Origin: Bacillus sp. REN16
GTDB taxonomy: Bacteria; Bacillota; Bacilli; Bacillales; Bacillaceae_L
NCBI RefSeq assembly: GCF_020731355.1
Contig: NZ_JAJFZK010000008.1
Span: forward strand, 62,001-126,000
Direction: 5' to 3'
Length of the DNA stretch: 64,000 bases
Shown: piece by piece, positions 1 through 64,000 of the stretch
Position numbering within the stretch: the stretch's first letter is position 1
Layout: each line of letters begins with the position of its first letter
Program-made: the position numbers and the translations under genes
The notes under the pieces: generated by a model
What the model saw: the letters and a program-made list of their open reading frames with translations, nothing else
Told to the model about the DNA's origin: nothing
Databases searched by the model: none

Positions 1-1
1 T

Positions 2-2570
<2,569 letters not shown>

Positions 2571-2586
2571 TAGATAGGAAAAAAGT

Positions 2587-2624
2587 GGCGAAAAAACGGA
2601 ATGTCGATTTTTTCGCCCTTTTCT
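2587..2624 (+). terminator. Intrinsic terminator after glvA
   Basis: A 10-bp stem (GGCGAAAAAA with TTTTTTCGCC) and an 11-nt loop, followed by a pyrimidine-rich CTTTTCTCC tail, begins 17 nt after the glvA stop. Confidence 0.8.
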
Positions 2625-2645
2625 CCTTGTGCGAAGAGATTATCT

Positions 2646-2684
2646 ATGAAAATAGGATTAGTTGGATTAGGGGAAATCGGCTGA
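2646..2684 (+). pseudogene. Remnant of a Rossmann-fold oxidoreductase start
   Basis: An ATG opens a 12-codon frame, MKIGLVGLGEIG, then TGA. This is the first strand and GxGxxG loop of a Gfo/Idh/MocA-type NAD-binding protein, cut before the fold continues. No further homologous reading is visible in any frame before the terminator at 2714. It is probably the stub of a deleted gene of the glv neighbourhood, but the match is short and could be chance. Confidence 0.35.
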
Positions 2685-2713
2685 TTGCCGTATACAATGA
2701 ATAAAAATAGACA

Positions 2714-2752
2714 AGAATATCAGACATTTTTTCGGTCTGATATTCTTTTTTT
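2714..2752 (+). terminator. Intrinsic terminator
   Basis: A perfect 12-bp stem (AGAATATCAGAC / GTCTGATATTCT) with a 9-nt loop and a run of T. It insulates the amidohydrolase gene from the glv operon. The hairpin at 37624 shares the AATATCAGA / TCTGATATT arms. Confidence 0.85.
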
Positions 2753-2853
2753 GGTATGATGTAAATAGCAGAGAATGCAATAAACAGGATTCTACAAATC
2801 CTCAAGAGCAGTCTCTCGAATTTGCAGGTGAACCCACAAAGGAGAATACACAA

Positions 2854-4092
2854 ATGAAGAATCCGAAAAACTCCTATTTGCTTCTGAATGTTTTATTAGA
2901 AAGCGGATACAAATATGAAAATGGGCAGGTTGTCGCTACTGAAACGAAATTACATAATATCGAAGTTGAAAACGGCATTATTATCAAAATCGAAGATACA
3001 AATACACCATATAGTAGAGATAAAGATTGCTATGATGCAAAGGGAATGCTGCTCCTCCCTGCATTCAAAGAAATGCATATTCATTTAGATAAAACCTATT
3101 ATGGTGGTCCTTGGAGGGCAGGGGCGAATCGAAAAAGTATTTTTGACATGATTGAATTTGAAGAAAAAATACTGCCAGAACTGCTTCCGACAGCACAAGA
3201 GCGCTCGGAAAAATTAATTGAGTTGATCCTAAGCTACGGTTCAACCTATGTTCGAAGTCACTGTAATATTGACCAGACTGTCGGGCTAAAAAATCTCGAA
3301 AAATTAAAGGCAGCCTTAGAGAAATATTCAGACAAGGTCTCACATGAAATCGTGGCTTTTCCTCAACATGGGCTACTTCATTCAAATGTAGAAGGTCTTC
3401 TCAGAGAAGCCATGGAACTTGGAGTAACACATGTAGGAGGTCTTGACCCAACTATTGTTGATGGAAATATGGAAAATTCCCTGGAAACGATGGTACAAAT
3501 CGCAGTGGATTATAACGCAGGCATTGATATTCATCTTCATGAGGGTGGGGAAACTGGCATAAAAGCCATTAATAGGTTGGCAGATTTTACGGAAGAAGCT
3601 GGACTAGAGGGAAAAGTAACAATCAGCCATGCATTCTCACTAGCTTCGTTGTCGGAAGAATCAGGAATCAAGCTTGCAAACCGGCTAGCGTCATTAGGAA
3701 TTTCGATTGCCTCAACTGTTCCTATTGGTAAAACGATCATGCCGATTCCACTCCTACAAAGGCAGGGGGTAGAAGTCCTTCTTGGAAATGATAGTATAAC
3801 AGATCATTGGTCACCGTTTGGGGTTGGAGATATTCTTCAAAAAGCTCATCTTGCAGCACAATTAAATGGTTGGAGTAATGAGTACCATTTGTCACGTGCT
3901 TTATCCCTAGCCACTAGAGGCATTACTCCTTTAGATAAAGAGGGTAATCAGATCTGGCCAAGGGTTGGAGATGAAGCAACTGCCGTCTTCGTACCAGCAA
4001 GCTGTTCGGCAGAAGCAGTAGCACGATTGCCAAAACGTGTGGCAGTACTGCATAAAGGTGTTTTTTCTTCAGGGGCTTTAGATAAAAAGTAA
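2854..4092 (+). CDS. Amidohydrolase / cytosine deaminase-like metal-dependent hydrolase
   Basis: A cytoplasmic TIM-barrel amidohydrolase of 412 residues that probably deaminates or hydrolyses a cyclic amide or nucleobase-like compound. The metal ligands fit the CodA-like subgroup: H75-x-H77 in MHIHLDK, RSHCNIDQT, a His in HLHEGGETG, a His in TISHAF, and the terminal Asp in LLGNDSITDHWSPFG. Ribosome site AAAGGAG precedes the ATG. The next gene is a niacin transporter, but each has its own terminator or promoter, so a shared pathway is not shown. The substrate cannot be named from sequence. Confidence 0.8.
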   Translation: MKNPKNSYLLLNVLLESGYKYENGQVVATETKLHNIEVENGIIIKIEDTNTPYSRDKDCYDAKGMLLLPAFKEMHIHLDKTYYGGPWRAGANRKSIFDMIEFEEKILPELLPTAQERSEKLIELILSYGSTYVRSHCNIDQTVGLKNLEKLKAALEKYSDKVSHEIVAFPQHGLLHSNVEGLLREAMELGVTHVGGLDPTIVDGNMENSLETMVQIAVDYNAGIDIHLHEGGETGIKAINRLADFTEEAGLEGKVTISHAFSLASLSEESGIKLANRLASLGISIASTVPIGKTIMPIPLLQRQGVEVLLGNDSITDHWSPFGVGDILQKAHLAAQLNGWSNEYHLSRALSLATRGITPLDKEGNQIWPRVGDEATAVFVPASCSAEAVARLPKRVAVLHKGVFSSGALDKK

Positions 4093-4097
4093 TCATT

Positions 4098-4152
4098 AAA
4101 AAGTGAGCATACATTGTCTACAGTCTGACAACGTACGCTTACTTTTTGCATT
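4098..4152 (+). terminator. Long hairpin terminator after the amidohydrolase gene
   Basis: Two 21-nt arms (beginning AAAAAGTGAGC, ending GCTTACTTTTT) pair with four evenly spaced mismatches, and the distal arm ends in T residues. It starts 5 nt after the stop codon. Confidence 0.7.
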
Positions 4153-4258
4153 TCTTATTCTTAAAGTAGGGCCTGTCCCCAGCAGCCTCACTTTTTTATA
4201 CCAAATAGATAATATGAGATTAAAGGGTTCATACTAAATCCAGACCTCGAAAAAAACC

Positions 4259-4287
4259 TTGTATTTTCAATTAAATCAAATTATAGT
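4259..4287 (+). promoter_or_regulatory. Promoter of niaP
   Basis: A SigA-type promoter: TTGTAT at 4259-4264 and TATAGT at 4282-4287, separated by 17 nt. It lies just upstream of the candidate NiaR operator. Confidence 0.6.
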
Positions 4288-4298
4288 AGATAGGTAAT

Positions 4299-4320
4299 GA
4301 CAACTGTCAAGACACTAAGT
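4299..4320 (+). promoter_or_regulatory. Candidate NiaR (niacin repressor) operator
   Basis: The sequence ACAACTGTCAAGACACTAAGT contains the TGTCAAGACA core that I recall from NiaR (YrxA) sites in front of nad and niaP genes. It sits just downstream of the promoter and directly before the niaP ribosome site, where a repressor would block transcription. The motif is from memory; no NiaR gene is in the window. Confidence 0.55.
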
Positions 4321-4330
4321 GGGGGTAAAA

Positions 4331-5533
4331 ATGATGACAGAAAATACAATTTCAAAGCGAAAGCTTCTTGGTATCGCAGGGCTCGGCTGGATGTTTGATG
4401 CACTAGATGTTGGGATGCTTTCATTTATCATTGCAGCACTGAGCGCTGATTGGGGTTTGACACCAGAACAGATGGGGTGGATTGGAAGTGTGAATTCCAT
4501 TGGGATGGCTGTAGGTGCCCTTCTTTTTGGTCTTTGGGCTGATAAAATTGGCAGGAAAAATATATTTATAATCACATTAATCTTATTTTCACTAGCGAGC
4601 GGTATTTCGGCATTGACAACGACTCTGTTCGCCTTTTTAGTTCTGCGTTTTTTTGTTGGCTTAGGTCTGGGCGGGGAATTACCAGTTGCTTCGACACTTG
4701 TTTCAGAGAGTGTAGAAGCCAAAGAGCGTGGTAGAGTTGTTGTGTTGCTTGAAAGCTTTTGGGCATTTGGTTGGCTATTGGCAGCACTTATTTCATATTT
4801 TGTTATTCCATCATTTGGCTGGAGAGTAGCCCTAATCTTGGGAGCTTTACCTGCTTTTTATGCCATTTATTTACGTTTGAAACTTCCAGATTCTCCGGCA
4901 TTTTCGCCCAAAAAAGTGGAGAAACGGTCGATTGGACAAAATATCCGAGATGTTTGGTCAAAGAAATATGCACGCCCTACATTCGTTCTTTGGATGGTTT
5001 GGTTCACAGTTGTTTTTTCATACTATGGGATGTTCCTTTGGTTGCCAAGTGTGATGGTGATGAAAGGCTTTAGTATGATTCAAAGTTTCGAATATGTATT
5101 AATCATGACTTTGGCACAGCTGCCGGGTTATTTTACAGCTGCATGGCTTATTGAACGAGTAGGGAGAAAGTTTGTGCTTGTCACTTATTTACTTGGGACA
5201 GCGGGGGCGGCCCTAGTTTTCGGTCAGGCAGAAACAACTGCAGTCTTGATCGTATCGGGAATCTTATTATCGTTCTTCAACCTTGGCGCATGGGGAGCTT
5301 TATATGCTTACACCCCTGAACAATATCCAGCTGTCATTCGTGGGACTGGGGCTGGTATGGCCGCAGCTATCGGTCGTGTAGGTGGGATCCTTGGTCCACT
5401 TCTTGTTGGATCACTAGTCGCAGCAGGTAAACCGATTGGTTTCATTTTTGCGCTATTTTGTGCTAGTATCGTCATCGGTGTGATTATCCTTGCGGTTTTA
5501 GGGAAAGAAACAAAACAGGTTGAATTAACTTAA
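4331..5533 (+). CDS. niaP: Niacin/nicotinate MFS transporter
   Basis: A 12-segment major facilitator that imports nicotinic acid for NAD synthesis. The whole sequence resembles B. subtilis YceI/NiaP closely (KLLGIAGLGWMFDALDVG near the start, then LPVASTLVSESV, SFFNLGAWGALYAYTPEQYP and a GKETKQ tail). The A-like loop motif GLWADKIGRKN is present. A GTG at 4319 overlaps the GGGGG ribosome site, so the ATG at 4331 (or 4334) is the likely start, giving about 400 residues. The upstream operator fits NiaR control. Confidence 0.88.
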   Translation: MMTENTISKRKLLGIAGLGWMFDALDVGMLSFIIAALSADWGLTPEQMGWIGSVNSIGMAVGALLFGLWADKIGRKNIFIITLILFSLASGISALTTTLFAFLVLRFFVGLGLGGELPVASTLVSESVEAKERGRVVVLLESFWAFGWLLAALISYFVIPSFGWRVALILGALPAFYAIYLRLKLPDSPAFSPKKVEKRSIGQNIRDVWSKKYARPTFVLWMVWFTVVFSYYGMFLWLPSVMVMKGFSMIQSFEYVLIMTLAQLPGYFTAAWLIERVGRKFVLVTYLLGTAGAALVFGQAETTAVLIVSGILLSFFNLGAWGALYAYTPEQYPAVIRGTGAGMAAAIGRVGGILGPLLVGSLVAAGKPIGFIFALFCASIVIGVIILAVLGKETKQVELT

Positions 5534-5638
5534 ATCTTCGCGACCTGTTTACAAGTATTGCTAATGAGTACGGGTTGACGATATACAGGTATTATAGTAG
5601 TATAGAAAATAATTAAATAAGACCTCACTTTTATTAGT

Positions 5639-5880
5639 GGGGTAGAGGCGCGATATTTAACAGTCTTTAGTGGAGTTTGAGAAGCAATGATGCTAAGGAG
5701 AAGGAAATGTCGCCGAAGTTTGTAATAATCTCGGTATTACATGCTGGGTCTGCAGTTAAGAGCTGCAGGACTGTCTCAATAAACACCTAGTTTATTGAGT
5801 TGTGCTATCTCATTTGGGATAAAAGAGAGGACTTAAGGCATCGATACAGCGACCTGAGTATATCTCAGGTCTTTTTTTGT
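5639..5880 (+). promoter_or_regulatory. Lysine riboswitch (L box) with expression platform
   Basis: The conserved L-box blocks occur in order: GTAGAGGCGCGA near 5643-5654, AAGGAAATGTCGCCGAAG at 5701-5718, GCTGGGTCTGCAG at 5753-5765, and a GACTGTCTCAATAAA arm that pairs with TTTATTGAG before GTGCTATCTC near 5815. The P1 strands GGTAG and CTATC are both present. An intrinsic terminator at 5851-5878 follows, so lysine binding would stop transcription of the downstream ABC transporter genes. The arrangement matches the B. subtilis lysC leader. Confidence 0.9.
5851..5878 (+). terminator. Riboswitch-controlled terminator
   Basis: An 8-bp stem GACCTGAG / CTCAGGTC with a 5-nt loop and seven T residues, 31 nt before the transporter's first gene. 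It is the OFF-state hairpin of the lysine riboswitch. Confidence 0.85.
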
Positions 5881-5909
5881 CGAAATTTATAAATAGGAGT
5901 AGATAGATT

Positions 5910-6746
5910 ATGAGAAACAAATTATCATTATTCATAGTTTTATTGATTTCAGCAATTCTTTTATTGGCAGGATGTGGGACGAGTAATACTTCCAAAGCCG
6001 GTTCATCAGAAGACAATACATTTAAGGTCGGTCTTGAGGCTGGGTATGCGCCGTTTAACTGGACTCAAAACGATGATTCCAACGGTGGGGTTAAAATTGA
6101 TGGTTCAGCAGAGTATGCGGGTGGATATGATGTAGAAATCGCGAAAAAAGTGGCTGAAGGATTAGGAAAAGAATTAGTGATTGTTAAAACAGAGTGGGAT
6201 GGCCTTGTTCCGGCTTTACAATCAGGAAAAATTGATGCCATCGTAGCAGGTATGTCGCCGACAGCAGAACGTAAAGAAGCAATCGACTTTTCCGAAAATT
6301 ACTATACATCGAATTTAGTAATGGTTGTGAAGAAAGGCAGCCAGTATGAAAATGCTGCTTCTATACAAGATTTTAATGGAGCAAAAATTACAGCTCAGTT
6401 AAATACGTTCCACTATTCAGTGATCGATCAAATTGAAGGTGTCGAGAAGAAAACAGCAATGGACAACTTCCCGGCAATGCGTGTAGCTCTTGAATCGGGA
6501 ATCATTGATGGATACGTTTCAGAGCGTCCTGAAGGAATTAGTGCTTCATCTGCAAACGAAAACTTTGTCATGGTTGAATTTGAAGAGGGATTTAAAACAT
6601 CAGCAGATGATACAGCAATCGCTGTCGGACTTAAAAAAGGCAGTGAATTAACAGATAAAATCAATGAAGTTTTAGCAGGTATCTCAGAAGAAGAACGTAC
6701 AAGCATTATGGATACTGCTATTATTAATCAACCAGCAGCAGAATAA
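5910..6746 (+). CDS. Amino-acid (probably lysine) ABC transporter, substrate-binding lipoprotein
   Basis: A family 3 extracellular binding protein anchored to the outer face of the membrane. A signal peptide ends in the lipobox LLAGC, with the lipidated Cys at residue 22. Typical fold markers follow: VGLEAGYAPFNW, GGYDVEIAKKVAEGLGK, IVAGMSPTAERKEAIDFS and SGIIDGYVSERPEG. Length (278) is usual. Permease and ATPase genes follow, and the lysine riboswitch in front makes lysine or a related basic amino acid the likely ligand. Start chosen by AGGAG upstream and the complete signal peptide. Confidence 0.9.
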   Translation: MRNKLSLFIVLLISAILLLAGCGTSNTSKAGSSEDNTFKVGLEAGYAPFNWTQNDDSNGGVKIDGSAEYAGGYDVEIAKKVAEGLGKELVIVKTEWDGLVPALQSGKIDAIVAGMSPTAERKEAIDFSENYYTSNLVMVVKKGSQYENAASIQDFNGAKITAQLNTFHYSVIDQIEGVEKKTAMDNFPAMRVALESGIIDGYVSERPEGISASSANENFVMVEFEEGFKTSADDTAIAVGLKKGSELTDKINEVLAGISEEERTSIMDTAIINQPAAE

Positions 6747-6757
6747 AGAACGCCGGA

Positions 6758-6793
6758 AACCGGCTGTATACCAACATACAGTCGGTTTTATCG
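6758..6793 (+). terminator. Intercistronic hairpin, partial terminator
   Basis: Arms AACCGGCTGTAT and ATACAGTCGGTT form a 12-nt stem with one mismatch, followed by TTTAT. It lies between the binding-protein gene and the permease gene, a position where such hairpins often keep the binding protein in excess. Confidence 0.6.
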
Positions 6794-6811
6794 AGTAAAG
6801 GAGGAAATAAG

Positions 6812-7555
6812 ATGAGTTTTGAGTGGATCATCCGAATAATCGCAGAAAACTGGCCAATGTTCCTTCGTGGTGCTGGCGTAACACTTTTGATTGCTCTTAT
6901 CGGGACAATCTTTGGGGCAATGATAGGTTTGGTAGCAGGTGTCATTCGTACCATTCCAGTGCCTGAACGTGGAATGAACAAAGTATTTTTAAAGGTGATT
7001 AACACAATCCTCTCAATCTATATTGAATTCTTCCGTGGAACACCGATGATTGTTCAAGCGATGGTGATTTATTATGGTTCCGCGATGGCATTTGGAATCG
7101 ATATGAATGTTTTTGTCGCAGCCATTATCGTTGTTTCGATTAATACAGGCGCATATATGGCAGAGTATGTCCGTGGTGGGATTGTATCAATTGATAAAGG
7201 ACAGTTCGAAGCAGCCCATGCAATTGGAATGAATCATGTCCAGGCAATGTGGAATGTTGTATTGCCACAGGTAATCCGAAACATACTACCAGCAACAGGT
7301 AATCAATTTGTGATTAATATTAAAGATACATCCGTTCTAAACGTCATTTCCGTTACAGAATTATATTTCGTGACCAAATCGATTTCAGGAAATAACTTTA
7401 GATATTTTGAATCCTTTTTCGTAGCATGTATGATTTACTTTGTGATGACCTTTATTGTAACTAGAATATTGCTATATTTTGAAAAGAAATTAGATGGTGC
7501 AGACAACTATACAATGATTGGAAACGACACCTCATTAGAAGCAAATCAAAAATAA
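6812..7555 (+). CDS. Amino-acid (probably lysine) ABC transporter permease
   Basis: Membrane component of a polar amino-acid uptake system, 247 residues with about five membrane segments. The His/Glu/Gln permease signature is visible ([12 protein letters not shown], then [28 protein letters not shown], the EAA loop contacting the ATPase). Ribosome site AAAGGAGG is 8 nt before the ATG. It belongs to the riboswitch-controlled operon, between the binding protein and the ATPase. Confidence 0.9.
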
Positions 7556-7575
7556 CGGAGGAAGGAGGAGAGTAT

Positions 7576-8316
7576 ATGGAAAAGATTATAGATATTCAAC
7601 ATTTAAACAAATCCTTCGGCGCTCATGAAGTATTAAAAGATATTAATTTCTCTGTTAATAAAGGAGAGGTAGTCTCCATCATCGGTTCCTCAGGTTCTGG
7701 TAAGTCAACTCTTCTTCGTTGTATTAATCTTTTAGAAAGACCCAGCGGCGGGGAAATTATCTATCAAGGCAAAAATATCTTGGATGACAAGCATGATGTA
7801 ACTACCTATCGAAGGCATTTAGGGATGGTTTTCCAACAATTTAACTTATTTAATAATCATAATGTCCTTAACAATTGTGTAGTGGGACAAATCAAAGTGC
7901 TGAAACGCTCCAAGGAAGAAGCGGAACAAGTCGCGATGAAATACTTAAAGGTTGTTGGCATGGATAAATACATTAACGCCAAGCCGAAGCAACTGTCCGG
8001 AGGCCAAAAGCAACGTGTTGCAATTGCAAGAGCACTTTCCATGGAACCAGATGTGATGTTATTTGATGAGCCAACATCAGCACTTGATCCGGAAATGGTG
8101 GGAGAAGTTCTGAAAGTAATGAAGGAACTTGCTGAATCTGGTCTGACGATGTTAATCGTAACGCACGAAATGGAATTTGCAAAAGAAGTATCTGACCGGG
8201 TCGTCTTTATGGACAAAGGAGTTATTGCAGAAGAAGGAAGTCCGAAGCAGATTTTCAATAATCCTACACAAGATCGTACGAGGGAATTCCTAAAACGTAC
8301 GTTAGTACATTCATAA
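7576..8316 (+). CDS. Amino-acid (probably lysine) ABC transporter ATP-binding protein
   Basis: Drives the transporter by ATP hydrolysis at the inner membrane face. Walker A is GSSGSGKST, the signature is [15 protein letters not shown], Walker B is [14 protein letters not shown] and the switch His lies in VTHEMEFA. Length (246) is standard for the GlnQ/HisP type. It begins 20 nt after the permease stop with a GGAGGAAGGAGG ribosome site, and ends the operon at a terminator. Confidence 0.92.
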
Positions 8317-8355
8317 AAAAAAGCAGTGGATTTTTCACAAATCACACTGCTTTTT
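8317..8355. terminator. Bidirectional terminator
   Basis: An AAAAAGCAGTG / CACTGCTTTTT stem flanked by A and T runs lies between the convergent ABC ATPase and amino-acid permease genes and can serve both. Confidence 0.8.
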
Positions 8356-8356
8356 C

Positions 8357-9748
8357 TTATTCCCTATTCATTACGCTATGCTTTTGACCATATGCAAAAT
8401 AGAAAAGTAATCCTATTAGAAACCAAACACCGCAGGCAACCCATGTAAAGACGGAGAGCTGAGTCATTAAAAATAAACATAATAAGAATGAACAAATCGG
8501 TAAGATTGGGAAAAATGGTACTTTAAAACCATTCGTTGGAATACTTTTATTTTTTCTTAAGTAAATAACCCCGAGTGAAACGACTGTAAATGCAAGTAAT
8601 GTTCCCATGTTTACTAGTTCTGCTAGCTTAGATAACGGAATAAAACCTGCACAAAAAGCTACGAGAATTGCAAATACCCACGTATTTTTAACGGGGGATT
8701 TATGTTTTTTACTAAGCTCATACAAACTTTTCGGCAACAATCCGTCACGGCCAAACGCATATAGAAGTCGAGTTCCGCCATATGACATAACAAGTATAAC
8801 TGTCATCATCCCAACAACAGCACCAAGCGAAATAACACCTGCTACCCAATCCTGATGGACAATCTGCATCACGAAACTGACCGGATCACTTACATTTAGC
8901 TTTGTATAGGAAACCATTCCGGTCAAAACAAGCGAAACCGTCCCATAAAGTATCGTACATATCAATAATGATCCAATAATTCCAATTGGCATATTCCGTT
9001 GCGGGTTCTTTACCTCTTCAGCAGCTGACGATACAGCATCGAACCCAAGATAAGCAAAGAAAACGAGAGCCGCCCCCGTTATCACGCCATTCATTCCAAA
9101 GGGCATAAACGGCTGCCAATTAGCAGGCTCAACATAGAAAATACCGACTCCAATAAATAAAAGAATCACACCTACTTTAATAAATACCATGATCATATTA
9201 ACCTTCGTCGATTCTCTTATTCCGAGTGTTAATAAAAAAGCAGTAGCAAAGATAATGGCTATTGCCGGAATATTTATATATGTTCCATCAGCCGGATTAA
9301 AAGAACCTGAGATTGCCTTTGGAATGGTAACATGAAAACCTTCTAACAAAGCACTTAAATAAGCAGACCAACCAGTCGCAACCGCAGCAACCGCCAAGCC
9401 GTATTCCAGCAGTAACGCCCACCCGACTAACCAAGCGACTAATTCTCCAAATACTATGTATGAATAGGTATAGGCACTGCCCGTTACTAGTACAGAGGAA
9501 GAAAATTCTGAATAACACATCGCGGCAAATGCACAGACTATCGCAGCTATAATAAACGAAATAACGATACCTGGTCCTGCGTGCCCAGCGGCTACTGTCC
9601 CAGGAAGAATAAAAATACCAGTTCCAACAATGGCACCTACACCAAGGAGCATTAAGTCAAAAGCTCCTAACGTTTTCGGTAACTGAATATCTCCATCTTT
9701 TTCCAGTAACTCCTTGAGATCTTTTTTCCTAAATAAAACATCTTTCAT
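8357..9748 (-). CDS. APC-family cationic amino-acid permease (YfnA-like)
   Basis: A 463-residue membrane protein with about 12 segments, closely resembling B. subtilis YfnA and the cationic amino-acid transporter group. Conserved markers are LLGVGAIVGTGIFILPGTVA near residue 33, CYSEFSSSVLVTGSAYTY, GFDAVSSAAEEVKNPQRNMP and LVNMGTLLAF. The short hydrophilic N-terminus (RKKDLKELLEKDG) is also typical. It takes up amino acids with protons; the substrate is not readable. It is transcribed alone, convergent with the lysine transporter. The 170 nt upstream shows no riboswitch. Confidence 0.85.
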   Translation of the reverse strand: MKDVLFRKKDLKELLEKDGDIQLPKTLGAFDLMLLGVGAIVGTGIFILPGTVAAGHAGPGIVISFIIAAIVCAFAAMCYSEFSSSVLVTGSAYTYSYIVFGELVAWLVGWALLLEYGLAVAAVATGWSAYLSALLEGFHVTIPKAISGSFNPADGTYINIPAIAIIFATAFLLTLGIRESTKVNMIMVFIKVGVILLFIGVGIFYVEPANWQPFMPFGMNGVITGAALVFFAYLGFDAVSSAAEEVKNPQRNMPIGIIGSLLICTILYGTVSLVLTGMVSYTKLNVSDPVSFVMQIVHQDWVAGVISLGAVVGMMTVILVMSYGGTRLLYAFGRDGLLPKSLYELSKKHKSPVKNTWVFAILVAFCAGFIPLSKLAELVNMGTLLAFTVVSLGVIYLRKNKSIPTNGFKVPFFPILPICSFLLCLFLMTQLSVFTWVACGVWFLIGLLFYFAYGQKHSVMNRE

Positions 9749-9921
9749 ATTGAACCCTCATTTTTTTGAAAATATGTAAAAAGTCTATATGTTAATTTAG
9801 TAAAGGTCAACCAGTTTTGTCGAATTACCGATAATACTGTCGAAAAAATCTTAATACGCATACAATACCATCTTGAAAAATGATATATTTTAAAGGATGA
9901 CTAACATAAAAAGAGGTAAAA

Positions 9922-10503
9922 ATGAAGGAGTTTACTAATAAAAAAATATATTACACTGCCGTTTGGCTCATTATAGCCATTATGATAACTGGATTGTTGG
10001 TTGAAAACCCGTATTTTGGAGAATATCGGATGGGTTATATACTCCATATGGTCCTTGTATTCATTTTATCTGTCTGCCTATTACTTTATCCTAGGAAAAG
10101 CACGGGTATTCTTAGACTATGTATTATTATGGTTGCGTTCATTTACTTTTACACAATGTTTCTTTTATACCCTGAGACCGGATCCTCTTTTATTTTTTTA
10201 TCCTTTATTCCGGCCCTTTCGATTTTGTTTTTTGATAAAAGGCTTTTTTACTTTTCGTTGTTATTAAATTGTTTATCGATTTTGTTTTTGTTTGGATATT
10301 TTACTTTTATTGATCAAGAAACGCGATACACCTTTTTTGAACAGGATTTAGTAGGAAATTTAATAAACTTTATCGCCACTCAAATCATCCTTTATTTTAT
10401 CTTTTATCTAACAAATGGAAGAATAGAAAAACAAAAATCATATTACGAACAAATTCAACAAACTGAACGCTTAAAGATGACTGGGCAGCTTGCAGCTGCA
10501 TAA
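9922..10503 (+). pseudogene. Truncated sensor histidine kinase (KinB-like input domain only)
   Basis: 193 residues with about six membrane segments (residues 10-160), then a short helix KQKSYYEQIQQTERLKMTGQLAA and a stop. In related Bacillus sporulation-type kinases this helix runs straight into the H-box (LAASISHEIRNP); here the frame ends after LAAA, just before the phosphorylated His, and no kinase or ATPase domain follows. A terminator starts at the stop codon. It is therefore a kinase that has lost its catalytic half, either a decaying gene or a free-standing membrane domain. Start supported by AGAGG upstream. Confidence 0.7.
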
Positions 10504-10549
10504 AAAGGGATACAGTCTTTTGGAAACGCAAAGACCCGTATCCTTTTTT
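10502..10549 (+). terminator. Terminator at the kinase truncation point
   Basis: Long imperfect stem: AAAAAGGGATACAGTCTTT pairs with AAAGACCCGTATCCTTTTTT. It overlaps the stop codon of the truncated kinase. Confidence 0.7.
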
Positions 10550-10635
10550 CATGGACAATTCACAATCGTCATCCTTAATTTGCCAATGAATTTACTTCAT
10601 ATCATTTCAATTGAATAAAAATATAGTATCGATTT

Positions 10636-10662
10636 TGCAACTTTTTATAGGTCTGTTTCGTG
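10636..10662 (+). promoter_or_regulatory. Candidate ECF sigma promoter of the sigM-like operon
   Basis: TGCAAC at 10636-10641 and CGTG at 10659-10662, 17 nt apart, resemble the ECF pattern TGAAAC/CGTC. They lie 24 nt before the sigma gene's start, as expected for an autoregulated SigM-type operon. Two positions differ from consensus. Confidence 0.45.
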
Positions 10663-10685
10663 GATAGGTTGAAGGGGGGAAAGCG

Positions 10686-11177
10686 GTGGGTTTAGATGAG
10701 GCGTTTGAATCATATGTAGACGATCTATATCGATATTTATTTTCCCTTTCAAAAAATCATCATACGGCGGAGGATTTAGTCCAGGAGACATTTTACCGGG
10801 CGTACCTTCAGCTGGCAGAAGATGAGATTAGTCATATCAAACCATGGCTGTTTAAAGTGGCTTATCATGCTTTTATCGATTTTACCAGGAAACATAATCG
10901 GCTGTTCATTACTGATGAAATTCATAATCGAGTTAGCCTGAAAACACCGGAAAGTTATCTATTAGAAAAAGAGGGGTTTGCCACACTCATGAACGATATA
11001 CATTCGTTGAAGGAAACTGAAATGCATGCCTTAGTTCTGTGTGACTTGCATCAGTTGAGTTTGAACGAATCGGCGGAAATTCTTCAATTAAATTTGAATA
11101 CGCTAAAGAGCCATTTATTCCGGGGAAGGAAAAAGGTGGTTGAAAGGGTTAAGGAAAGGAGGAGACAAGATGGATAA
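10686..11177 (+). CDS. sigM: ECF sigma factor, SigM-like
   Basis: A 163-residue ECF sigma-70 family factor. Region 2 spans about residues 5-70 (YRYLFSLSKNHHTAEDLVQETFYRAY, KPWLFKVAYHAFIDFTRKH) and region 4 about 100-155 (LNESAEILQLNLNTLKSHLFRGRKKV). It resembles B. subtilis SigM in length and sequence, and the downstream anti-sigma and small membrane protein genes match the sigM-yhdL-yhdK order. SigM-type factors control the cell-envelope stress response. Start is GTG with GGGGGG upstream. The symbol rests on similarity plus operon order. Confidence 0.75.
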   Translation: MGLDEAFESYVDDLYRYLFSLSKNHHTAEDLVQETFYRAYLQLAEDEISHIKPWLFKVAYHAFIDFTRKHNRLFITDEIHNRVSLKTPESYLLEKEGFATLMNDIHSLKETEMHALVLCDLHQLSLNESAEILQLNLNTLKSHLFRGRKKVVERVKERRRQDG

Positions 11178-12195
11178 GGAACAAAATCATAACGATGCGG
11201 AACTTTATCAATCTTTTATCAATGAATCGATGCAAGACTATGAAACAAGCCATAAGGTGCCGGAAGAAAACCAAAGAAGACTGATAAAAGTGAGCAGAAA
11301 CCATGCTTTAAGGACTAATATTATGATCAGCCTGGCTGTCTTATTGCTAATTGTGCCAGTACTTACATTAAGCAGCTATTTGTATTATGCGATTGGCGGA
11401 AAAGCGAACCATCTGATTGAGATCGCCTCAAAAACCATTTATGTAACGGAACCGAATATGAGTATAGAAGAGATGGAGTTAGAAGAGGATATCGGATTTT
11501 TTACGATGAATCTTTATTTTGATGTGTTTAAGCGGGTTGGGCAAGATGATTATAAAGCGGGGGAGTACACGGTTCGTTTTGCGCTTGATAAGCCAAATCT
11601 TCCTGAGCGGGATATGAAACTTGAGAGACCCCTTCCAAATACGGGAGATATGGAGACCGATATGCTTTTTCATCCAGATGGGCGATATGGGAAAACAGTA
11701 GATTCAGACTGGGAAATTCTTGATCAACTTCCGGATGGAACAGTGGGGGAGATCTATCTTTCCTTGAATCAATTAATGAAACCGGAAGAGATTGAAAAAC
11801 AGCTTGGGAAAAATGTCGAGGTAAGATGGGTAGCGGTTGATACGGGGCTTGAGGATAAGAATTTATATGAAGCGGGATATTCTGTTGCGCCGATTGGCTA
11901 TCCAGCACAGGTCGATACCACCACCTGGTCTCCATTTAATGGAAGAGATAAATCAAATGAAGAAGTATTTTTAGATATTTTAAATTTCCTAGCCAAGGAT
12001 GAAAAAACAGCTGAGAAAATATCGCGGGCACGATCTTTAGTTTTAGAAGAAAGAATCCCGTACATTGAGAAAAATGGAATCAATGTCTATGGAGCAGTTG
12101 TTACCGGACCAACTCCAGAATTAAGAAAACTAAAGGGTAATGGACTGATTGGGATCATGAAGGTAGGGGAAGTGAAGCTATGGAACTGGAAATGA
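11170..12195 (+). CDS. yhdL: Anti-sigma factor, YhdL-like membrane regulator
   Basis: 341 residues: a cytoplasmic N-terminal part (1-50) that would hold the sigma factor, one membrane segment at about 53-75, and a large extracellular domain resembling the sigma-factor-regulator C-terminal family. An upstream TTG at 11140 is possible, but ATG 11170 follows a strong GGAAAGGAGGAG and overlaps the sigma gene stop by 8 nt, a sign of coupled translation. By analogy to B. subtilis it restrains SigM until envelope stress. Confidence 0.72.
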   Translation: MDKEQNHNDAELYQSFINESMQDYETSHKVPEENQRRLIKVSRNHALRTNIMISLAVLLLIVPVLTLSSYLYYAIGGKANHLIEIASKTIYVTEPNMSIEEMELEEDIGFFTMNLYFDVFKRVGQDDYKAGEYTVRFALDKPNLPERDMKLERPLPNTGDMETDMLFHPDGRYGKTVDSDWEILDQLPDGTVGEIYLSLNQLMKPEEIEKQLGKNVEVRWVAVDTGLEDKNLYEAGYSVAPIGYPAQVDTTTWSPFNGRDKSNEEVFLDILNFLAKDEKTAEKISRARSLVLEERIPYIEKNGINVYGAVVTGPTPELRKLKGNGLIGIMKVGEVKLWNWK

Positions 12196-12497
12196 ACAAT
12201 AAGGACAAAGGAAAACAAAGAAAGTTGCCAACCATTTCGGGATTCCTTTCCTTCCTGACCGCTCTTATTGCGCTAGCGGGGGTTAATATTACTTTATTGG
12301 TTGATATCGATGATTTTCCTCAAATGTTTCTCGTCAACCTGCCAATTGTTGGGCTCATCCTAGGGCTACTTGGTTTGATCACAACCAAAAAATCAAGATT
12401 ATATGCATTTTGGGGGATTGGGCTTAGTTTGTTTATATTAGTTTTTACATTTTTAATGATTGGCCTATCCTGGGTAGGAATTAATCCGAAGCCTTGA
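12180..12497 (+). CDS. Small membrane protein, YhdK-like partner of the anti-sigma factor
   Basis: 105 residues with three to four hydrophobic segments and a short basic N-terminus. It overlaps the anti-sigma gene by 16 nt, so it is translationally coupled. Its position and size match YhdK, the second negative regulator in the B. subtilis sigM operon, but sequence similarity alone would not prove this. Starts at 12180 or 12192. Confidence 0.55.
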   Translation: MELEMNNKDKGKQRKLPTISGFLSFLTALIALAGVNITLLVDIDDFPQMFLVNLPIVGLILGLLGLITTKKSRLYAFWGIGLSLFILVFTFLMIGLSWVGINPKP

Positions 12498-12510
12498 TAT
12501 TGAATATCAA
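12494..12510 (+). terminator. Palindrome overlapping the yhdK-like stop
   Basis: TTGATATT-G-AATATCAA is a perfect 8-bp inverted repeat overlapping the stop codon. It has no T tract, so it may be only a weak end signal. Confidence 0.35.
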
Positions 12511-12549
12511 TGAATACGCTGGATTAAATAATGGGCAGCATTTGGACAG

Positions 12550-12643
12550 TTCGGGCAGCATCAAGCATCAAGCCAGTAAAGAGTCCAAATGAATGATCTA
12601 TTCGGACAGGTCAAGCAACACCAATCCAGAAATAAGTCCAAAT
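12550..12643. repeat. Two imperfect tandem copies of a 41-43 nt unit
   Basis: Copy 1 (12550-12590) and copy 2 (12601-12643) share TTCGG[GA]CAG, TCAAGCA, CAG..A and AGTCCAAAT; a shorter third trace (GGGCAGCATTTGGACAG) begins at 12533. They sit in a 450-nt gap (12498-12946) with no gene that I can support. Confidence 0.45.
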
Positions 12644-12890
12644 ACAAGTTCCATTCCGAAACAGTGTAGGGAAAAAATATTATATAATCAATGCCTCCCA
12701 AAACGGTTTCTCCACCTTGGTAACTTTTTGAAATACCAATAAAAGAGTGGCTGATAAACAAAGTGCCCAACCCCAACTGATTAAGCGTTAATATTCTACT
12801 GATCTAGCACTATATTTTAAAAAAAAACTAGGAAAATAGCGTATTCATTAAAGTGTTTAATTTGTCTTCCATGAACGACTATGTTAATTT

Positions 12891-12930
12891 AAGATAATAT
12901 CGTTTTAAGATAATTAACATCAAGATAAAT
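12891..12930 (+). promoter_or_regulatory. Three AAGATAA direct repeats upstream of the azoreductase gene
   Basis: AAGATAA occurs at 12891, 12907 and 12922 (spacing 16 and 15 nt), ending at the ribosome site. Regular spacing close to the start codon suggests an operator; no known regulator motif was recognised. Confidence 0.35.
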
Positions 12931-12946
12931 GGAGGAATTTAACATA

Positions 12947-13579
12947 ATGAATATCTTAGTAGTAAAAGCAAATAACCGCCCAGCTTCAGAAGCTGTTTCA
13001 ACTAAAATGTATGAAGCATTCATAAAAACAATAGATGGTGTAAATGTAACAACATACGATGTATTTGCAGAAGACATGCCATACCTTGGCCAAGACTTAT
13101 TCAACGCTTTCGGCAAAGTAAAATCAGGCGAAGAAATGACCGACATTGAAACACGTATTTTAGCTGCTAAGAAAAAGGCTATGAATGCTTTTTCAGCGGC
13201 AGACGTTGTTGTATTTGTATTCCCATTATGGAATCTAACAATCCCGGCTAAATTACAAACATTCATTGACTATGTATATCAAGCGGGTTACTCATTCAAA
13301 TACGATGAAAATGGCCAAGCTGTACAATTAATGACTGACAAAAAGGCTGTTATACTAAATGCTCGTGGAGGCATTTACTCAACGCCAGAAGCGGCGCCAC
13401 TTGAAATGGCTGCTACCTATATTAAAAACGTTGCTGGTGGCGTATTTGGTATGGAGATCATAGATGAAGTCATTATTGAAGGTCATGCTGCAGCACCAGA
13501 TCAAGCAGAAAAAATCATTGCTGATGGGCTAGAAAAAGTTAAAAATGTAGCTAAAAATTTATCAGCGGTATTAGTATAA
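12947..13579 (+). CDS. azoR: FMN-dependent NADH-azoreductase / quinone reductase
   Basis: A flavodoxin-fold enzyme of 210 residues that reduces quinones and azo compounds by two electrons and protects against thiol and quinone stress. Family marks are the N-terminal phosphate loop ANNRPASEAVSTKMYEAF, FVFPLWNLTIPAKLQTFIDY around residue 90, and LNARGGIYS. An ATG at 12929 overlaps the GGAGG ribosome site, so ATG 12947 is the start. Transcribed alone, ended by a terminator. Its position next to the reactive-sulfur cluster may be coincidental. Confidence 0.88.
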   Translation: MNILVVKANNRPASEAVSTKMYEAFIKTIDGVNVTTYDVFAEDMPYLGQDLFNAFGKVKSGEEMTDIETRILAAKKKAMNAFSAADVVVFVFPLWNLTIPAKLQTFIDYVYQAGYSFKYDENGQAVQLMTDKKAVILNARGGIYSTPEAAPLEMAATYIKNVAGGVFGMEIIDEVIIEGHAAAPDQAEKIIADGLEKVKNVAKNLSAVLV

Positions 13580-13589
13580 TAAATAAATG

Positions 13590-13624
13590 AGGGGGCTGTT
13601 CCGCGCTGGCGAGCAGCCCCTTTG
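13590..13624 (+). terminator. Terminator after the azoreductase gene
   Basis: AGGGGGCTG pairs with CAGCCCCTTT around a 15-nt loop, 10 nt past the stop codon. Confidence 0.75.
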
Positions 13625-13646
13625 TTTAACTTTCATAAAAAGTACA

Positions 13647-13673
13647 TTGACATATTACCCCTAGGGGTATAAA
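13647..13673 (+). promoter_or_regulatory. Promoter with embedded CstR-type operator, CoA-disulfide reductase gene
   Basis: TTGACA at 13647-13652 and TATAAA at 13668-13673 flank the palindrome TTACCCCTAGGGGTAT (13655-13670). The form fits the CsoR/CstR family consensus, and the 15-nt spacer holding the operator implies direct blocking of RNA polymerase. The same layout recurs at 15662. Confidence 0.7.
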
Positions 13674-13719
13674 CTTACTCATGTAGTAGTTTTAACTTCA
13701 AAAAAATTTTAAATATCTA

Positions 13720-13769
13720 TATACCCCATAGGGTAATTGGATGTAGAAACAATATCTACCTATTGGGTA
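13720..13769 (+). promoter_or_regulatory. Two additional CstR-type palindromes
   Basis: ATACCCCATAGGGTAAT at 13720-13736 and TACCTATTGGGTA at 13757-13769 repeat the ATACCC..GGGTAT pattern in the leader of the CoA-disulfide reductase gene, giving three sites for one gene. Confidence 0.6.
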
Positions 13770-13862
13770 AATGTGAACTAATTTAGTAGGATCTATTATA
13801 ACTAGATAAAAGAAGAAATATTAGGAAAAATAGTGTTAGTAATTTGAAACGGAGGGTTATCT

Positions 13863-15557
13863 ATGTCAAAAAGAATATTAGTGGTCGGTGGGGTTGCAGG
13901 TGGAGCTTCTGTTGCTGCAAGGGTTAGAAGATTAGACGAAAGTGCAGAGATTATCATGTTTGAAAAAGGACCTCATGTATCTTTTTCGAACTGTTCATTA
14001 CCTTATCACTTAAGCGGTATTGTCGAAGAGAGTGAGAAACTCGTTTTGATGTCTCCTGAAATGTTTAAAAATCGATACAATATTGAGGCTAGAGTCCATC
14101 AAGAGGTCATCCAGATTAACCGTAATATAAAAACAATTACTGTAAAAGATTTGATAACTGATACAACCTACGAAGAAAAATACGATAAATTAGTACTTTC
14201 CCCTGGGGCTTCGCCGATTCGTCCAAATATAGAGGGAGTTCACAATTCCAATGTGTTTACGGTGCGAAATGTTGTTGATATCGAAAGAATCAACTCATAC
14301 ATTAAGCAAAATGGCATCAAAGATATTGCTGTTATTGGTGGTGGCTTTATAGGGGTAGAAGTTGCGGAAAACCTGCAGTTAGCCGGCTATAATGTAACAT
14401 TAGTAGAATTTGCTAATCAAGTGATGGCACCTTTTGATTATGATATGGCACAAATCCTTCATAAAGAAATGGTAGATCATGGTGTCAGCCTTGTCCTAGA
14501 TGATGGATTAGCCCAGATAGGTGATGGGTATGTCAGAACGAATTCTGGTAAGAAAATTAATGCACAAGCAGTGGTATTGGCAATTGGTGTTCGACCTGAA
14601 ACTAGTTTGGCAAAAGAGGCAAATCTTGAAATTGGTGAAACTGGTGCAATTAAAGTGAATCATCATTATTTAACAAGTGATAAGGATATTTATGCTGTTG
14701 GGGATGCCATTGAGGTGTATCATCGATTGTTGCACAAGCCAACTAGACTGGCATTAGCAGGTCCAGCACAAAAGCAAGCAAGAGCTGCGGCTGACCATAT
14801 GTATGGAATTCCAAGCAGAAATTTGGGTGTAATTGGTTCATCATCCATCCATCTGTTTGATCTTAATGCAGCCTCAACCGGACTAAATGCAAGAACAGCT
14901 GAGAAAGCTGGAATACAACATGATTATGTTTATCTAATGCCTGGAGATAAAGTCGGACTAATGCCTGACAGTAATCCTATGCATTTTAAATTAATCTATG
15001 AATACCCGACGGGTCGGATTTTAGGAGCCCAAGCAATTGGTAAGGGAAATGTAGATAAGCGAATCGATGTCATCGCAACCATGATTACGATGAACGGCAC
15101 GTTGGAAGACTTAAAAGATCTTGAGCTGAGCTATTCGCCAATGCTTGGTACGGCAAAGGATGTCGTAAACCATGCGGCCTTAGTAGGGTTTAACCTACTA
15201 GAAGGCAGGTATAGAGAAGTGAAAGTTTCACAAGTTCGAGAATTAGTTGAGAGCAATGCTTTTATTATTGATGCACGTGAAAAAAATGAATATAAGACAG
15301 GTCATTTAAAAAATGCAATTAACATTCCATTAAGTGAATTTAGACAACGGCTTGATGAAATTCCGATGGACCGACCTGTATATATTCACTGTCGCTCGGG
15401 TCAAAGAAGTTATAATATGGTGATGGCCTTGCAAAATTTGGGATATGAGAATGTGTACAATATCTCTGGGTCATACCTAGGTGTTAATTTGTACGAATAT
15501 TTTAATGATAGGGTTAATGGAAGAGAGAAAATTGTAACTGAATATAATTTTAAATAG
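13863..15557 (+). CDS. cdr: CoA-disulfide (persulfide) reductase with C-terminal rhodanese domain
   Basis: A flavoprotein of 564 residues that reduces CoA disulfide and CoA persulfide with NAD(P)H. Residues 1-445 form the pyridine-nucleotide disulfide reductase with FAD motif VVGGVAGGASVAAR, the single redox Cys44 in SFSNCSLPYH, the NAD motif IAVIGGGFIGVEVAENL and the AVGDAIEV flavin motif. Residues about 455-550 form a rhodanese with catalytic Cys510 in HCRSGQRS. This CoADR-Rhd fusion is known from Bacillus and handles sulfane sulfur. Three CstR-type sites precede it. Start supported by CGGAGGG. Confidence 0.93.
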   Translation: MSKRILVVGGVAGGASVAARVRRLDESAEIIMFEKGPHVSFSNCSLPYHLSGIVEESEKLVLMSPEMFKNRYNIEARVHQEVIQINRNIKTITVKDLITDTTYEEKYDKLVLSPGASPIRPNIEGVHNSNVFTVRNVVDIERINSYIKQNGIKDIAVIGGGFIGVEVAENLQLAGYNVTLVEFANQVMAPFDYDMAQILHKEMVDHGVSLVLDDGLAQIGDGYVRTNSGKKINAQAVVLAIGVRPETSLAKEANLEIGETGAIKVNHHYLTSDKDIYAVGDAIEVYHRLLHKPTRLALAGPAQKQARAAADHMYGIPSRNLGVIGSSSIHLFDLNAASTGLNARTAEKAGIQHDYVYLMPGDKVGLMPDSNPMHFKLIYEYPTGRILGAQAIGKGNVDKRIDVIATMITMNGTLEDLKDLELSYSPMLGTAKDVVNHAALVGFNLLEGRYREVKVSQVRELVESNAFIIDAREKNEYKTGHLKNAINIPLSEFRQRLDEIPMDRPVYIHCRSGQRSYNMVMALQNLGYENVYNISGSYLGVNLYEYFNDRVNGREKIVTEYNFK

Positions 15558-15661
15558 AATCCACAATTAAATATGTAAGATAGGGATTTAGGATACTCTA
15601 AACCCTATCTGATTAATTGAAGTAAAAGTGTTGAGCATTATAAATCATTAGAAATTAGGTG

Positions 15662-15784
15662 TTGACACAATACCCATAGGGGTATAAAATAGGTCGTGTG
15701 ATAAAGGTTTCACTTTATTCACTTGATCAAAAAATGGGGTAGATGCCCATTTTTATTTTAATTGATATTATACCCATAGGGGTA
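15662..15784 (+). promoter_or_regulatory. Two CstR-type operator/promoter units before tusA
   Basis: Unit 1: TTGACA 15662-15667, palindrome ATACCCATAGGGGTAT 15670-15685, TATAAA 15683. Unit 2: TTGATA 15762-15767 and ATACCCATAGGGGTA 15770-15784, just before the tusA ribosome site. Both match the site at 13655. Confidence 0.68.
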
Positions 15785-15812
15785 GAGGTAAAATAACTTG
15801 GAGGTATGTAGA

Positions 15813-16040
15813 ATGAATATTGATAAAGTTTTAGATGCAAAAGGTTTAGCATGTCCAATGCCAATCGTGAAAACAAAAAAAGCAATTGATGGCTTGGAGT
15901 CAGGTCAAATTTTAGAAGTCATTGCGACTGATAAAGGGGCAAAGAGTGACCTAACTGCATGGGCAGCTTCTACTGGTCACGAAATCCTTGATATACAAGA
16001 AGAAAATGGAGTACTAACGTTTTATATTAAAAAAGGGTAA
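15813..16040 (+). CDS. tusA: TusA-family sulfur carrier
   Basis: A 75-residue sulfur-carrier protein with the hallmark CPMPIVKTKKAI, whose Cys accepts persulfide sulfur and passes it to partners. The match in size to B. subtilis YrkI and the yrk-like neighbours point to sulfane-sulfur handling rather than tRNA modification alone. A TTG at 15798 lies upstream of the GGAGGT ribosome site, so ATG 15813 is the start. Its first 25 codons are nearly identical to those of the TusA part of the gene at 17310. Confidence 0.9.
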   Translation: MNIDKVLDAKGLACPMPIVKTKKAIDGLESGQILEVIATDKGAKSDLTAWAASTGHEILDIQEENGVLTFYIKKG

Positions 16041-16060
16041 CGAGAGGGAGGATATAGAAA

Positions 16061-16540
16061 ATGTCTGAAACAAAGAAAACAACCATTGTCTTATTTAGTG
16101 GGGATTATGACAAAGCAATGGCAGCTTATATTATTGCAAATGGTGCAGCTGCATATGATCATGAAGTGACGATTTTCCACACGTTCTGGGGACTAAATGC
16201 ACTTCGCAAAGATGAGGATCTTAAAGTGGAAAAAGGTTTCATGGAAAAAATGTTTGGAAAGATGATGCCTAAAGGCGCAAACAAAATGGGGCTGTCGAAG
16301 ATGAACTTTGCGGGAATGGGGCCAAAGATGATAAAAGGAGTCATCAAAAAACACAATGCTCTAGAATTGCCGCAACTTATTGAAATGGCACAGGAGCAGG
16401 ATATAAAGCTCGTTGCTTGTACGATGACAATGGATTTACTAGGTCTTAAGCAAGAAGAGCTCCTTGATAATATTGAGTATGCAGGAGTTGCAGCTTATCT
16501 GGCGGATGCCCAAGACGGAAATGTAAATTTATTTATCTAA
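16061..16540 (+). CDS. DsrE/DsrF-family sulfur-transfer protein (YrkE-like)
   Basis: 159 residues of the DsrE-like fold, as in B. subtilis YrkE. It begins with TTIVLFSGDYDKAMAAYIIANGA, has a Met/Lys-rich middle (KMFGKMMPKGANKMGLSKMN) and a Cys in LVACTMTMDLLG that fits the position for sulfur relay. It starts 20 nt after tusA with GAGGGAGG upstream and is in the same operon. A role in shuttling persulfide between TusA and rhodaneses is inferred from family and context. Confidence 0.85.
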   Translation: MSETKKTTIVLFSGDYDKAMAAYIIANGAAAYDHEVTIFHTFWGLNALRKDEDLKVEKGFMEKMFGKMMPKGANKMGLSKMNFAGMGPKMIKGVIKKHNALELPQLIEMAQEQDIKLVACTMTMDLLGLKQEELLDNIEYAGVAAYLADAQDGNVNLFI

Positions 16541-16553
16541 AATAGAGGGGGCA

Positions 16554-16919
16554 ATGAACATGGATTATATCAATTATATCCTAATGGCATTAATCGTCAT
16601 TTTTATCCTGCAACTATTTATACCGACTAAAGGTGTTCGAAATATAACAACATCTGAACTAAAGAATGAACTTAAAAACAAAGATAAACAATTTATTGAT
16701 GTTCGAACTCCTGGAGAGTACAAAGGTTTCCATATTCATGGATTTAAAAATATGCCTCTTCATCAGCTTGCACAAAAATCGAATGAACTTTCGAAGGAAA
16801 AAGAGATTGTGGTCATCTGTCAAAGTGGCATGAGAAGTCAAAAAGCGAGTAAACTACTCAAGAAAAAGGGCTTTAAAAATATTACAAATGTAAAAGGCGG
16901 AGTAAGCGCCTGGAGATAA
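16554..16919 (+). CDS. Membrane-anchored rhodanese
   Basis: 121 residues: one membrane segment at about 6-22, then a single rhodanese domain with the catalytic Cys in VVICQSGMRSQKAS. It would present a sulfurtransferase at the membrane, facing the cytoplasm if the N-terminus is outside. ATG 16554 or 16560 both follow the GAGGGGG site; the second gives better spacing. Operon member between dsrE and another rhodanese. Confidence 0.82.
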   Translation: MNMDYINYILMALIVIFILQLFIPTKGVRNITTSELKNELKNKDKQFIDVRTPGEYKGFHIHGFKNMPLHQLAQKSNELSKEKEIVVICQSGMRSQKASKLLKKKGFKNITNVKGGVSAWR

Positions 16920-16940
16920 TATACTTTAGGAGGAAGCACT

Positions 16941-17237
16941 ATGAAACAATTAACCCCAAAAGAAGTTGAAGAACTGTTAACAGAAGGAAAAACATTAAAT
17001 ATCATTGATGTACGTGAGGTCGATGAAGTTAAAGAAGGAAAGATTCCTGGAGCAGTGAATATTCCATTAGGATTAATTGAATTTCGAATGCATGAACTAG
17101 ATAAATCAAAGGAATATGTAATGGTTTGCCGTTCAGGTGGCAGAAGTGGAAGGGCTTATCAATTCCTTGAAGGCCAAGGATTCAAAGTGATTAATATGGA
17201 GGGCGGAATGCTCGCTTGGGAAGGTAAAGTTGAGTAA
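16941..17237 (+). CDS. Single-domain rhodanese
   Basis: 98 residues, a minimal rhodanese fold (IIDVREVDEVKEGKIPGAVNIPLG) with the active Cys in VMVCRSGGRSGRAY. The six-residue loop CRSGGR fits a thiosulfate or persulfide sulfurtransferase. Ribosome site AGGAGG precedes it and it lies 21 nt after the membrane rhodanese gene. Cytoplasmic; partner unknown. Confidence 0.88.
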   Translation: MKQLTPKEVEELLTEGKTLNIIDVREVDEVKEGKIPGAVNIPLGLIEFRMHELDKSKEYVMVCRSGGRSGRAYQFLEGQGFKVINMEGGMLAWEGKVE

Positions 17238-17253
17238 TTTTTAGCCTTTTATA

Positions 17254-17269
17254 ATACCTATTAGGGTAT
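17254..17269 (+). promoter_or_regulatory. CstR-type operator inside the sulfur cluster
   Basis: ATACCTATTAGGGTAT, a palindromic match to the other CstR-type sites, 40 nt before the tusA-rhodanese gene. Confidence 0.6.
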
Positions 17270-17309
17270 TGTTGGGAAGGAAGATAACAAGACATAATTG
17301 GGAGGAATA

Positions 17310-17888
17310 ATGATGGAATCATTAAAAACAAACTCTGTCTTAGATGCAAAAGGGTTAGCATGTCCAATGCCAATCGTAAAAACGAAAAAAGCAATGAATC
17401 AGTTAGAGAGCGGTCAGGTCTTAGAGGTCCAAGCAACTGATAAGGGTTCAAAGGCAGATCTAAAAGCATGGGCCGAGAGCACTGGACATCAATACATTGG
17501 TACGCTTGAAGAGGGCGATGTACTTAAGCATTATTTACGTAAGTCAAGTGAAGAAGAAGTTGTAGAAAAGCGACATCCTGATGTTGTTTCAAATGAAGAG
17601 TTAAAAATTGCAATTTCCTCAGGGAAAGAAATGGTAGTTCTTGATGTTCGTGAAGCAGCAGAATATGCATTTAATCATATTCCTGAAGCAATCTCTTTAC
17701 CATTAGGGCAATTAGAAGATAGATTTGATGAATTAAATAAAGAGAAAGAGATTTATGTAATTTGCCGTACTGGTAGCCGAAGTGATTTAGCATCACAAAA
17801 ATTAACCGAAAATGGATTTATAAACGTAAAAAATGTCGTTCCTGGAATGAGCAAGTGGACTGGTAACACAACTGGTATTACAAAATAA
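17310..17888 (+). CDS. TusA-rhodanese fusion protein (YrkF-like)
   Basis: 193 residues: a TusA domain (about 5-75) with CPMPIVKTKKAM and a rhodanese domain (about 95-185) with catalytic Cys in IYVICRTGSRSDLA. B. subtilis YrkF has the same architecture. The fusion would pass sulfur between the two domains without diffusion. A TTG at 17298 coincides with the GGGAGGA ribosome site, so the ATG at 17310 (or 17313) is preferred. A CstR-type operator lies 40 nt upstream. Confidence 0.9.
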   Translation: MMESLKTNSVLDAKGLACPMPIVKTKKAMNQLESGQVLEVQATDKGSKADLKAWAESTGHQYIGTLEEGDVLKHYLRKSSEEEVVEKRHPDVVSNEELKIAISSGKEMVVLDVREAAEYAFNHIPEAISLPLGQLEDRFDELNKEKEIYVICRTGSRSDLASQKLTENGFINVKNVVPGMSKWTGNTTGITK

Positions 17889-17914
17889 AAAAGATCATTT
17901 TTTTTAAATAAAAA

Positions 17915-17932
17915 TATACCATAGGGGGTAAT
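17915..17932 (+). promoter_or_regulatory. CstR-type operator before the persulfide dioxygenase gene
   Basis: TATACCATAGGGGGTAAT lies immediately before the dioxygenase ATG and matches the recurring ATACC..GGGGTA pattern. It would overlap the ribosome site (GGGGG/CGGAG). Confidence 0.55.
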
Positions 17933-17939
17933 TTCGGAG

Positions 17940-19067
17940 ATGACTGTTAACGTAATGACTGCAAAAGATGTTACGAAAAAAGTGTTCGGTAAAGAAACAT
18001 TGTTTATCCTAGACGTTCGTAACGAAAATGATTTTAACGATTGGAAAATTGAAGGTGAAAACTTCGATTATTTAAACATTCCTTACTTTGAATTACTAGA
18101 TGGGGTTGAGGAAATCCTTGAAAAACTGCCAAAAGATAAGGATATCTTAGTCGTTTGTGCAAAAGAAGGATCATCTGTCATGGTAGCCGATATGCTTTCT
18201 GAAGCTGGACTTGCAGTTTCTTATCTTAAAGGTGGTATGAAGGCTTGGAGTGAGCATTTAGAGCCAGTTAAAGTCGGGGACTTAAAAGATGGTGGTGAAA
18301 TCTATCAATTCGTTCGTATCGGCAAAGGCTGTCTATCTTACATGATTGTTTCAAACGGTGAAGCTGCCATTATCGATGCAACACGTATGACTGATATTTT
18401 CCTTGATTTTGCTGAAAGTAAGGGTGCAAAAATCACGCATGTATTTGATACTCACTTACATGCTGATCATATTTCTGGTGGACGAAAAATCGCTGAAGCT
18501 ACAAATGCAACTTACTGGTTACCGCCAAAAGATGCTACTGAAGTAACGTTTGAATACGCTGCTCTAGAAGGTGGGCTAGATGTGACAATTGGTCATACTA
18601 CAATAAATATTCATGCCTTGTATTCTCCAGGTCACACAATTGGTTCCACATCTTTCGTTGTGGATGAAAAATTCTTACTTTCTGGTGATATTCTATTTAT
18701 CGATTCAATCGGCAGACCAGACCTTGCTGGTGTAGCACAAGATTGGGTAGGGGATCTAAGAGAAACTCTTTATAAGCGTTATAGAGAATTGTCTAATGAT
18801 CTAGTGGTTTTACCAGCTCACTTCATGATGATTGACGAATTAAATGAAGATGGAAGTGTATCTGAAAAACTAGGAACACTATTTGTGAAAAACCATGGTC
18901 TAAATATTAAGGACGAAGCGGAATTTAGAAAAATCGTAACAGAAAACCTACCACCACAACCAAATGCTTATCAAGAGATTCGTGAAACAAATATGGGGAA
19001 AATCTCTCCTGATGAAGAAAAACAACGTGAAATGGAAATCGGACCAAACCGCTGTGCAGTACGTTAA
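17940..19067 (+). CDS. Rhodanese-metallo-beta-lactamase persulfide dioxygenase (YrkH-like)
   Basis: 375 residues. Residues 1-100 are a rhodanese with Cys in [14 protein letters not shown]; residues about 115-350 are a metallo-beta-lactamase fold of the ETHE1/persulfide dioxygenase type, with [21 protein letters not shown] and [16 protein letters not shown]. The enzyme would oxidise persulfide (GSSH, CoASSH or BSSH) to sulfite. B. subtilis YrkH has this order; S. aureus CstB places its rhodaneses after the hydrolase fold. The exporter downstream could remove the sulfite produced. Confidence 0.88.
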
Positions 19068-19075
19068 TGAATATT

Positions 19076-19105
19076 AAAAGGGAACCATAAAGGGTTCCCT
19101 TTTCT
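19076..19105 (+). terminator. Intercistronic terminator
   Basis: AAAAGGGAACC / GGTTCCCTTTT, an 11-bp stem with a 6-nt loop, between the dioxygenase and exporter genes. Read-through would be needed unless the exporter has its own promoter; none is evident in the 20 nt after it. Confidence 0.75.
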
Positions 19106-19124
19106 TAAGAGGAGGCAACATGGA

Positions 19125-19901
19125 ATGGATTTTACTTTTATCATTACAATCTTTTTAATTGGTTTTATTGGTTCATATATCTCAGGAATGTTAGGAATTG
19201 GCGGATCTATCATTAAATATCCAATGCTATTATATATTCCGCCGTTATTTGGATTAGCAGCGTTTAGTGCCCATGAGGTGTCTGGCATCAGTGCTGTTCA
19301 AGTGTTTTTTGCAACTATTGGTGGTGTATGGGCTTATCGTAAGGGTGGTTATTTAAATAAACCCCTTATTCTTTATATGGGGATTAGTATTTTAATAGGT
19401 AGTTTTGTTGGAGGATTTGGGTCCAAATTTATGTCAGAAGGCGGTATTAACGTTGTCTATGGAGTATTAGCGTTAATTGCGGCTATCATGATGTTCATTC
19501 CAAAAAAGAATGTAGATGATATTCCATTCGACCAAGTGACGTTTCATAAATGGCTAGCTGCCTTACTTGCCTTTATTGTAGGGCTCGGTGCTGGAATTGT
19601 TGGAGCAGCGGGTGCATTCTTACTTGTACCAATTATGCTCGTTGTCTTAAAAATTCCTACCAGAATGACAATCGCATCTTCACTTGCGATTACATTTATT
19701 TCATCAATTGGATCTACTGTTGGTAAAATCACAACAGGACAAATTGAATATGTCCCAGCTATTATTATGATTGTAGCAAGTTTGATAGCCTCGCCGCTTG
19801 GTGCAAACGCAGGAAAAAAGATGAACACAAAGGTTTTGCAGATTATCCTAGCAGTCTTAATCGCTGTTACCGCAGTGAAGATTTGGATGGATATTTTATA
19901 G
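19125..19901 (+). CDS. TauE/SafE-family sulfite/sulfonate exporter (YrkJ-like)
   Basis: 258 residues with about eight membrane segments arranged as two repeats ([17 protein letters not shown] near 24; [20 protein letters not shown] near 152), the standard TauE/SafE pattern. B. subtilis yrkJ follows yrkH and yrkI in the same way. It probably exports sulfite or thiosulfate made by the persulfide dioxygenase. An earlier ATG at 19120 is out of frame; ATG 19125 has GGAGG at 9 nt. Confidence 0.87.
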
Positions 19902-19937
19902 TGATTCCAACTACTTAGGGAGGAGGTTCGTAGGCAT

Positions 19938-20315
19938 TTGATTTTATGTAGTCTTTTGCTACTATTTATAGTATGGGAACTATACAAAAGGTACTTTCCT
20001 ATAATCGGAATACAATGTAAAGATGTGTTAAAAGTTGACTTAACGAATATTGAGGTTATTGATGTAAGAGACTATAATATTTCATACAAAGATGTTATCG
20101 AGAATGCAATTAATATTCCTGTCGCCTATTTAGCGAGGTACTGTTATGAAATACCAGATAAAAAAGTTCATGTTGCAGCATCAACAAGACTTGAGAAAAA
20201 TGTTGCGATTCGAATATTAAGGCGTAAAGGATTTCAAGTAAGTGGATATTCACTAATTAATTCTCGGAAATTTTGCTGTAATATGCAGTCACATAAGGTT
20301 ACATTAAACCTTTAA
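19938..20315 (+). CDS. Membrane-anchored rhodanese-like protein lacking the catalytic Cys
   Basis: 125 residues: a membrane segment at about 2-14, then a rhodanese fold (IEVIDVRDYNISYKDVIENAINIP). Where active rhodaneses have Cys-Arg-Ser-Gly, this protein reads HVAASTRLEKN, with Ala in place of Cys. Other Cys residues exist (GIQC, RYCYE and KFCCN) but not in the loop. It may be a binding or scaffold protein. TTG start with GGGAGGAGG 12 nt upstream; no in-frame ATG near. It sits between the exporter and cstR genes. Confidence 0.7.
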   Translation: MILCSLLLLFIVWELYKRYFPIIGIQCKDVLKVDLTNIEVIDVRDYNISYKDVIENAINIPVAYLARYCYEIPDKKVHVAASTRLEKNVAIRILRRKGFQVSGYSLINSRKFCCNMQSHKVTLNL

Positions 20316-20325
20316 GAAAGGAAAC

Positions 20326-20592
20326 ATGAACATGGAATATGATGAGAAGACCAAAAATCGGATTAAACGTATTGAAGGACAATTACGTGGCATTTTACGA
20401 ATGATGGAAGAAAATAAAGATTGTAAGGATGTTATTACCCAATTGTCTGCTTCTAGAACGGCGATTGATCGTACAATTGGTGTAATTGTAAGCTCTAACC
20501 TCGTTTCATGTGTCAAACATGCAGATGAAAAAGGGGAAGATACAGAGACATTAGTAAAAGAAGCTGTGGAACTGCTTGTTAGAAGCAGGTGA
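20326..20592 (+). CDS. cstR: CstR-type persulfide-sensing repressor
   Basis: 88 residues of the CsoR family, an all-helical repressor (RIKRIEGQLRGILRMMEEN). Cys33 (KDCKDVITQLSAS) and Cys62 (NLVSCVKH) form the sensing pair. CsoR copper sensors have His four residues before the second Cys; here that position is Asn58, as in CstR, so it should sense reactive sulfur rather than Cu(I). The repeated ATACCC..GGGTAT sites through the preceding cluster are its probable targets. Start at 20326 or 20332. Confidence 0.88.
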   Translation: MNMEYDEKTKNRIKRIEGQLRGILRMMEENKDCKDVITQLSASRTAIDRTIGVIVSSNLVSCVKHADEKGEDTETLVKEAVELLVRSR

Positions 20593-20600
20593 ATTTAAGT

Positions 20601-20653
20601 GCCTTCCCCCAAGCGTATTAACGCAATACCGCAATGGGGGAAGGCCTTTTTTT
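20601..20653. terminator. Bidirectional terminator formed by a dispersed palindrome
   Basis: GCCTTCCCCC / GGGGGAAGGC with a 25-nt loop containing TATTAACGCAATACCGCA, then seven T. It separates the convergent cstR and ugpB genes. The loop and outer arms resemble the element at 26980, so it is likely a member of a repeat family. Confidence 0.75.
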
Positions 20654-22016
20654 ATTTCTTCTTCGTTTTATTCGCTATTTCAATCGCACGGTTCGTTTCT
20701 GCGACCGCTTTATCAAGGACTTCCTGTGGATCCTGACCTTGATATAAGTTTTCTAAGGCAGTTACAACCTGCTGTCTTGATTCAGGGAATACGGAAATCA
20801 GTGCACCTTGAGTTGCAACAGATGGCTTCGTTGCTTGAAGCTGTTCGACTGTTACCTTTAACTGAGGTAGCTCTTCCCATTGATCCTTTACGATTTGCTC
20901 ATCGTATGCTGCAGGATTGATCGCAAAATAGCCTGTTTTTACATGCCATTTAGCTTGTGCTCCAGGACTTGCTAAATACTTCATAAATTCCCAAGCAGCA
21001 TCTTGCTTCGCTTCATCAATTCCTTTTGACATCCAAAGGGAGGCTCCCCCAATGATTACACCATTGCTATCAACTTCATCTGCATGAGGAATGAAAGCAG
21101 CTCCTACTTCAAATGGGGCCGTTTTGACAGCATTTGTCGTTCCAGCAGAGGAATCCATATACATCGCAACTTTTCCAGTTTGGAAAGCAGCGCGAATATC
21201 ATCCCAGTTTGTGCCGAAGTTTCCAAATGTACCAGCCTTATTCATATCATCTAAAAACTTAAATACGCGTAATCCTTCCTCACCGTTAAACACGGCTTCA
21301 GTTGCATCATCTGAACGACCATTATCATTATTTACATATAATCCACCTTGCGTAGCAACAAGTTCTTCAAAGAACCAGCCATAGGTTAACATGGAAAATC
21401 CGTATTGCTCTGTATTATCTCCATTTTTCTTTGTTAACTTTTCGGCCGCAGCTTTTATTTCACTGAAGGTTTTTGGAGGATTTTCAGGATCTAGCCCAGC
21501 TTCTTTAAACGCATCTTTGTTATACAGTAAAATAGGTGTAGATGAGTTAAATGGCATCGAGTACAATTTATCATCAACTGTATAGTAGTTTAGGATATTC
21601 TTTTCAAGCTGTGAAAGATCATAATTGTCTTTATCAATAAATGATTGCATCGGCTCAATGAAACCACTGTCAATCATATATTTTGTTCCAACTTCAAATG
21701 TTTGAATAAGAGCTGGTGCATCATTCGTACCGCCAACAGCCCGGAATTTTGTTAATGATTCTTCGTAAGTACCTTGGAATTCGGCGTTAACCTTTACTTT
21801 ATCTTGAGAAGTATTAAAGTCATTCACAATCTCATCAAGAGCTTCTTGGCCAGCGCCAGACATGGCATGCCAAAAGACAATTTCTGTTGGTCCAGTTGGT
21901 TCCTTCCCGCCGTCATCCTTAGGTTCATTATCTTTATTTGCGCTATTTGAACAAGCAGTGGTAAAAAGTAAGCCAATAATGAAAACAATCGCAAAATGCT
22001 TTGTAAATTTCTTCAC
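20652..22016 (-). CDS. ugpB: sn-Glycerol-3-phosphate ABC transporter, substrate-binding lipoprotein
   Basis: About 454 residues, family 1 binding protein. Signal peptide with lipobox (FTTAC, Cys near residue 22), then TEIVFWHAMSGAGQEALDEI, FQGTYEESLTKFRA and APALIQTFEVGTKYMIDSG, which track E. coli UgpB. An upstream frame extension to 22145 lacks a signal peptide at its start; GTG 22016 with AAGGAGG at 10 nt is the start. Last gene of a ugpC-A-E-B operon. Substrate call rests on resemblance to UgpB. Confidence 0.85.
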   Translation of the reverse strand: MKKFTKHFAIVFIIGLLFTTACSNSANKDNEPKDDGGKEPTGPTEIVFWHAMSGAGQEALDEIVNDFNTSQDKVKVNAEFQGTYEESLTKFRAVGGTNDAPALIQTFEVGTKYMIDSGFIEPMQSFIDKDNYDLSQLEKNILNYYTVDDKLYSMPFNSSTPILLYNKDAFKEAGLDPENPPKTFSEIKAAAEKLTKKNGDNTEQYGFSMLTYGWFFEELVATQGGLYVNNDNGRSDDATEAVFNGEEGLRVFKFLDDMNKAGTFGNFGTNWDDIRAAFQTGKVAMYMDSSAGTTNAVKTAPFEVGAAFIPHADEVDSNGVIIGGASLWMSKGIDEAKQDAAWEFMKYLASPGAQAKWHVKTGYFAINPAAYDEQIVKDQWEELPQLKVTVEQLQATKPSVATQGALISVFPESRQQVVTALENLYQGQDPQEVLDKAVAETNRAIEIANKTKKK

Positions 22017-22033
22017 TTTCGTTAACCTCCTTC

Positions 22034-22846
22034 TTATTTTAATGCACCTTGAGACAGACCCTTCTGCAGCTGCTTTTGACCCAAGAATAATAAAATTAAT
22101 GTTGGGATAATTACAACCATTACCCCTGCCATTACCACCCCCCAATCGGTAGCCATTTCTTGCGTTTGTAACTGTTTTAATCCTATTTGTACGGTTCTTA
22201 CAGAATCATTGTTTGTGACCAAAAGCGGCCATAAATACATATTCCATGTTGTTAAAAAACCGTACGCACCCAACGTAACCAAACTCGTTCTTGAAACAGG
22301 CAGAATCACTCTTATGAAAAATTGGAATCTGCTTAATCCGGCAACCTGTGAAGCTTCGTGTAATTCCTTTGGAATGGTCTTGAAATGCTGTCGGAGTAAG
22401 AACGTCCCAAATGCAAGTGCGAAGAAGGGAACATTCAAGCCCTGATACGTATTAATCCAATCAAGCTTTTGAATCGTTAAAAAGTTTGGGATCATGGTAG
22501 CTTCCCATGGAATCATCATGGTTGAAATGAATAGGAAGAAAACAAAATTTCTGCCTTTAAAAGGAATGAAAACAAAGGCATATGCTGCCATGCTCGATAC
22601 AATTAATTGGCCAATCATGACCGTTGCTGAAACGATAAAACTATTTAATAAATATTTCATCAAGGGTAATCGGTCAAATGCTTTGACATAGTTATCAAAG
22701 TTAATGGCCTCAGGAAAAAAGCTGCCTTGCAGGATCTCCTTACTGCCCATGAAACTAATCATGAGCGCATACAAAATTGGAAAAAATACGAGTAAGGCCG
22801 AAACTACTAAAAGAACATAAAATAAAATTTTTGCAGGGATGTTCAT
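22034..22846 (-). CDS. ugpE: Glycerol-3-phosphate ABC transporter permease UgpE
   Basis: 270-residue inner-membrane permease with about six segments. The coupling (EAA) loop is visible as ELHEASQVAGLSRFQFFIRVILP, and MIPWEATMIPNFL is typical of UgpE/MalG-type partners. It overlaps the ugpA stop by 4 nt (ATGA), so the two are co-translated, and it precedes ugpB by 17 nt. Confidence 0.87.
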   Translation of the reverse strand: MNIPAKILFYVLLVVSALLVFFPILYALMISFMGSKEILQGSFFPEAINFDNYVKAFDRLPLMKYLLNSFIVSATVMIGQLIVSSMAAYAFVFIPFKGRNFVFFLFISTMMIPWEATMIPNFLTIQKLDWINTYQGLNVPFFALAFGTFLLRQHFKTIPKELHEASQVAGLSRFQFFIRVILPVSRTSLVTLGAYGFLTTWNMYLWPLLVTNNDSVRTVQIGLKQLQTQEMATDWGVVMAGVMVVIIPTLILLFLGQKQLQKGLSQGALK

Positions 22847-23757
22847 TGATAGTGCACCCTCTTTTCACCAAACTTAAACTGAAGGATGGTTACGATTAAA
22901 ATTGTAATAAATAAGAAAACTGCTTGTGCACTGGCCGTTCCAAATTGATAGTTTATAAAAGCCTCTTTGTAGATGGAGTAAACAATAAGATTCGTAGATT
23001 CCGAAGGTCCGCCTTTCGTTAAAATGTCAATTTGTCCAAACGTCTGAAACGCATTAATCATCGATATGGTGATGATAAAAAACAAGGTAGGAGAAAGCAT
23101 AGGAATCGTGATTCTTCTTAATCGATAAAAATAACCTGCACCATCAATTTTTGAACTCTCATACAAATGTTCATCGATGTTTTGTAATCCTCCAAGAATA
23201 ATTAAGAACGAGAAACCTAGATTTAACCAAATGGTTGAAATGGACACTGATATCAAAGCCCATTCCGGATCTAAGAGCCATTGAATGTCCTTAAATCCAA
23301 ATAAACCTAAGAACCGATTAAACATCCCGATACTTGGGTGAAAAAGAAACAACCATACCACGGACGATGCTGCGACTGAAATACCCATCGTAGATGAATA
23401 GATTGTTCTGAAAAAACCAATCCCTTTCAGTTTTTCATTAGCCAATAAGGCTAGAAACAATGCAAGAATGATGCCTGCTGGAACTGTATAAAGGACGAAT
23501 AGTATCGTAGCTTTCGTACTTTGTTTAAAACTATCTGACTCAAATAAATAGGTGTAGTTTTCTAGTCCCACAAAAAGCGCCGCTTCACCCTGTTGATCCG
23601 TAAGAAAGAAACTTAAGTAAATCGTTCTGAACATCGGATAGAAAACAAACACACTGAATAAAACAATAGAAGGTAATAAGTACAAAAGCGCTGTTCTTGC
23701 ATTCAGTGATCGTTTCCAAAAACTTATTTTTTGCGGTTTTTCCAAAGCAGGCTGCAT
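22843..23757 (-). CDS. ugpA: Glycerol-3-phosphate ABC transporter permease UgpA
   Basis: About 304 residues, six membrane segments, EAA loop LYESSKIDGAGYFYRLRRITIP and the pore-side stretch SMINAFQTFGQIDILTKGGP. Pairs with UgpE to form the channel. GTG 23760 and ATG 23757 are both possible; ATG has better spacing from AGGTGG and overlaps the ugpC stop (TGATG), so it is preferred. Confidence 0.87.
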   Translation of the reverse strand: MQPALEKPQKISFWKRSLNARTALLYLLPSIVLFSVFVFYPMFRTIYLSFFLTDQQGEAALFVGLENYTYLFESDSFKQSTKATILFVLYTVPAGIILALFLALLANEKLKGIGFFRTIYSSTMGISVAASSVVWLFLFHPSIGMFNRFLGLFGFKDIQWLLDPEWALISVSISTIWLNLGFSFLIILGGLQNIDEHLYESSKIDGAGYFYRLRRITIPMLSPTLFFIITISMINAFQTFGQIDILTKGGPSESTNLIVYSIYKEAFINYQFGTASAQAVFLFITILIVTILQFKFGEKRVHYQ

Positions 23758-24890
23758 CACATGACCACCTCACTATCAATCACATGATTCTCAATGTTTG
23801 AAGGGGACTTAATCAATTCGTGAGTGTTACCATCAAATAAGCAAATAGAATCATAGTCTACGGCAATCGGTATCACCTGGTTTACTTGAACTCTCCATTG
23901 CCCATTCCATTTTGCTAACCATTGCTTTTCTTCGATTTTAAATGCGAGGATTGTTTCATTGCCTAAAACCTCTACATTTATGACCTCAGCCGAAATGTGG
24001 TTTGTATTCTTTTCCTCCTTCACGTAAGGTTTTAAATGCTCTGGTCGAATTCCAACAATAATTTGGTCAGAGTCCAACAAATGGGTATCCTGTTCTGGAA
24101 CTTTTATGTGTACCTGATCCCCAATTGAAATTTCTCTTTTTTCCTTATGTATCTTTCCATTTGCAATGTTCATTGGGGGAGACCCGATGAAGGTTGCGAC
24201 AAAAGGATTTGCAGGCTGATTATAAATTTCGATAGGCTCTCCAATTTGTTGAATCTTTCCATTGTGTAGAATCATAATTCTATCTCCCATTGTCATCGCT
24301 TCAACCTGGTCGTGTGTAACGTAAATCATCGTAATACCAAGCTTCCGCTGGATCTGCCTAATTTCAGATCTCATATGGGCACGCAGTTTCGCATCCAGGT
24401 TAGATAAAGGCTCATCCATCAAACAAATCGGAGCTTGGTTCACAATCGCTCTTGCTAATGCGACCCTTTGTCTTTGACCTCCTGATAGTTCCCGCGGTTT
24501 CCGCTTTAGTAATTCAGATAGACCCAGCATCTCTGCCACATCCGTACAGCGCTTCTTTCTTTCATCCTTTGAAATCTTTTTTACATGTAAACCAAACACG
24601 ATATTTTCCTCGACAGACAGATGAGGATACAAGGCATAGTTCTGGAATACCATCGAAATATCACGCTTACTTGGGGGCAACAGATTTGCTTCTTTATCGC
24701 CGATTTTTAAAACACCAGCTGTTATGTCCTCCAATCCAGCGATCATTCGCAGCATCGTGCTTTTTCCGCAACCTGAAGGACCTACCAATACAAAGAACTC
24801 TCCAGGTTTTATCGTTACATTGATATTTGAAATGACTTCAGTTGACTTATCATAGGATTTCGAAATATTAATGAGCTCGACTTTTTTCAT
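23757..24890 (-). CDS. ugpC: Glycerol-3-phosphate ABC transporter ATP-binding protein UgpC
   Basis: 378 residues: ATPase domain (1-240) with Walker A GPSGCGKST, signature LSGGQRQRVALARA and Walker B ICLMDEPLSNLDAK, followed by a C-terminal OB/TOBE domain (about 250-375, IVGIRPEHLKPY). This is the MalK/UgpC type. The frame extends to 24941 but ATG 24890 follows AAGGAAGG and gives the family start MKKVELINISKSYD. A close paralogue begins at 63694. Confidence 0.88.
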   Translation of the reverse strand: MKKVELINISKSYDKSTEVISNINVTIKPGEFFVLVGPSGCGKSTMLRMIAGLEDITAGVLKIGDKEANLLPPSKRDISMVFQNYALYPHLSVEENIVFGLHVKKISKDERKKRCTDVAEMLGLSELLKRKPRELSGGQRQRVALARAIVNQAPICLMDEPLSNLDAKLRAHMRSEIRQIQRKLGITMIYVTHDQVEAMTMGDRIMILHNGKIQQIGEPIEIYNQPANPFVATFIGSPPMNIANGKIHKEKREISIGDQVHIKVPEQDTHLLDSDQIIVGIRPEHLKPYVKEEKNTNHISAEVINVEVLGNETILAFKIEEKQWLAKWNGQWRVQVNQVIPIAVDYDSICLFDGNTHELIKSPSNIENHVIDSEVVM

Positions 24891-25022
24891 TCGACCAATC
24901 CTTCCTTTTGAAAAAATACCTAAATTTACTAATTTGTCCAAGGTCTCTTTAATAATCTATATGTTGTTTTTTTAGAGATATTTGTTAATTCACTTACAAA
25001 ATATTCCTGAGTTGGTTTAAAA

Positions 25023-25442
25023 ATGCTATCAAATCCCGAAATGGGTATCCTGTTTTTGATTCCTGGACTTGGAGAAACACTCAGAGTCAATGGCAATGCG
25101 ACAATATTAAGAGATGAAGAATTGCTTGGAAAAATGGCTGTTAAAGATAAACGTTCTCCTTTTGGTATTGGTGTAGAGGTGGAAGAATGTTTCATACATT
25201 GTGCAAAAGCCTTTAAACGTTCAGGTCTATGGGATCCAACAACCTGGTCCGATAAAGCCAAACTACCATCCGCCGCCAAAATACTATTCGAACATGCTAA
25301 GCTTCCTAATAGTAGCGTTGATTCGATTGAAGAAAGCCTTGAAGAAAGTTATACTAAAAGACTTTATTGGAATAAGAGAGCAGACAATTCACTGATAAAC
25401 TCAGTTTTCATAAATATATTAATTCCCTTCTGGAGAGGTTAA
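25023..25442 (+). pseudogene. PPOX-class FMN-dependent protein, N-terminally truncated
   Basis: 139 residues matching the C-terminal two thirds of a pyridoxamine-5'-phosphate-oxidase-like family (LFLIPGLGETLRVNGNATI, FGIGVEVEECFIHCAKAFKR, SGLWDPTTW). Family members are about 200 residues; the N-terminal FMN-binding part is missing. A stop codon lies in frame 15 nt before the first ATG and no matching sequence precedes it. There is no ribosome site. It is a broken gene in a decaying stretch with the next entry. Confidence 0.75.
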
Positions 25443-25479
25443 GGATATTGTCAATTAATCAATACAAGGGGGATTTTCA

Positions 25480-26966
25480 TTGGATAACAGCCGAAACAAT
25501 GACAGCCCAAAACCGAAAAAAAATTGAAGCCTAAGCTGAAAAAAGATGATATTACCGTTGTTGACACAAAATCAGCACGCAAAGCTGTTGTGGCAACTGC
25601 TGTTGGTAATGGAATGGTTTGATTTTGGCATTTATTCTTATCTTGCCGATACAATTGGTCAAGTCTTTTTCCCAGAAGTAAGTGGCTCCATGCAGTTGGT
25701 ATATTCCTTTGCAACATTTGCAGTTGCCTTCATTGCTCGACCTGTTGGGGGTATTTTCTTTGGGATGCTCGGGGACCGATTAGGCCGTAAAAAAGTCTTA
25801 GCGATTACCTTAATCATAATGGCCCTAGCCACATTAAGTATAGGCTTAATCCCAGGCCATGCATCAATTGGATCTACCGCTACTGTGCTTTTACTTATTG
25901 CTCGTTTAGTCCAGGGATTTTCAACTGGCGGAGAGTATTCAGGTGCAATGACGTTTATTGCTGAATCTACACCTGATAAGAGAAGAGGCTTCATGTCAAG
26001 TGGTCTTGAGGTTGGTACCCTAGTCGGCTACATTGCTGGAGCGGGTCTTGTTACTTTACTTACCTTTATTTTAGGGGAGGATACCATGTTAGATTGGGGC
26101 TGGCGTATTCCCTTTTTCCTATCAGCTCCGATTGGTTTGATTGGCTTTTATTTGCGTAATAATTTAGAGGAGACACCTGCTTTTGAAGCAATGGAGGAAA
26201 ACAAATCAGACGATGATGATTATGCATCCGTTAAGGATATTTTACAGTACCATTGGAGAGCAATACTTATCGGTATGTTTGTTGTTTTCTTTTATATTGT
26301 TGTAAACTACACCGTTTTATCTTATATGCCGTCTCATTTAACCGCTGTTCTCGGATATGGAGAGGCAGAAGGGCTTTTATTGATTGTGATTGTAATGGTG
26401 ATTATGATTCCAATTGTTCTGTTAATGGGATATTTTAGTGACCGGATTGGAGCCAAAAAGATTATTCAATTCGGTTTAGTTGGGTTGATTCTTTTGAGTA
26501 TCCCCGCATTTAATTTGATTGGTAGTGGAAATACCTTATCTGTATTTTTTGGTTTAATGATTCTTGCCGTATTCTCCGCTTCTTTTCAGGGGACAATGCC
26601 GGCATTATTACCTTCCCTATTTTTTACAAGTGTGCGCAATGGTGCATTGGCAATTACATTTAATATTTCCGCATCATTGTTTGGCGGCACGACACCTTTA
26701 CTTGTAGCTTGGTTAATAAGCAAAACGATGAATGAAATGGTTCCTGCCTACTATCTCATATTTGCATCTACTATATAGGTATCATTGTCGTAACCATTTT
26801 TCTAAAAGAGACTGCCGGGAAGGCACTTCGGGGTTCACCACCTGCTGTTGAAGAGAAAGCGGAGATAAAAGGAATATTAGCCGAACCAGAGGAAGCATTA
26901 TGGTGGCATGATGAAAAGAAAGAAATCGAGGAGCGTGTAGAAAATAATTCGGATGACCAGAAGTAA
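25480..26966 (+). pseudogene. ProP-like MFS transporter (MHS family) with three frameshifts
   Basis: An osmolyte or organic-acid proton symporter of the ProP group, now broken. TTG 25480 follows AGGGGGA and reads MDNSRNNDSPKPKK, then a run of 8 A ends in a stop; one more A would continue KLKPKLKKDDITVV. At about 25610 GGTAATGGAATGGTTTGA lacks a second GGAAT, so VGNGM and EWFDFGIYSYLA lie in different frames. At about 26778 the frame ends; the C-terminus (GIIVVTIFLKETAGKAL to ENNSDDQK) resumes in another frame. The middle is intact (GFSTGGEYSGAMTFIAES). Assembly error is possible at the A run, less so elsewhere. Confidence 0.8.
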
Positions 26967-26979
26967 ATAGCATTTTCGC

Positions 26980-27031
26980 GGGGCCTGACCCCCGCCGTGC
27001 TAACACATTACCGCACCGGGGGTCAGGCCCC
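26980..27031. repeat. GC-rich palindromic dispersed element
   Basis: A perfect 15-bp inverted repeat (GGGGCCTGACCCCCG / CGGGGGTCAGGCCCC) with a loop containing GCTAACACATTACCGCA. The loop and arms resemble the hairpin at 20601 (TATTAACGCAATACCGCA). It has no T tract and follows the ProP remnant. Confidence 0.7.
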
Positions 27032-27117
27032 ATTTATTAACACAATTTCTTCGAATCTAATGTATACTATAATTATCCTGCTCACAAAGCGGGATAATCC
27101 TTTTCATGAGGAGAATT

Positions 27118-27810
27118 ATGATGAAATTAGATTGTTTGATTGTTGATGATGAGTTTGTTTTAGCTGAAACAACCTCTGAATATTTTAATATGTTTGATGT
27201 CAAAACGGCATTTGTGACAAGTGCTGTGGAGTGCGAGCAATTTTTAGAAGAACATGAACCATCATTGATTCTTCTTGATATAAATCTTGGAGATTCTTCT
27301 GGATTTGATTTATGTAAAAAATTGCGCCAGACCACGCAGATTCCGATTCTATTTATCAGTGCACGTTCTAGTGATGACGATGTACTGATTGCTTTAAATA
27401 TAGGCGGGGACGATTACATCCAAAAACCTTATACATTAAGCATCTTGCTTGCAAAGGTTAAAGCATTTCTTAAAAGATTCGGCGGCAGCTCTAGCAATCA
27501 ACAAGAGGTTTTAGAGTTTGGACAGATACAGATCGATACAAAGCTGCATCGTGTCCGGGTAAATGGTGTTGATATTCAACTAAAAACGATGGAATTTAAA
27601 CTTCTATCCTATTTAGCAAAAAATAAAAATCGAATCATTACAAAAGATGAATTGTTTCAAAATGTATGGGGAGATTCTTTTGTGGGAGATGGGACCCTTA
27701 ACGTACATATTCGGCATTTACGTGAGAAAATTGAAAGCAATCCAAAGGAACCGCAATTTATTAAAACGGTATGGGGAACAGGGTACGTCCTAGAGGATAC
27801 CAATCAATGA
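27118..27810 (+). CDS. OmpR-family response regulator
   Basis: 230 residues: receiver domain (1-115) with acidic DD near residue 10, phosphorylated Asp in LILLDINLG near 52, and Lys in IQKPYT; winged-helix DNA-binding domain (about 130-228) with VWGDSFVGDGTLNVHIRHLREKIE. An ATG at 27106 overlaps the GAGGAG ribosome site, so ATG 27118 is used. It overlaps the kinase gene by ATGA and probably controls the ABC exporter downstream. Confidence 0.9.
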   Translation: MMKLDCLIVDDEFVLAETTSEYFNMFDVKTAFVTSAVECEQFLEEHEPSLILLDINLGDSSGFDLCKKLRQTTQIPILFISARSSDDDVLIALNIGGDDYIQKPYTLSILLAKVKAFLKRFGGSSSNQQEVLEFGQIQIDTKLHRVRVNGVDIQLKTMEFKLLSYLAKNKNRIITKDELFQNVWGDSFVGDGTLNVHIRHLREKIESNPKEPQFIKTVWGTGYVLEDTNQ

Positions 27811-29069
27811 GAATAAAAATATTCATTGTCACGATTATAGTCGTTTTTAGTGCAGGCACCGTCCTGTCCATATTCATGATTCATAGTAAATATAGTTCGG
27901 AAGTGGATCTTGTCGCCATAAATGATGTGGTGAAAACAGTTGAAAAAAATTGGGGCCAAATTAGTGAGGAAACATTTTACAATGACATAAAACAACCCAT
28001 TTCAATTATAGATCACTTAGGTAACGTCATTTATCAAACACCAGACTATCATTTTACTAATCTTTACGATGCGATAAAAAATAGGGATACAATTATTGAC
28101 CTTAAGCAAAATAACGAGATTGTCGGAAAAATAATCATTCATAATAATGAACTAGAAATCATAGAACAAATGAAAAGTGAACTGATCACAACGACTAGTT
28201 TAATATTTGGGCTAATAATGATCCTTATTATCCTTTACATAACCTATATTTATAGAACATTATTGAAACCCTTTCGGCAGCTTCAACATTTCGCAGCGAA
28301 TGTGGCAAGAGGCAATTTTGATATCCCATTAAACATGGACAAGAATAATTACTTTGGTGCGTTCACGGAAAGCTTCGATATACTGCGTGAAGAACTTGAT
28401 GCTGCACGTCAAAGAGAATACGAATCGAACCGCAGTAAAAAAGAGCTTGTTGCTACATTAAGTCATGATATTAAGACGCCTGTTGCTTCAATCAAAGCAG
28501 TTAGTGAACTAATGCTATTGCAGTCAAAAGACGACAAGGTGATAAGGCAAGTGAATACAATTTATTCGAAGGCGGAGCAAATTAACCTGCTTGTCACGGA
28601 TATGTTTCACGCCACCCTAGAAGAACTTCAGCAATTAAAATTAACGGTAACTGAAGAATCGAGCGAAATACTGGTTGATATGATTGAGAATCTCAATTAT
28701 GACCACAAAATATTTTATGAGCCAATTCCACCATGTATTATTTTAACGGATCCCCTGCGCATGCGGCAGGTCATCGACAATATTATCAGTAATTCATATA
28801 AGTATGCGGGAACAAAAGTCACCATTACATCTCAAATCAACCAGGGTTATCTTGAACTCCACATAATAGACCACGGACCAGGAATTAGTGAGGATGAATT
28901 ACCTTTACTTTTCAATAAATATTATCGAGGGAAAAATGTTGAAGGCAACAATGGTTCCGGCCTTGGTCTATATATATCGAAGTACTTCATGGAAAATATG
29001 GATGGCCAAATTAGCTGTTTTAACCTAAAGAATGGATTTACGGTTGTCTTAAAAATCAAGCTTGCATAA
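27807..29069 (+). CDS. Sensor histidine kinase with HAMP domain
   Basis: 420 residues: membrane segments at about 3-24 and 133-155 enclosing a roughly 105-residue extracellular sensor, a HAMP linker (LLKPFRQLQHFAANVARGNF), H-box with phosphorylated His in LSHDIKTPVAS near residue 225, and HATPase motifs NIISNSYKYA, DHGPGIS and GSGLGLYIS. ATGA overlap with the regulator gene. The pair is followed by an FtsX-type ABC exporter, the arrangement typical of antimicrobial-peptide or envelope-stress sensing modules. Confidence 0.9.
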   Translation: MRIKIFIVTIIVVFSAGTVLSIFMIHSKYSSEVDLVAINDVVKTVEKNWGQISEETFYNDIKQPISIIDHLGNVIYQTPDYHFTNLYDAIKNRDTIIDLKQNNEIVGKIIIHNNELEIIEQMKSELITTTSLIFGLIMILIILYITYIYRTLLKPFRQLQHFAANVARGNFDIPLNMDKNNYFGAFTESFDILREELDAARQREYESNRSKKELVATLSHDIKTPVASIKAVSELMLLQSKDDKVIRQVNTIYSKAEQINLLVTDMFHATLEELQQLKLTVTEESSEILVDMIENLNYDHKIFYEPIPPCIILTDPLRMRQVIDNIISNSYKYAGTKVTITSQINQGYLELHIIDHGPGISEDELPLLFNKYYRGKNVEGNNGSGLGLYISKYFMENMDGQISCFNLKNGFTVVLKIKLA

Positions 29070-29072
29070 GAA

Positions 29073-29091
29073 TTAAGAATCAATTAAGAAT
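29073..29091 (+). promoter_or_regulatory. Direct repeat, candidate response-regulator site
   Basis: TTAAGAAT occurs at 29073 and 29084, 11 bp apart (one helical turn), with a related AATAAGAATT further on. OmpR-family regulators bind such direct repeats. It precedes the ABC genes. Confidence 0.45.
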
Positions 29092-29128
29092 TGCACAAAG
29101 ATTTAATAAGAATTCATTTAGTATGATA

Positions 29129-29157
29129 AGACTGTAATCTTCATTGCGGTCTTTTTT
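29129..29157 (+). terminator. Terminator between kinase and ABC genes
   Basis: AGACTGTAAT / ATTGCGGTCT, 10 bp with two G-U pairs, loop CTTC, then six T. It separates the two-component genes from the ABC genes or attenuates read-through into them. Confidence 0.7.
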
Positions 29158-29202
29158 CTTTTGGTTGAAAATGAATGTGAAAAAGGGAGATGTCTATAAA
29201 TC

Positions 29203-29964
29203 ATGACAAACACAATTATTAGAACCGAGAAGCTATGTAAAACCTTTTCCAGCGGTGGAATTCAACAGCATGTTTTAAAAAATCTAGATATCAGTTTAGT
29301 AGAAGGGGATTTTACCATCATCATGGGGAGTTCAGGATCTGGGAAATCGACGCTACTTTACGCAATTAGCGGGATGGATAAACCAACATTAGGTGATATT
29401 GAATTTTCCGGAAAAAATATAGCCACATTAAACAACGACCAACTAGCGATATTTAGAAGAAAGAATTGTGGGTTTGTGTTCCAACAGATTTATTTACTGG
29501 ATAATATGAGTGTACTTGATAATGTCCTTGCAAGTGGGCTTTTAGTCAATAAAAATAAGCGGGAACTCGTCAAAAAGGCGAAAGAGCTTTTAACACAAGT
29601 AGGGATTCATGAAGACTCATGGTCTAAATTTCCTGCACAGCTTTCAGGTGGTGAGGCCCAGCGAGTCGGGATTATTAGAGCCATCATTAACAATCCAAAG
29701 GTTTTATTTGCAGATGAACCAACTGGAGCATTAAATTCAACGGCAAGTGATCGTGTTTTAGATGTATTCACAAATGTAAATCTGAAGGGACAAAGTATTG
29801 TCTTGGTAACTCATGACATTAAAACGGCCTTGCGCGGAAATAGAATTCTGTATTTGCGAGATGGAGTTATTTGCGGTGACTTGCGGCTAGATGCTCACAA
29901 TGAGAATGAAAATTTCGAACGCCATAAAAAGTTAAAACATTTTCTTGCTGAAATGGGGTGGTAA
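29203..29964 (+). CDS. ABC exporter ATP-binding protein (LolD/MacB type)
   Basis: 253 residues with Walker [11 protein letters not shown]-loop FVFQQIYLLDNM, signature LSGGEAQRVGIIRA and Walker B VLFADEPTGALNS. The GALNS after the Walker B is typical of ATPases serving FtsX-like permeases. Ribosome site GGGAG precedes ATG 29203. Couples with the next gene. Confidence 0.9.
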   Translation: MTNTIIRTEKLCKTFSSGGIQQHVLKNLDISLVEGDFTIIMGSSGSGKSTLLYAISGMDKPTLGDIEFSGKNIATLNNDQLAIFRRKNCGFVFQQIYLLDNMSVLDNVLASGLLVNKNKRELVKKAKELLTQVGIHEDSWSKFPAQLSGGEAQRVGIIRAIINNPKVLFADEPTGALNSTASDRVLDVFTNVNLKGQSIVLVTHDIKTALRGNRILYLRDGVICGDLRLDAHNENENFERHKKLKHFLAEMGW

Positions 29965-29965
29965 G

Positions 29966-32311
29966 GTGAAGATTATAAATCTAGCTTTGGCGAATATTAG
30001 GAAAAGCAAATCAGCTACAGTTTCTTTATTTATCTTTATTTTGGTTGCGGCACTGCTACTTAATATTGGCCTCATGGTCATTACTCAAATAAATCCGTTT
30101 TTTGATAACAAGGTTGAACAATTAAAAGATCCCCATGTCACGATTATGATGGATCAGTTTAGTTATGACTCGACTTATGAAGACTTCCTAGCAAACTATT
30201 CCGGTGTAACAGAGACAGAAACTGAAGAAATTGTCATCATGAGCCTCGCTACATTTAAACTTGGCAATAGTGAATTAAATAGTAGTATCGCAATTTTTAA
30301 TGCAGATCATAATCGCAGTATTGGACCGCTAAAATTGATTGAAAAGCTTGATACAACAAGTTCAAATGATATTTATGTGCCTTACAGTTTTAAAACAAAC
30401 GGGGATTATGAATTGGGTGACAAATTTATCCTTACCTATCAAGATCGGGATTATGAATATCGAATTGCCGGATTCTTAGAAACAACTATAATGGGGACAA
30501 GTAACATCGGAGTTATGAAATTTATGCTACCAGAGGGACCCTATCAAGCATTGGTCAACAAACTAGACGAGCAATCAAAAGGGATGATTATATCCGCGTT
30601 GATGACTGACAAAACTCAATCTTCGAAGTTGCTAAATGACTTTACGAAGGAATTTCCGCAATCTGTTGTAGGAGAATCTACTTCGTATATTTGGGGATTG
30701 GATATTGAATTGGTTAAAAGTGTAAGTACAATGACCATCAACATCGTTGCGACCATATTAGTCGTTTTTGCAGCTATTATTGTGATTGTTTCACTGATTG
30801 TCATTCGATTCCGTATTTCAAATAGCATTGAAGATGGAATGACCAACATCGGAACCCTTAAAGCAATTGGTTATACAAGCGGGCAGATTCTTTCATCAAT
30901 CATTTTGCAGTTTATCTTAATCGCCCTAAGTGCCAGTTTGGCGGGGGTTGCATTTTCATATAGTCTAATGCCTTTTATCGGCGGGATTATTTCCTCTTTA
31001 TCCGGTTTAATTTGGCATCAAAGCTTTGATTTAATCGCTAATTTAGTGAGTATATTCCTAGTTATTTTATGTGTAGTAATCGTTACATTACTCTCTGCCT
31101 TCCGTGTTCGCAAGATTTTTCCTGTTGCTGCACTTCGTGGAGGTATTCAGACCCATAGTTTTAGAAAAAATTTCTTCCCTTTGGAAAAAGCGAAAGGTGG
31201 TCTGCATTTTTTACTTGCGATTAAATCGATGCTAGCGAATGCAAAACAAAATATCATGATTCTTGTAATCATGATTGCTTTAACGTTTGCTTCGGTCTTT
31301 TCAATAGTCCTATATTACAATATTGCTTCAGATAAAACCGCGTTTATTAACTTATTCGGCTCGGAACCATCAAACGTAATGGTTACTGTTATGCCAGATA
31401 CAGATACAAAGGAACTGTTGAGCGATATTGAACAAATGGACCATGTGCGGAAAGTGAATATATTCGACTTAATTACAACTCAAATTGATGGCAAAACCGT
31501 GTATACCAATGTAACCGATCGTTTTGACCAGTTAGAGAACGATATCGTCTATGAAGGGCGTCAGCCAAAATATGAAAATGAAATATCGATTTCCTGGGTT
31601 GTATCAAACCAACTTAATAAAGGAATTGGGGATACAATTGAAGTAGAATATGGGACTGAAGCAAAAAGTTATTTAGTAACAGGACTCAGTCAATCAATTG
31701 GAAACTTAGGACAGGTAGCTGCATTAACAATGGAAGGAATGCAGCAATTACAAGCTGACTATAAAGGAACGACCCTGTATGTCTATTTGGATGGTATTTC
31801 GAATAAAGACTTTATCAAAAATGTCCAAGGAAAGTACGGGGATCAAATAGTTGGAACGTTAGATATCGATGAAAATATAGAGAGCCAAACAGGAATGTAT
31901 ACAGCAGCAGTGTTTGCTGTCATGGTGATGGTATTGACAATTACGGTGGTAGTTGTTGTGATGATACTGTATCTCGTTATCAAAACGATGATTATTAAAC
32001 GTAAAAAGGAGTTTGGGGTAATGAAAGCAATCGGATATTCAACGATTCAGTTGATGAATCAAATATCGATCAGCTTTCTGCCTGTCATTATAACAGGTGT
32101 TGCCATTGGTGGTGTACTTGGCTACTTTTTCACAAATCCTATGCTTTCCATATTACTCTCAAGTGCAGGAGTAAAACGTTTAAATTTTATCATTCATTTA
32201 CCGACCATTCTCTTGCTATGTGCAGGCATTCTTCTATTAGCCTATATAGTCTCAATGATAGTCTCTCGAAGAATAAAAAAAATCTCTGCTTATGGTTTGA
32301 TAACAGAATAG
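29966..32311 (+). CDS. FtsX-like ABC transporter permease
   Basis: 781 residues. Membrane segments lie near 14-36, then a roughly 220-residue extracellular domain, an FtsX block of three segments (about 250-380), another segment near 425-445, a second extracellular domain of about 185 residues, and a C-terminal FtsX block. This duplicated layout fits lipoprotein- or peptide-handling exporters. The frame opens at TTG 29945, but GTG 29966, one base past the ATPase stop, gives VKIINLALANIRKSK, the usual start. The linked two-component system suggests inducible defence or envelope stress; the substrate is unknown. Confidence 0.85.
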   Translation: MKIINLALANIRKSKSATVSLFIFILVAALLLNIGLMVITQINPFFDNKVEQLKDPHVTIMMDQFSYDSTYEDFLANYSGVTETETEEIVIMSLATFKLGNSELNSSIAIFNADHNRSIGPLKLIEKLDTTSSNDIYVPYSFKTNGDYELGDKFILTYQDRDYEYRIAGFLETTIMGTSNIGVMKFMLPEGPYQALVNKLDEQSKGMIISALMTDKTQSSKLLNDFTKEFPQSVVGESTSYIWGLDIELVKSVSTMTINIVATILVVFAAIIVIVSLIVIRFRISNSIEDGMTNIGTLKAIGYTSGQILSSIILQFILIALSASLAGVAFSYSLMPFIGGIISSLSGLIWHQSFDLIANLVSIFLVILCVVIVTLLSAFRVRKIFPVAALRGGIQTHSFRKNFFPLEKAKGGLHFLLAIKSMLANAKQNIMILVIMIALTFASVFSIVLYYNIASDKTAFINLFGSEPSNVMVTVMPDTDTKELLSDIEQMDHVRKVNIFDLITTQIDGKTVYTNVTDRFDQLENDIVYEGRQPKYENEISISWVVSNQLNKGIGDTIEVEYGTEAKSYLVTGLSQSIGNLGQVAALTMEGMQQLQADYKGTTLYVYLDGISNKDFIKNVQGKYGDQIVGTLDIDENIESQTGMYTAAVFAVMVMVLTITVVVVVMILYLVIKTMIIKRKKEFGVMKAIGYSTIQLMNQISISFLPVIITGVAIGGVLGYFFTNPMLSILLSSAGVKRLNFIIHLPTILLLCAGILLLAYIVSMIVSRRIKKISAYGLITE

Positions 32312-32384
32312 AACGGGGGGACGGTTCCTGTGTTTACCTAGTTTTTACCAATTAGAAACGGAAGTACTGACCCTGAAATAGTAA

Positions 32385-32413
32385 AGGCCAATCCCATTCG
32401 GGATTGGCCTAAA
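32385..32413. terminator. Hairpin between convergent genes
   Basis: AGGCCAATCCC / GGGATTGGCCT, an 11-bp perfect stem with a 4-nt loop. T runs are weak on both sides. It lies between the permease gene and yidC. Confidence 0.55.
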
Positions 32414-32421
32414 TGAACCTG

Positions 32422-33213
32422 TTAAATTTGTTTACTTTCTACAACTGTCTCTACCGACTTGTTTCGATAAAGGCGCTGACCGATAAACGATTGAATGGCT
32501 AGGAAGATTCCGCCTACGGCCCAATAAAGTGGTAACGCCGCTGGAGCTCTGAATGAAATGACAACAATCATAATGGGTGATATTAAACCCATGAACTTCA
32601 TCTGCTGTTGCTGATTTCCCGTCATGTTTAGCTGCGAGATTATAAATTGGACAAAATAAATGACTCCCGCAATGATTGTTAACAATAAATCGGGATGCCC
32701 TAGACTAAACCATAAAAACGTATGGTGCGAAATTTCTGCCGAACTACGAATGGCATAATAGAGTCCAGTTAAAATAGGCATTTGAATCAGCAGTGGCAAA
32801 CACCCCATATTTAAAGGGTTAACTCCATGCTGCCGATAAAGCCCCATCATTTCCCGTTGTAAGTCTTGTTTCTTTTTCGGATCTGTTTCTTCTGTTATTT
32901 TCTTCTGAATCAATTCCATTTCTGGCTTAATAATGGCCATTTTTTCTTTCATCACTGTTTGATTTTTATACTGCTTCAACATGGACGGCATCATAATCAA
33001 ACGAATTAAGATGGTTACAATAATAATGGCTACTCCATAACTTCCAGAAAATGTATTCGCGATTAAATTTATGAGCTGTGTAATAGGTTCCACTAAATAT
33101 TGATTAAAAAATCCTTGATTATCGCCAGTAGAATTTACTCCACATCCGGATAGCAATGCAGTAAGTGCGATAAAAATGACAATAAGATTGGTAATAGAGC
33201 GATATTTTTTCAT
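32422..33213 (-). CDS. yidC: YidC/Oxa1-family membrane protein insertase
   Basis: Inserts and folds membrane proteins with or without SecYEG; Gram-positive members are lipoproteins. 263 residues with signal peptide and lipobox LLSGC (Cys24), five membrane segments, the groove Arg in IRLIMMPSMLKQYKNQ and conserved CLPLLIQMPILTGLYYAI. Length and layout match B. subtilis SpoIIIJ/YqjG. It stands alone here rather than next to rnpA or jag, so it is likely a second, accessory copy. Confidence 0.9.
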   Translation of the reverse strand: MKKYRSITNLIVIFIALTALLSGCGVNSTGDNQGFFNQYLVEPITQLINLIANTFSGSYGVAIIIVTILIRLIMMPSMLKQYKNQTVMKEKMAIIKPEMELIQKKITEETDPKKKQDLQREMMGLYRQHGVNPLNMGCLPLLIQMPILTGLYYAIRSSAEISHHTFLWFSLGHPDLLLTIIAGVIYFVQFIISQLNMTGNQQQQMKFMGLISPIMIVVISFRAPAALPLYWAVGGIFLAIQSFIGQRLYRNKSVETVVESKQI

Positions 33214-33235
33214 GTTTCCTCCTTAAAAGTTGAAT

Positions 33236-33532
33236 TTAACTGTTAAGATAAAAGGAAACAAAGCTATCAGAATCATCACCCGTACATATTCGATTTCGTA
33301 TAGATCTTGTAATTCTCCTAGTAATAAAATACTGAATTAAAAGACTCCTATTTATATCAAATCTCTTACTTTTACTGTTTTGTATATCTGTGATATCGGA
33401 TAAGGGTGAACCAAAACCAATTTCAACCCTCCGTGCAGATAGTAAAATGAGCATTAAACCGATATAGAGATTAACATTAAGTGCCATTAAAGTATAAAAT
33501 TCAGGGTCCAACATTAATAAATCTAACAACAA
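33236..33532 (-). CDS. Doubtful 98-residue frame with one membrane segment
   Basis: A TTG start at 33532 has AAGGGG about 10 nt upstream, and the first 35 residues are hydrophobic (LLMLDPEFYTLMALNVNLYI). The rest is Ser/Arg-rich and looks like non-coding translation. No family recognised. It lies between yidC and csoR; a decayed small membrane-protein gene is possible. Confidence 0.2.
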   Translation of the reverse strand: MLLDLLMLDPEFYTLMALNVNLYIGLMLILLSARRVEIGFGSPLSDITDIQNSKSKRFDINRSLLIQYFITRRITRSIRNRICTGDDSDSFVSFYLNS

Positions 33533-33668
33533 AGGATTGTCACCCCTTTTCGTTAATCAATACTTTTACTATACATGAAATCGAATAGATGTACTAAGAA
33601 TAATTTATGGAAGTTAAAAGGATGCTCTCACTCCAAGAATTTAAATTGTTTAAAAAGTTGTCACTTTA

Positions 33669-33687
33669 CATACCTTAAGGGGGTATG
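33669..33687 (+). promoter_or_regulatory. CsoR operator before csoR
   Basis: CATACCTTAAGGGGGTATG, a palindrome with the ATACC..GGGGTAT form, 31 nt before csoR. It fits autoregulation by the copper repressor. Confidence 0.7.
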
Positions 33688-33718
33688 CTATGATGGAGTC
33701 AAATAAGGAGGTTGTGCT

Positions 33719-34051
33719 ATGGAAAACAAGGCTAATGATGCAGCTTGTCATACTGATTGCGGAACGTCCGGTCGTAAAAGTCATCATCCCGAACGTGTAA
33801 AAAAGGATCTCACGACTCGATTAAACCGTATCGAAGGTCAAATTCGGGGCATCAAGGGAATGATTGATAAAGACGTATACTGTGATGATGTGATTACCCA
33901 AATTTCTGCAACACAATCTGCTTTAAATAGTGTAGCCAAGATTCTTTTGGAAGGTCATTTAAAAGGATGTGTCGTTGATCGTCTGTCCGAAGGTGACAAT
34001 GAGGTTCTGGACGAATTAGTAGTAACCATCCAAAAACTAATGAAGAAGTAA
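33719..34051 (+). CDS. csoR: Copper-sensing repressor CsoR
   Basis: 110 residues. The copper site is complete: Cys55 in VYCDDVITQISAT, His80 and Cys84 in EGHLKGCVVD. The N-terminus adds a Cys/His-rich extension (DAACHTDCGTSGRKSHH) common in Bacillus CsoR. Cu(I) binding releases DNA and turns on copZ and copA, which follow. AAGGAGG precedes the ATG. Confidence 0.93.
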   Translation: MENKANDAACHTDCGTSGRKSHHPERVKKDLTTRLNRIEGQIRGIKGMIDKDVYCDDVITQISATQSALNSVAKILLEGHLKGCVVDRLSEGDNEVLDELVVTIQKLMKK

Positions 34052-34068
34052 AATTTTTTAAGCAAGAT

Positions 34069-34085
34069 ATACCCCTATGGAGTAT
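34069..34085 (+). promoter_or_regulatory. CsoR operator before copZ
   Basis: ATACCCCTATGGAGTAT, 32 nt before the copZ start, same consensus as the csoR site. Confidence 0.68.
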
Positions 34086-34117
34086 AAAATAAAAATGATT
34101 AAAGGAGAGAATTTAAT

Positions 34118-34324
34118 ATGCAAACTGTAACTTTAAACGTACAAGGAATGTCATGCGGACATTGTGTAAAAGCTGTAGAAGGCAGCGTTGGTGTGTTAGA
34201 AGGAGTTAGTGAGGTAAAGGTAAAATTAGACGAAGCTTTAGTTGAAGTAGCCTTTGATGAATCCAAAGTATCCCTTGATAAAATTAAAGAAACGATTGAC
34301 GATCAAGGATATGACGTAGAATAA
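34118..34324 (+). CDS. copZ: Copper chaperone CopZ
   Basis: 68 residues, a single heavy-metal-associated domain with the Cu(I) motif MSCGHC near residues 11-16 and the usual ferredoxin-like pattern. It delivers Cu(I) to CopA in the cytoplasm. Ribosome site AAAGGAGAG. Confidence 0.94.
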   Translation: MQTVTLNVQGMSCGHCVKAVEGSVGVLEGVSEVKVKLDEALVEVAFDESKVSLDKIKETIDDQGYDVE

Positions 34325-34350
34325 GAGTGCTTTCATAGCACTCTCTCATT
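34325..34350 (+). terminator. Hairpin after copZ
   Basis: GAGTGCT / AGCACTC with a 5-nt loop, followed by TCTCATTTT. A partial terminator between copZ and copA. Confidence 0.5.
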
Positions 34351-34361
34351 TTCGTGAAAAT

Positions 34362-34378
34362 ATACCCCTGTGAGGTAT
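34362..34378 (+). promoter_or_regulatory. CsoR operator before copA
   Basis: ATACCCCTGTGAGGTAT, directly before the copA ribosome site GGGAGG. Confidence 0.68.
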
Positions 34379-34395
34379 AAGGGAGGTAATCAATT

Positions 34396-36828
34396 ATGAG
34401 TACCGCAGCAGCAGGAGCTGATAAATTCAAAGAAGCGAGCATACAAATTACAGGTATGACTTGTGCAGCGTGTTCAACCCGTATTGAAAAAGGGTTAAAT
34501 AAAATGGAAGGTGTTGAACAGGCATCCGTTAACCTTGCACTTGAAAAGTCAACAATAAAATATGACCCATCAAAACTGAGTGAAGCAGATTTTGAAAAGA
34601 AAATTGAAGCACTTGGCTACGGTGTTGTGAAACAAAAAGCCGAATTTGATATTACAGGCATGACTTGTGCAGCGTGTTCGACCCGAATTGAAAAAGGGTT
34701 AAACAAGATGGAAGGCATTGCAAATGCAACCGTCAATTTAGCGCTTGAAAGAGCAACGATTGAATTTAATCCTTCGGAAGTAACGATTGCAGACATTATT
34801 GCAAAAGTTGAAAAACTCGGTTACGGTGCACACCAGAAGCAAGAGGATAAAGAACCTGTAGACCACCGTGAAAAACACATTAAAGATCAACAACGAAAAT
34901 TCATTTTTTCAGTGATATTATCATTACCTTTATTATGGACGATGGTTGGACACTTTACCTTCACATCGTTTTTATATGTACCCGATTTCTTAATGAATCC
35001 ATGGATTCAACTCATCTTGGCAACACCGGTGCAGTTTATAATCGGGAAACAGTTTTATGTAGGAGCTTATAAAGCACTTCGTAATGGAAGTGCAAACATG
35101 GATGTACTCGTTGCAATGGGTACCTCAGCGGCTTATTTTTATAGCGTATATCAAGCGATTGTTACAGCTGGAACGCACCATATGCCGCACCTGTATTTTG
35201 AAACAAGTGCTGTGCTCATCACACTTATTCTATTAGGTAAATTATTTGAAGCAAGAGCAAAAGGGCGTTCATCTGAAGCAATTAAAAAATTGATGGGGCT
35301 TCAGGCAAAAACAGCGATCGTTGTACGTGATGGAGTTGAAAAAGAAGTTCCGTTAGAAGAGGTTGTAATTGGTGATACGATTTTGGTAAAACCAGGTGAA
35401 AAAATTCCTGTTGATGGTGAAGTAGTCGAAGGGACAACTGCGGTTGACGAATCGATGTTAACAGGTGAAAGCTTACCGGTCGATAAAGCCTCGGGTGACG
35501 TCTTATATGGTTCAACAATTAATAAAAATGGCTTTATCAAAATGACAGCCACAAAAGTGGGACGCGATACAGCATTAGCCCAAATCATTAAAGTTGTAGA
35601 GGATGCACAAGGTTCGAAAGCGCCTATCCAACGATTGGCAGACCAAATTTCTGGTATTTTTGTTCCAATCGTCGTTGGGATTGCTATTCTGACATTTCTA
35701 GTATGGATTATATGGGTAAGTCCTGGAGAGTTTACACCGGCACTTGAAGTGTTAATTGCAGTTTTGGTTATCGCGTGTCCATGTGCACTAGGACTCGCTA
35801 CACCGACTTCTATTATGGCGGGATCTGGTCGTGCAGCAGAGTTTGGTATTCTGTTCAAAGGCGGGGAGCACTTAGAGCAAACTCAAAGTATTGATACAGT
35901 AGTAGTTGACAAAACCGGTACTGTAACCCATGGTAAACCAGTTTTAACAGATGTTCTAGTAGCAAAGGGTCAGGTTGAAGAGACCTTTTTATCACTGATC
36001 GGTGCTGCGGAAAAGCAATCCGAGCATCCATTGGCGCAAGCGATTGTTGAAGGAATTCAAGAAAAAGGAATTGAACTTTGGAATGTTCAATTCTTTGAGG
36101 CGGTTCCGGGTTATGGTGTCATTGCAACAGTTTCGGGTCAGGGGATTGTCATTGGAACACGTAAACTAATGCAGCAATACGGCATTGATGTTGAAACGGT
36201 TTTACCTGTAATGGAAAAATTAGAGCGTGATGGTAAAACAGCGATGCTGGCTGGTATTAATGGGAAGTATGCAGGTCTAGTTGCCGTAGCGGATACCATT
36301 AAAGATACATCTAAAGAAGCTGTCCGCCGCTTACATGATATGGGTATTCATGTCATTATGATGACGGGGGATAATGAAAGAACTGCGCAGGCTATTGGGA
36401 AAGAAGTGGGCGTTGATCAAGTTATTGCGGAAGTACTTCCTGAAGGTAAAGCAGAAGAAGTGAAAAAGCTGCAACAGCAGGGCAAAAAAGTGGCAATGGT
36501 CGGTGATGGCATCAATGACGCCCCAGCACTAGCTACTGCCGATATCGGGATGGCCATTGGCACGGGTACCGATGTTGCAATGGAAGCGGCAGATATCACA
36601 CTTATTCGCGGTGATCTAAATAGCATTGCAGATGCGATACTAATGAGTCGCAAAACAATGCGAAATATTAAGCAAAACTTATTCTGGGCATTTGCTTATA
36701 ATACGATTGGAATTCCAATCGCTGCAATCGGATTCCTAGCCCCATGGGTAGCAGGCGCGGCAATGGCATTCAGCTCTGTATCGGTCGTACTGAACGCATT
36801 ACGTTTACAACGAGTCAAACTAAAATAG
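34396..36828 (+). CDS. copA: Copper-exporting P1B-type ATPase
   Basis: 810 residues. Two N-terminal metal domains (about 15-80 and 82-150), each with [20 protein letters not shown], nearly identical in DNA as well. Then the transport core: Cu site in [15 protein letters not shown], phosphorylated Asp in [16 protein letters not shown], nucleotide-domain [10 protein letters not shown] and hinge [15 protein letters not shown]. It pumps Cu(I) out of the cytoplasm. Last gene of the csoR-copZ-copA set, with its own operator. Confidence 0.95.
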
Positions 36829-36861
36829 GGACAAGGGGGACAGGTTCCTTGTCCCTGTCCC
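36828..36861. repeat. Dispersed palindrome of the GGGACAGG family
   Basis: Nested inverted repeats: GGGACAAGG / CCTTGTCCC and GGGACAGG / CCTGTCCC overlap within 34 nt. It begins on the last base of the copA stop. Related units are at 43353, 49363 and 63507. Confidence 0.6.
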
Positions 36862-36884
36862 TCAACCCATCCAAGGATGTGAGA

Positions 36885-37517
36885 ATGATTGTGGATCAAG
36901 CGGAAAAAAAGGTTAAACTGGCTATAAACGGTGGAATTGCATTAGGTGCAAAATTAAATGCCAAGCAACTTGTTGTCATTGCTGAGTACATGAATGATGG
37001 TGACGAACTGGAGTTAACAACTTTTCAGCAGCTATATATTGAAGTACTAGAAAGTGAAGTTGAATTGGTTAAAGAAAAATTTGCGGAAGTAGGGTTAGCT
37101 TGTTATCCGGTAGGTAATTTCGTAAAAAGCTTAAGGACCTGTAATTTTTGTAAAGGTGCGGAAGAAGAAGGAATGCCTGTAGCCATCGAACTGAATAAGC
37201 GTATTGCAGGAAAACAAGTTCCTTTTACGATTCGCCCGGCTTATACCGGATGTCCGGTAGGATGTGGTGAACCTTTGGTAAATGATATCGGCGTGATGAA
37301 GGTAAGAGATGGATATGATTTATATATTGGTGGAAAAGCCAAAGGCAAAGACGCCAAAACAGGTACATTATTAATGGAGCAGCTAACTCCGGAACACTTA
37401 TATGAAGTGGTTGAAAAAATAATTACAATCTATGCTGAACAGGGGAAGAAGAGAGAACAATTTTCTAAGTTTGTAACTCGTTATGGTTTAGAAAACATAA
37501 AAAAGTCTGTTATATAA
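36885..37517 (+). CDS. Small siroheme/4Fe-4S nitrite-sulfite reductase-like protein
   Basis: About 210 residues: a ferredoxin-like half-domain (about 5-75) followed by an iron-sulfur/siroheme part. Cysteines CNFC near residue 87 and TGCPVGCGEP near 125 supply the four cluster ligands, though the first pair is CxxC instead of the usual longer spacing. Full nitrite or sulfite reductases carry two such halves and exceed 500 residues; this is a single half-size module. The frame is open upstream into copA, but ATG 36885 with AAGGA at 7 nt is the likely start. Substrate unknown. Confidence 0.75.
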   Translation: MIVDQAEKKVKLAINGGIALGAKLNAKQLVVIAEYMNDGDELELTTFQQLYIEVLESEVELVKEKFAEVGLACYPVGNFVKSLRTCNFCKGAEEEGMPVAIELNKRIAGKQVPFTIRPAYTGCPVGCGEPLVNDIGVMKVRDGYDLYIGGKAKGKDAKTGTLLMEQLTPEHLYEVVEKIITIYAEQGKKREQFSKFVTRYGLENIKKSVI

Positions 37518-37532
37518 AGGGACACTCACTAC

Positions 37533-37610
37533 ATGAATTACTTCCGATTAAACCCCGAGACGGTGAACCGCAACGGAAGTAGCTCCAATCGTTCGAAGGG
37601 AAACAAGTAA
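37533..37610 (+). CDS. Candidate 25-residue small protein
   Basis: ATG 37533 follows AAAGGGA at 8-9 nt and opens 25 codons ending in TAA, then a terminator 14 nt on. The product begins MNYFRLNPETVNRNG and ends SNRSKGNK: Asn/Ser/Arg-rich, basic and hydrophilic, a little like small spore proteins. The same DNA also forms an ACTTCCG / CGGAAGT stem, so a structured RNA is the alternative. No family recognised. Confidence 0.4.
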   Translation: MNYFRLNPETVNRNGSSSNRSKGNK

Positions 37611-37623
37611 ATAACATTGACGG

Positions 37624-37659
37624 AATATCAGATGCCATTTTGGTGTCTGATATTTTTTA
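37624..37659 (+). terminator. Intrinsic terminator
   Basis: AATATCAGA / TCTGATATT plus GCC/GGT inner pairs, then TTTTTTAT. Ends the siroheme-protein transcript. Confidence 0.75.
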
Positions 37660-37753
37660 TCAACCAATCGTCCACCCTTGAAAATGGAAAATCAATACCA
37701 TATAATAAGGTTAGCTAATTTAGCTATTTTAACTAATGTGAGGTGGAGCTGAA

Positions 37754-38494
37754 ATGATTGTAAACTCAACGGAACTGCAAAACAATTTTGGAAAATATTT
37801 AATGCTTGCAGCACAAGAGGAGATTGTCATTACCCGCAACGGTACAGAAATTGCCAAACTAACAGCGGTTAAAGAAACAGCAACAGAAAATAAAATCCAG
37901 CCAGATATGGTACATGAAAAGGCAAAAGAATATAGTTATGATGAGAAAAAGTCGACATATGAGGAATTTCTTACATTACAACAGGAATCAGATGAAAGGT
38001 ACGAGTATATTGATGGTGAAATCTATTTGCTCGCTTCTCCTAGAACTGCTCATCAAATAGCGATTACTGAGTTATTTGGGCTCTTTTATAACTTTTTCCA
38101 AGGAACAAGCTGTACACCGTTGGTTGCTCCATATGATATTGAGCTAAAAAGAACACCGGAAAATATTAATATCGTTCAGCCGGACCTGATGATGATATGT
38201 GATTTAGAAGAAAATTTAAATGAAAATGATTATTATAAAGGGGTTCCATCACTAGTTGTCGAGGTGCTTTCGAAAAGTACAAGGAGTAAGGATCTCATAA
38301 AAAAACTTGATCTCTATATGTCCACTGGTGTAGGTGAGTACTGGATTGTAAATCCAGACAATAAAGAGGTAACGGTTTATCAATTTGAGGATCTGAATAT
38401 CAGTAACAGTGCCACCTACAAGAATAACGAGGCTGTCCAGTCATTCATCTTTAAAGGACTAAGTGCAGAAATTAGAAGAATTTTTAGAACATAA
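37754..38494 (+). CDS. Phd-type antitoxin domain fused to a Uma2-family (DUF820) nuclease domain
   Basis: 246 residues. Residues 1-42 (MIVNSTELQNNFGKYLMLAA then IVITRNGTEIAKLTAV) read as a Phd/YefM DNA-binding antitoxin start. Residues about 70-246 match the Uma2 family of the PD-(D/E)XK type: YEYIDGEIY, PDLMMICD, SLVVEVLSKSTRSKDLIKKLDLY and GVGEYWIVNP, giving E, D and ExK-like positions. Uma2 domains are widespread but their role is poorly known. No separate toxin gene is adjacent. GTGAGGTGGAG precedes the ATG. Confidence 0.75.
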   Translation: MIVNSTELQNNFGKYLMLAAQEEIVITRNGTEIAKLTAVKETATENKIQPDMVHEKAKEYSYDEKKSTYEEFLTLQQESDERYEYIDGEIYLLASPRTAHQIAITELFGLFYNFFQGTSCTPLVAPYDIELKRTPENINIVQPDLMMICDLEENLNENDYYKGVPSLVVEVLSKSTRSKDLIKKLDLYMSTGVGEYWIVNPDNKEVTVYQFEDLNISNSATYKNNEAVQSFIFKGLSAEIRRIFRT

Positions 38495-38496
38495 CA

Positions 38497-38553
38497 GTGA
38501 CACGTGATTCCGTTTCCCACCAACTTTGGCGGAAAGGGAACCACGTGTCCCAC
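38497..38553. repeat. Palindromic element after the Uma2 gene
   Basis: GTGACACGTG..TTCC..TTTCC pairs with GGAAAGGGAACCACGTGTCCCAC across 57 nt. GC-rich relative to its surroundings and without T tract. It shares the GTCCCAC end with other dispersed palindromes. Confidence 0.55.
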
Positions 38554-38559
38554 TCTTCC

Positions 38560-38919
38560 CTAGTACCCTACCTCGACTGATGCAACAACGATGTACATTA
38601 AATCATTTTGATCGCCTTTTTCCTCGATGACGATTCCGCTTGTTGTTAGCATTCCACCGTCCATAACTTCCACAGAGACTTTTCCAAACGGGATAGCTCT
38701 TTTAACTTCCTCGATATCTAACTGTTCTTTATCACATGGGACTGCCAATTTTACATTCACTACCATGTTATCTAAGCTATTTCCTGGTAGCACAGACCGA
38801 ATTCCAGGCATTGAGTTAAAGTGAATTGCATTCTTTACAGCACGAACAGCTGCCTTCGTAATATTTTGACCATGGACATCAATACCCATGCCCGTTTCGA
38901 TAAACATTAATTTTTCCAT
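38560..38919 (-). CDS. Lin0512-family conserved protein
   Basis: 119 residues: starts MEKLMFIETGMGIDVHGQN, contains AAVRAVKNAIHFNSMPGI and ends in MYIVVASVEVGY, the marks of the Lin0512 (TIGR02058) family of unknown function. The fold appears to be mixed alpha/beta, without membrane segments. Ribosome site GAGG at 10 nt supports ATG 38919 over the in-frame TTG one codon earlier. Transcribed alone. Confidence 0.75.
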   Translation of the reverse strand: MEKLMFIETGMGIDVHGQNITKAAVRAVKNAIHFNSMPGIRSVLPGNSLDNMVVNVKLAVPCDKEQLDIEEVKRAIPFGKVSVEVMDGGMLTTSGIVIEEKGDQNDLMYIVVASVEVGY

Positions 38920-39059
38920 CAATTAGACACCTCGTTATTAAGTAATACCTTTATCTTACCAAAAGAATTGCAAATGAATGTGAAAATACTCTTTTAATCT
39001 GTCACAAAATCCCTCTGTTAATCGTCTTGAGTGTAGAACGATATGAAGGAGGAAGTTGT

Positions 39060-40334
39060 ATGGAAAAGGTTGATGTAGCAATTGTCGGTAGTGGATTGGC
39101 AGGATTAACAGCAGCTAATTATTTGGCTAAGGAAGGTAAAAATGTCATTATTTTTGAGAAAGCGAACCGACTCGGCGGGCGGTCTATGACCCATAACGTA
39201 AACGGTGCATTGTTTAATATCGGTGCTCATGCACTTTATAAAGGTGGAGAAGCCATGACCATTTTTAAAGAGCTGGGTGTTGAAATTAGTGGGAAAAACG
39301 CGCTTATACAAACGCATGGTATTTGGAAAAACAAAGTGATTCCCTTTGCAACGGGTATTGGTTCACTGCTTAGCTCCCCCCTTTTTTCCTGGTCAGAAAA
39401 ATTCGAATTTACTCAGTTGATCATTCAGATTTGGAAAATGAATATAGATAAGATAATGCCAGTTAGTATAAGAGATTGGGCAGAAAAGGAAATTAAAAGT
39501 CCGATGATTAGACATCATTTTTACGCGTTATGTCGTACAGCCACATATACACATGCACCAGAACTTCAACAAGCCCGTGCCGTATTAAGGCAACTTCAAA
39601 GATCACTTAAAACGGGTGTAATTTATGTTGATGGTGGTTGGGAAACCATCGTTTCGGATTTAAGAAAAAAAGCAGAAAATCTAGGTGTAAAAATAAGAAA
39701 TCATAGTAGGGTGGAAAGCGTAGAAAACCGTCATCCCTTAAAAACAATTCACTTTGCAAATGGTGAAACCATTGATGCTGAGAATGTTATCCTGGCAGTA
39801 CCTCCAAATGAAGCCTGTCGCTTAATAGAAAATTCATCACTATCACTTTGGAAAGAGCAGGCGGTTCCGATTACAGCGAGCGCTCTGGATCTCTGTTTGA
39901 CCCATTTGCCAAATCCTGACCATCAATTTGTATTAGGCTTGGATCAGCCGATTTTTTTTACGAACGAGTCAAGGGCAGCTAAGGTTTGTAAGAAAGGAAA
40001 TGTCGTTGTTCATGTAGTAAGGTATCATGATCCGTCATGCCCAGATTATGATCCCCATGCAAATAAGGAACAAATGGAAGAAACAATGGATCTCCTCCAT
40101 CCAGGGTGGAGAAATGCGCTTCTCACACAACAATTTTTGCCGAAAATCACCGTCGTGTATGATTTCCCAAGAGTTGATAGATTGGGTCCAGCAGGTCCTG
40201 AAGTTCCATCAACTCAGGGGCTCTACATTGCAGGAGATTGGGCAAGTCATGAAGAATTATTGGCAGATGGGGCTGTTGCGAGCGGAAAGAGGGCAGCTGC
40301 AAAAATTCTAGAAAAAAGTAAAATCTTAGTATGA
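39060..40334 (+). CDS. FAD-dependent amine oxidase / phytoene desaturase-like oxidoreductase
   Basis: 424 residues. FAD motif VDVAIVGSGLAGLTAANYLA at the start, then FEKANRLGGRSMTHNVNGALFNIGAHA, characteristic of the NAD(P)-binding Rossmann/amine oxidase superfamily, and a C-terminal flavin motif GLYIAGDWASHEELLADGAV. Substrate unknown. AAGGAGGAAG 7 nt before ATG 39060 fixes the start over the longer frame from 39027. The ECF41-like sigma gene begins 15 nt after the stop, so this is the probable partner enzyme of that sigma factor. Confidence 0.82.
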   Translation: MEKVDVAIVGSGLAGLTAANYLAKEGKNVIIFEKANRLGGRSMTHNVNGALFNIGAHALYKGGEAMTIFKELGVEISGKNALIQTHGIWKNKVIPFATGIGSLLSSPLFSWSEKFEFTQLIIQIWKMNIDKIMPVSIRDWAEKEIKSPMIRHHFYALCRTATYTHAPELQQARAVLRQLQRSLKTGVIYVDGGWETIVSDLRKKAENLGVKIRNHSRVESVENRHPLKTIHFANGETIDAENVILAVPPNEACRLIENSSLSLWKEQAVPITASALDLCLTHLPNPDHQFVLGLDQPIFFTNESRAAKVCKKGNVVVHVVRYHDPSCPDYDPHANKEQMEETMDLLHPGWRNALLTQQFLPKITVVYDFPRVDRLGPAGPEVPSTQGLYIAGDWASHEELLADGAVASGKRAAAKILEKSKILV

Positions 40335-40349
40335 GAGAAGGGATTGATT

Positions 40350-41216
40350 GTGGATACGGCCCAAGCTTATCAAACTTATAAACCATTACTTTTCTCACTA
40401 GCATATAGGATGTTAGGAAGTGTTATGGATGCTGAGGACATTGTGCATGAGGCATTTCTTTTGTTTGACAAGGTGGACAATGATTCAAAAATAAAAAATA
40501 GTAAGGCATATCTATGTAAAATCGTGACAAATCGGTGCATCGATAAGCTGCGTTCAGCAGCAAAACAGCGTGAGGTCTACATCGGACCGTGGTTACCAGA
40601 ACCCATTGTTGGAGATGACTTAGACGACCCTTCTATTTCCTTAGAAAAAAAGGAATCGATCTCGATGGCATTTTTGTTGCTATTGCAACAATTAACTGAA
40701 GATGAAAGAGCTGTTTTTCTTTTGCGTGAGATCTTTCAATATGATTATGATGATATTGCTTCAATAGTAGAGAAAAGCAGTACGAATTGTCGACAGATTT
40801 TCCATCGGGCCAAGAAGGGAATCATGGACAAAAGGGATGCAGTAAAGCCCAATGAATATCAATCCAAAACGTATATTGAAAAATTTGCGCAGGCTGTCCT
40901 CGATGGAAATATTGAATTGGTTCAAGCCATGTTAAAAAAGGATGCAGTCTTCTATTCCGATGGTGGCGGGAAGGTTAAAGCTGCATTGCGGCCAATCGTT
41001 AGCAGCGAGTATATTACACGTTTCTTGGCGGGCATCATTACAAGGCTTCCACAAAATGCATCCTACCAAATTAAAAATGTGAATGGCCATCCCGGTATCG
41101 TCATAATGATTGATGGAAATGTCGATTATGTCATTTCTTTTGAGGTAAGCGATGGGAAAATATCCAATTTGTACATGGTCTCAAACCCCGATAAACTCAT
41201 ACATTTAAATGAATAA
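40350..41216 (+). CDS. ECF41-type sigma factor with C-terminal SnoaL-like domain
   Basis: 288 residues: sigma region 2 (about 5-75, SLAYRMLGSVMDAEDIVHEAF), linker with GPWLPEP, region 4 (about 105-160), and a C-terminal NTF2/SnoaL-like domain (about 172-288) with SDGGGKVKAALRPI. The WLPEP and DGGGK motifs mark the ECF41 group, in which the C-terminal extension, not a separate anti-sigma, tunes activity. GTG 40350 is at proper distance from AGAAGGGA; TTG 40344 is too near. It follows the FAD oxidoreductase gene. Confidence 0.85.
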   Translation: MDTAQAYQTYKPLLFSLAYRMLGSVMDAEDIVHEAFLLFDKVDNDSKIKNSKAYLCKIVTNRCIDKLRSAAKQREVYIGPWLPEPIVGDDLDDPSISLEKKESISMAFLLLLQQLTEDERAVFLLREIFQYDYDDIASIVEKSSTNCRQIFHRAKKGIMDKRDAVKPNEYQSKTYIEKFAQAVLDGNIELVQAMLKKDAVFYSDGGGKVKAALRPIVSSEYITRFLAGIITRLPQNASYQIKNVNGHPGIVIMIDGNVDYVISFEVSDGKISNLYMVSNPDKLIHLNE

Positions 41217-41280
41217 TGGTATAAATGATGCCATCTGATTCAGATGCCTGAATCCAAATAATATGTTGCAGGTTTCAACA

Positions 41281-41322
41281 ACGAAGGAGGTTAAGCATAT
41301 GTGCCTAACCTCCTTCGTACTT
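41281..41322. terminator. Bidirectional terminator
   Basis: A perfect 13-bp stem (ACGAAGGAGGTTA / TAACCTCCTTCGT) between the convergent sigma-factor and racemase genes. The loop arm contains AAGGAGGTTAAGCATATG, which looks like a ribosome site and start but is buried in the stem and opens no useful frame. Confidence 0.7.
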
Positions 41323-41326
41323 TCAA

Positions 41327-42022
41327 TTATTCTAAAAACGTTGGTACCAAACAGCGATCTACAATCGTTTTCGCTAAGATTTCTGTTGGATCTATTACTC
41401 TAATCCCATCCAATTCACTCAATACAAGCGGAATTTCAGTGCAAGCTGCTAGTATTGCCTCTGCTCCTTGATCAAGTACTATTTTCGCTGCTTGAAGTAA
41501 AAGCTTTTTTCCTTCATCGAGATCACCACTTTTTACAGCATAAATTCCTTCCATAATCCTATCTTGTGTCATTTTATCTGGCTCCACAACAGCAATTCCT
41601 TGTTCGCGAAGGGATTCTTGGTATAGATTTGTTGATAAGGTGCCGTCAGTAGCTAACAATGCCATGCTTTTTAATCCTTTGTTTTCTATGAATCTTACAG
41701 CTTCTTTTGGCATATCCAAAATCGGAATATTGACCGAAGCTTGAATGTCATTTCGATAATAATGAGCAGTATTACAGGCTATTGCAATCATATCTGCACC
41801 TGCAGCTTCTAATCTATTTGCAGATTCAATCATAGAAGGGAGGGGGGATGCACCTTTCCCGAATATAGCGGATGTACGGTCCGGTATTTGCGGGTAATTA
41901 TCGACAATCATATGAATGTGATCCTGATCGCTCTTAGCAGGCGTTAAATGAATGATCTTTGACATTAAATCTACTGTTGCAAGTGGCCCCATTCCACCCA
42001 TGATACCTACTATTTTTTTCAT
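41327..42022 (-). CDS. Aspartate/glutamate racemase family protein
   Basis: 231 residues. The two catalytic cysteines are present: Cys83 in AIACNTAHYY and Cys194 in LAACTEIPLV; the N-terminus KKIVGIMGGMGPLATVDL is typical of the aspartate racemase (RacD/YgeA) branch. It interconverts L- and D-amino acids without PLP. It is followed upstream by a dicarboxylate/amino-acid symporter on the same strand, with a terminator between. Confidence 0.87.
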   Translation of the reverse strand: MKKIVGIMGGMGPLATVDLMSKIIHLTPAKSDQDHIHMIVDNYPQIPDRTSAIFGKGASPLPSMIESANRLEAAGADMIAIACNTAHYYRNDIQASVNIPILDMPKEAVRFIENKGLKSMALLATDGTLSTNLYQESLREQGIAVVEPDKMTQDRIMEGIYAVKSGDLDEGKKLLLQAAKIVLDQGAEAILAACTEIPLVLSELDGIRVIDPTEILAKTIVDRCLVPTFLE

Positions 42023-42045
42023 GTTATCATCCGCCTTATAAAAAA

Positions 42046-42087
42046 TAGGTTGTTGAAGATTTATTCATCCAAATCCCCAACAACCTT
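42046..42087 (-). terminator. Terminator of the symporter gene
   Basis: On the minus strand AGGTTGTTG pairs with CAACAACCT, then ATTTTTT. It separates the symporter gene from the racemase gene. Confidence 0.65.
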
Positions 42088-42110
42088 TTATTGAATTTAA
42101 CTAGATAATC

Positions 42111-43331
42111 TTATGCACTAACCCCATTCGAGACTTTTAAATCTCGCTTTTCTTCAATCGCATTTACGACAACTGCTGCCGATGCATCACCTGTGACGTT
42201 TACAGATGTGCGGATCATATCTAGGATTCTATCAATACCAGCAATGAGAGCAATACCCTCAACTGGAAGTCCAACTGAAGTAACCACCATAGTAAGCATG
42301 ATCAAACCAGCGCCTGGTACCCCAGCAGTACCGATTGAAGCAAGGGTTGCAGTTAATACAATCGTTAACTGTTGTGCAAAAGAGAGATCATAACCGAAAA
42401 ATTGTGCGATGAATAAAACACATACACCTTGATATAAGGCGGTACCATCCATATTAATGGTTGCACCCAATGGAAGGACGAAGCTGCTTACTTTTCTAGA
42501 AACGCCAAGGTTTTCTTCCGTGTTTTTAATTGTAATTGGCAATGTTCCAGAGCTGCTAGTTGTACTGAATGCCACCAAGCTAGCAGGTGCAACTCCTTTA
42601 AAAAATTTCAGTGGATTCATCTTCGCAAAAAGTTTCACTGAGGTTGAATAAGTTATGACAGCGTGTAGTATGCACCCAACATACACCACTAAAATTACCT
42701 TTAAAAGTGGAAGAAGTACAGAAACTCCGTATTCTCCAACAGTTGGTGCAATTAAACCGAAAACCCCGATTGGAGCCAATTTCATCACAATTCCAGTTAT
42801 TTTATACATGATTTCAGCAAGCTCATCAAAGAAGTTATAAACCGTCTTTGCCTTATCTCCTAATATTGCAATTGCAAGACCAATGAAGATGGCAAAGAAG
42901 ATAATTTGTAACATATCCCCATTTACTAATGATGCAATTGGATTTGTAGGGATAATATTTAATAAGGTGTCAATAACACCAGGTGCCTCAGCTGGATCGG
43001 CTTTTTCCACAGTAGCAGCTATATCCAAGCCCTTACCTGGGGAGAAGATATTTGCAAGAATTAAACCGATTGTTACCGCAAAAGCTGTAGTTAATAAATA
43101 ATAAAAAAATGTAATTCCGCCCATTCGTCCAATTTTTTTAATGTCCCCAGTACCAGCAACACCAACTACAAGGGATGCTAGCACTAAAGGAACAATAATA
43201 AACTTGATCATCCGCAAGAATAAATCACCAAGAGGTTTTACCACCTCGATACTAGGTCCAACAATAGCCCCAACAATTATAGCAATAATAAAAGCAATTA
43301 AAATCTGTGAAAGCAAACCAATTTTCTTCAT
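42111..43331 (-). CDS. Dicarboxylate/amino-acid:cation symporter (GltT/DctA family)
   Basis: 406 residues with eight membrane segments and two re-entrant loops. Family motifs: AFSTTSSSGTLPITI (HP1), NMDGTALYQGV (segment 7) and AGVPGAGLIMLT (HP2). Members import glutamate, aspartate or C4-dicarboxylates with Na+ or H+. The Glu/Asp racemase next door and the amino-acid enzymes across the divergent promoter suggest an acidic or hydroxy amino acid. Start has GGAGGG upstream. Confidence 0.88.
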   Translation of the reverse strand: MKKIGLLSQILIAFIIAIIVGAIVGPSIEVVKPLGDLFLRMIKFIIVPLVLASLVVGVAGTGDIKKIGRMGGITFFYYLLTTAFAVTIGLILANIFSPGKGLDIAATVEKADPAEAPGVIDTLLNIIPTNPIASLVNGDMLQIIFFAIFIGLAIAILGDKAKTVYNFFDELAEIMYKITGIVMKLAPIGVFGLIAPTVGEYGVSVLLPLLKVILVVYVGCILHAVITYSTSVKLFAKMNPLKFFKGVAPASLVAFSTTSSSGTLPITIKNTEENLGVSRKVSSFVLPLGATINMDGTALYQGVCVLFIAQFFGYDLSFAQQLTIVLTATLASIGTAGVPGAGLIMLTMVVTSVGLPVEGIALIAGIDRILDMIRTSVNVTGDASAAVVVNAIEEKRDLKVSNGVSA

Positions 43332-43670
43332 AATACCCTCCTTTGATTTAGTGGGACGTGGAACCTGTCCCTATGACCCCAGAATGTAGAATTTTATCAA
43401 GATTCCAAAAACTCGAGATAAAAAAATACATTTACCGTAAGATTTTACTTATACTCCTTCCTAGGGTTGATAACGCTCTCATTTTACTTCAAAAAAATAT
43501 AAAAATTTATAGATTGCTTATTCTTTTTATATAAAAATTTACACAAATAGTCAATAGCCTTTACTAAAATAAATTTTAAAAGGGGGATTACGGTTATATA
43601 AAAAAATATTGATTTCATATAAAAAATTATATATATTTTATTTAAATCGAATGGTGAAAGGAATTTTTGA
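43332..43670. other. Divergent intergenic region, AT-rich
   Basis: 340 nt between the symporter and the YheO-like regulator. Near the symporter it holds a GGGACAGG-family palindrome (43353-43380). The rest is very AT-rich (TATATAAAAAAATATTG, AATTATATATATTTTATTT) and should carry the divergent promoters. No gene seen. Confidence 0.6.
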
Positions 43671-44318
43671 ATGAATTCAATACATGAACAGTATATTCCA
43701 GTGGCAGAGGTGATTGCGAAAACGTTTGGGCATGATTGCGAGGTTGTATTGCATGATTTAACGGTTCCCCAAAGCTCCGTTGTGTACACAGTAAATAATC
43801 ATGTTACCGGAAGGCAAGTAGGGCAAAGTTTTAATCATCTTGTTACAGAAGTATTGCTATCTCAAAACTTTACGAATGATTATTCAGCAAATTATTACTT
43901 TCATACAGAAGATGGCAGGTTAATAAAATCCTCTACTTTGTTAATTCGAAATAAAGACAAAAAGGTAATAGGTGCACTTTGCATAAACGTCGATACAACC
44001 AGAATTACAGAAAATATTAACTGGCTAACTAGCCTGATTCCTCAAAATCCTGATCAGCTTCCAAAACAAAATTATCAGCAAGAAAACATGGATGAAATGG
44101 AGCATATCCAGGAGGTGGCGAATGATTTAATCGATAAAATCATTGGCAATAAACCAGTAGAAAAGCTAAGACGGGATGAAAAGGTTGAAATGGTACGATT
44201 TATGGAGCAAAAAGGGATTTTCCTGATTCGTGGAACAATCGACAGGGTTGCTGAAAAGTTAAATATCTCTAAAGTCACAGTATACAGCTATATCGAAGAA
44301 ATTAAAGATAAAAAGTAA
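43671..44318 (+). CDS. YheO/DauR-like PAS-HTH transcriptional regulator
   Basis: 215 residues: a YheO-like PAS domain (about 8-115; FGHDCEVVLHDLTVPQSSVVYTVNNHVTGR, GALCINVD) and a C-terminal helix-turn-helix (about 165-212; LRRDEKVEMVRFMEQKGIFLIRG, KLNISKVTVYSYIEE). In Pseudomonas a relative represses D-arginine use. Here it heads an operon-like run of RidA, PLP lyase and D-threonine-aldolase-like genes and faces the symporter, so it likely senses an amino acid and controls both sides. Confidence 0.85.
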   Translation: MNSIHEQYIPVAEVIAKTFGHDCEVVLHDLTVPQSSVVYTVNNHVTGRQVGQSFNHLVTEVLLSQNFTNDYSANYYFHTEDGRLIKSSTLLIRNKDKKVIGALCINVDTTRITENINWLTSLIPQNPDQLPKQNYQQENMDEMEHIQEVANDLIDKIIGNKPVEKLRRDEKVEMVRFMEQKGIFLIRGTIDRVAEKLNISKVTVYSYIEEIKDKK

Positions 44319-44366
44319 GCAAGGATCGATCATATTATTAAATTCAATACCTAAGGAGGAATTAAT

Positions 44367-44744
44367 ATGAAATTTATTTCAATAAAGGGTGCGAAACCAA
44401 ACCCTGGCCATTATTCCGCTGCAACACAAAAAGGTAACCTCCTCTTCATATCAGGTCAACTGCCAGTTAATCCCTTTACGGGAGAAGGAATAAGTGGTGA
44501 TATTACTGCAGAAACGAAACAGGTACTGTCTAACTTAGACCACATTCTCGAAGCAGCAGATGCGAAAAAAGAGGATATCATGAAGGTCACTATTTATATT
44601 TCAGATATATCTTTATGGGATACCGTCAACGCATTATACAAACAGTATTTTAGTGATCATAAACCAGCGCGAGCCGTTGTTCCTACCAACCAACTGCACT
44701 ATGGATATTCGATTGAACTTGAGGCGATTGCGTATATTGATTAA
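44367..44744 (+). CDS. RidA-family reactive enamine/imine deaminase
   Basis: 125 residues, single RidA (YjgF) domain. The key Arg is in KPARAVVPTNQLHYG and the conserved Gly-rich stretch FISGQLPVNPFTG is present. RidA proteins hydrolyse 2-aminoacrylate and similar imines released by PLP lyases, which fits the two PLP enzymes that follow. Ribosome site AAGGAGG. Confidence 0.9.
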   Translation: MKFISIKGAKPNPGHYSAATQKGNLLFISGQLPVNPFTGEGISGDITAETKQVLSNLDHILEAADAKKEDIMKVTIYISDISLWDTVNALYKQYFSDHKPARAVVPTNQLHYGYSIELEAIAYID

Positions 44745-44758
44745 GAAAAGGAAGATTG

Positions 44759-45868
44759 ATGATGGACTATATTTGTTTTGAATGTCACTCAACATATCCG
44801 TTAGAAGGTAATAAATGGAAATGTGATTGTGGAGGTCTACTAAGCCTTGAATACGAGAAAAAGGCCATTGATTTTACTGAAACAGCCACATCACGAAATC
44901 ATTCTCTTTGGAAATATATTAATGCACTTCCATTTGAAAAAGAAGATGTCTGGCAGGAGATTTCGCTAGGGGAAGGAGATACCCCACTCATTAAAATTGG
45001 CCACAATGTATACGCAAAAGCTGAATACTATATGCCTACTCTATCATTCAAAGATCGTGGCGCTGTTCTTCTTATTGCCATGGCGAAAAAGTTGGGCATT
45101 GAAAGAGTCGTTGCAGATAGTAGCGGTAACGCGGGAACAGCCATCGCAGCATATGGAGCAAGGGCGGGGATCCAATGTGATATTTTCGTCCCTGAATCTA
45201 CTTCCAGTAAAAAAATAGCTCAGATTGAGGCACATGGCGCGGTCATCCATAAGATTCCCGGAACGAGAGAGGATACGGCGAACGCGGCGATAGCTATGGT
45301 TGAAAATACAGATTCATTTTATGCCAGCCATATTTATAACCCCATCTTTTGGGAAGGCACGAAAACCTATGTGTATGAGATATTTGAGCAAATGAATAAC
45401 AAAATGCCTGATGCATTCATTATTCCAGTAGGAAATGGAACCTTGTTAATGGGCGCCTATATTGCTTTTCAGGAACTGTTGGCAAGCGGGCACATCAAGA
45501 AAATGCCGAAAATCCTTGCGGTTCAGGCTGAAAACTGTGCTCCAATTATGAAAGCCTTTGAGGAAGGAAGAGATACGGTCGAGCCTGTTGAACATTCTGG
45601 GACTTTAGCGGAGGGTATTGCCATTGCAGCACCAGCAAGAGGAACAGAAATTTTACATGCGATATGGGAAACGGGTGGCGACATTATCGGTGTATCCGAG
45701 GAAAGTATTATAGAGGCTCGAAAACAGCTTGCATTACAAGGAATCTATGTTGAAATCACTTCTGCAGCTAATTACGCCGGATACTTACAATATGTAGAGA
45801 AATACCCGGAATTAAAAGAACAGCAACTCGTTTTACCTTTATGCGGGGCAGGTATTAAGAGTAACTAA
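44759..45868 (+). CDS. Threonine-synthase-like PLP-dependent lyase
   Basis: 369 residues, fold type II PLP enzyme. The N-terminus has a zinc-ribbon-like pattern (Cys6, Cys9, Cys22, Cys24 in YICFECH and WKCDCGG) as in threonine synthases. PLP Lys98 is in TLSFKDRGA, the pyridine-ring loop is DSSGNAGTAIA, and the phosphate-binding loop VGNGTLLMGA. Context with RidA and a D-threonine-aldolase-like enzyme suggests a catabolic ammonia-lyase making an imine, not threonine synthesis; this is inference. ATG 44759 or 44762. Confidence 0.82.
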   Translation: MMDYICFECHSTYPLEGNKWKCDCGGLLSLEYEKKAIDFTETATSRNHSLWKYINALPFEKEDVWQEISLGEGDTPLIKIGHNVYAKAEYYMPTLSFKDRGAVLLIAMAKKLGIERVVADSSGNAGTAIAAYGARAGIQCDIFVPESTSSKKIAQIEAHGAVIHKIPGTREDTANAAIAMVENTDSFYASHIYNPIFWEGTKTYVYEIFEQMNNKMPDAFIIPVGNGTLLMGAYIAFQELLASGHIKKMPKILAVQAENCAPIMKAFEEGRDTVEPVEHSGTLAEGIAIAAPARGTEILHAIWETGGDIIGVSEESIIEARKQLALQGIYVEITSAANYAGYLQYVEKYPELKEQQLVLPLCGAGIKSN

Positions 45869-45901
45869 ACGATTAAATATAGAGAATGAGGAGAGATCAC
45901 G

Positions 45902-47005
45902 ATGAAAAAGTTTGAATTAGATACGCCTTCCTTAGTCATTGATCGCGAAATCATGATGGACAACATTGAAAGGATGCAATCATATGCGAACAAATATGGT
46001 GTTTCCCTTCGTCCGCATACAAAAACACATAAAATGCCAGCTCTAGCTAAATTACAAGTAGATGCAGGTGCCAAAGGAATTACAGTCGCTAAGGTTGGCG
46101 AAGCAGAAGTTATGGCAGAAAATGGTTTAAATGATATCTTTATTGCAAACGAAATTGTAGGTGTGGTCAAATTAAATCGCATAAAAAAGCTTGCTGAAAC
46201 CATTGATATTTCCTTTGGTGTGGACAGCATCGAACAATGTGAAATGATAGAAAAAGTATTTAGTGATAGTCAACAGCCAGCTCAAGTTCTCATCGAAATC
46301 GAGGTCGGGGAAAACCGCTCAGGTGTGATTAAAGAAAGCGATTTTCTAAGTTTAGTAGAATATATTAAAAAATGCTCACATGTGAATTTAAAAGGAATTT
46401 TTTCACATGACGGTAATACGTACAAAGCAAAAGATCTTGATGAATGCCGAGAACTCTATAATTCAGCGCAAAAACGCACCCTTCATTTTGCAAATCTAGC
46501 GGAAGGATTAGGCTGCAAACTAGAAACAGTAAGCATCGGTTCTACTCCGCCGCTCATGCATGATTTTGGAGTAATGGAGGGAATTACGGAGCTTCGTATT
46601 GGAACTTATATCCTCATGGATGTTGCGCAGGGAAATGCAATTGGAACTTACGATAGATGTGCGGCGAGTATCCTAACAACCGTCATCAGCAAACCAACAA
46701 ATGAACGGGTTATTACCGATGTTGGAGCAAAAGGAATCACCATGCAAACGCGCAGCCAAGGAATTTGTGCCACTACTGGATTAGGCTATATTAAAAACTA
46801 TGGCGTACATATTGACCAAGTGTACGATGAACACGCAATTATCTATAATGAAGAATTCAGAAACCAAGTGGCAATTGGTGAAGTGGTGGAAATTATCCCA
46901 AATCATATATGCCCGGTCTGTAACCTTTATGATCACGCCTACCTTGTTTCTGGAGATGAGGTAGTGGAAGAAATTCCAATCCTGTGCAGGGGGAAACTGC
47001 AGTAA
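45902..47005 (+). CDS. D-threonine aldolase / D-serine dehydratase-like PLP enzyme
   Basis: 367 residues, alanine-racemase-type TIM barrel N-terminal domain with PLP Lys in RPHTKTHK (Lys41) and a C-terminal beta domain with metal ligands in NHICPVCNLYDHAY. This combination defines the DSD1/D-TA family that acts on D-3-hydroxy amino acids. It ends the amino-acid cluster. ATG follows GAGGAGAG. Substrate stereochemistry rests on the family. Confidence 0.87.
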   Translation: MKKFELDTPSLVIDREIMMDNIERMQSYANKYGVSLRPHTKTHKMPALAKLQVDAGAKGITVAKVGEAEVMAENGLNDIFIANEIVGVVKLNRIKKLAETIDISFGVDSIEQCEMIEKVFSDSQQPAQVLIEIEVGENRSGVIKESDFLSLVEYIKKCSHVNLKGIFSHDGNTYKAKDLDECRELYNSAQKRTLHFANLAEGLGCKLETVSIGSTPPLMHDFGVMEGITELRIGTYILMDVAQGNAIGTYDRCAASILTTVISKPTNERVITDVGAKGITMQTRSQGICATTGLGYIKNYGVHIDQVYDEHAIIYNEEFRNQVAIGEVVEIIPNHICPVCNLYDHAYLVSGDEVVEEIPILCRGKLQ

Positions 47006-47030
47006 AGAAGATAGTTTTCTTCATAAAAAT

Positions 47031-47062
47031 AGATGGTAGATCTGCGGGGTCTACCATCTAGC
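47031..47062. terminator. Bidirectional terminator
   Basis: AGATGGTAGA / TCTACCATCT, a perfect 10-bp stem between the convergent D-TA and shikimate kinase genes. Confidence 0.7.
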
Positions 47063-47066
47063 TATT

Positions 47067-47612
47067 TTACTCATATAACTCCCAAGCTAATTTCAACGAT
47101 TCAATAATATAATCTGCAATTTCCTCTACATCATGGTTATCTGTATTTAATTTAGAATGGTGTAACGAATATATTTCTTGTCGTTCACTAAACAGTTCTT
47201 CAATTTCTTCTAAGGTGCGTCCCTGTAAAACTGGGCGGCTATCAATCAAGATGTTTATTCTTTCTTTCCACGAATTCCACGAAACATCCAAATAAAAAAC
47301 AATACAATTTTTTAAACAAATGTCTCTCGTTTCCTTTTGTAAAAAGGCACCACCACCGAGGGAGAGGATTTTTAATTTTTGCATGCTATATTTTGAGATT
47401 ATCTCTTTTTCTTTTTCCCGAAAAGCTTTTTCTCCGATTAATTTGAAGATTTGTGAAGTGGGCATATTATATTCATTTTCAATCTCTTGATCAATATCTA
47501 TAAAACTTCTATATAGTTTTTTTGCAACAAGTTGACCAATCGTTGTCTTTCCAACTCCCATAAAACCAATGAAAACGATACTCTTTTCTTTTAATGAAAT
47601 ATGATTAATCAT
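47067..47612 (-). CDS. aroK: Shikimate kinase
   Basis: 181 residues, P-loop kinase. Walker A is GFMGVGKTTIG, followed by the shikimate-binding Asp in FIDIDQEIE and the glycine loop LSLGGGAFLQ; the lid has an Arg in SRPVLQGRTLEE. It phosphorylates shikimate in aromatic amino-acid synthesis. It is divergent from a dehydroquinase gene; the rest of the pathway is elsewhere, so this could be an accessory copy. Confidence 0.85.
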   Translation of the reverse strand: MINHISLKEKSIVFIGFMGVGKTTIGQLVAKKLYRSFIDIDQEIENEYNMPTSQIFKLIGEKAFREKEKEIISKYSMQKLKILSLGGGAFLQKETRDICLKNCIVFYLDVSWNSWKERINILIDSRPVLQGRTLEEIEELFSERQEIYSLHHSKLNTDNHDVEEIADYIIESLKLAWELYE

Positions 47613-47773
47613 TTCGGCACTTCCTATTGTTTAGTTTCTTTTAGTTGATGGCAGTATTTTAATAAATACTATCATATGTTTTTTGCTTTTTAAAAGGAAA
47701 TCTTATAAACTAATCAACATTTTTTAGAAAATTCATAAAAACAAAAATTAAAATGGAGTGAATTTCCTTACGT

Positions 47774-47803
47774 TTGCCTGAAAATTTTAAAACAAGTTAT
47801 ACT
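47774..47803 (+). promoter_or_regulatory. Promoter of the dehydroquinase gene
   Basis: TTGCCT at 47774-47779 and TATACT at 47798-47803, spaced 18 nt, 41 nt before the start codon. Confidence 0.55.
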
Positions 47804-47844
47804 AAAGGTATTTAATAATACGAAAGTGGTTAGGGGAAGAAAAA

Positions 47845-48288
47845 ATGAAAAAAATTCTGATGCTGCATGGAATTAATCATAACATGTTTGGAAAAAGGGA
47901 TCCTGTTCAATATGGTACAGTGACCTTAGAGGAAATTGATGCTGGACTGAATGAGTTAGCAAATGAACTTGGAGTCGAAATTGAAAGTTTCCAGACTAAT
48001 CATGAAGGTGAGATGTGCGAAAGAATTCATAAGGCATATCTTGAAAATAAAGATGCTGTGATCATAAATGCTGGAGCATGGACACATTATAGTTATGGAT
48101 TGAGAGATGCTCTAGCGATTCTTGAGGTACCAATCATTGAAATCCATATGTCAAATATTCATGCGCGGGAAGAGTTCAGACATAAATCGGTTTTTGCGGA
48201 AATTGTGAATGGCCAGATTTGTGGATTTGGACAAGACAGCTACAATCTTGGTTTACGTGCGGCGGTATCTTTGATTAAAGATAAATAA
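47845..48288 (+). CDS. aroQ: Type II 3-dehydroquinate dehydratase, variant form
   Basis: 147 residues of the flavodoxin-like type II dehydroquinase family. Catalytic Tyr in VQYGTV, INAGAWTHYS with the catalytic His, the substrate-binding IHMSN and REEFR loop are present. The first loop reads HGINHNMFGKRDP instead of the usual NGPNLNLLGxREP, so it belongs to a divergent subgroup that may act in quinate/shikimate breakdown or on a related substrate. Ribosome site AGGGGAAG. Confidence 0.8.
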   Translation: MKKILMLHGINHNMFGKRDPVQYGTVTLEEIDAGLNELANELGVEIESFQTNHEGEMCERIHKAYLENKDAVIINAGAWTHYSYGLRDALAILEVPIIEIHMSNIHAREEFRHKSVFAEIVNGQICGFGQDSYNLGLRAAVSLIKDK

Positions 48289-48300
48289 GGAGTATTTTAA

Positions 48301-48342
48301 TGGCACTCAACGATTATTCGCTGAGTGCCAAATTAATTTTAT
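48301..48342. terminator. Bidirectional terminator
   Basis: TGGCACTCA / TGAGTGCCA, 9 bp with a 12-nt loop, flanked by T-rich sequence on both sides. Confidence 0.7.
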
Positions 48343-48359
48343 CATCTTCATTAAACATC

Positions 48360-49088
48360 TTATTTCCCTATAAACATCTGTGTCCAATAATTGCCTTCCA
48401 CATGACCGACGCCAATATGTGTAAAGTTTGAGCTTAAGATATTCTTACGGTGACCTTCACTGTTCATCCACGCATTTACTACTTCCTGTGGTGAACGTTG
48501 TCCCATTGCAATATTTTCACCAGCCGCACGATACTGAATTCCAAATTGCTTCATCATGTCAAATGGCGATCCGTAAGTAGGACTTGTATGTGAAAAATAC
48601 CCCTTACTCTTCATATCCGAAGACTTTGTTCTCGCGACGTCACTTAATTTCAAATCAATTTTTAGTGGCTGTAACCCGTATTTTGCTCGTTCATTATTTG
48701 TTAATGTTACAACTTCTTGCTCAAACTGACTTAAGGAATAAGCAGCTTGATTAGTAGTTTCATTTGTTTGTTCTGCTGGTTGTTGTACAGGCTGCTGAAT
48801 AGCAGGGGCCTCTTTAACAGGTTCTTCTGCCTTTGGTTGTGTGGGCACTTCAGGTTGTGGTGTAGGAGCCTCCACATTTGGCTGAGTTTGACCATATTGA
48901 GAGTAGTATTTTTTTAGTAAGCTTTGAATCAGGTTATTCCAATTCGTAGAGTTAGAGTTTTGTACGGATACGACGTAACGGCCTTCATATCCATTGTTTG
49001 GGCCATTTAGCTGCTCCGCAGAACTTGCCAATGGAACCGTAACTAATAGCGCACCTGCTACTGCTAAAGATAGTATTGTTTTCTTCAT
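48360..49088 (-). CDS. Secreted CAP-domain (SCP/PR1) protein, YkwD-like
   Basis: 242 residues: signal peptide (1-24, ending ASSAEQ), a short N-terminal segment, a Pro/Gln/Glu-rich linker (about 72-115), and a CAP domain (about 122-242) with HTSPTYGSPFDMM, AGENIAMG and WMNSEGHRKNILS. Such Bacillus proteins are secreted or spore-associated; their activity is unsettled. AAGGAGG precedes the start. Transcribed alone. Confidence 0.88.
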   Translation of the reverse strand: MKKTILSLAVAGALLVTVPLASSAEQLNGPNNGYEGRYVVSVQNSNSTNWNNLIQSLLKKYYSQYGQTQPNVEAPTPQPEVPTQPKAEEPVKEAPAIQQPVQQPAEQTNETTNQAAYSLSQFEQEVVTLTNNERAKYGLQPLKIDLKLSDVARTKSSDMKSKGYFSHTSPTYGSPFDMMKQFGIQYRAAGENIAMGQRSPQEVVNAWMNSEGHRKNILSSNFTHIGVGHVEGNYWTQMFIGK

Positions 49089-49380
49089 AATAAGTCCTCC
49101 TTGTTGTATGTCCGATCACTACACCAAAATCATAGCATGTGATTTTTGTAATAATTGAGGAAGACTTTTCCTGCTATTACTTTTCTACTATTTTTATGTC
49201 TATTGAGAGCCGAAAATAGATAGAATTACTAAACAGAATATGCTGCCCATTTTTGGAATGACAGGTAAAAGATACTTAGATCTACCTATTGACAGGTTTG
49301 AAATATTTGATGGATTATGTCGTATTTTACTATTAAATGACGAATATGACGTAGGGAAAGATGGGACAGTGAGTCTGTCC
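49089..49380. other. Intergenic region with an unexplained short frame
   Basis: 292 nt. A plus-strand frame from ATG 49240 (or 49258) to TAG 49389 reads PIFGMTGKRYLDLPIDRFE and on through ILLLNDEYDVGK, protein-like but without ribosome site or recognised family; possibly a gene fragment. A GGGACAG / CTGTCCC palindrome lies at 49363-49381. Confidence 0.3.
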
Positions 49381-49381
49381 C
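49363..49381. repeat. Dispersed palindrome of the GGGACAG family
   Basis: GGGACAG-TGAGT-CTGTCCC, a perfect 7-bp inverted repeat touching the stop codon of the SGNH hydrolase gene. Confidence 0.55.
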
Positions 49382-50127
49382 TAAAATAGATTGAGCATTA
49401 GTTTTTCCGCTATCAAACGATATTGTTCGGCTTTAAAGTGAATCCCATCACTTAGATTTCCTTTTATAGGAATTTCCGAACCATTTACATATTGGACCTT
49501 TTCCTCCTGCGCAATTGATTTAATTACATTTGTATAGTGTTCTTGATTTTCAATACCATTATTTTTATTGTTTGTAATGGAGGTTGGGGAAATAATCGCA
49601 ACTTCGATTCCGTTTTCCACAAACTTTTGTATTAATTGTCGATTGTTATCTCGATATTGTTCAACAGGAACGGGCAACGCGTTCGGGCTATATTTTCTGT
49701 GGCCCCTTGCATCATTAATGCCAAACATAGAAATGACCAAGTCCGGTTGATAGTTTAGAACCTCACTTTTTATATTTTCTATTGCCTGTACAGAGGTCCA
49801 GCCTGGATGTCCTTTATTAATCACTTTTATCTTTTGATAGCCGTACTTTTTTCTGAGCTCTCTTTCTAACACTTGTGGATAAGGGTTTTTTACCTGATAT
49901 ACTTTTCCGCTTCGAGCATCCCGATCATATCCCCACGTAATGGAATCACCATAGGCCACGATTGTAACAGGTTGCTGATGATTAAGTTTTTCAAGGACGG
50001 AATACTCGTAGTCGGTGGTTGATACTGGTTTAGCAGCTTTACTTTTCTGTTGAATAGTAAACAAAACAAATACACAAATAAGTATTGATAAAAAATAAAA
50101 AAGGTAAACTTTTGGAGAATTCCTCAT
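49381..50127 (-). CDS. SGNH/GDSL hydrolase, membrane-anchored or secreted
   Basis: 248 residues with one N-terminal membrane segment (about 7-24) and an SGNH esterase fold: nucleophile Ser in AYGDSITWGY, Gly in KGHPGWTS, Asn in FGINDARG and the Asp-x-x-His pair in SDGIHF. It likely removes acyl groups from lipids or wall polymers outside the cell. ATG 50145 lies upstream of the AAAAAGGAG ribosome site, so ATG 50127 is the start. Confidence 0.85.
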   Translation of the reverse strand: MRNSPKVYLFYFLSILICVFVLFTIQQKSKAAKPVSTTDYEYSVLEKLNHQQPVTIVAYGDSITWGYDRDARSGKVYQVKNPYPQVLERELRKKYGYQKIKVINKGHPGWTSVQAIENIKSEVLNYQPDLVISMFGINDARGHRKYSPNALPVPVEQYRDNNRQLIQKFVENGIEVAIISPTSITNNKNNGIENQEHYTNVIKSIAQEEKVQYVNGSEIPIKGNLSDGIHFKAEQYRLIAEKLMLNLF

Positions 50128-50207
50128 TTTGATCTCCTTTTTCATATGAGATGTACTATTACTATTTACGAATGAAAGGAAAATACTACATAATTTTCGG
50201 GGATTTA

Positions 50208-50378
50208 CAGCCTTTTTAGGTACTAAAAGGCTGATACTACCATGATATAATTTAATATACTAAAAAAACCTGTCCCGTAAGCCCTGTTTGACTAATAAGC
50301 TGATATATTTTCGCCTTCACTTTTTTCCCTTTATGATTTTTGTTTAAATGGTGGAACGGGGGACTTGTCACCAAGACC
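50208..50378. other. Intergenic stretch with hairpin and repeat fragments
   Basis: AGCCTTTT..AAAAGGCT (50208-50233) is a hairpin. Fragments CCTGTCCCGTAAG near 50270 and GGGGGACTTGTCACC near 50360 resemble the GGGACAGG dispersed family. No gene seen. Confidence 0.4.
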
Positions 50379-52313
50379 CTAGTCTTCCAACCATTGACCT
50401 TCTACATATTTGCGGTTCATGTCTTTTTTTATTTTGCGATATTCCTTACTTTTGAAGATGATGTCAAAATCGTAATCAGGCGGATAGAGCTCCTCAGCTG
50501 CAATTTTTAACTCGAGTCTCTTATAGTTAATCGTTCTTTTTTCTCCTTTAATTTGCACTATATAATCTCCATGATCATTTGGACCTTTGTACACAATGCC
50601 GGTTTCACCTGATGAAGGGAGGAGAACGTTGTCTCCCTGGTTGTAGATTGTTACCTTAGATACAGGTTGTTCTTGTTTCCTTTTTCCAACATTGCTCCGT
50701 GCATATTTATTTACAATGACTTGCTTTTGATAGGAAGGCGATTGTAATGTTTCTTGAGTCATGTTTTGATGGAAATCCTTATGCTCTTGATATGCCTTAT
50801 GATGTGCGCGTTCAAGCAGTGAAGGATGCATCCCGAGTTTTGCTGCGATATCGAAGGCTTGGCTTTGTCCGCTCTTTCCGAGTAATAGTCTATATGTTGG
50901 TTGTAAAGTATGGATATCAAATTCCATTGAACCATTTATAAAGCCTTCCGTTTCATCTGCAAATTTCTTCATTTCACTGTAATGGGTCGTCGCAAATAAG
51001 GTAGCGCCTTTTTCATATAGCTGCTCCAAAATGACAATAGCGAGGGCCATTCCTTCCCGTGGGTCAGTACCGGAACCTAGTTCATCAATTAACACAAGCG
51101 ATGCATCATTTGTCGCTTGTAAAATGTCAATAATATTCACCATCCGGGAGCTAAACGTGCTTAAGTTTTGCTCAATGCTTTGACCATCTCCAATATCGAC
51201 AAAGATATGTTGGAAGATGGCAATTTCACTTCCTTTTCCGGCCGGGATTGGGAGACCCGATTGAGCCATCAATGTTAAGAGCCCCACCGTTTTTAATGTA
51301 ACTGTTTTTCCGCCAGTATTTGGTCCAGTAATCACAAGAGCACGTTCCTTTTCTCCAATCGGAATGGTGAGTGGAACAGCCTTGTTTCCTAGCATCGGAT
51401 GGCGTGCGTCCTTAAGATCAATCCTGAACTCCTCGTTGATCGTTGGGATATCTGCCTGTATCATTTGACTGTATTTCGCTTTGGCAAAGAGAACATCGTA
51501 ATGATGCATGGTTTCAACGGCAACCTGGATGACTGGTTCATAAGAAAGAAACAGCTGGGTTAGTTCATATAAAATTCGCTCAACCTCTGTTTCTTCAGCG
51601 ATTTTAATAAGCTCAATATCCTCCTGAAGTAACCCTAATTCCACAGGCTCGATAAAAAGGGTGGAGCCAGAAGATGAAGTATCTAATACTGAGCCTTGAA
51701 TCTTTTTCCGATATTCTTTTTTCACGGCCAGAACATATCGACCAGAACGTTCAGTGACATTCGTTTCTTGCAGGTACGGAGAAATCCTTCCGCTTTTCAC
51801 TAAGGACTGTGCTTTATCTTTTAATTTCTCCTGCCCGATAGCAAGCTGTCTTCGCAAATAGTTCAGGTCACTTGAAGCATAATCATCCACTTGGCCATTT
51901 CGTAAACAGCGGCTAATTTCGGCTTCCAGTTGTGATACATCCCCAACCGATGAAGCATACATGCTTACCATCGGACCGGCAAATTCCTTGTCTTTCATGA
52001 ATTGTTTTAATTTTTGGCAGTGGTCTAGGAACGAGACAATCTGAGTCAATTGGTCGACTTTTAGCGCCATGCCTTTTTTTGCTTGTGTGATGTAATATCC
52101 GATTTGATCTAAAGAGTGAATCGGTATACTTCCGCTAATTTTTATGATGTTCATTGCTTCTGAAATTTCATGTAAAGAATGCTCGATTTTCTTTTTGTTT
52201 TGTGTTGGTCTTAACGATAGAAGTGTTTCTTTTCCTCTGTTTGTTCTAGCGAATTCTGAGATTTCGTTCAAAATTTGGTAATAGCCTAATGCTTCCATTG
52301 TTTGAGTATTCAA
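50379..52313 (-). CDS. MutS2-family ATPase lacking the Smr nuclease domain
   Basis: 644 residues. Residues 1-300 form the MutS2 lever/clamp region, Walker A is GPNTGGKTVTLKT near 329, Walker B LVLIDELGSGTDPREG near 411 and TTHYSEM follows. A KOW-like beta domain lies at about 555-600 (GDNVLLPSSGETGIVYKGP). Full MutS2 is about 785 residues and ends in an Smr endonuclease; here the protein stops after a charged tail and no Smr motif is present. MutS2 splits collided ribosomes in B. subtilis, so a ribosome-directed role is plausible. TTG 52313 has AGGAGG at 7 nt; the first ATG is too far. The long leader upstream is annotated separately. Confidence 0.82.
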   Translation of the reverse strand: MNTQTMEALGYYQILNEISEFARTNRGKETLLSLRPTQNKKKIEHSLHEISEAMNIIKISGSIPIHSLDQIGYYITQAKKGMALKVDQLTQIVSFLDHCQKLKQFMKDKEFAGPMVSMYASSVGDVSQLEAEISRCLRNGQVDDYASSDLNYLRRQLAIGQEKLKDKAQSLVKSGRISPYLQETNVTERSGRYVLAVKKEYRKKIQGSVLDTSSSGSTLFIEPVELGLLQEDIELIKIAEETEVERILYELTQLFLSYEPVIQVAVETMHHYDVLFAKAKYSQMIQADIPTINEEFRIDLKDARHPMLGNKAVPLTIPIGEKERALVITGPNTGGKTVTLKTVGLLTLMAQSGLPIPAGKGSEIAIFQHIFVDIGDGQSIEQNLSTFSSRMVNIIDILQATNDASLVLIDELGSGTDPREGMALAIVILEQLYEKGATLFATTHYSEMKKFADETEGFINGSMEFDIHTLQPTYRLLLGKSGQSQAFDIAAKLGMHPSLLERAHHKAYQEHKDFHQNMTQETLQSPSYQKQVIVNKYARSNVGKRKQEQPVSKVTIYNQGDNVLLPSSGETGIVYKGPNDHGDYIVQIKGEKRTINYKRLELKIAAEELYPPDYDFDIIFKSKEYRKIKKDMNRKYVEGQWLED

Positions 52314-52374
52314 TGGTAATCCTCCTTTTTATATATGAAAAGTAATGCATGAGGACTTGTTCACGGGCTGGTTC

Positions 52375-52413
52375 TAACAAAAAAGCCGCCATGAACAAAG
52401 CGCTCATGACGGC
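52375..52413 (-). terminator. Leader terminator before the MutS2-like gene
   Basis: On the minus strand GCCGTCATGA pairs with TCATGGCGGC (one U-G pair) around a 9-nt loop, followed by seven T. It ends 62 nt before the MutS2-like start and has no T run in the other direction. Confidence 0.8.
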
Positions 52414-52598
52414 AGAAGATAGACCTCGGGCTTAGAATGCCTGGTTTTCTAAACACAAAAAAACCATGACAAACATGCCATAGCAGGATCTATTTTTCAT
52501 AGCTATGATGCGTGTTCTTAACTTTCTAAAAGAAGCCATAGTGAAATAAACATAGCAATTGCTACGTTTTTGCTTCTTCCAGCTATCCAATTATGGAT

Positions 52599-52622
52599 TT
52601 AGTTAAGAACCACCGATAACAT
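52599..52622 (-). CDS. Candidate leader peptide of the MutS2-like gene
   Basis: ATG 52622 follows AAAGGGG by 9 nt and encodes MLSVVLN then stop. An alternative overlapping frame from ATG 52630 reads MSLCYRWFLTKSIIG but starts only 1 nt after the ribosome site. Either frame overlaps the first arm of the main leader stem, so a ribosome paused there would change the fold. Confidence 0.45.
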   Translation of the reverse strand: MLSVVLN

Positions 52623-52667
52623 AAACTCATACCCCTTTAAATAAGGAATTATTTTACTTCCACTTTC

Positions 52668-52697
52668 TTTATATCCTATGCTCGTATTAGAAGTCAA
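52668..52697 (-). promoter_or_regulatory. Promoter of the MutS2-like leader
   Basis: On the minus strand TTGACT (52697-52692) and TATAAA (52673-52668) are spaced by 18 nt, a good SigA promoter. Confidence 0.65.
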
Positions 52698-52771
52698 GTG
52701 CATGTACGCATTCTTACGATCTTTAAAGAATATAATATAGGAAAATTAGACGTATTTTTGAGAGGGTAAAA

Positions 52772-53650
52772 ATGAGAATCAGAACTATATTATTCCAGTT
52801 ATGGAGCCTCACCTTTTTACTGATATTGGGGACGTTGCCATTGGTTGTTTTTAGTGGTAAGGATAAGGTGATTTTTCAAATAGAGAGGATTCCGAAAGAA
52901 ATCATTCCATTCCTAGAGGGTCTCTTTGACGGTAGTTCCTATTATTATTTGGATGGAGAGAGGGAACTGAATTTTTTTCATATTGTCGGAGGTTATTTCC
53001 TTTCATCACTGATCTATTTATTGATTGCCGGAGTGTTTGTGATTGTTCTATCGATTATTTTTGGTATTTGGTTTCGGAGAAGAAGTGAGAAGGGATTACA
53101 TCCCATAATCGGTTTTATTGGATTAATTCCAGATTTTGTTCTGGTGTTCTTACTTCAGCTTCTTGTGATTTATATTTATGAAACAACCGGTTGGAAAACT
53201 GTCAGAGTAGCATCATCAAATATGGACGAACCTGCAATTGTACTGCCTTTGATTACTCTGTTCATTCTTCCTTTTGTCTATTTGGTTAGGTCTTTACGTG
53301 ATAAATCCTCCGACGTATTAACAGAAGATTATATTCGAACAGCTTTATCGAAAGGTTTTCGTAAAAGATATATCTATCTGTATCATGTGACCCCTAACGT
53401 CATTCCCTTTTTAAAAGCTGATCTTCATAAAGTTGTTTCGATTATGATAGGAAATCTGTTCATTATTGAATATCTCTATAATTATAAAGGGCTAACATCC
53501 ATGCTATTTCCGATGCGATTCGAATACCAATATAATTTGTTCATCCTATGTTTTCTATCATTTTTTATCTTATATATTACAGTTTATTTCACTATGAAGC
53601 TAATCGTGATCTTGATTGAGAGGACACTAAAACATGCGCACTCGTTATAA
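52772..53650 (+). CDS. Opp/Dpp-type ABC transporter permease (OppB-like)
   Basis: 292 residues with about six membrane segments. The N-terminal segment and C-terminal BPD_transp_1 block resemble OppB/DppB; the coupling loop reads TEDYIRTALSKGFRKRYIYLYHVTPNVIP. It overlaps the next permease gene by 17 nt. No ATPase or binding-protein gene is adjacent, so the pair must borrow these elsewhere or have another role. It is divergent from the MutS2-like transcript. Confidence 0.8.
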   Translation: MRIRTILFQLWSLTFLLILGTLPLVVFSGKDKVIFQIERIPKEIIPFLEGLFDGSSYYYLDGERELNFFHIVGGYFLSSLIYLLIAGVFVIVLSIIFGIWFRRRSEKGLHPIIGFIGLIPDFVLVFLLQLLVIYIYETTGWKTVRVASSNMDEPAIVLPLITLFILPFVYLVRSLRDKSSDVLTEDYIRTALSKGFRKRYIYLYHVTPNVIPFLKADLHKVVSIMIGNLFIIEYLYNYKGLTSMLFPMRFEYQYNLFILCFLSFFILYITVYFTMKLIVILIERTLKHAHSL

Positions 53651-54545
53651 TATAAGTCTAATCATTGGGTCACTGCTACTCCTTTTGTTTGTTGTGCTGG
53701 GCTTGTTTGGTCCATTGTTTGCACCGTATGACGAGGATTATTCGAAGAAAATCAAATATGTACAAACAGACGAAGGGGAGCAGCTTCGCGCAGCACCGTT
53801 CCCGCCTTCAAAGGAACACGTATTTGGTACGGATAAATGGGGATATGATATTTTAACGTTAATGCTTTATGGGGCAAAGTATACAGTGTTTGCATCACTA
53901 GCAGTAGCCATTTGTCGGGTAATCATTGGTGGGTTCTTCGGGATGTATCATGCTTTACAAAAAAAGGAGCATCGAAGGACACCGAGATTCACATTATTAA
54001 GCGGGATTCCACCATTTCTAATCATCTATTTTGTAATGGTTGGGATTAATATTCAGTCCTCAGTAGGAATACGATCGTTGGTATTGTTTCAGTGTGTGTT
54101 GATGATTATTCTTGGAATTCCCGGAGTCTATCAGGTTGTATTTGAAAAAACGGTTGAAATTCGGGAGAGTCCGTTTGTGTTAGCATCTCAAACTGTTGGC
54201 GGCAATACATTTCATATTGTAAAAGAGCATATTTTTCCTACATTAAAAGGGAACCTTCTGCTTATATCGGTCAATGAGGTTATTCACGTCTTAAATTTAA
54301 TCGGTCAATTAGCGATATTTAATTTGTTCTTTGGAGGAACTGAAATGCAGCTCTCTCCAACAATATATCTCTCGATTACGAACGAATGGGCTGGATTAAT
54401 TGGCCAATCCCGGCTCACATTTTATTCTGCAAAATGGATTATCGGGTTTCCGTTGTTAGGATATTTATTATTCCTGTTTTCGCTATACCTTCTTGCCCAT
54501 GGGTTAAAGGAAAGTCATAGAAATAAATATCAGACGTATGTTTAG
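53634..54545 (+). CDS. Opp/Dpp-type ABC transporter permease (OppC-like)
   Basis: 303 residues. The N-terminus matches OppC (GLFGPLFAPYDEDYSKK, then EHVFGTDKWGYDILTLMLYGAKYT), followed by five further membrane segments and a coupling loop SPFVLASQTVGGNTFHIVKEHIFP. Translationally coupled to the OppB-like gene. Substrate unknown. Confidence 0.8.
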   Translation: MRTRYNISLIIGSLLLLLFVVLGLFGPLFAPYDEDYSKKIKYVQTDEGEQLRAAPFPPSKEHVFGTDKWGYDILTLMLYGAKYTVFASLAVAICRVIIGGFFGMYHALQKKEHRRTPRFTLLSGIPPFLIIYFVMVGINIQSSVGIRSLVLFQCVLMIILGIPGVYQVVFEKTVEIRESPFVLASQTVGGNTFHIVKEHIFPTLKGNLLLISVNEVIHVLNLIGQLAIFNLFFGGTEMQLSPTIYLSITNEWAGLIGQSRLTFYSAKWIIGFPLLGYLLFLFSLYLLAHGLKESHRNKYQTYV

Positions 54546-54687
54546 GGTCGCGGGGATCGTGACAGTTGAATTGAATTGGGCAAGATAGGAAAAATGTAGC
54601 TGATAAATAAGTACCGACTTTGAGCAAACTATCGTTTGAGGGAAGTGCAAAAAGGAATAGCAATTCCCAAATGAGGAGGTGGAATAA

Positions 54688-54885
54688 TTGGCAGAAAATA
54701 AACGAAATCGCGATGATGTTAATGCTGGTGAGGCACTAGGAACAGGTGCTGGTGCGACAGCTGGAGCAGTGGTTGGATCTGTATTAGGTCCCCTTGGCAC
54801 AGTTGCAGGGGCTATTGCCGGAGGTGCCCTTGGTAACAAAGTGGGCGAAGGCGCAGATGAGGCTGTGGAACAAGAAGAAAAATAA
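54688..54885 (+). CDS. Small glycine-zipper protein
   Basis: 65 residues: a charged start (AENKRNRDDVNAG), then a Gly/Ala-rich stretch of about 40 residues with GxxxG repeats (GTGAGATAGAVVGSVLG, GAIAGGALGNKVG) and an acidic tail. Such glycine zippers insert in or associate with membranes. TTG start with AGGAGGTGG. No signal peptide. Function unknown; general stress or spore proteins of this kind are common in Bacillus. Confidence 0.7.
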   Translation: MAENKRNRDDVNAGEALGTGAGATAGAVVGSVLGPLGTVAGAIAGGALGNKVGEGADEAVEQEEK

Positions 54886-55018
54886 AGGTAAGCTGATATT
54901 TACTGTCGTAGCCTATTTGATGAAAATACATGAGACTGAATCCAATAAGGGTTCAGTCTTTTCTTGGTTTCTAACTAAAATAGTCTCTATTTTAAAAGAA
55001 TGTTGCTTTTATATAAAA

Positions 55019-55181
55019 TGTAAACTCTGCTGATTGAAGCGGAAGGCGGCGACTCCAGCGGGAAAAGCGTGAGAGTTGAGACCCCACAGGAGCGTTAGCG
55101 ACGAGGAGGCTCAAGCCACGCCCGCGGAAAGCGTCCGCCTAGAGCGGAAATCAACCGTGTGTCGAAGCAACAAAGTTTACA
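55019..55181. repeat. GC-rich dispersed Bacillaceae repeat with terminal inverted repeats
   Basis: 163 nt, much richer in GC than its surroundings, bounded by TGTAAACT and AGTTTACA; the inverted ends continue as TGTAAACTyTGyTGmTT (3 differences in 17). The core carries GCGGAAGGCGGCGACTCC, GTTGAGACCCCACAGGAGCG, GAGGAGGCTCAAGCCACGCC and GCGGAAAGCGTCCGCC, which I recognise as a repeat found many times across Bacillaceae genomes. No coding potential; probably a miniature mobile or structured RNA-like element. It fills most of the 55.0-55.2 kb gap. Confidence 0.75.
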
Positions 55182-55299
55182 AAAACAGTATTAAAATAAG
55201 ACCAGCGACCTAGTCATTATTTAGTCCCCGGTCGGTTAAACCCATTCATTTCCTTTTGTATGATGATTACATGAGATTGTTAGGATGGGGAGAATGATT

Positions 55300-55896
55300 A
55301 TGTCAGAAAAGAAGGTTTATATTCTTTTAACAGATACCGGGACATTATTTACAAGGTTGATAAAGCTATGTACGAAAAAGCCTTATAATCATGCATCAAT
55401 AGCCTTCGACTCTGAATTGTCAGAGGTATATAGTTTTGGAAGAAAGACAGCTAGGAATCCATTTATTGGGGGATTTGTAAAAGAGGACGTGAAGAGAGGT
55501 TTGTTTAAACGGGCCGATTGTGCCATCTATTCGATTAAAGTTACAGAAATTGACTTACAAAAAATGCAAAGCTATCTAACCGAAATTGAAGCGCAAAAGA
55601 AATATTACCGCTATAATTTTTTAGGCTTATTTGGAGTTTTGTTTAATAAACCATTAAGAAGAAAGAAGGCCTTCTTCTGTTCTCAGTTTGTAGCATCTAT
55701 ACTTAACGAATGTAGCAGTGTTGACTTCGAAAAACCACTCTCCCTTATTGCACCCAATGATTTACAAAGCATTGGATCACTGCAATTTGAATATGAAGGG
55801 AAGCTTACCAGTTATCAGACTAATAATGTAGAAAAAAGTGGGACGACAAACTTTCCCACTTTACTCTCTTTTACCTGCTATGCCGTAAAAAAATAA
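55300..55896 (+). CDS. Permuted papain-fold (YiiX/NlpC-P60-like) protein
   Basis: 198 residues. A His in KPYNHASIAFD and a Cys in KKAFFCSQFVASIL are ordered His-then-Cys, the mark of circularly permuted NlpC/P60 (YiiX/YycO) enzymes, which act on lipids or amides. No signal peptide or membrane segment. GGGGAG 7 nt before ATG 55300 sets the start over 55285 and 55294. The end overlaps the convergent TetR gene by 36 nt, and the last residues are encoded within a GTGGGA..TCCCAC palindrome region, so the C-terminus may be an added tail. Confidence 0.75.
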   Translation: MSEKKVYILLTDTGTLFTRLIKLCTKKPYNHASIAFDSELSEVYSFGRKTARNPFIGGFVKEDVKRGLFKRADCAIYSIKVTEIDLQKMQSYLTEIEAQKKYYRYNFLGLFGVLFNKPLRRKKAFFCSQFVASILNECSSVDFEKPLSLIAPNDLQSIGSLQFEYEGKLTSYQTNNVEKSGTTNFPTLLSFTCYAVKK

Positions 55897-56445
55897 CTTT
55901 GTTAGGTCTTCTGCTATTGGAAAGATCCTCTTGGTGGTATCCTCACGTTGCATAAATTCTTGAAACATTTGCATGTAAAACAAAATAGATTCATTTGAAA
56001 TGGCTGGGTCAATATATCCTTGCTGTTTTCCTTCATCAAATAGTGAAGTAAGAAGCGGAAGTGCTTCCTTCAGATATACTTCCTCAATATAACTTTGTCC
56101 ACTCGCATAATCTTTCATAAAATCTCGAAAAAATTTGTCACTTATTTGTGTTACAGCTATTCCCTTTTCAAATATGATCTGTTTTATTTTGATATTAAAC
56201 GGAAGGTCACTTTTCAATAGCTGTTTTTGTTCAATCCAAACTTGATCGACATAGAACTTAAAAACGAACCGAACTAGATTATCTTTATTTTCAAAGTAAT
56301 TATAGATTGTGACTTGAGATACATTTGCCTTTTTCGCTATTTCTGCAATAGATACCTTTTGCACTCCATATTCCATAAATAGCGCTAATGAGGCTTCTAA
56401 AATATCTTTTTTCTTTTGCTCTCTGCGCTTTTCAAAACCGTCCAA
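55861..56445 (-). CDS. TetR-family repressor
   Basis: About 195 residues: N-terminal helix-turn-helix (KKKDILEASLALFMEYGVQK, VSIAEIAKKANVSQVTIYNYFENKDNL) and an all-helical ligand domain. The frame is open to 56493, but TTG 56445 with GAGGTG at 7 nt gives a standard TetR start; GTG 56454 is an alternative. Divergent from an ABC exporter pair whose promoter contains a matching inverted repeat, so it likely represses that exporter and itself. Confidence 0.82.
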   Translation of the reverse strand: MDGFEKRREQKKKDILEASLALFMEYGVQKVSIAEIAKKANVSQVTIYNYFENKDNLVRFVFKFYVDQVWIEQKQLLKSDLPFNIKIKQIIFEKGIAVTQISDKFFRDFMKDYASGQSYIEEVYLKEALPLLTSLFDEGKQQGYIDPAISNESILFYMQMFQEFMQREDTTKRIFPIAEDLTKLFFYGIAGKRE

Positions 56446-56498
56446 TTCATTCACCTCATATGTAAGTGTAATAAAAGTTATGTAATAAAACAATAAAG

Positions 56499-56549
56499 AT
56501 AGTTCATAAACTGTTGCGAGGGAGATTTATTTTGTATATTATGAACTAT
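56499..56549. promoter_or_regulatory. Paired-arm operator between tetR and the ABC genes
   Basis: ATAGTTCATAA at 56499-56509 and TTATGAACTAT at 56539-56549 are exact inverse repeats 40 bp apart in the divergent promoter region. Confidence 0.6.
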
Positions 56550-56590
56550 ATAGATTAAAAAATTTCATAATTAAAGGGAGAGAATGAACT

Positions 56591-57496
56591 ATGACTATTT
56601 TAAAAGCGAATAATTTATCAAAAAGTTTTGGCAAGTTTACCGCATTAGACAGGATAAACATGGAAGTGAATGAAGGGGAAGTGTATGGTTTTATTGGTCC
56701 TAATGGGGCAGGAAAATCAACAACTATTCGAATCTTATTAGGTATGTTAAAAGCTACACAAGGAGAGGCTAGGATTTTCGGTAAGGATGTTTGGGATGAT
56801 GCAGTTGAGATTCATAAACGGGTTGCCTATGTGCCAGGTGATGTGAATTTATGGCCAAATCTTACTGGTGGTGAGGTTATTGACCTCTTTATGAAAATGA
56901 ATGGAAGTACTAATCAGGAAAAACGAGAATCGTTAATAAAAAAGTTTGATTTTGATCCATCAAAGAAAAGTAGAGCATATTCGAAGGGGAATAGACAGAA
57001 GGTTGCATTAATCGCAGCATTTGCATCAGATGCGGATCTATATATTTTAGATGAGCCAACTTCAGGGCTCGACCCATTGATGGAAAAGATCTTTCAGGAA
57101 TGTGTACTGGACGCAAAAAAAGCTGGTAAAAGCGTGTTGCTTTCCAGTCATATCTTATCTGAAGTAGAAAAGTTATGTGATCGAGTTGGGATTATCCGTC
57201 AGGGGAAAATAATTGAAACGGGAACATTGGATGAATTACGTCACTTAACACGTACCAATTTAAAGATTAAAACAAAAGAATCCATTCCTTCTTTCCATGA
57301 ACGTAAAGGGATTCATAATTTAGTAGAAACAGATTCAGAGCTTACATTCCAGGTAGATACAGAGGAATTGGATACACTCCTCCGTTATATAGCCAAGTTT
57401 GGAATTTTAAAATTAGAAAGTGCCCCCCCTACATTGGAGGATTTGTTTATGCGTCATTATCAAACAGATCAATCTAGGGCGGAGGGGGCTTTGTGA
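56591..57496 (+). CDS. ABC exporter ATP-binding protein
   Basis: 301 residues with Walker A GPNGAGKST, signature-like AYSKGNRQKVALIAA, Walker B LYILDEPTSGLDPL and a C-terminal helper domain (about 215-300). The drug-exporter (DrrA/CcmA) type pairs with the large permease that follows; the stop codon and permease start overlap. TetR control suggests induction by a toxic compound. Confidence 0.88.
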   Translation: MTILKANNLSKSFGKFTALDRINMEVNEGEVYGFIGPNGAGKSTTIRILLGMLKATQGEARIFGKDVWDDAVEIHKRVAYVPGDVNLWPNLTGGEVIDLFMKMNGSTNQEKRESLIKKFDFDPSKKSRAYSKGNRQKVALIAAFASDADLYILDEPTSGLDPLMEKIFQECVLDAKKAGKSVLLSSHILSEVEKLCDRVGIIRQGKIIETGTLDELRHLTRTNLKIKTKESIPSFHERKGIHNLVETDSELTFQVDTEELDTLLRYIAKFGILKLESAPPTLEDLFMRHYQTDQSRAEGAL

Positions 57497-59106
57497 TGGC
57501 CATAAGATATTTTAAAGGGACGAAGAAATTAACTGGGTTTATTTTAAGACAACAACGTTTTAAAATTCTTATTTGGTTAATTAGTTTGGTCGGAATCACC
57601 TTATCAGTTGCAACTGCCTATCCGGGTATTTATAAAGACGAACAATCAAGACAGGCTGCTTCTCTAACAATGGAAAATCCAGCAATGGTGGCAATGCTTG
57701 GACCGGGATATGAAAACGGTGAATATATAAATTCTATTGGAGCCATGTTTGCCAATGAAATGTTGCTTTTTACAGCAGTTGCAGTAGCCATCATGAGTAT
57801 TTTACTTGTAGGACGGGCGACCCGTGGGGATGAAGAGGATGGCCGAATTGAGATGATTCGGGCATTATCTGTTGGTCGGTTGTCCTATGCAAGTGCAGTC
57901 ATGATTATCATCTTGTCAACCAATTTTCTTCTAGCTATTTTAATTGGTCTTGGTTTATCTTCTTTAGGAATAGAGGGTGTGGGTCTCGAAGGCTCTTTCT
58001 TATACGGTTCCATTTTAGGGGGAACTGGACTTTTATTTGCGGCATTCACAGCGGTGTTTGCCCAACTTACCGAAACCTCAAGAGGGACAATCATGTTTTC
58101 ATTTACGATTTTAATTATTGCTTATCTAGTTCGAGTAATTGGCGATGTAGGTAATGACGTTCTATCATGGATTTCACCGCTTGGGTGGACAGTTAGGACC
58201 GGTGTGTTTGTAGGGAATAATTGGTGGCCAGTTATTTTAGCCTTTGTTGCTGCTATTATATTGGGGATTGTTGCTTTTTATTTACATTCCATTCGTGATT
58301 TGGGGGCTGGATTTATAGCGGCTAGGAAAGGTAAAACAAAGGCTTCCCCTTTTTTGCAAACAACATTTGGTCTTACCTTAAGGTTACAGCGTACGAATAT
58401 CATCGCTTGGGCGATTGGATTATTTGCGTTAAGTAGCTCTTTTGGCGCCATTTTAGGAGATTTAGAATTGTATTTTTCTGAAAATGAGTTTATGCAAGCC
58501 TATATAGATATAGAGTCAGATTATACGATGACTGAACAATTTCTAACGCTATTAATGGCTATTATGTCGTTGCTAAGCCTGGTTCCTGCATTGATGGCCG
58601 TATTAAAAATAAAAGGAGAAGAGTCTAAAAATCTTACAGAAAATTTATACAGTCGTGCAGTCTCACGAACCCGTGTTTTAGGTAATCACTATTTTTTAGC
58701 GATTATTATAAGTTTTATCATGCAAACACTTGTGGCGTTAGGGGTGTGGTCAATAGGCAGAACAGTGATGGATCACGCCTTATTATTTAGCACCACCTTC
58801 GCATCTGCTTATGTATATTTACCTGCGATTTGGGTCGTAGTAGGTCTTGTGGTCGTATTGATTGGAGGAGCACCGAAATTTACAGGATTGATTTGGATGT
58901 ACGTTGTTTATTGTTTTATTGTTCTTTACCTTGGTGATTTACTTGAATTTCCAGACTGGATGAATAACTTATCCATCTTTGCTTATATTCCGCAAATCCC
59001 AATTGATGACATGAATTTCATGGTGATGATTGTTCTAACATTGCTTGCAAGTGTATTATCGTTCATTGGATTTATTGGTTATAATAAACGGGATATTATG
59101 GGGTGA
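57496..59106 (+). CDS. ABC exporter permease of the polyketide-antibiotic exporter type
   Basis: 536 residues with about 12 membrane segments in two similar halves (each with an RxQRxxxxxW-like start: FILRQQRFKILIW near 18, LTLRLQRTNIIAW near 295). RATRGDEEDGRIEMIRAL is typical of the COG3559/TnrB3 group of antibiotic exporters. Start GTG 57493 or ATG 57496 after GGAGGGGG. Forms a self-protection or drug efflux pump with the ATPase. Confidence 0.82.
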   Translation: MAIRYFKGTKKLTGFILRQQRFKILIWLISLVGITLSVATAYPGIYKDEQSRQAASLTMENPAMVAMLGPGYENGEYINSIGAMFANEMLLFTAVAVAIMSILLVGRATRGDEEDGRIEMIRALSVGRLSYASAVMIIILSTNFLLAILIGLGLSSLGIEGVGLEGSFLYGSILGGTGLLFAAFTAVFAQLTETSRGTIMFSFTILIIAYLVRVIGDVGNDVLSWISPLGWTVRTGVFVGNNWWPVILAFVAAIILGIVAFYLHSIRDLGAGFIAARKGKTKASPFLQTTFGLTLRLQRTNIIAWAIGLFALSSSFGAILGDLELYFSENEFMQAYIDIESDYTMTEQFLTLLMAIMSLLSLVPALMAVLKIKGEESKNLTENLYSRAVSRTRVLGNHYFLAIIISFIMQTLVALGVWSIGRTVMDHALLFSTTFASAYVYLPAIWVVVGLVVVLIGGAPKFTGLIWMYVVYCFIVLYLGDLLEFPDWMNNLSIFAYIPQIPIDDMNFMVMIVLTLLASVLSFIGFIGYNKRDIMG

Positions 59107-59184
59107 ATTTAGCGAAGTATGTCCGTATAATAAGCCAATAATCAAAGGTTTTGTATCGAGGGATTTTCAATCATATATATAGAA

Positions 59185-59228
59185 AGGAAGCTATTGATAA
59201 AATAATACAAATAGCTTCCTATTTTTTA
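59185..59228. terminator. Bidirectional terminator
   Basis: AGGAAGCTAT / ATAGCTTCCT with a 16-nt loop, then ATTTTTT; it ends the exporter genes and abuts the convergent GIY-YIG gene. Confidence 0.75.
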
Positions 59229-59582
59229 CTTTTTCTTGTTGTATCCTCTTTCTTCATAGGGTTGAAGCTGGTCTAACCACTTGGATTCAAGTTCCTTCAA
59301 GGCTTCTTTTTCATTGAAATAAGGGTCATCTTTCTTTTTGAGCGTTTCTAATTTTTCAATACTAAATGCACCTGCACCATAATGACTCCAGTCTTCTTGC
59401 AGCTCTTTGTTCGTGGGTGCGGCTGAGCCAGCTTCTAAACTGAATTTAAGTCCGTTTAATGTTTTGAAATTTCTTGTGCTTCCGATATACAGTTTTCCGT
59501 TTTGGTTATTTTTAATCTGGAAAACACCACCCTCAATCGGGGTTTCCATATATAACTGTTTTAATTCTTTTTTTCGGTCCAT
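59226..59582 (-). CDS. GIY-YIG nuclease-like protein
   Basis: 118 residues: GVFQIKNNQNGKLYIGSTRNF supplies the GVF..YIG version of the GIY-YIG core, with Arg and a downstream Asn/Glu-rich C-terminus (EKEALKELESKWLDQL). It is a stand-alone small domain, probably a nuclease or a former one. Start unclear: ATG 59582 gives MDRKKELKQLY, while the frame opens at TTG 59615. It lies 15-48 nt after the DUF2087 gene in the same direction, so the two form a unit. Confidence 0.75.
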   Translation of the reverse strand: MDRKKELKQLYMETPIEGGVFQIKNNQNGKLYIGSTRNFKTLNGLKFSLEAGSAAPTNKELQEDWSHYGAGAFSIEKLETLKKKDDPYFNEKEALKELESKWLDQLQPYEERGYNKKK

Positions 59583-59630
59583 AAAAGACACTCGCTTTCG
59601 TTGGTTATTTTCCAATAGGGATAAGGAATC

Positions 59631-60386
59631 CTATTTTTTTAGCCAATATTGACTCCCATCCATTTTTCTTTCTAAAAACCCATAGCTAATTAAATATCTC
59701 CTAATTAGAACATGATCATCATATATATCTTTTAAAATCTGATTGATTTCTTTTTCTGTATAAATGGTATTACTTTCGAAGCGTTTAGCTATTTCTCGAA
59801 GAACTATAAGTCTTTGTTTTTCTTTCGGCGGAAATTTTGTTAATCGTCCATTTATCCCCTCAGGAAAAAACTTCTCAGTGATTTCTTTTTGTTCCTTTTC
59901 AGTAACTGCATACCGATCATCAACCATTGTCGCTGTTTTATGTGGCGGGACAAATGCTGGTGCATGCTGATCTTTTTCTTTTAAAAGCTCCATAATAGTT
60001 AAAAAGGTCCGTGCTTGACGTTCTTTCTCTTTCAATGCAAATCGATGGTGTCTAATCGTAGAGGTGCTTCCGATCTCCATCTCAGACTGAACTTCTTTAT
60101 CACTTTTGCCTTGATAAAAAAGACGAAGGAGCTGATTTTGATGATCAGTAAGTCCAGTCAGTTTTTTATCAAGACCAATTAAATAATCAAATACAGATTG
60201 GTGGGAGCTTTCGATGTGAACACGCATATATCTTTCGGCTTCATAAAAAATTCCTTCGAGGGGGTAAATGATCCCTTTTTTGATTTTCTCACCACACAAA
60301 AGACAAACATATGAATCTGACTCTTCAATAAATCCTTGTTTTAGCTCTTCCAATGACGCATTCCAAAAACTTTCTGAAATATCCAT
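59631..60386 (-). CDS. DUF2087 transcriptional regulator with zinc-finger-like N-terminus
   Basis: 251 residues. The N-terminal region (about 25-65) has CLLCGEKI and HIESSHQS, a possible zinc site; residues about 75-125 look like a LuxR/sigma-4-type helix-turn-helix (LTDHQNQLLRLFYQGKSDKEVQSEMEIGSTSTIRHHRF). The C-terminal 70 residues (RLTKFPPKEKQRLIVLREIA to SYGFLERKMDGSQYWL) are the DUF2087 domain. Likely DNA-binding; target unknown. Pairs with the GIY-YIG gene. Confidence 0.75.
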   Translation of the reverse strand: MDISESFWNASLEELKQGFIEESDSYVCLLCGEKIKKGIIYPLEGIFYEAERYMRVHIESSHQSVFDYLIGLDKKLTGLTDHQNQLLRLFYQGKSDKEVQSEMEIGSTSTIRHHRFALKEKERQARTFLTIMELLKEKDQHAPAFVPPHKTATMVDDRYAVTEKEQKEITEKFFPEGINGRLTKFPPKEKQRLIVLREIAKRFESNTIYTEKEINQILKDIYDDHVLIRRYLISYGFLERKMDGSQYWLKK

Positions 60387-60591
60387 TATTCAAACACATC
60401 CTGTCATTGTTGGTAATTATATAAACAAATTAATAAATCGTCTGTTTGATAATGAATATACTAATCTGAAGTTCCATTTTTGTCAATCGAAGGAACAAAC
60501 AATATGAAGAATTGTTTAACTATATGCAAACAATTAATAAAAATATGCAAAATCTGGGTCGATGTACCTGCCCGTTTGACCCATAAAAAGA

Positions 60592-60620
60592 TTGTATTTA
60601 AAGGGCATATTTGTTATTAT
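60592..60620 (+). promoter_or_regulatory. Promoter of the efflux-pump leader
   Basis: TTGTAT at 60592-60597 and TATTAT at 60615-60620 with 17-nt spacing, placing the transcript start near 60627, ahead of the leader peptide. Confidence 0.6.
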
Positions 60621-60653
60621 AAATATCGATATTATGAAATGGAGGTTTTCCTT

Positions 60654-60698
60654 GTGACAGCATCAATGAGATTACGATTCCCATTATTCATTCGTTAA
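60654..60698 (+). CDS. Macrolide-stalling leader peptide (ErmDL/MefAL-like)
   Basis: GTG start 8 nt after GGAGG encodes MTASMRLRFPLFIR and stop. It contains MTASMRLR, the leader peptide reported for mef/mel elements, and matches ErmDL (MTHSMRLRFPTLNQ) at most of the first ten residues. The Arg-Leu-Arg arrest motif stalls ribosomes carrying macrolides or ketolides. It precedes a terminator hairpin and a Mef-like pump gene. Confidence 0.88.
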   Translation: MTASMRLRFPLFIR

Positions 60699-60714
60699 TT
60701 GAATACGTTTGAAA

Positions 60715-60814
60715 GCTCTGCCTACGTTCAGAGCAACGGGATTGGTCTGTCTAATTTTAAGGAAACCTATATTTAACGGTTATTTAAAAGAGGGGGCGAG
60801 TGCTCCCTCTTTTT
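60715..60814 (+). promoter_or_regulatory. Transcription attenuator of the efflux pump
   Basis: After the leader peptide comes GCTCTG / CAGAGC (60715-60734), then an intrinsic terminator AAAAGAGGG / CCCTCTTTT (60786-60813) with T run. Ribosome stalling on the leader peptide would favour an alternative fold and read-through into the pump gene at 60907. The gap 60387-60591 shows only a TGGGTC / GACCCA hairpin (60555-60583). Confidence 0.75.
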
Positions 60815-60906
60815 GTTGTCCAAAATATATGTAGAATTGATCGGCATAATGAATGTAGGTGAAGGGTATATTTAAAAAATTATGAATAGAAATGAGTTGT
60901 TAGTTT

Positions 60907-62151
60907 ATGAATACAAACGAAAATAATTTCAAGGAGAATTGGTTTAGGAATATTGTTCTCTTCTTAACTAGCCAGACGATTTCACTTTTTGGATCGTCAC
61001 TGGTTCAGTACGCCATTATGTGGCATATTACTTTAGAGACGGAATCCGGTTTAATGATGACGTTGTTTATCATTTGCGGTTTTATTCCAACCTTTATTTT
61101 GTCGCCTGTTGCAGGGGTTTGGGCGGATCGCTATAACCGCAAAATGCTGATTATTTTAGCAGACGGTCTCATTGCCATTTCAACACTGATTCTTGCGATT
61201 CTCTTTTTAATGGGATTTGATGCAATTTGGTTGCTATTTGTTATGGCGGCTGTTCGTGCCTTTGGAACGGGAATTCAAATGCCAGCTGTTGGTGCGATTC
61301 TACCGCAAATTGTTCCAAAGGATAAACTGACAAAGGTGAACGGAGCAAATGGAAGCATTCAGGCTGTTATCATGTTCGTATCACCAATGGTCAGTGCAGC
61401 GCTTTTAGGATTGACCTCGATCGAAATGATATTCTTTATTGATGTGATTACGGCAGCAATTGCAATCTTCACATTGCTTGTTTTCTTGAAAATTTCTGTG
61501 CATGAAAAGGCAGCAGAAAAACAAACAACAAGCTACTTAAGTGATTTTAAACTAGGGTTACACTATGTGAATAACCATAGTTTTCTAAAGACATTCTTCT
61601 TATTCTTTGCAGTGTTTTTTGTATTAATGGCGCCAGCAGCATTTTTGACGCCACTGCAGGTTACACGAAGTTTTGGTGGTGACGAATGGCGATTGGCTGC
61701 AATCGAAATTGCCTTCTCCATTGGCATGATGGTCGGTGGAGGAATAATTGCTTCATGGGGAGGCTTTCCAAATAAAATTAAAACATTAGGTTTCGCAAGT
61801 ATTATTATGGGGGTTTGCACGTTTGCACTTGGTATCGTTCCGAATTTCTGGGTTTATTTTGCCTTCATGGCTATATTCGGCGTTGCTATGCCAATATTTA
61901 ATACACCAGCCACTGTATTGTTACAGGAGAAAGTAGAAGAAGATTATTTAGGAAGGGTATTTGGTGTAATGGGGATGATCTCTACCTCAATGATGCCGCT
62001 TGGAATGCTCATCTTTGGTCCAATTGCAGATTTTATCAAAATCGAATGGCTGCTAGTAGGAACTGGAATATTCATTGTGATCCTTGCCGTTTTCCTAGGG
62101 CGAAATAAAGTATTAATTGAAGCGGGAAAACCTGCATTAGAAGAATCGTAA
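60907..62151 (+). CDS. Mef-like macrolide efflux MFS transporter
   Basis: 414 residues with 12 membrane segments. It follows the MefA pattern closely in layout: FLTSQTISLFGSSLVQYAIMWHI near 20, GVWADRYNRKMLIILADG, AVRAFGTGIQMPAVGAILPQ, PKDKLTKVNGANGSIQAV and KVEEDYLGRVFGVMGMI. It should expel macrolides by proton exchange. Control by the ErmDL-like leader supports macrolides as inducer. The ribosome site is weak, and a small overlapping frame (60882-60926) crosses the start codon. Exact drug range is inferred. Confidence 0.85.
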   Translation: MNTNENNFKENWFRNIVLFLTSQTISLFGSSLVQYAIMWHITLETESGLMMTLFIICGFIPTFILSPVAGVWADRYNRKMLIILADGLIAISTLILAILFLMGFDAIWLLFVMAAVRAFGTGIQMPAVGAILPQIVPKDKLTKVNGANGSIQAVIMFVSPMVSAALLGLTSIEMIFFIDVITAAIAIFTLLVFLKISVHEKAAEKQTTSYLSDFKLGLHYVNNHSFLKTFFLFFAVFFVLMAPAAFLTPLQVTRSFGGDEWRLAAIEIAFSIGMMVGGGIIASWGGFPNKIKTLGFASIIMGVCTFALGIVPNFWVYFAFMAIFGVAMPIFNTPATVLLQEKVEEDYLGRVFGVMGMISTSMMPLGMLIFGPIADFIKIEWLLVGTGIFIVILAVFLGRNKVLIEAGKPALEES

Positions 62152-62157
62152 AGTTAA

Positions 62158-62186
62158 GAGCGAGGGCTATTTTGCCCTCTCTATAT
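62158..62186 (+). terminator. Terminator after the efflux gene
   Basis: AGAGCGAGGGC / GCCCTCTCT stem (core GAGGGC/GCCCTC, 6-nt loop), 7 nt past the stop. Confidence 0.65.
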
Positions 62187-62227
62187 TTATAGAATTAAGT
62201 ATTGCTCGAGGAGGTATTTAATCATTA

Positions 62228-62650
62228 ATGAAACCTAGAATCACTGTAATTACATTAGGTGTGGATGACTTGGAAAGAGCGTTAACGTTTTATCGGGATG
62301 GACTGGGACTTCCAACAGAAGGTATTGTAGGGGAAGAATTCGAGCATGGAGCAGTTGCCTTTTTTAACCTACAAGCAGGTTTGAAGCTTGCTATTTGGAA
62401 ACGTGAAGATCTTGCTTATGAGGCAAAGGTGACACAGACTCCAGCAAGTCCAACTGAATTTACAATTGGTCACAATGTGAGTAGTAAAGAAGAGGTAGAT
62501 AGGGTAATTGAAGAGGCTGAAAAAGCGGGTGCAACCATAACAGACCCAGCACATGACACCTTTTGGGGAGGATATTCTGGTCATTTTCAGGATCCGGATG
62601 GCCATTTATGGGAAGTAGTCTGGAATCCAGCTTGGGAGCTTGAGAATTAG
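62228..62650 (+). CDS. VOC-family (glyoxalase/bleomycin-resistance fold) protein
   Basis: 140 residues, paired beta-alpha-beta-beta-beta modules. VDDLERALTFYRDGLGLPT at the start and DPDGHLWEVVWNP at the end with the metal-site Glu are typical. Members bind or modify small molecules, including antibiotics; the substrate is unknown. GAGGAGG precedes ATG 62228. Nearby efflux gene gives weak support for a resistance role. Confidence 0.83.
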   Translation: MKPRITVITLGVDDLERALTFYRDGLGLPTEGIVGEEFEHGAVAFFNLQAGLKLAIWKREDLAYEAKVTQTPASPTEFTIGHNVSSKEEVDRVIEEAEKAGATITDPAHDTFWGGYSGHFQDPDGHLWEVVWNPAWELEN

Positions 62651-62683
62651 ATATCAAGCTGCTAAAAAATACTACAAGGTTTG

Positions 62684-62720
62684 AAAAGGCTGTATGTGGT
62701 TTACACATACAGCCTCTTTA
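62684..62720. terminator. Terminator between convergent genes
   Basis: AGGCTGTATGTG / CACATACAGCCT, 12 bp perfect, 5-nt loop, then CTTTAAG; A run on the other side. Confidence 0.75.
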
Positions 62721-62779
62721 AGTCATAACGATCAAAATTGTGAGAGTGCAGGTTATTGGTAACTATCAAATTTACTTCA

Positions 62780-63265
62780 TTATTGATCCGATTGAGAGAC
62801 GAGACCACGGCCAATGAAGTTCGCTGATACTGGTTTTTTCCCTACTTCTCTTGCCCAAATAGAAAGTTGACCGATATGGTGAATTTCATGTGCGATAACA
62901 TGTCTCATTACTTCACCCCAAGTATCTGTTACAATTTTTCCGTTTGGTAGGGTATCGTAAAATAATTGATTTTCCATACTATCATCCCAGTTGTTTACAA
63001 AATTCTCCACTTCTGTACGAAATTCAGAGTCCAATTTTCGAACGAGATGCAAGCTTTTATGATCATCAAAGCTTTCCTCAAAATCAGGTTTACCTTGTAA
63101 AAGACGAATCCAGCTCCATTCCACATCAATGATATGAAAGAGTGTCTGGAGTATACTGCCGACTCCTCCAGTTCTGGCTTGTAGAAGTTCCTCTTCACTT
63201 AGCTCTTCACACCACTGATACCATTCTTCTCTTACCATCCAGTTATAGCGAAAAAATGTTTTCAA
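62780..63265 (-). CDS. DinB-family metal-binding protein
   Basis: 161 residues, four-helix DinB fold. The metal His triad is visible: His in LFHIIDVEWSWI near 44 and His-x-x-x-His in HEIHHIGQLSIWAREVG near 132. DinB-like proteins of Bacillus include thiol (bacillithiol) transferases; this one resembles the damage-inducible group, but activity is not readable. AGGGATATG upstream. Confidence 0.82.
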   Translation of the reverse strand: MKTFFRYNWMVREEWYQWCEELSEEELLQARTGGVGSILQTLFHIIDVEWSWIRLLQGKPDFEESFDDHKSLHLVRKLDSEFRTEVENFVNNWDDSMENQLFYDTLPNGKIVTDTWGEVMRHVIAHEIHHIGQLSIWAREVGKKPVSANFIGRGLVSQSDQ

Positions 63266-63693
63266 TCATATCCCTCCAAATTTAGAAAAAATCAAACGAT
63301 CCACTAAATTATCTATTTTTATTCTTTTTTTGAGTGTTTGAAATTTGCTTCCACTTTGCTTTTTCTGCTATTGCAGCCCGTCGATTGCTTTTTCTTTCTA
63401 AGAAGGCAATTGTAAATGCTTTCTTTTCCAAAGTAAATAGTTTTTGTAAATTTAGGGATTGGTGAAAGGTACCGCGTCCCACCATTTGCATACTTATTGG
63501 GAAAGTGAACCTGTCCCTCTGTCCCGATGTAAATAGTGCAACGGGATTATTTATTGTAAAAAATTCGTTTAGTTTATGAAAATATATCCTCATTAATCAA
63601 TCTACTGTAAAGGTTTGTCAAAAATCTGTAAATACGCTTTTTTTTGAAAGCTAATGTGGTTAAATGGGGATGTAATTCGAAAGGAGGCTGCGC
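63266..63693. other. Intergenic region with dispersed-repeat fragments
   Basis: 428 nt. It holds GTGAACCTGTCCCTCTGTCCCG (63506-63527) and GCGTCCCACC (63474-63483) of the GGGACAGG family, and a weak minus-strand frame (63309-63593) whose last 45 residues (LEKKAFTIAFLERKSNRR, AEKAKWKQ) look protein-like but which has no ribosome site or known family. The promoter of the next gene should lie at its right end. Confidence 0.4.
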
Positions 63694-64000
63694 ATGAGTC
63701 AGGTTGAGTTGGTTAACATCTCCAAATCATACGATAAACAAAAGGATGTATTGAATGGAATCAATGTAACAATAAAGAAAGGGGAGTTTTTTGTACTTGT
63801 TGGTCCTTCTGGATCTGGGAAGAGTACGTTGCTCAGAATGATAGCGGGACTCGAAGAAATTTCTGATGGGATTTTAAAGATTAACAATGAGGCAGTAAAT
63901 CATCTCCCTCCGAAAAATCGAGATTTATCGATGGTCTTTCAAAATTACGCTTTATATCCACACTTGACGGTTGAGCAAAACATTCTGTTTGGTTTAAAAG
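63694..64000 (+). CDS. Sugar ABC transporter ATP-binding protein (UgpC/MsmX type), cut by window edge
   Basis: First 102 residues of a MalK/UgpC-type ATPase: SQVELVNISKSYDKQ, Walker [22 protein letters not shown]-loop MVFQNYALYPHLTVEQNI. It runs off the right edge with the signature and Walker B missing. AAGGAGG 7 nt before the ATG. It is highly similar to the UgpC at 23757-24890, so it is a paralogue that probably energises another carbohydrate importer. Confidence 0.9.
   Translation, partial: MSQVELVNISKSYDKQKDVLNGINVTIKKGEFFVLVGPSGSGKSTLLRMIAGLEEISDGILKINNEAVNHLPPKNRDLSMVFQNYALYPHLTVEQNILFGLK

Follow-up and report, generated by a model that had tools for sequence, protein, structure and literature searches.

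Descriptions of ribosome-mediated attenuators have come one gene at a time, for erm, vmlR, msrD, hflXr and tet(M). The available text of two papers (PMC9154091, PMC5418344) states attenuation for Tn916 or tetM, and the first of these describes, in its accessible part, transcription attenuation in Tn916 that tetracycline or another inhibitor of translation lifts in part. The short upstream reading frames (uORFs) of vmlR, vmlR2, cplR and lsaA are, in the excerpts available, thought to stall ribosomes at initiation or early (PMC9226507, PMC10201436); at msrDL, erythromycin is reported in the portion available to block release at the stop codon (PMC10314930). Among ribosome-rescue proteins, the accessible text on Bacillus subtilis MutS2 (PMC10897456) describes a delta-mutS2 strain hypersensitive to chloramphenicol, tetracycline and erythromycin, an essential ATPase, and Smr and KOW mutants with only modest erythromycin sensitivity.

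The locus compared here with these systems lies on the reverse strand of a 64,000-nucleotide stretch of Bacillus sp. REN16 DNA (the window), and all features given below lie on that strand. It encodes a MutS2 paralogue of 644 residues with an ATPase core (50379-52313), read from a TTG start behind the Shine-Dalgarno sequence AGGAGG (52321-52326). The initial annotation had taken the product for a MutS2-type protein without the Smr nuclease, and this holds: TIGR01069 (MutS2) matches it with 618.8 bits (cut-off 400) over residues 3-522 only, MutS_V is its sole Pfam domain (E <= 0.001), and at that threshold Pfam found no Smr domain (PF01713) in the paralogue, nor was one found in four relatives. 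From the two sources, the MutS2 core including the ATPase is present and MutS domains I and II are absent. A missed Smr domain is further argued against by the full-length MutS2 encoded in the same genome, in which Pfam detects both Smr and the MutS2-associated SH3 domain; in the paralogue the Smr position is taken by a short conserved ELYPxDYD tail. The KOW-like domain that had also been claimed fits the AlphaFold2 model, which contains a C-terminal, SH3/KOW-like five-strand barrel (residues 562-604, pLDDT about 82), but the Pfam model for the uS10-binding KOW/SH3 domain (MSSS, PF20297) does not detect it, a point against the explanation favoured below. In the single record checked, the Smr-less MutS2 is annotated as "endonuclease". 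Sixty plasmid records match the paralogue protein, nine of them covering at least 80% of it, with a best identity of 55.6%, and leaders were read in three of the plasmid loci (L160-L162). A role in anti-phage defence was set aside after just two marginal PADLOC hits.

The leader of this gene is strongly structured, as had been proposed, with a minimum free energy of -109.4 kcal/mol against -80.9 ± 5.5 kcal/mol for its shuffles (z -5.2, 0/100 shuffles). It would be transcribed from a promoter TTGACT ... TATAAA with an 18-nt spacer (52668-52697); the -35 TTGAC is identical in 12/12 aligned leaders, which favours the promoter named in the initial annotation, although a generic promoter scan did not list it among its sites. 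Downstream follow a Shine-Dalgarno sequence AAGGGG (52632-52637), matched by a similarly spaced purine-rich stretch in orthologue leaders, and the seven-codon leader ORF ATGTTATCGGTGGTTCTTAACTAA (52599-52622), which reads MLSVVLN* (asterisk, stop) and is conserved in length and in its [VI]LN* ending. A second small frame had been put forward beside it; the start of that frame (MSLCYRW...) is found only in the seven closest of the 12 leaders. The last four uORF codons, stop included, form region 1 (52599-52610), the 5' strand of the pairing P1, assigned from P1 covariation. The P2 hairpin ATCCATAATTGGAT (52585-52598) contains most of an AATTnnATA motif that is conserved after the uORF stop codon in the leader alignment. 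Directly 3' of a hairpin stands TTATTT (52544-52549), which fits the NusG pause motif TTNTTT, and then come region 2, the 3' strand of P1 (AGTTAAGAAC, 52514-52523), whose 3' part is shared with the antiterminator, and the antiterminator 5' strand ACGCATCATAGC (52502-52513), which together with GAAC of region 2 pairs with terminator 1 in its 5' arm and loop. Hairpin scans located terminator 1 (GCTATGGCATGTTTGTCATGGTTTTTTT, 52457-52484) and terminator 2 (GCCGTCATGAGCGCTTTGTTCATGGCGGCTTTTTT, 52379-52413), the latter aligned across leaders.

Comparison of leaders bears both terminators out. Terminator-like hairpins occur in 136/136 distinct leaders against 22/136 shuffles (one dinucleotide shuffle each), and two or more in 105/136 against 0/136; taken alone, a generic terminator scan of 3 kb was barely over chance, with 4 sites where shuffles gave a mean of 2.5 (sd 1.4). 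TTNTTT lies between regions 1 and 2 in 113/136 distinct leaders (dinucleotide-shuffle mean 61, max 76) and is followed by a TATG-like tetramer in 66 of 136 (shuffle mean 7.3, max 16). The terminator and pause-motif counts were made on 136 distinct leaders, an earlier 149-row set having held some genes twice, and nine antisense look-alikes (MISVVLN*, MISAVLN*) were removed before the terminator and antiterminator statistics and before the count of BpsA loci given below.

We found the uORF in nearly all orthologues of the gene. Across 299 genomes of the order, 92/95 orthologues carry a seven-codon frame of the form M/V-x-x-x-[VI]-L-N* (87 VLN*, 5 ILN*; 85 ATG and 7 GTG starts), so that the small frame is conserved in relatives; the remaining three comprise one MLSVVLD*, one uORF seen by pattern only and one orthologue, G205, with none in the stretch examined, where the match of the covariance model R2 (below) is weak (25.8 bits). 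Distant members carry other peptides (MIKGVLK*, MRIVFFN*, MSASVQI*, MKKVFLTNN*); this speaks against an arrest peptide of strictly fixed sequence. Within Bacilli, GTTCTTAAC is almost invariant at the nucleotide level, so that comparison there cannot tell peptide sensing from plain RNA pairing. Some leaders were collected by exact pattern, and the invariance of GTTCTTAACTAA is therefore uninformative in these and meaningful only in the protein-selected and model-selected sets. Chance does not account for the pattern: in both searches in which it was run, the reversed control pattern matched one and the same genome. Two pattern matches on viral contigs were themselves attributed to chance, one lying within an ORF and the other lacking a start codon, and a phage origin was discarded.

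Evidence for a switch comes from the pairings. The anti-antiterminator P1 (GTTCTTAACT/AGTTAAGAAC), one strand of which is the last four uORF codons, is 97.6% paired in leaders across the phylum, with two-sided changes at 4 pairs in 6 cells (about four independent events) and in 0/500 shuffles. The supported antiterminator pairs 52517-52502 with 52484-52471; its cognate strands give -8.87 kcal/mol versus -7.63 kcal/mol for non-cognate ones (5/5000 permutations; 14/5000 for the flank alone), a statistical effect in which the cognate pairing ranks first in 2/28 (flank alone 4/28). Compensatory changes in the leader pairings had been proposed as a check; they are found in P1, and the antiterminator covaries. 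The alternative pairing originally named (52580-52573 with 52418-52411) is not conserved, and we abandoned it: it forms at 7/8 positions in the window and three relatives, at 6/8 in three relatives and at just 5/8 in five more distant leaders, and its 5' strand is part of a hairpin of the repressed fold. With region 1 masked and the terminator not yet complete, the window leader folds into the antiterminator (-11.6 kcal/mol, versus -10.0 kcal/mol for terminator 1). Equilibrium folding leaves terminator 1 in place even with region 1 masked and permits part of the antiterminator alongside P1, so the switch must be kinetic.

These comparisons lend support to the idea, already voiced in the initial annotation, that a stalled leader ribosome would switch on the Smr-less MutS2, as the uORF is conserved, P1 and the antiterminator covary, and the leader is common to resistance genes (below). 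Judging from sequence, we consider it likely that this leader works as a ribosome-mediated transcription attenuator of the type that responds to antibiotics, and we propose that the gene product is an inducible ribosome-splitting or rescue ATPase. Switches of the same design stand before established antibiotic-resistance genes, so that the paralogue is, by analogy, probably made when drugs stall ribosomes. While the uORF, P1, the antiterminator, the terminators and the common gene set emerge from comparison, we infer that the uORF is translated and stalls ribosomes and that polymerase pauses, and likewise infer the inducer and the action of the protein on ribosomes. In uninduced cells, fast translation of the seven codons would allow P1 to join the last uORF codons to region 2, whereupon transcription would end at terminator 1, with terminator 2 as a second barrier. 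A ribosome held on the uORF by a drug or other translation stress, with V-L-N-stop as the likeliest site, would mask region 1; region 2 and its 3' flank would be free to pair with terminator 1 along its 5' arm, and transcription would run on into the gene. A pause of RNA polymerase at TTATTT may synchronise the polymerase with the ribosome. The protein so produced would act like B. subtilis MutS2, without an Smr domain.

The genes that follow the leader bear directly on this proposal. Covariance model R1 matched in 12/299 genomes of the phylum and R2 in 21/398 Bacillota genomes. Behind the 21 R2 sites lie the MutS2 paralogue (11), ABC-F (4), ABC exporter (4) and Tet(M) (2) genes, and all R1 sites are likewise upstream of one of these four types. 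The R2 training set contained 10 of the 21 matches, and the 11 non-training matches have the same four gene types as the training members. The window leader, which was in training, scores 82.0 bits, and the two tet(M) leaders, which were not, score 44.0 and 44.3 bits.

Such company argues against the paralogue acting on DNA, in recombination or repair, with the attenuator just tying it to general stress. The ATPase core is related to MutS too, and the older literature assigned MutS2 to recombination. The best solved-structure matches, however, are MutS2 chains, including that of the collided-disome complex 7qv3 (Foldseek E 2.1e-44), and the paralogue shares its leader with ribosome-protection genes; we regard a DNA role as unlikely.

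In other Bacilli the leader is also found upstream of the branched-polyamine synthase BpsA, behind 14/53 distinct leaders in one batch of loci (BpsA-type synthase) and, in one intact pair, directly after MutS2; single GNAT acetyltransferase, methyltransferase and hydrolase genes follow it as well. These are not classical resistance genes and count against the antibiotic-response reading. The synthase genes, the MutS2-BpsA pair and the acetyltransferase would suit a uORF that senses a metabolite such as a polyamine through nascent-peptide arrest at the stop, with MutS2 and BpsA responding not to a drug but to ionic or polyamine stress. We hold this to be quite unlikely, since it leaves the ABC-F, ABC exporter and Tet(M) genes behind the leader in other Bacillota unexplained, and the leader is absent from canonical BpsA loci (0/7). 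The latter belong to 44 control loci (700-1500 bases of upstream DNA, shorter at contig ends), at full-length MutS2 (17), second-clade MutS2 (20) and canonical BpsA (7) genes, in which the leader regular expression matched 0/44. With R2 at E <= 1, nothing was found at the four full-length MutS2 loci scanned (out of 17) or at any of the seven canonical BpsA loci, and weak matches of 17-28 bits appeared at 5/8 of the second-clade MutS2 loci given. This second Smr-less MutS2 clade has its own distinct seven-codon uORF (MSGVVSK*/VSAVGSK*), present by a seven-codon rule with Shine-Dalgarno in 18/20 loci (L143 none, L145 spurious), and would be a parallel case.

That the RNA itself is the sensor, as a riboswitch or protein-binding leader with an incidental uORF, appears very unlikely. 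Nucleotide conservation is strong, also past the stop codon at AATTnnATA; against this, start codon (ATG, GTG or TTG across leaders), Shine-Dalgarno sequence and frame are all retained, P1 lies inside the uORF, and no Rfam covariance model of riboswitches or leaders matched at its cut-off, which also answers whether a known riboswitch family is present. Four weak Rfam hits below cut-off belong to enterobacterial sRNA, snoRNA, miRNA and ClpQY promoter models and were rejected. Highly improbable, finally, is an amino-acid starvation attenuator, in which a shortage of charged tRNA slows ribosomes at the codons for Val, Leu and Asn: the uORFs are Val- and Leu-rich (in a 158-row set that still includes the nine antisense look-alikes), but none of the downstream genes seen resembles Val, Leu or Asn biosynthesis, and distant members contain other residues (MRQGILK*, MRIVFFN*).

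Returning to the antibiotic-response attenuator, we see an even chance that a single attenuator family, with a seven-codon uORF that usually ends V-L-N-stop and whose last codons close P1, marks a ribosome-protection regulon across Bacillota, comprising Tet(M), ABC-F, ABC exporters, Smr-less MutS2 and branched-polyamine synthase, and that MutS2-type ribosome splitting, with branched polyamines assisting, constitutes an independent means of drug-induced resistance. A leader common to several gene types could allow uncharacterised genes that answer translation-blocking drugs to be predicted from sequence alone. In this light the Smr-less MutS2 may be the inducible equivalent of the housekeeping protein that splits disomes, with the branched-polyamine synthase as a possible partner.

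Comparison with the known systems places the locus among them. The protein shares the ATPase, lever and clamp core of B. subtilis MutS2 (7qv3, 8qpp; PMC10897456), with 416 bits by sequence and 40% identity in the structural match, and differs in lacking Smr, where it has the short conserved ELYPxDYD tail. According to the available text, hflXr/rli80 of Listeria (PMC6310831) likewise places an inducible paralogue of a ribosome-splitting factor after a uORF, an anti-antiterminator, an antiterminator and a terminator, but its uORF has 14 codons with an RLR motif and its product is HflX, not MutS2. The vmlR and cplR leaders, as far as the excerpts describe them, also keep the uORF within the anti-antiterminator, and that of vmlR has a UUAUUU NusG motif and a uORF that begins AUGAUUAAC and ends in UAA; in contrast, the uORFs of vmlR, vmlR2, cplR and lsaA have three or four codons (MIN, MK[L/Q], MR[I/M], MAGN) (PMC9226507, PMC10201436). 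In the accessible account of msrDL (PMC10314930), MYLIFM* is similarly a very short hydrophobic uORF with a UAA stop, comparable to MYLVVLN* at three of our loci, although it has six codons and the stalled ribosome itself covers half of the terminator. The peptide of the Tn916-type tet(M) attenuator ends in ILK*, not VLN*. The leader peptide published for this attenuator is orf12, which we take to be a frame overlapping the terminator. The attenuator matches R2 in two genomes and, like the leader family described here, has a seven-codon uORF (here MRQGILK*), a P1 (here GGTATTCTTAAA/TTTAAGAATACC) and a terminator, with AATTTGATA as a further element.

The gene behind the leader (50379-52313, minus strand; TTG start, 644 aa) encodes a MutS2 protein according to profile TIGR01069 (618.8 bits, residues 3-522), and a Pfam search of this protein did not detect the Smr domain. 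A full-length ordinary MutS2 is encoded in the same genome, and there Pfam detected both Smr and the MutS2-associated SH3 domain. In addition to the MutS2 core, the AlphaFold2 model of the window protein (mean pLDDT 80.6, pTM 0.66) shows a helical tail and, at residues 562-604, a barrel of five strands. Foldseek ranked MutS2 structures highest for this model, with the collided-disome complex 7qv3 among them (E 2.1e-44). Judging from an alignment of 16 family members, the position of Smr is occupied by a tail, ELYPxDYDxDI...RK.VEG, which is also found in relatives of other classes (loci L298 and L299). Public record WP_233812027.1 (L160) holds a paralogue of Smr-less length annotated 'endonuclease MutS2', and Pfam did not find Smr in five other members besides this one. 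Two divergent Opp-type ABC permease genes (52772-54545, plus strand) begin just past the leader promoter, and a lysine riboswitch aptamer lies at 5635-5815 on the plus strand (Rfam RF00168, 105.5 bits).

The evidence for the leader and its switch is comparative throughout. Twelve leaders of close relatives could be aligned from promoter to start codon. A protein search of 299 genomes of the order, with matches ordered by score and both MutS2 clades falling within those listed, gave 95 orthologues of the window clade among the matches listed (44-100% identity; two, in genomes G014 and G132, partial). Upstream DNA was examined for all 95, and in 92 there is a uORF that is exactly seven codons long, comprising M or V, three variable residues and V/I-L-N-stop (87 VLN* and 5 ILN*; 85 ATG and 7 GTG starts). 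In genome G229 the pattern search identified just the GTTCTTAACTAA...GTTAAGAA pair, the uORF of G276 reads MLSVVLD*, and no such uORF was found in the upstream stretch fetched from G205. Positions 2-4 are highly variable (LSV, LGV, SVV, SVN, KVV, EKV, QGV, YLV, LLA and others). The motif AATTnnATA, 3-15 nt past the uORF stop (52598-52585 in the window), is kept across Bacilli, with or without a hairpin, in leader alignment A2, and also occurs in the tet(M) leader.

The last uORF codons, GTTCTTAACT, pair with AGTTAAGAAC, located 66-115 nt past the stop codon in the leaders measured, to form the anti-antiterminator P1, inside which most of 18 folded leaders place one or two hairpins. P1 is almost invariant within Bacilli, and selection by pattern inflates the apparent invariance of pattern-found leader sets. 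In a 54-row alignment, made of earlier rows plus nine further members from covariance model R1, 97.6% of P1 cells were paired, and two-sided changes affected four pairs and six cells (about four independent events), a result matched by 0 of 500 shuffles; sliding the strands as a control gave at most two two-sided changed pairs. Two later P1 variants of this kind, GTTTTTAAC/GTTAAAAAC in G118 and GTGTTTTTTAACTA/TAGTTAAAAAACAC in G1010, stand outside this covariation count.

In the antiterminator, the 3' strand of P1 (region 2; 52523-52514) and its 3' flank form a duplex with terminator 1 (52484-52457), taking up its 5' arm and loop. This pairing was tested in 28 representatives of the 121 leaders, of 149 rows, whose terminator is suitably spaced: the mean duplex energy was -8.87 kcal/mol for cognate and -7.63 kcal/mol for swapped pairs (5 of 5000 permutations; 14 of 5000 for the 3' flank alone). 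The cognate pair ranked first in only 2 of 28 representatives, and thus families share motifs. The unmasked window leader folded with P1 and terminator 1; masking region 1, the last four uORF codons including the stop, brought out the antiterminator when the 3' arm of the terminator was absent, and the minimum again contained terminator 1 once the entire terminator was present. The switch must thus be a kinetic one, like those of other attenuators. Each of the 136 distinct leaders contains at least one terminator-like hairpin with an energy of -12 kcal/mol or lower, and 105 contain two or more hairpins; after one dinucleotide shuffle per leader, 22 had any hairpin, 1 had a hairpin that strong and 0 had two. 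Between regions 1 and 2, TTNTTT occurs in 113 of the 136 (mean 61, maximum 76 in 200 dinucleotide shuffles) and is followed by a TATG-like tetramer in 66 (mean 7.3, maximum 16). TTNTTT is described as the NusG pause motif of B. subtilis, required for tight vmlR control (PMC9226507, PMC12288461), and we infer that polymerase may pause there in these leaders.

The leader is not confined to MutS2 genes. Searches with its exact pattern hit 89 of 299 genomes when run on the order and 53 of 398 when run on the class (the control pattern hit one genome each time). Downstream of 53 distinct leaders from a non-random batch of fetched loci (L151-L212) lay the MutS2 paralogue (37), a protein of the branched-polyamine synthase (BpsA) type (14; PF01861, E 2.5e-44) or other sequence (2). 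Of these two, one is a GNAT acetyltransferase gene, at L151 (G001), and the other is decayed. A PF01861 search of 151 genomes gave 12 with a match above cut-off: all five short-type BpsA genes, one a fragment, are under the leader, three directly and two right after the MutS2 paralogue, and the leader was absent from the seven canonical BpsA loci of this set. In G324 (L295) both genes share one leader, 4 nt apart. Within the order, the later model R2 also placed the leader upstream of a SAM methyltransferase gene (L291/L292; G017, G063) and an alpha/beta hydrolase gene (L294, G087; 37.4 bits, uORF ill-defined). The leader is retained before broken or decayed genes at L152 (G026), L131/L157 (G014), L293 (G118) and L153 (G023).

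Across the phylum, R1 matched 12 of 299 genomes at E <= 0.01 and R2 matched 21 of 398, 10 of them R2 training members; the E-values of the models are approximate, and Infernal ran with its stricter filters whenever a search covered more than 40 genomes. The downstream gene, examined at every site, was the MutS2 paralogue, ABC-F, an ABC exporter or Tet(M) at 7, 3, 2 and 0 R1 sites, at 11, 4, 4 and 2 R2 sites, and at 6, 1, 2 and 2 of the 11 non-training R2 sites. Three full-length ABC-F proteins (463-503 bits) and a fourth, partial sequence (428 bits) exceeded the NCBIfam ribosome-protection cut-off of 380, and Tet(M), read as a partial frame, scored 1049.7 bits and did not reach 1420, the cut-off set for the whole protein. 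The one exporter scanned of the four reached no specific-family cut-off; the remaining three were assigned by near-identical sequence. The Tn916-type tet(M) leader (L261, 1480-1790) has a seven-codon uORF, MRQGILK*, inside P1 and upstream of a terminator, and this leader with the gene start matched 879 plasmid records; in 815 the match spans 80% of the query or more, and 621 are at least 95% identical.

The same protein search of the order gave a second clade of Smr-less length (37-41% identity), called Smr-less by frame length only (632-668 aa). Its own seven-codon uORF (MSGVVSK*, VSAVGSK*, VSAVESN* or MSGVGIN*), called by a Shine-Dalgarno and length rule, was present in 18 of 20 loci (L025, L130, L132-L149), and 17 of these 18 have a terminator-like hairpin further on, placed 231-256 nt downstream in 15. 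This leader seems either to be of independent origin or to have diverged very far.

Within Bacilli, the fixed VLN* ending favours a peptide effect at the uORF over one of ribosome position alone; outside Bacilli, the varied endings do not favour one. Tn916 is described as controlled by transcription attenuation, partly relieved by tetracycline and other translation inhibitors (PMC9154091; PMC5418344), and uORF stalling as a common control of ABC-F genes (PMC10201436). Erythromycin-bound ribosomes are reported to be trapped at the UAA stop of the short uORF msrDL, a mechanism also suggested for toiL (PMC10314930, PMC12121999). Collided ribosomes are reported to be split by B. subtilis MutS2, which also confers protection from chloramphenicol, tetracycline and erythromycin, chiefly via its ATPase (PMC10897456). 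Given these combined precedents, the window paralogue is most likely an extra ribosome splitter whose synthesis would be induced by drug or stress. The proposed case would parallel hflXr, described as a splitting-factor paralogue that is inducible (PMC6310831).
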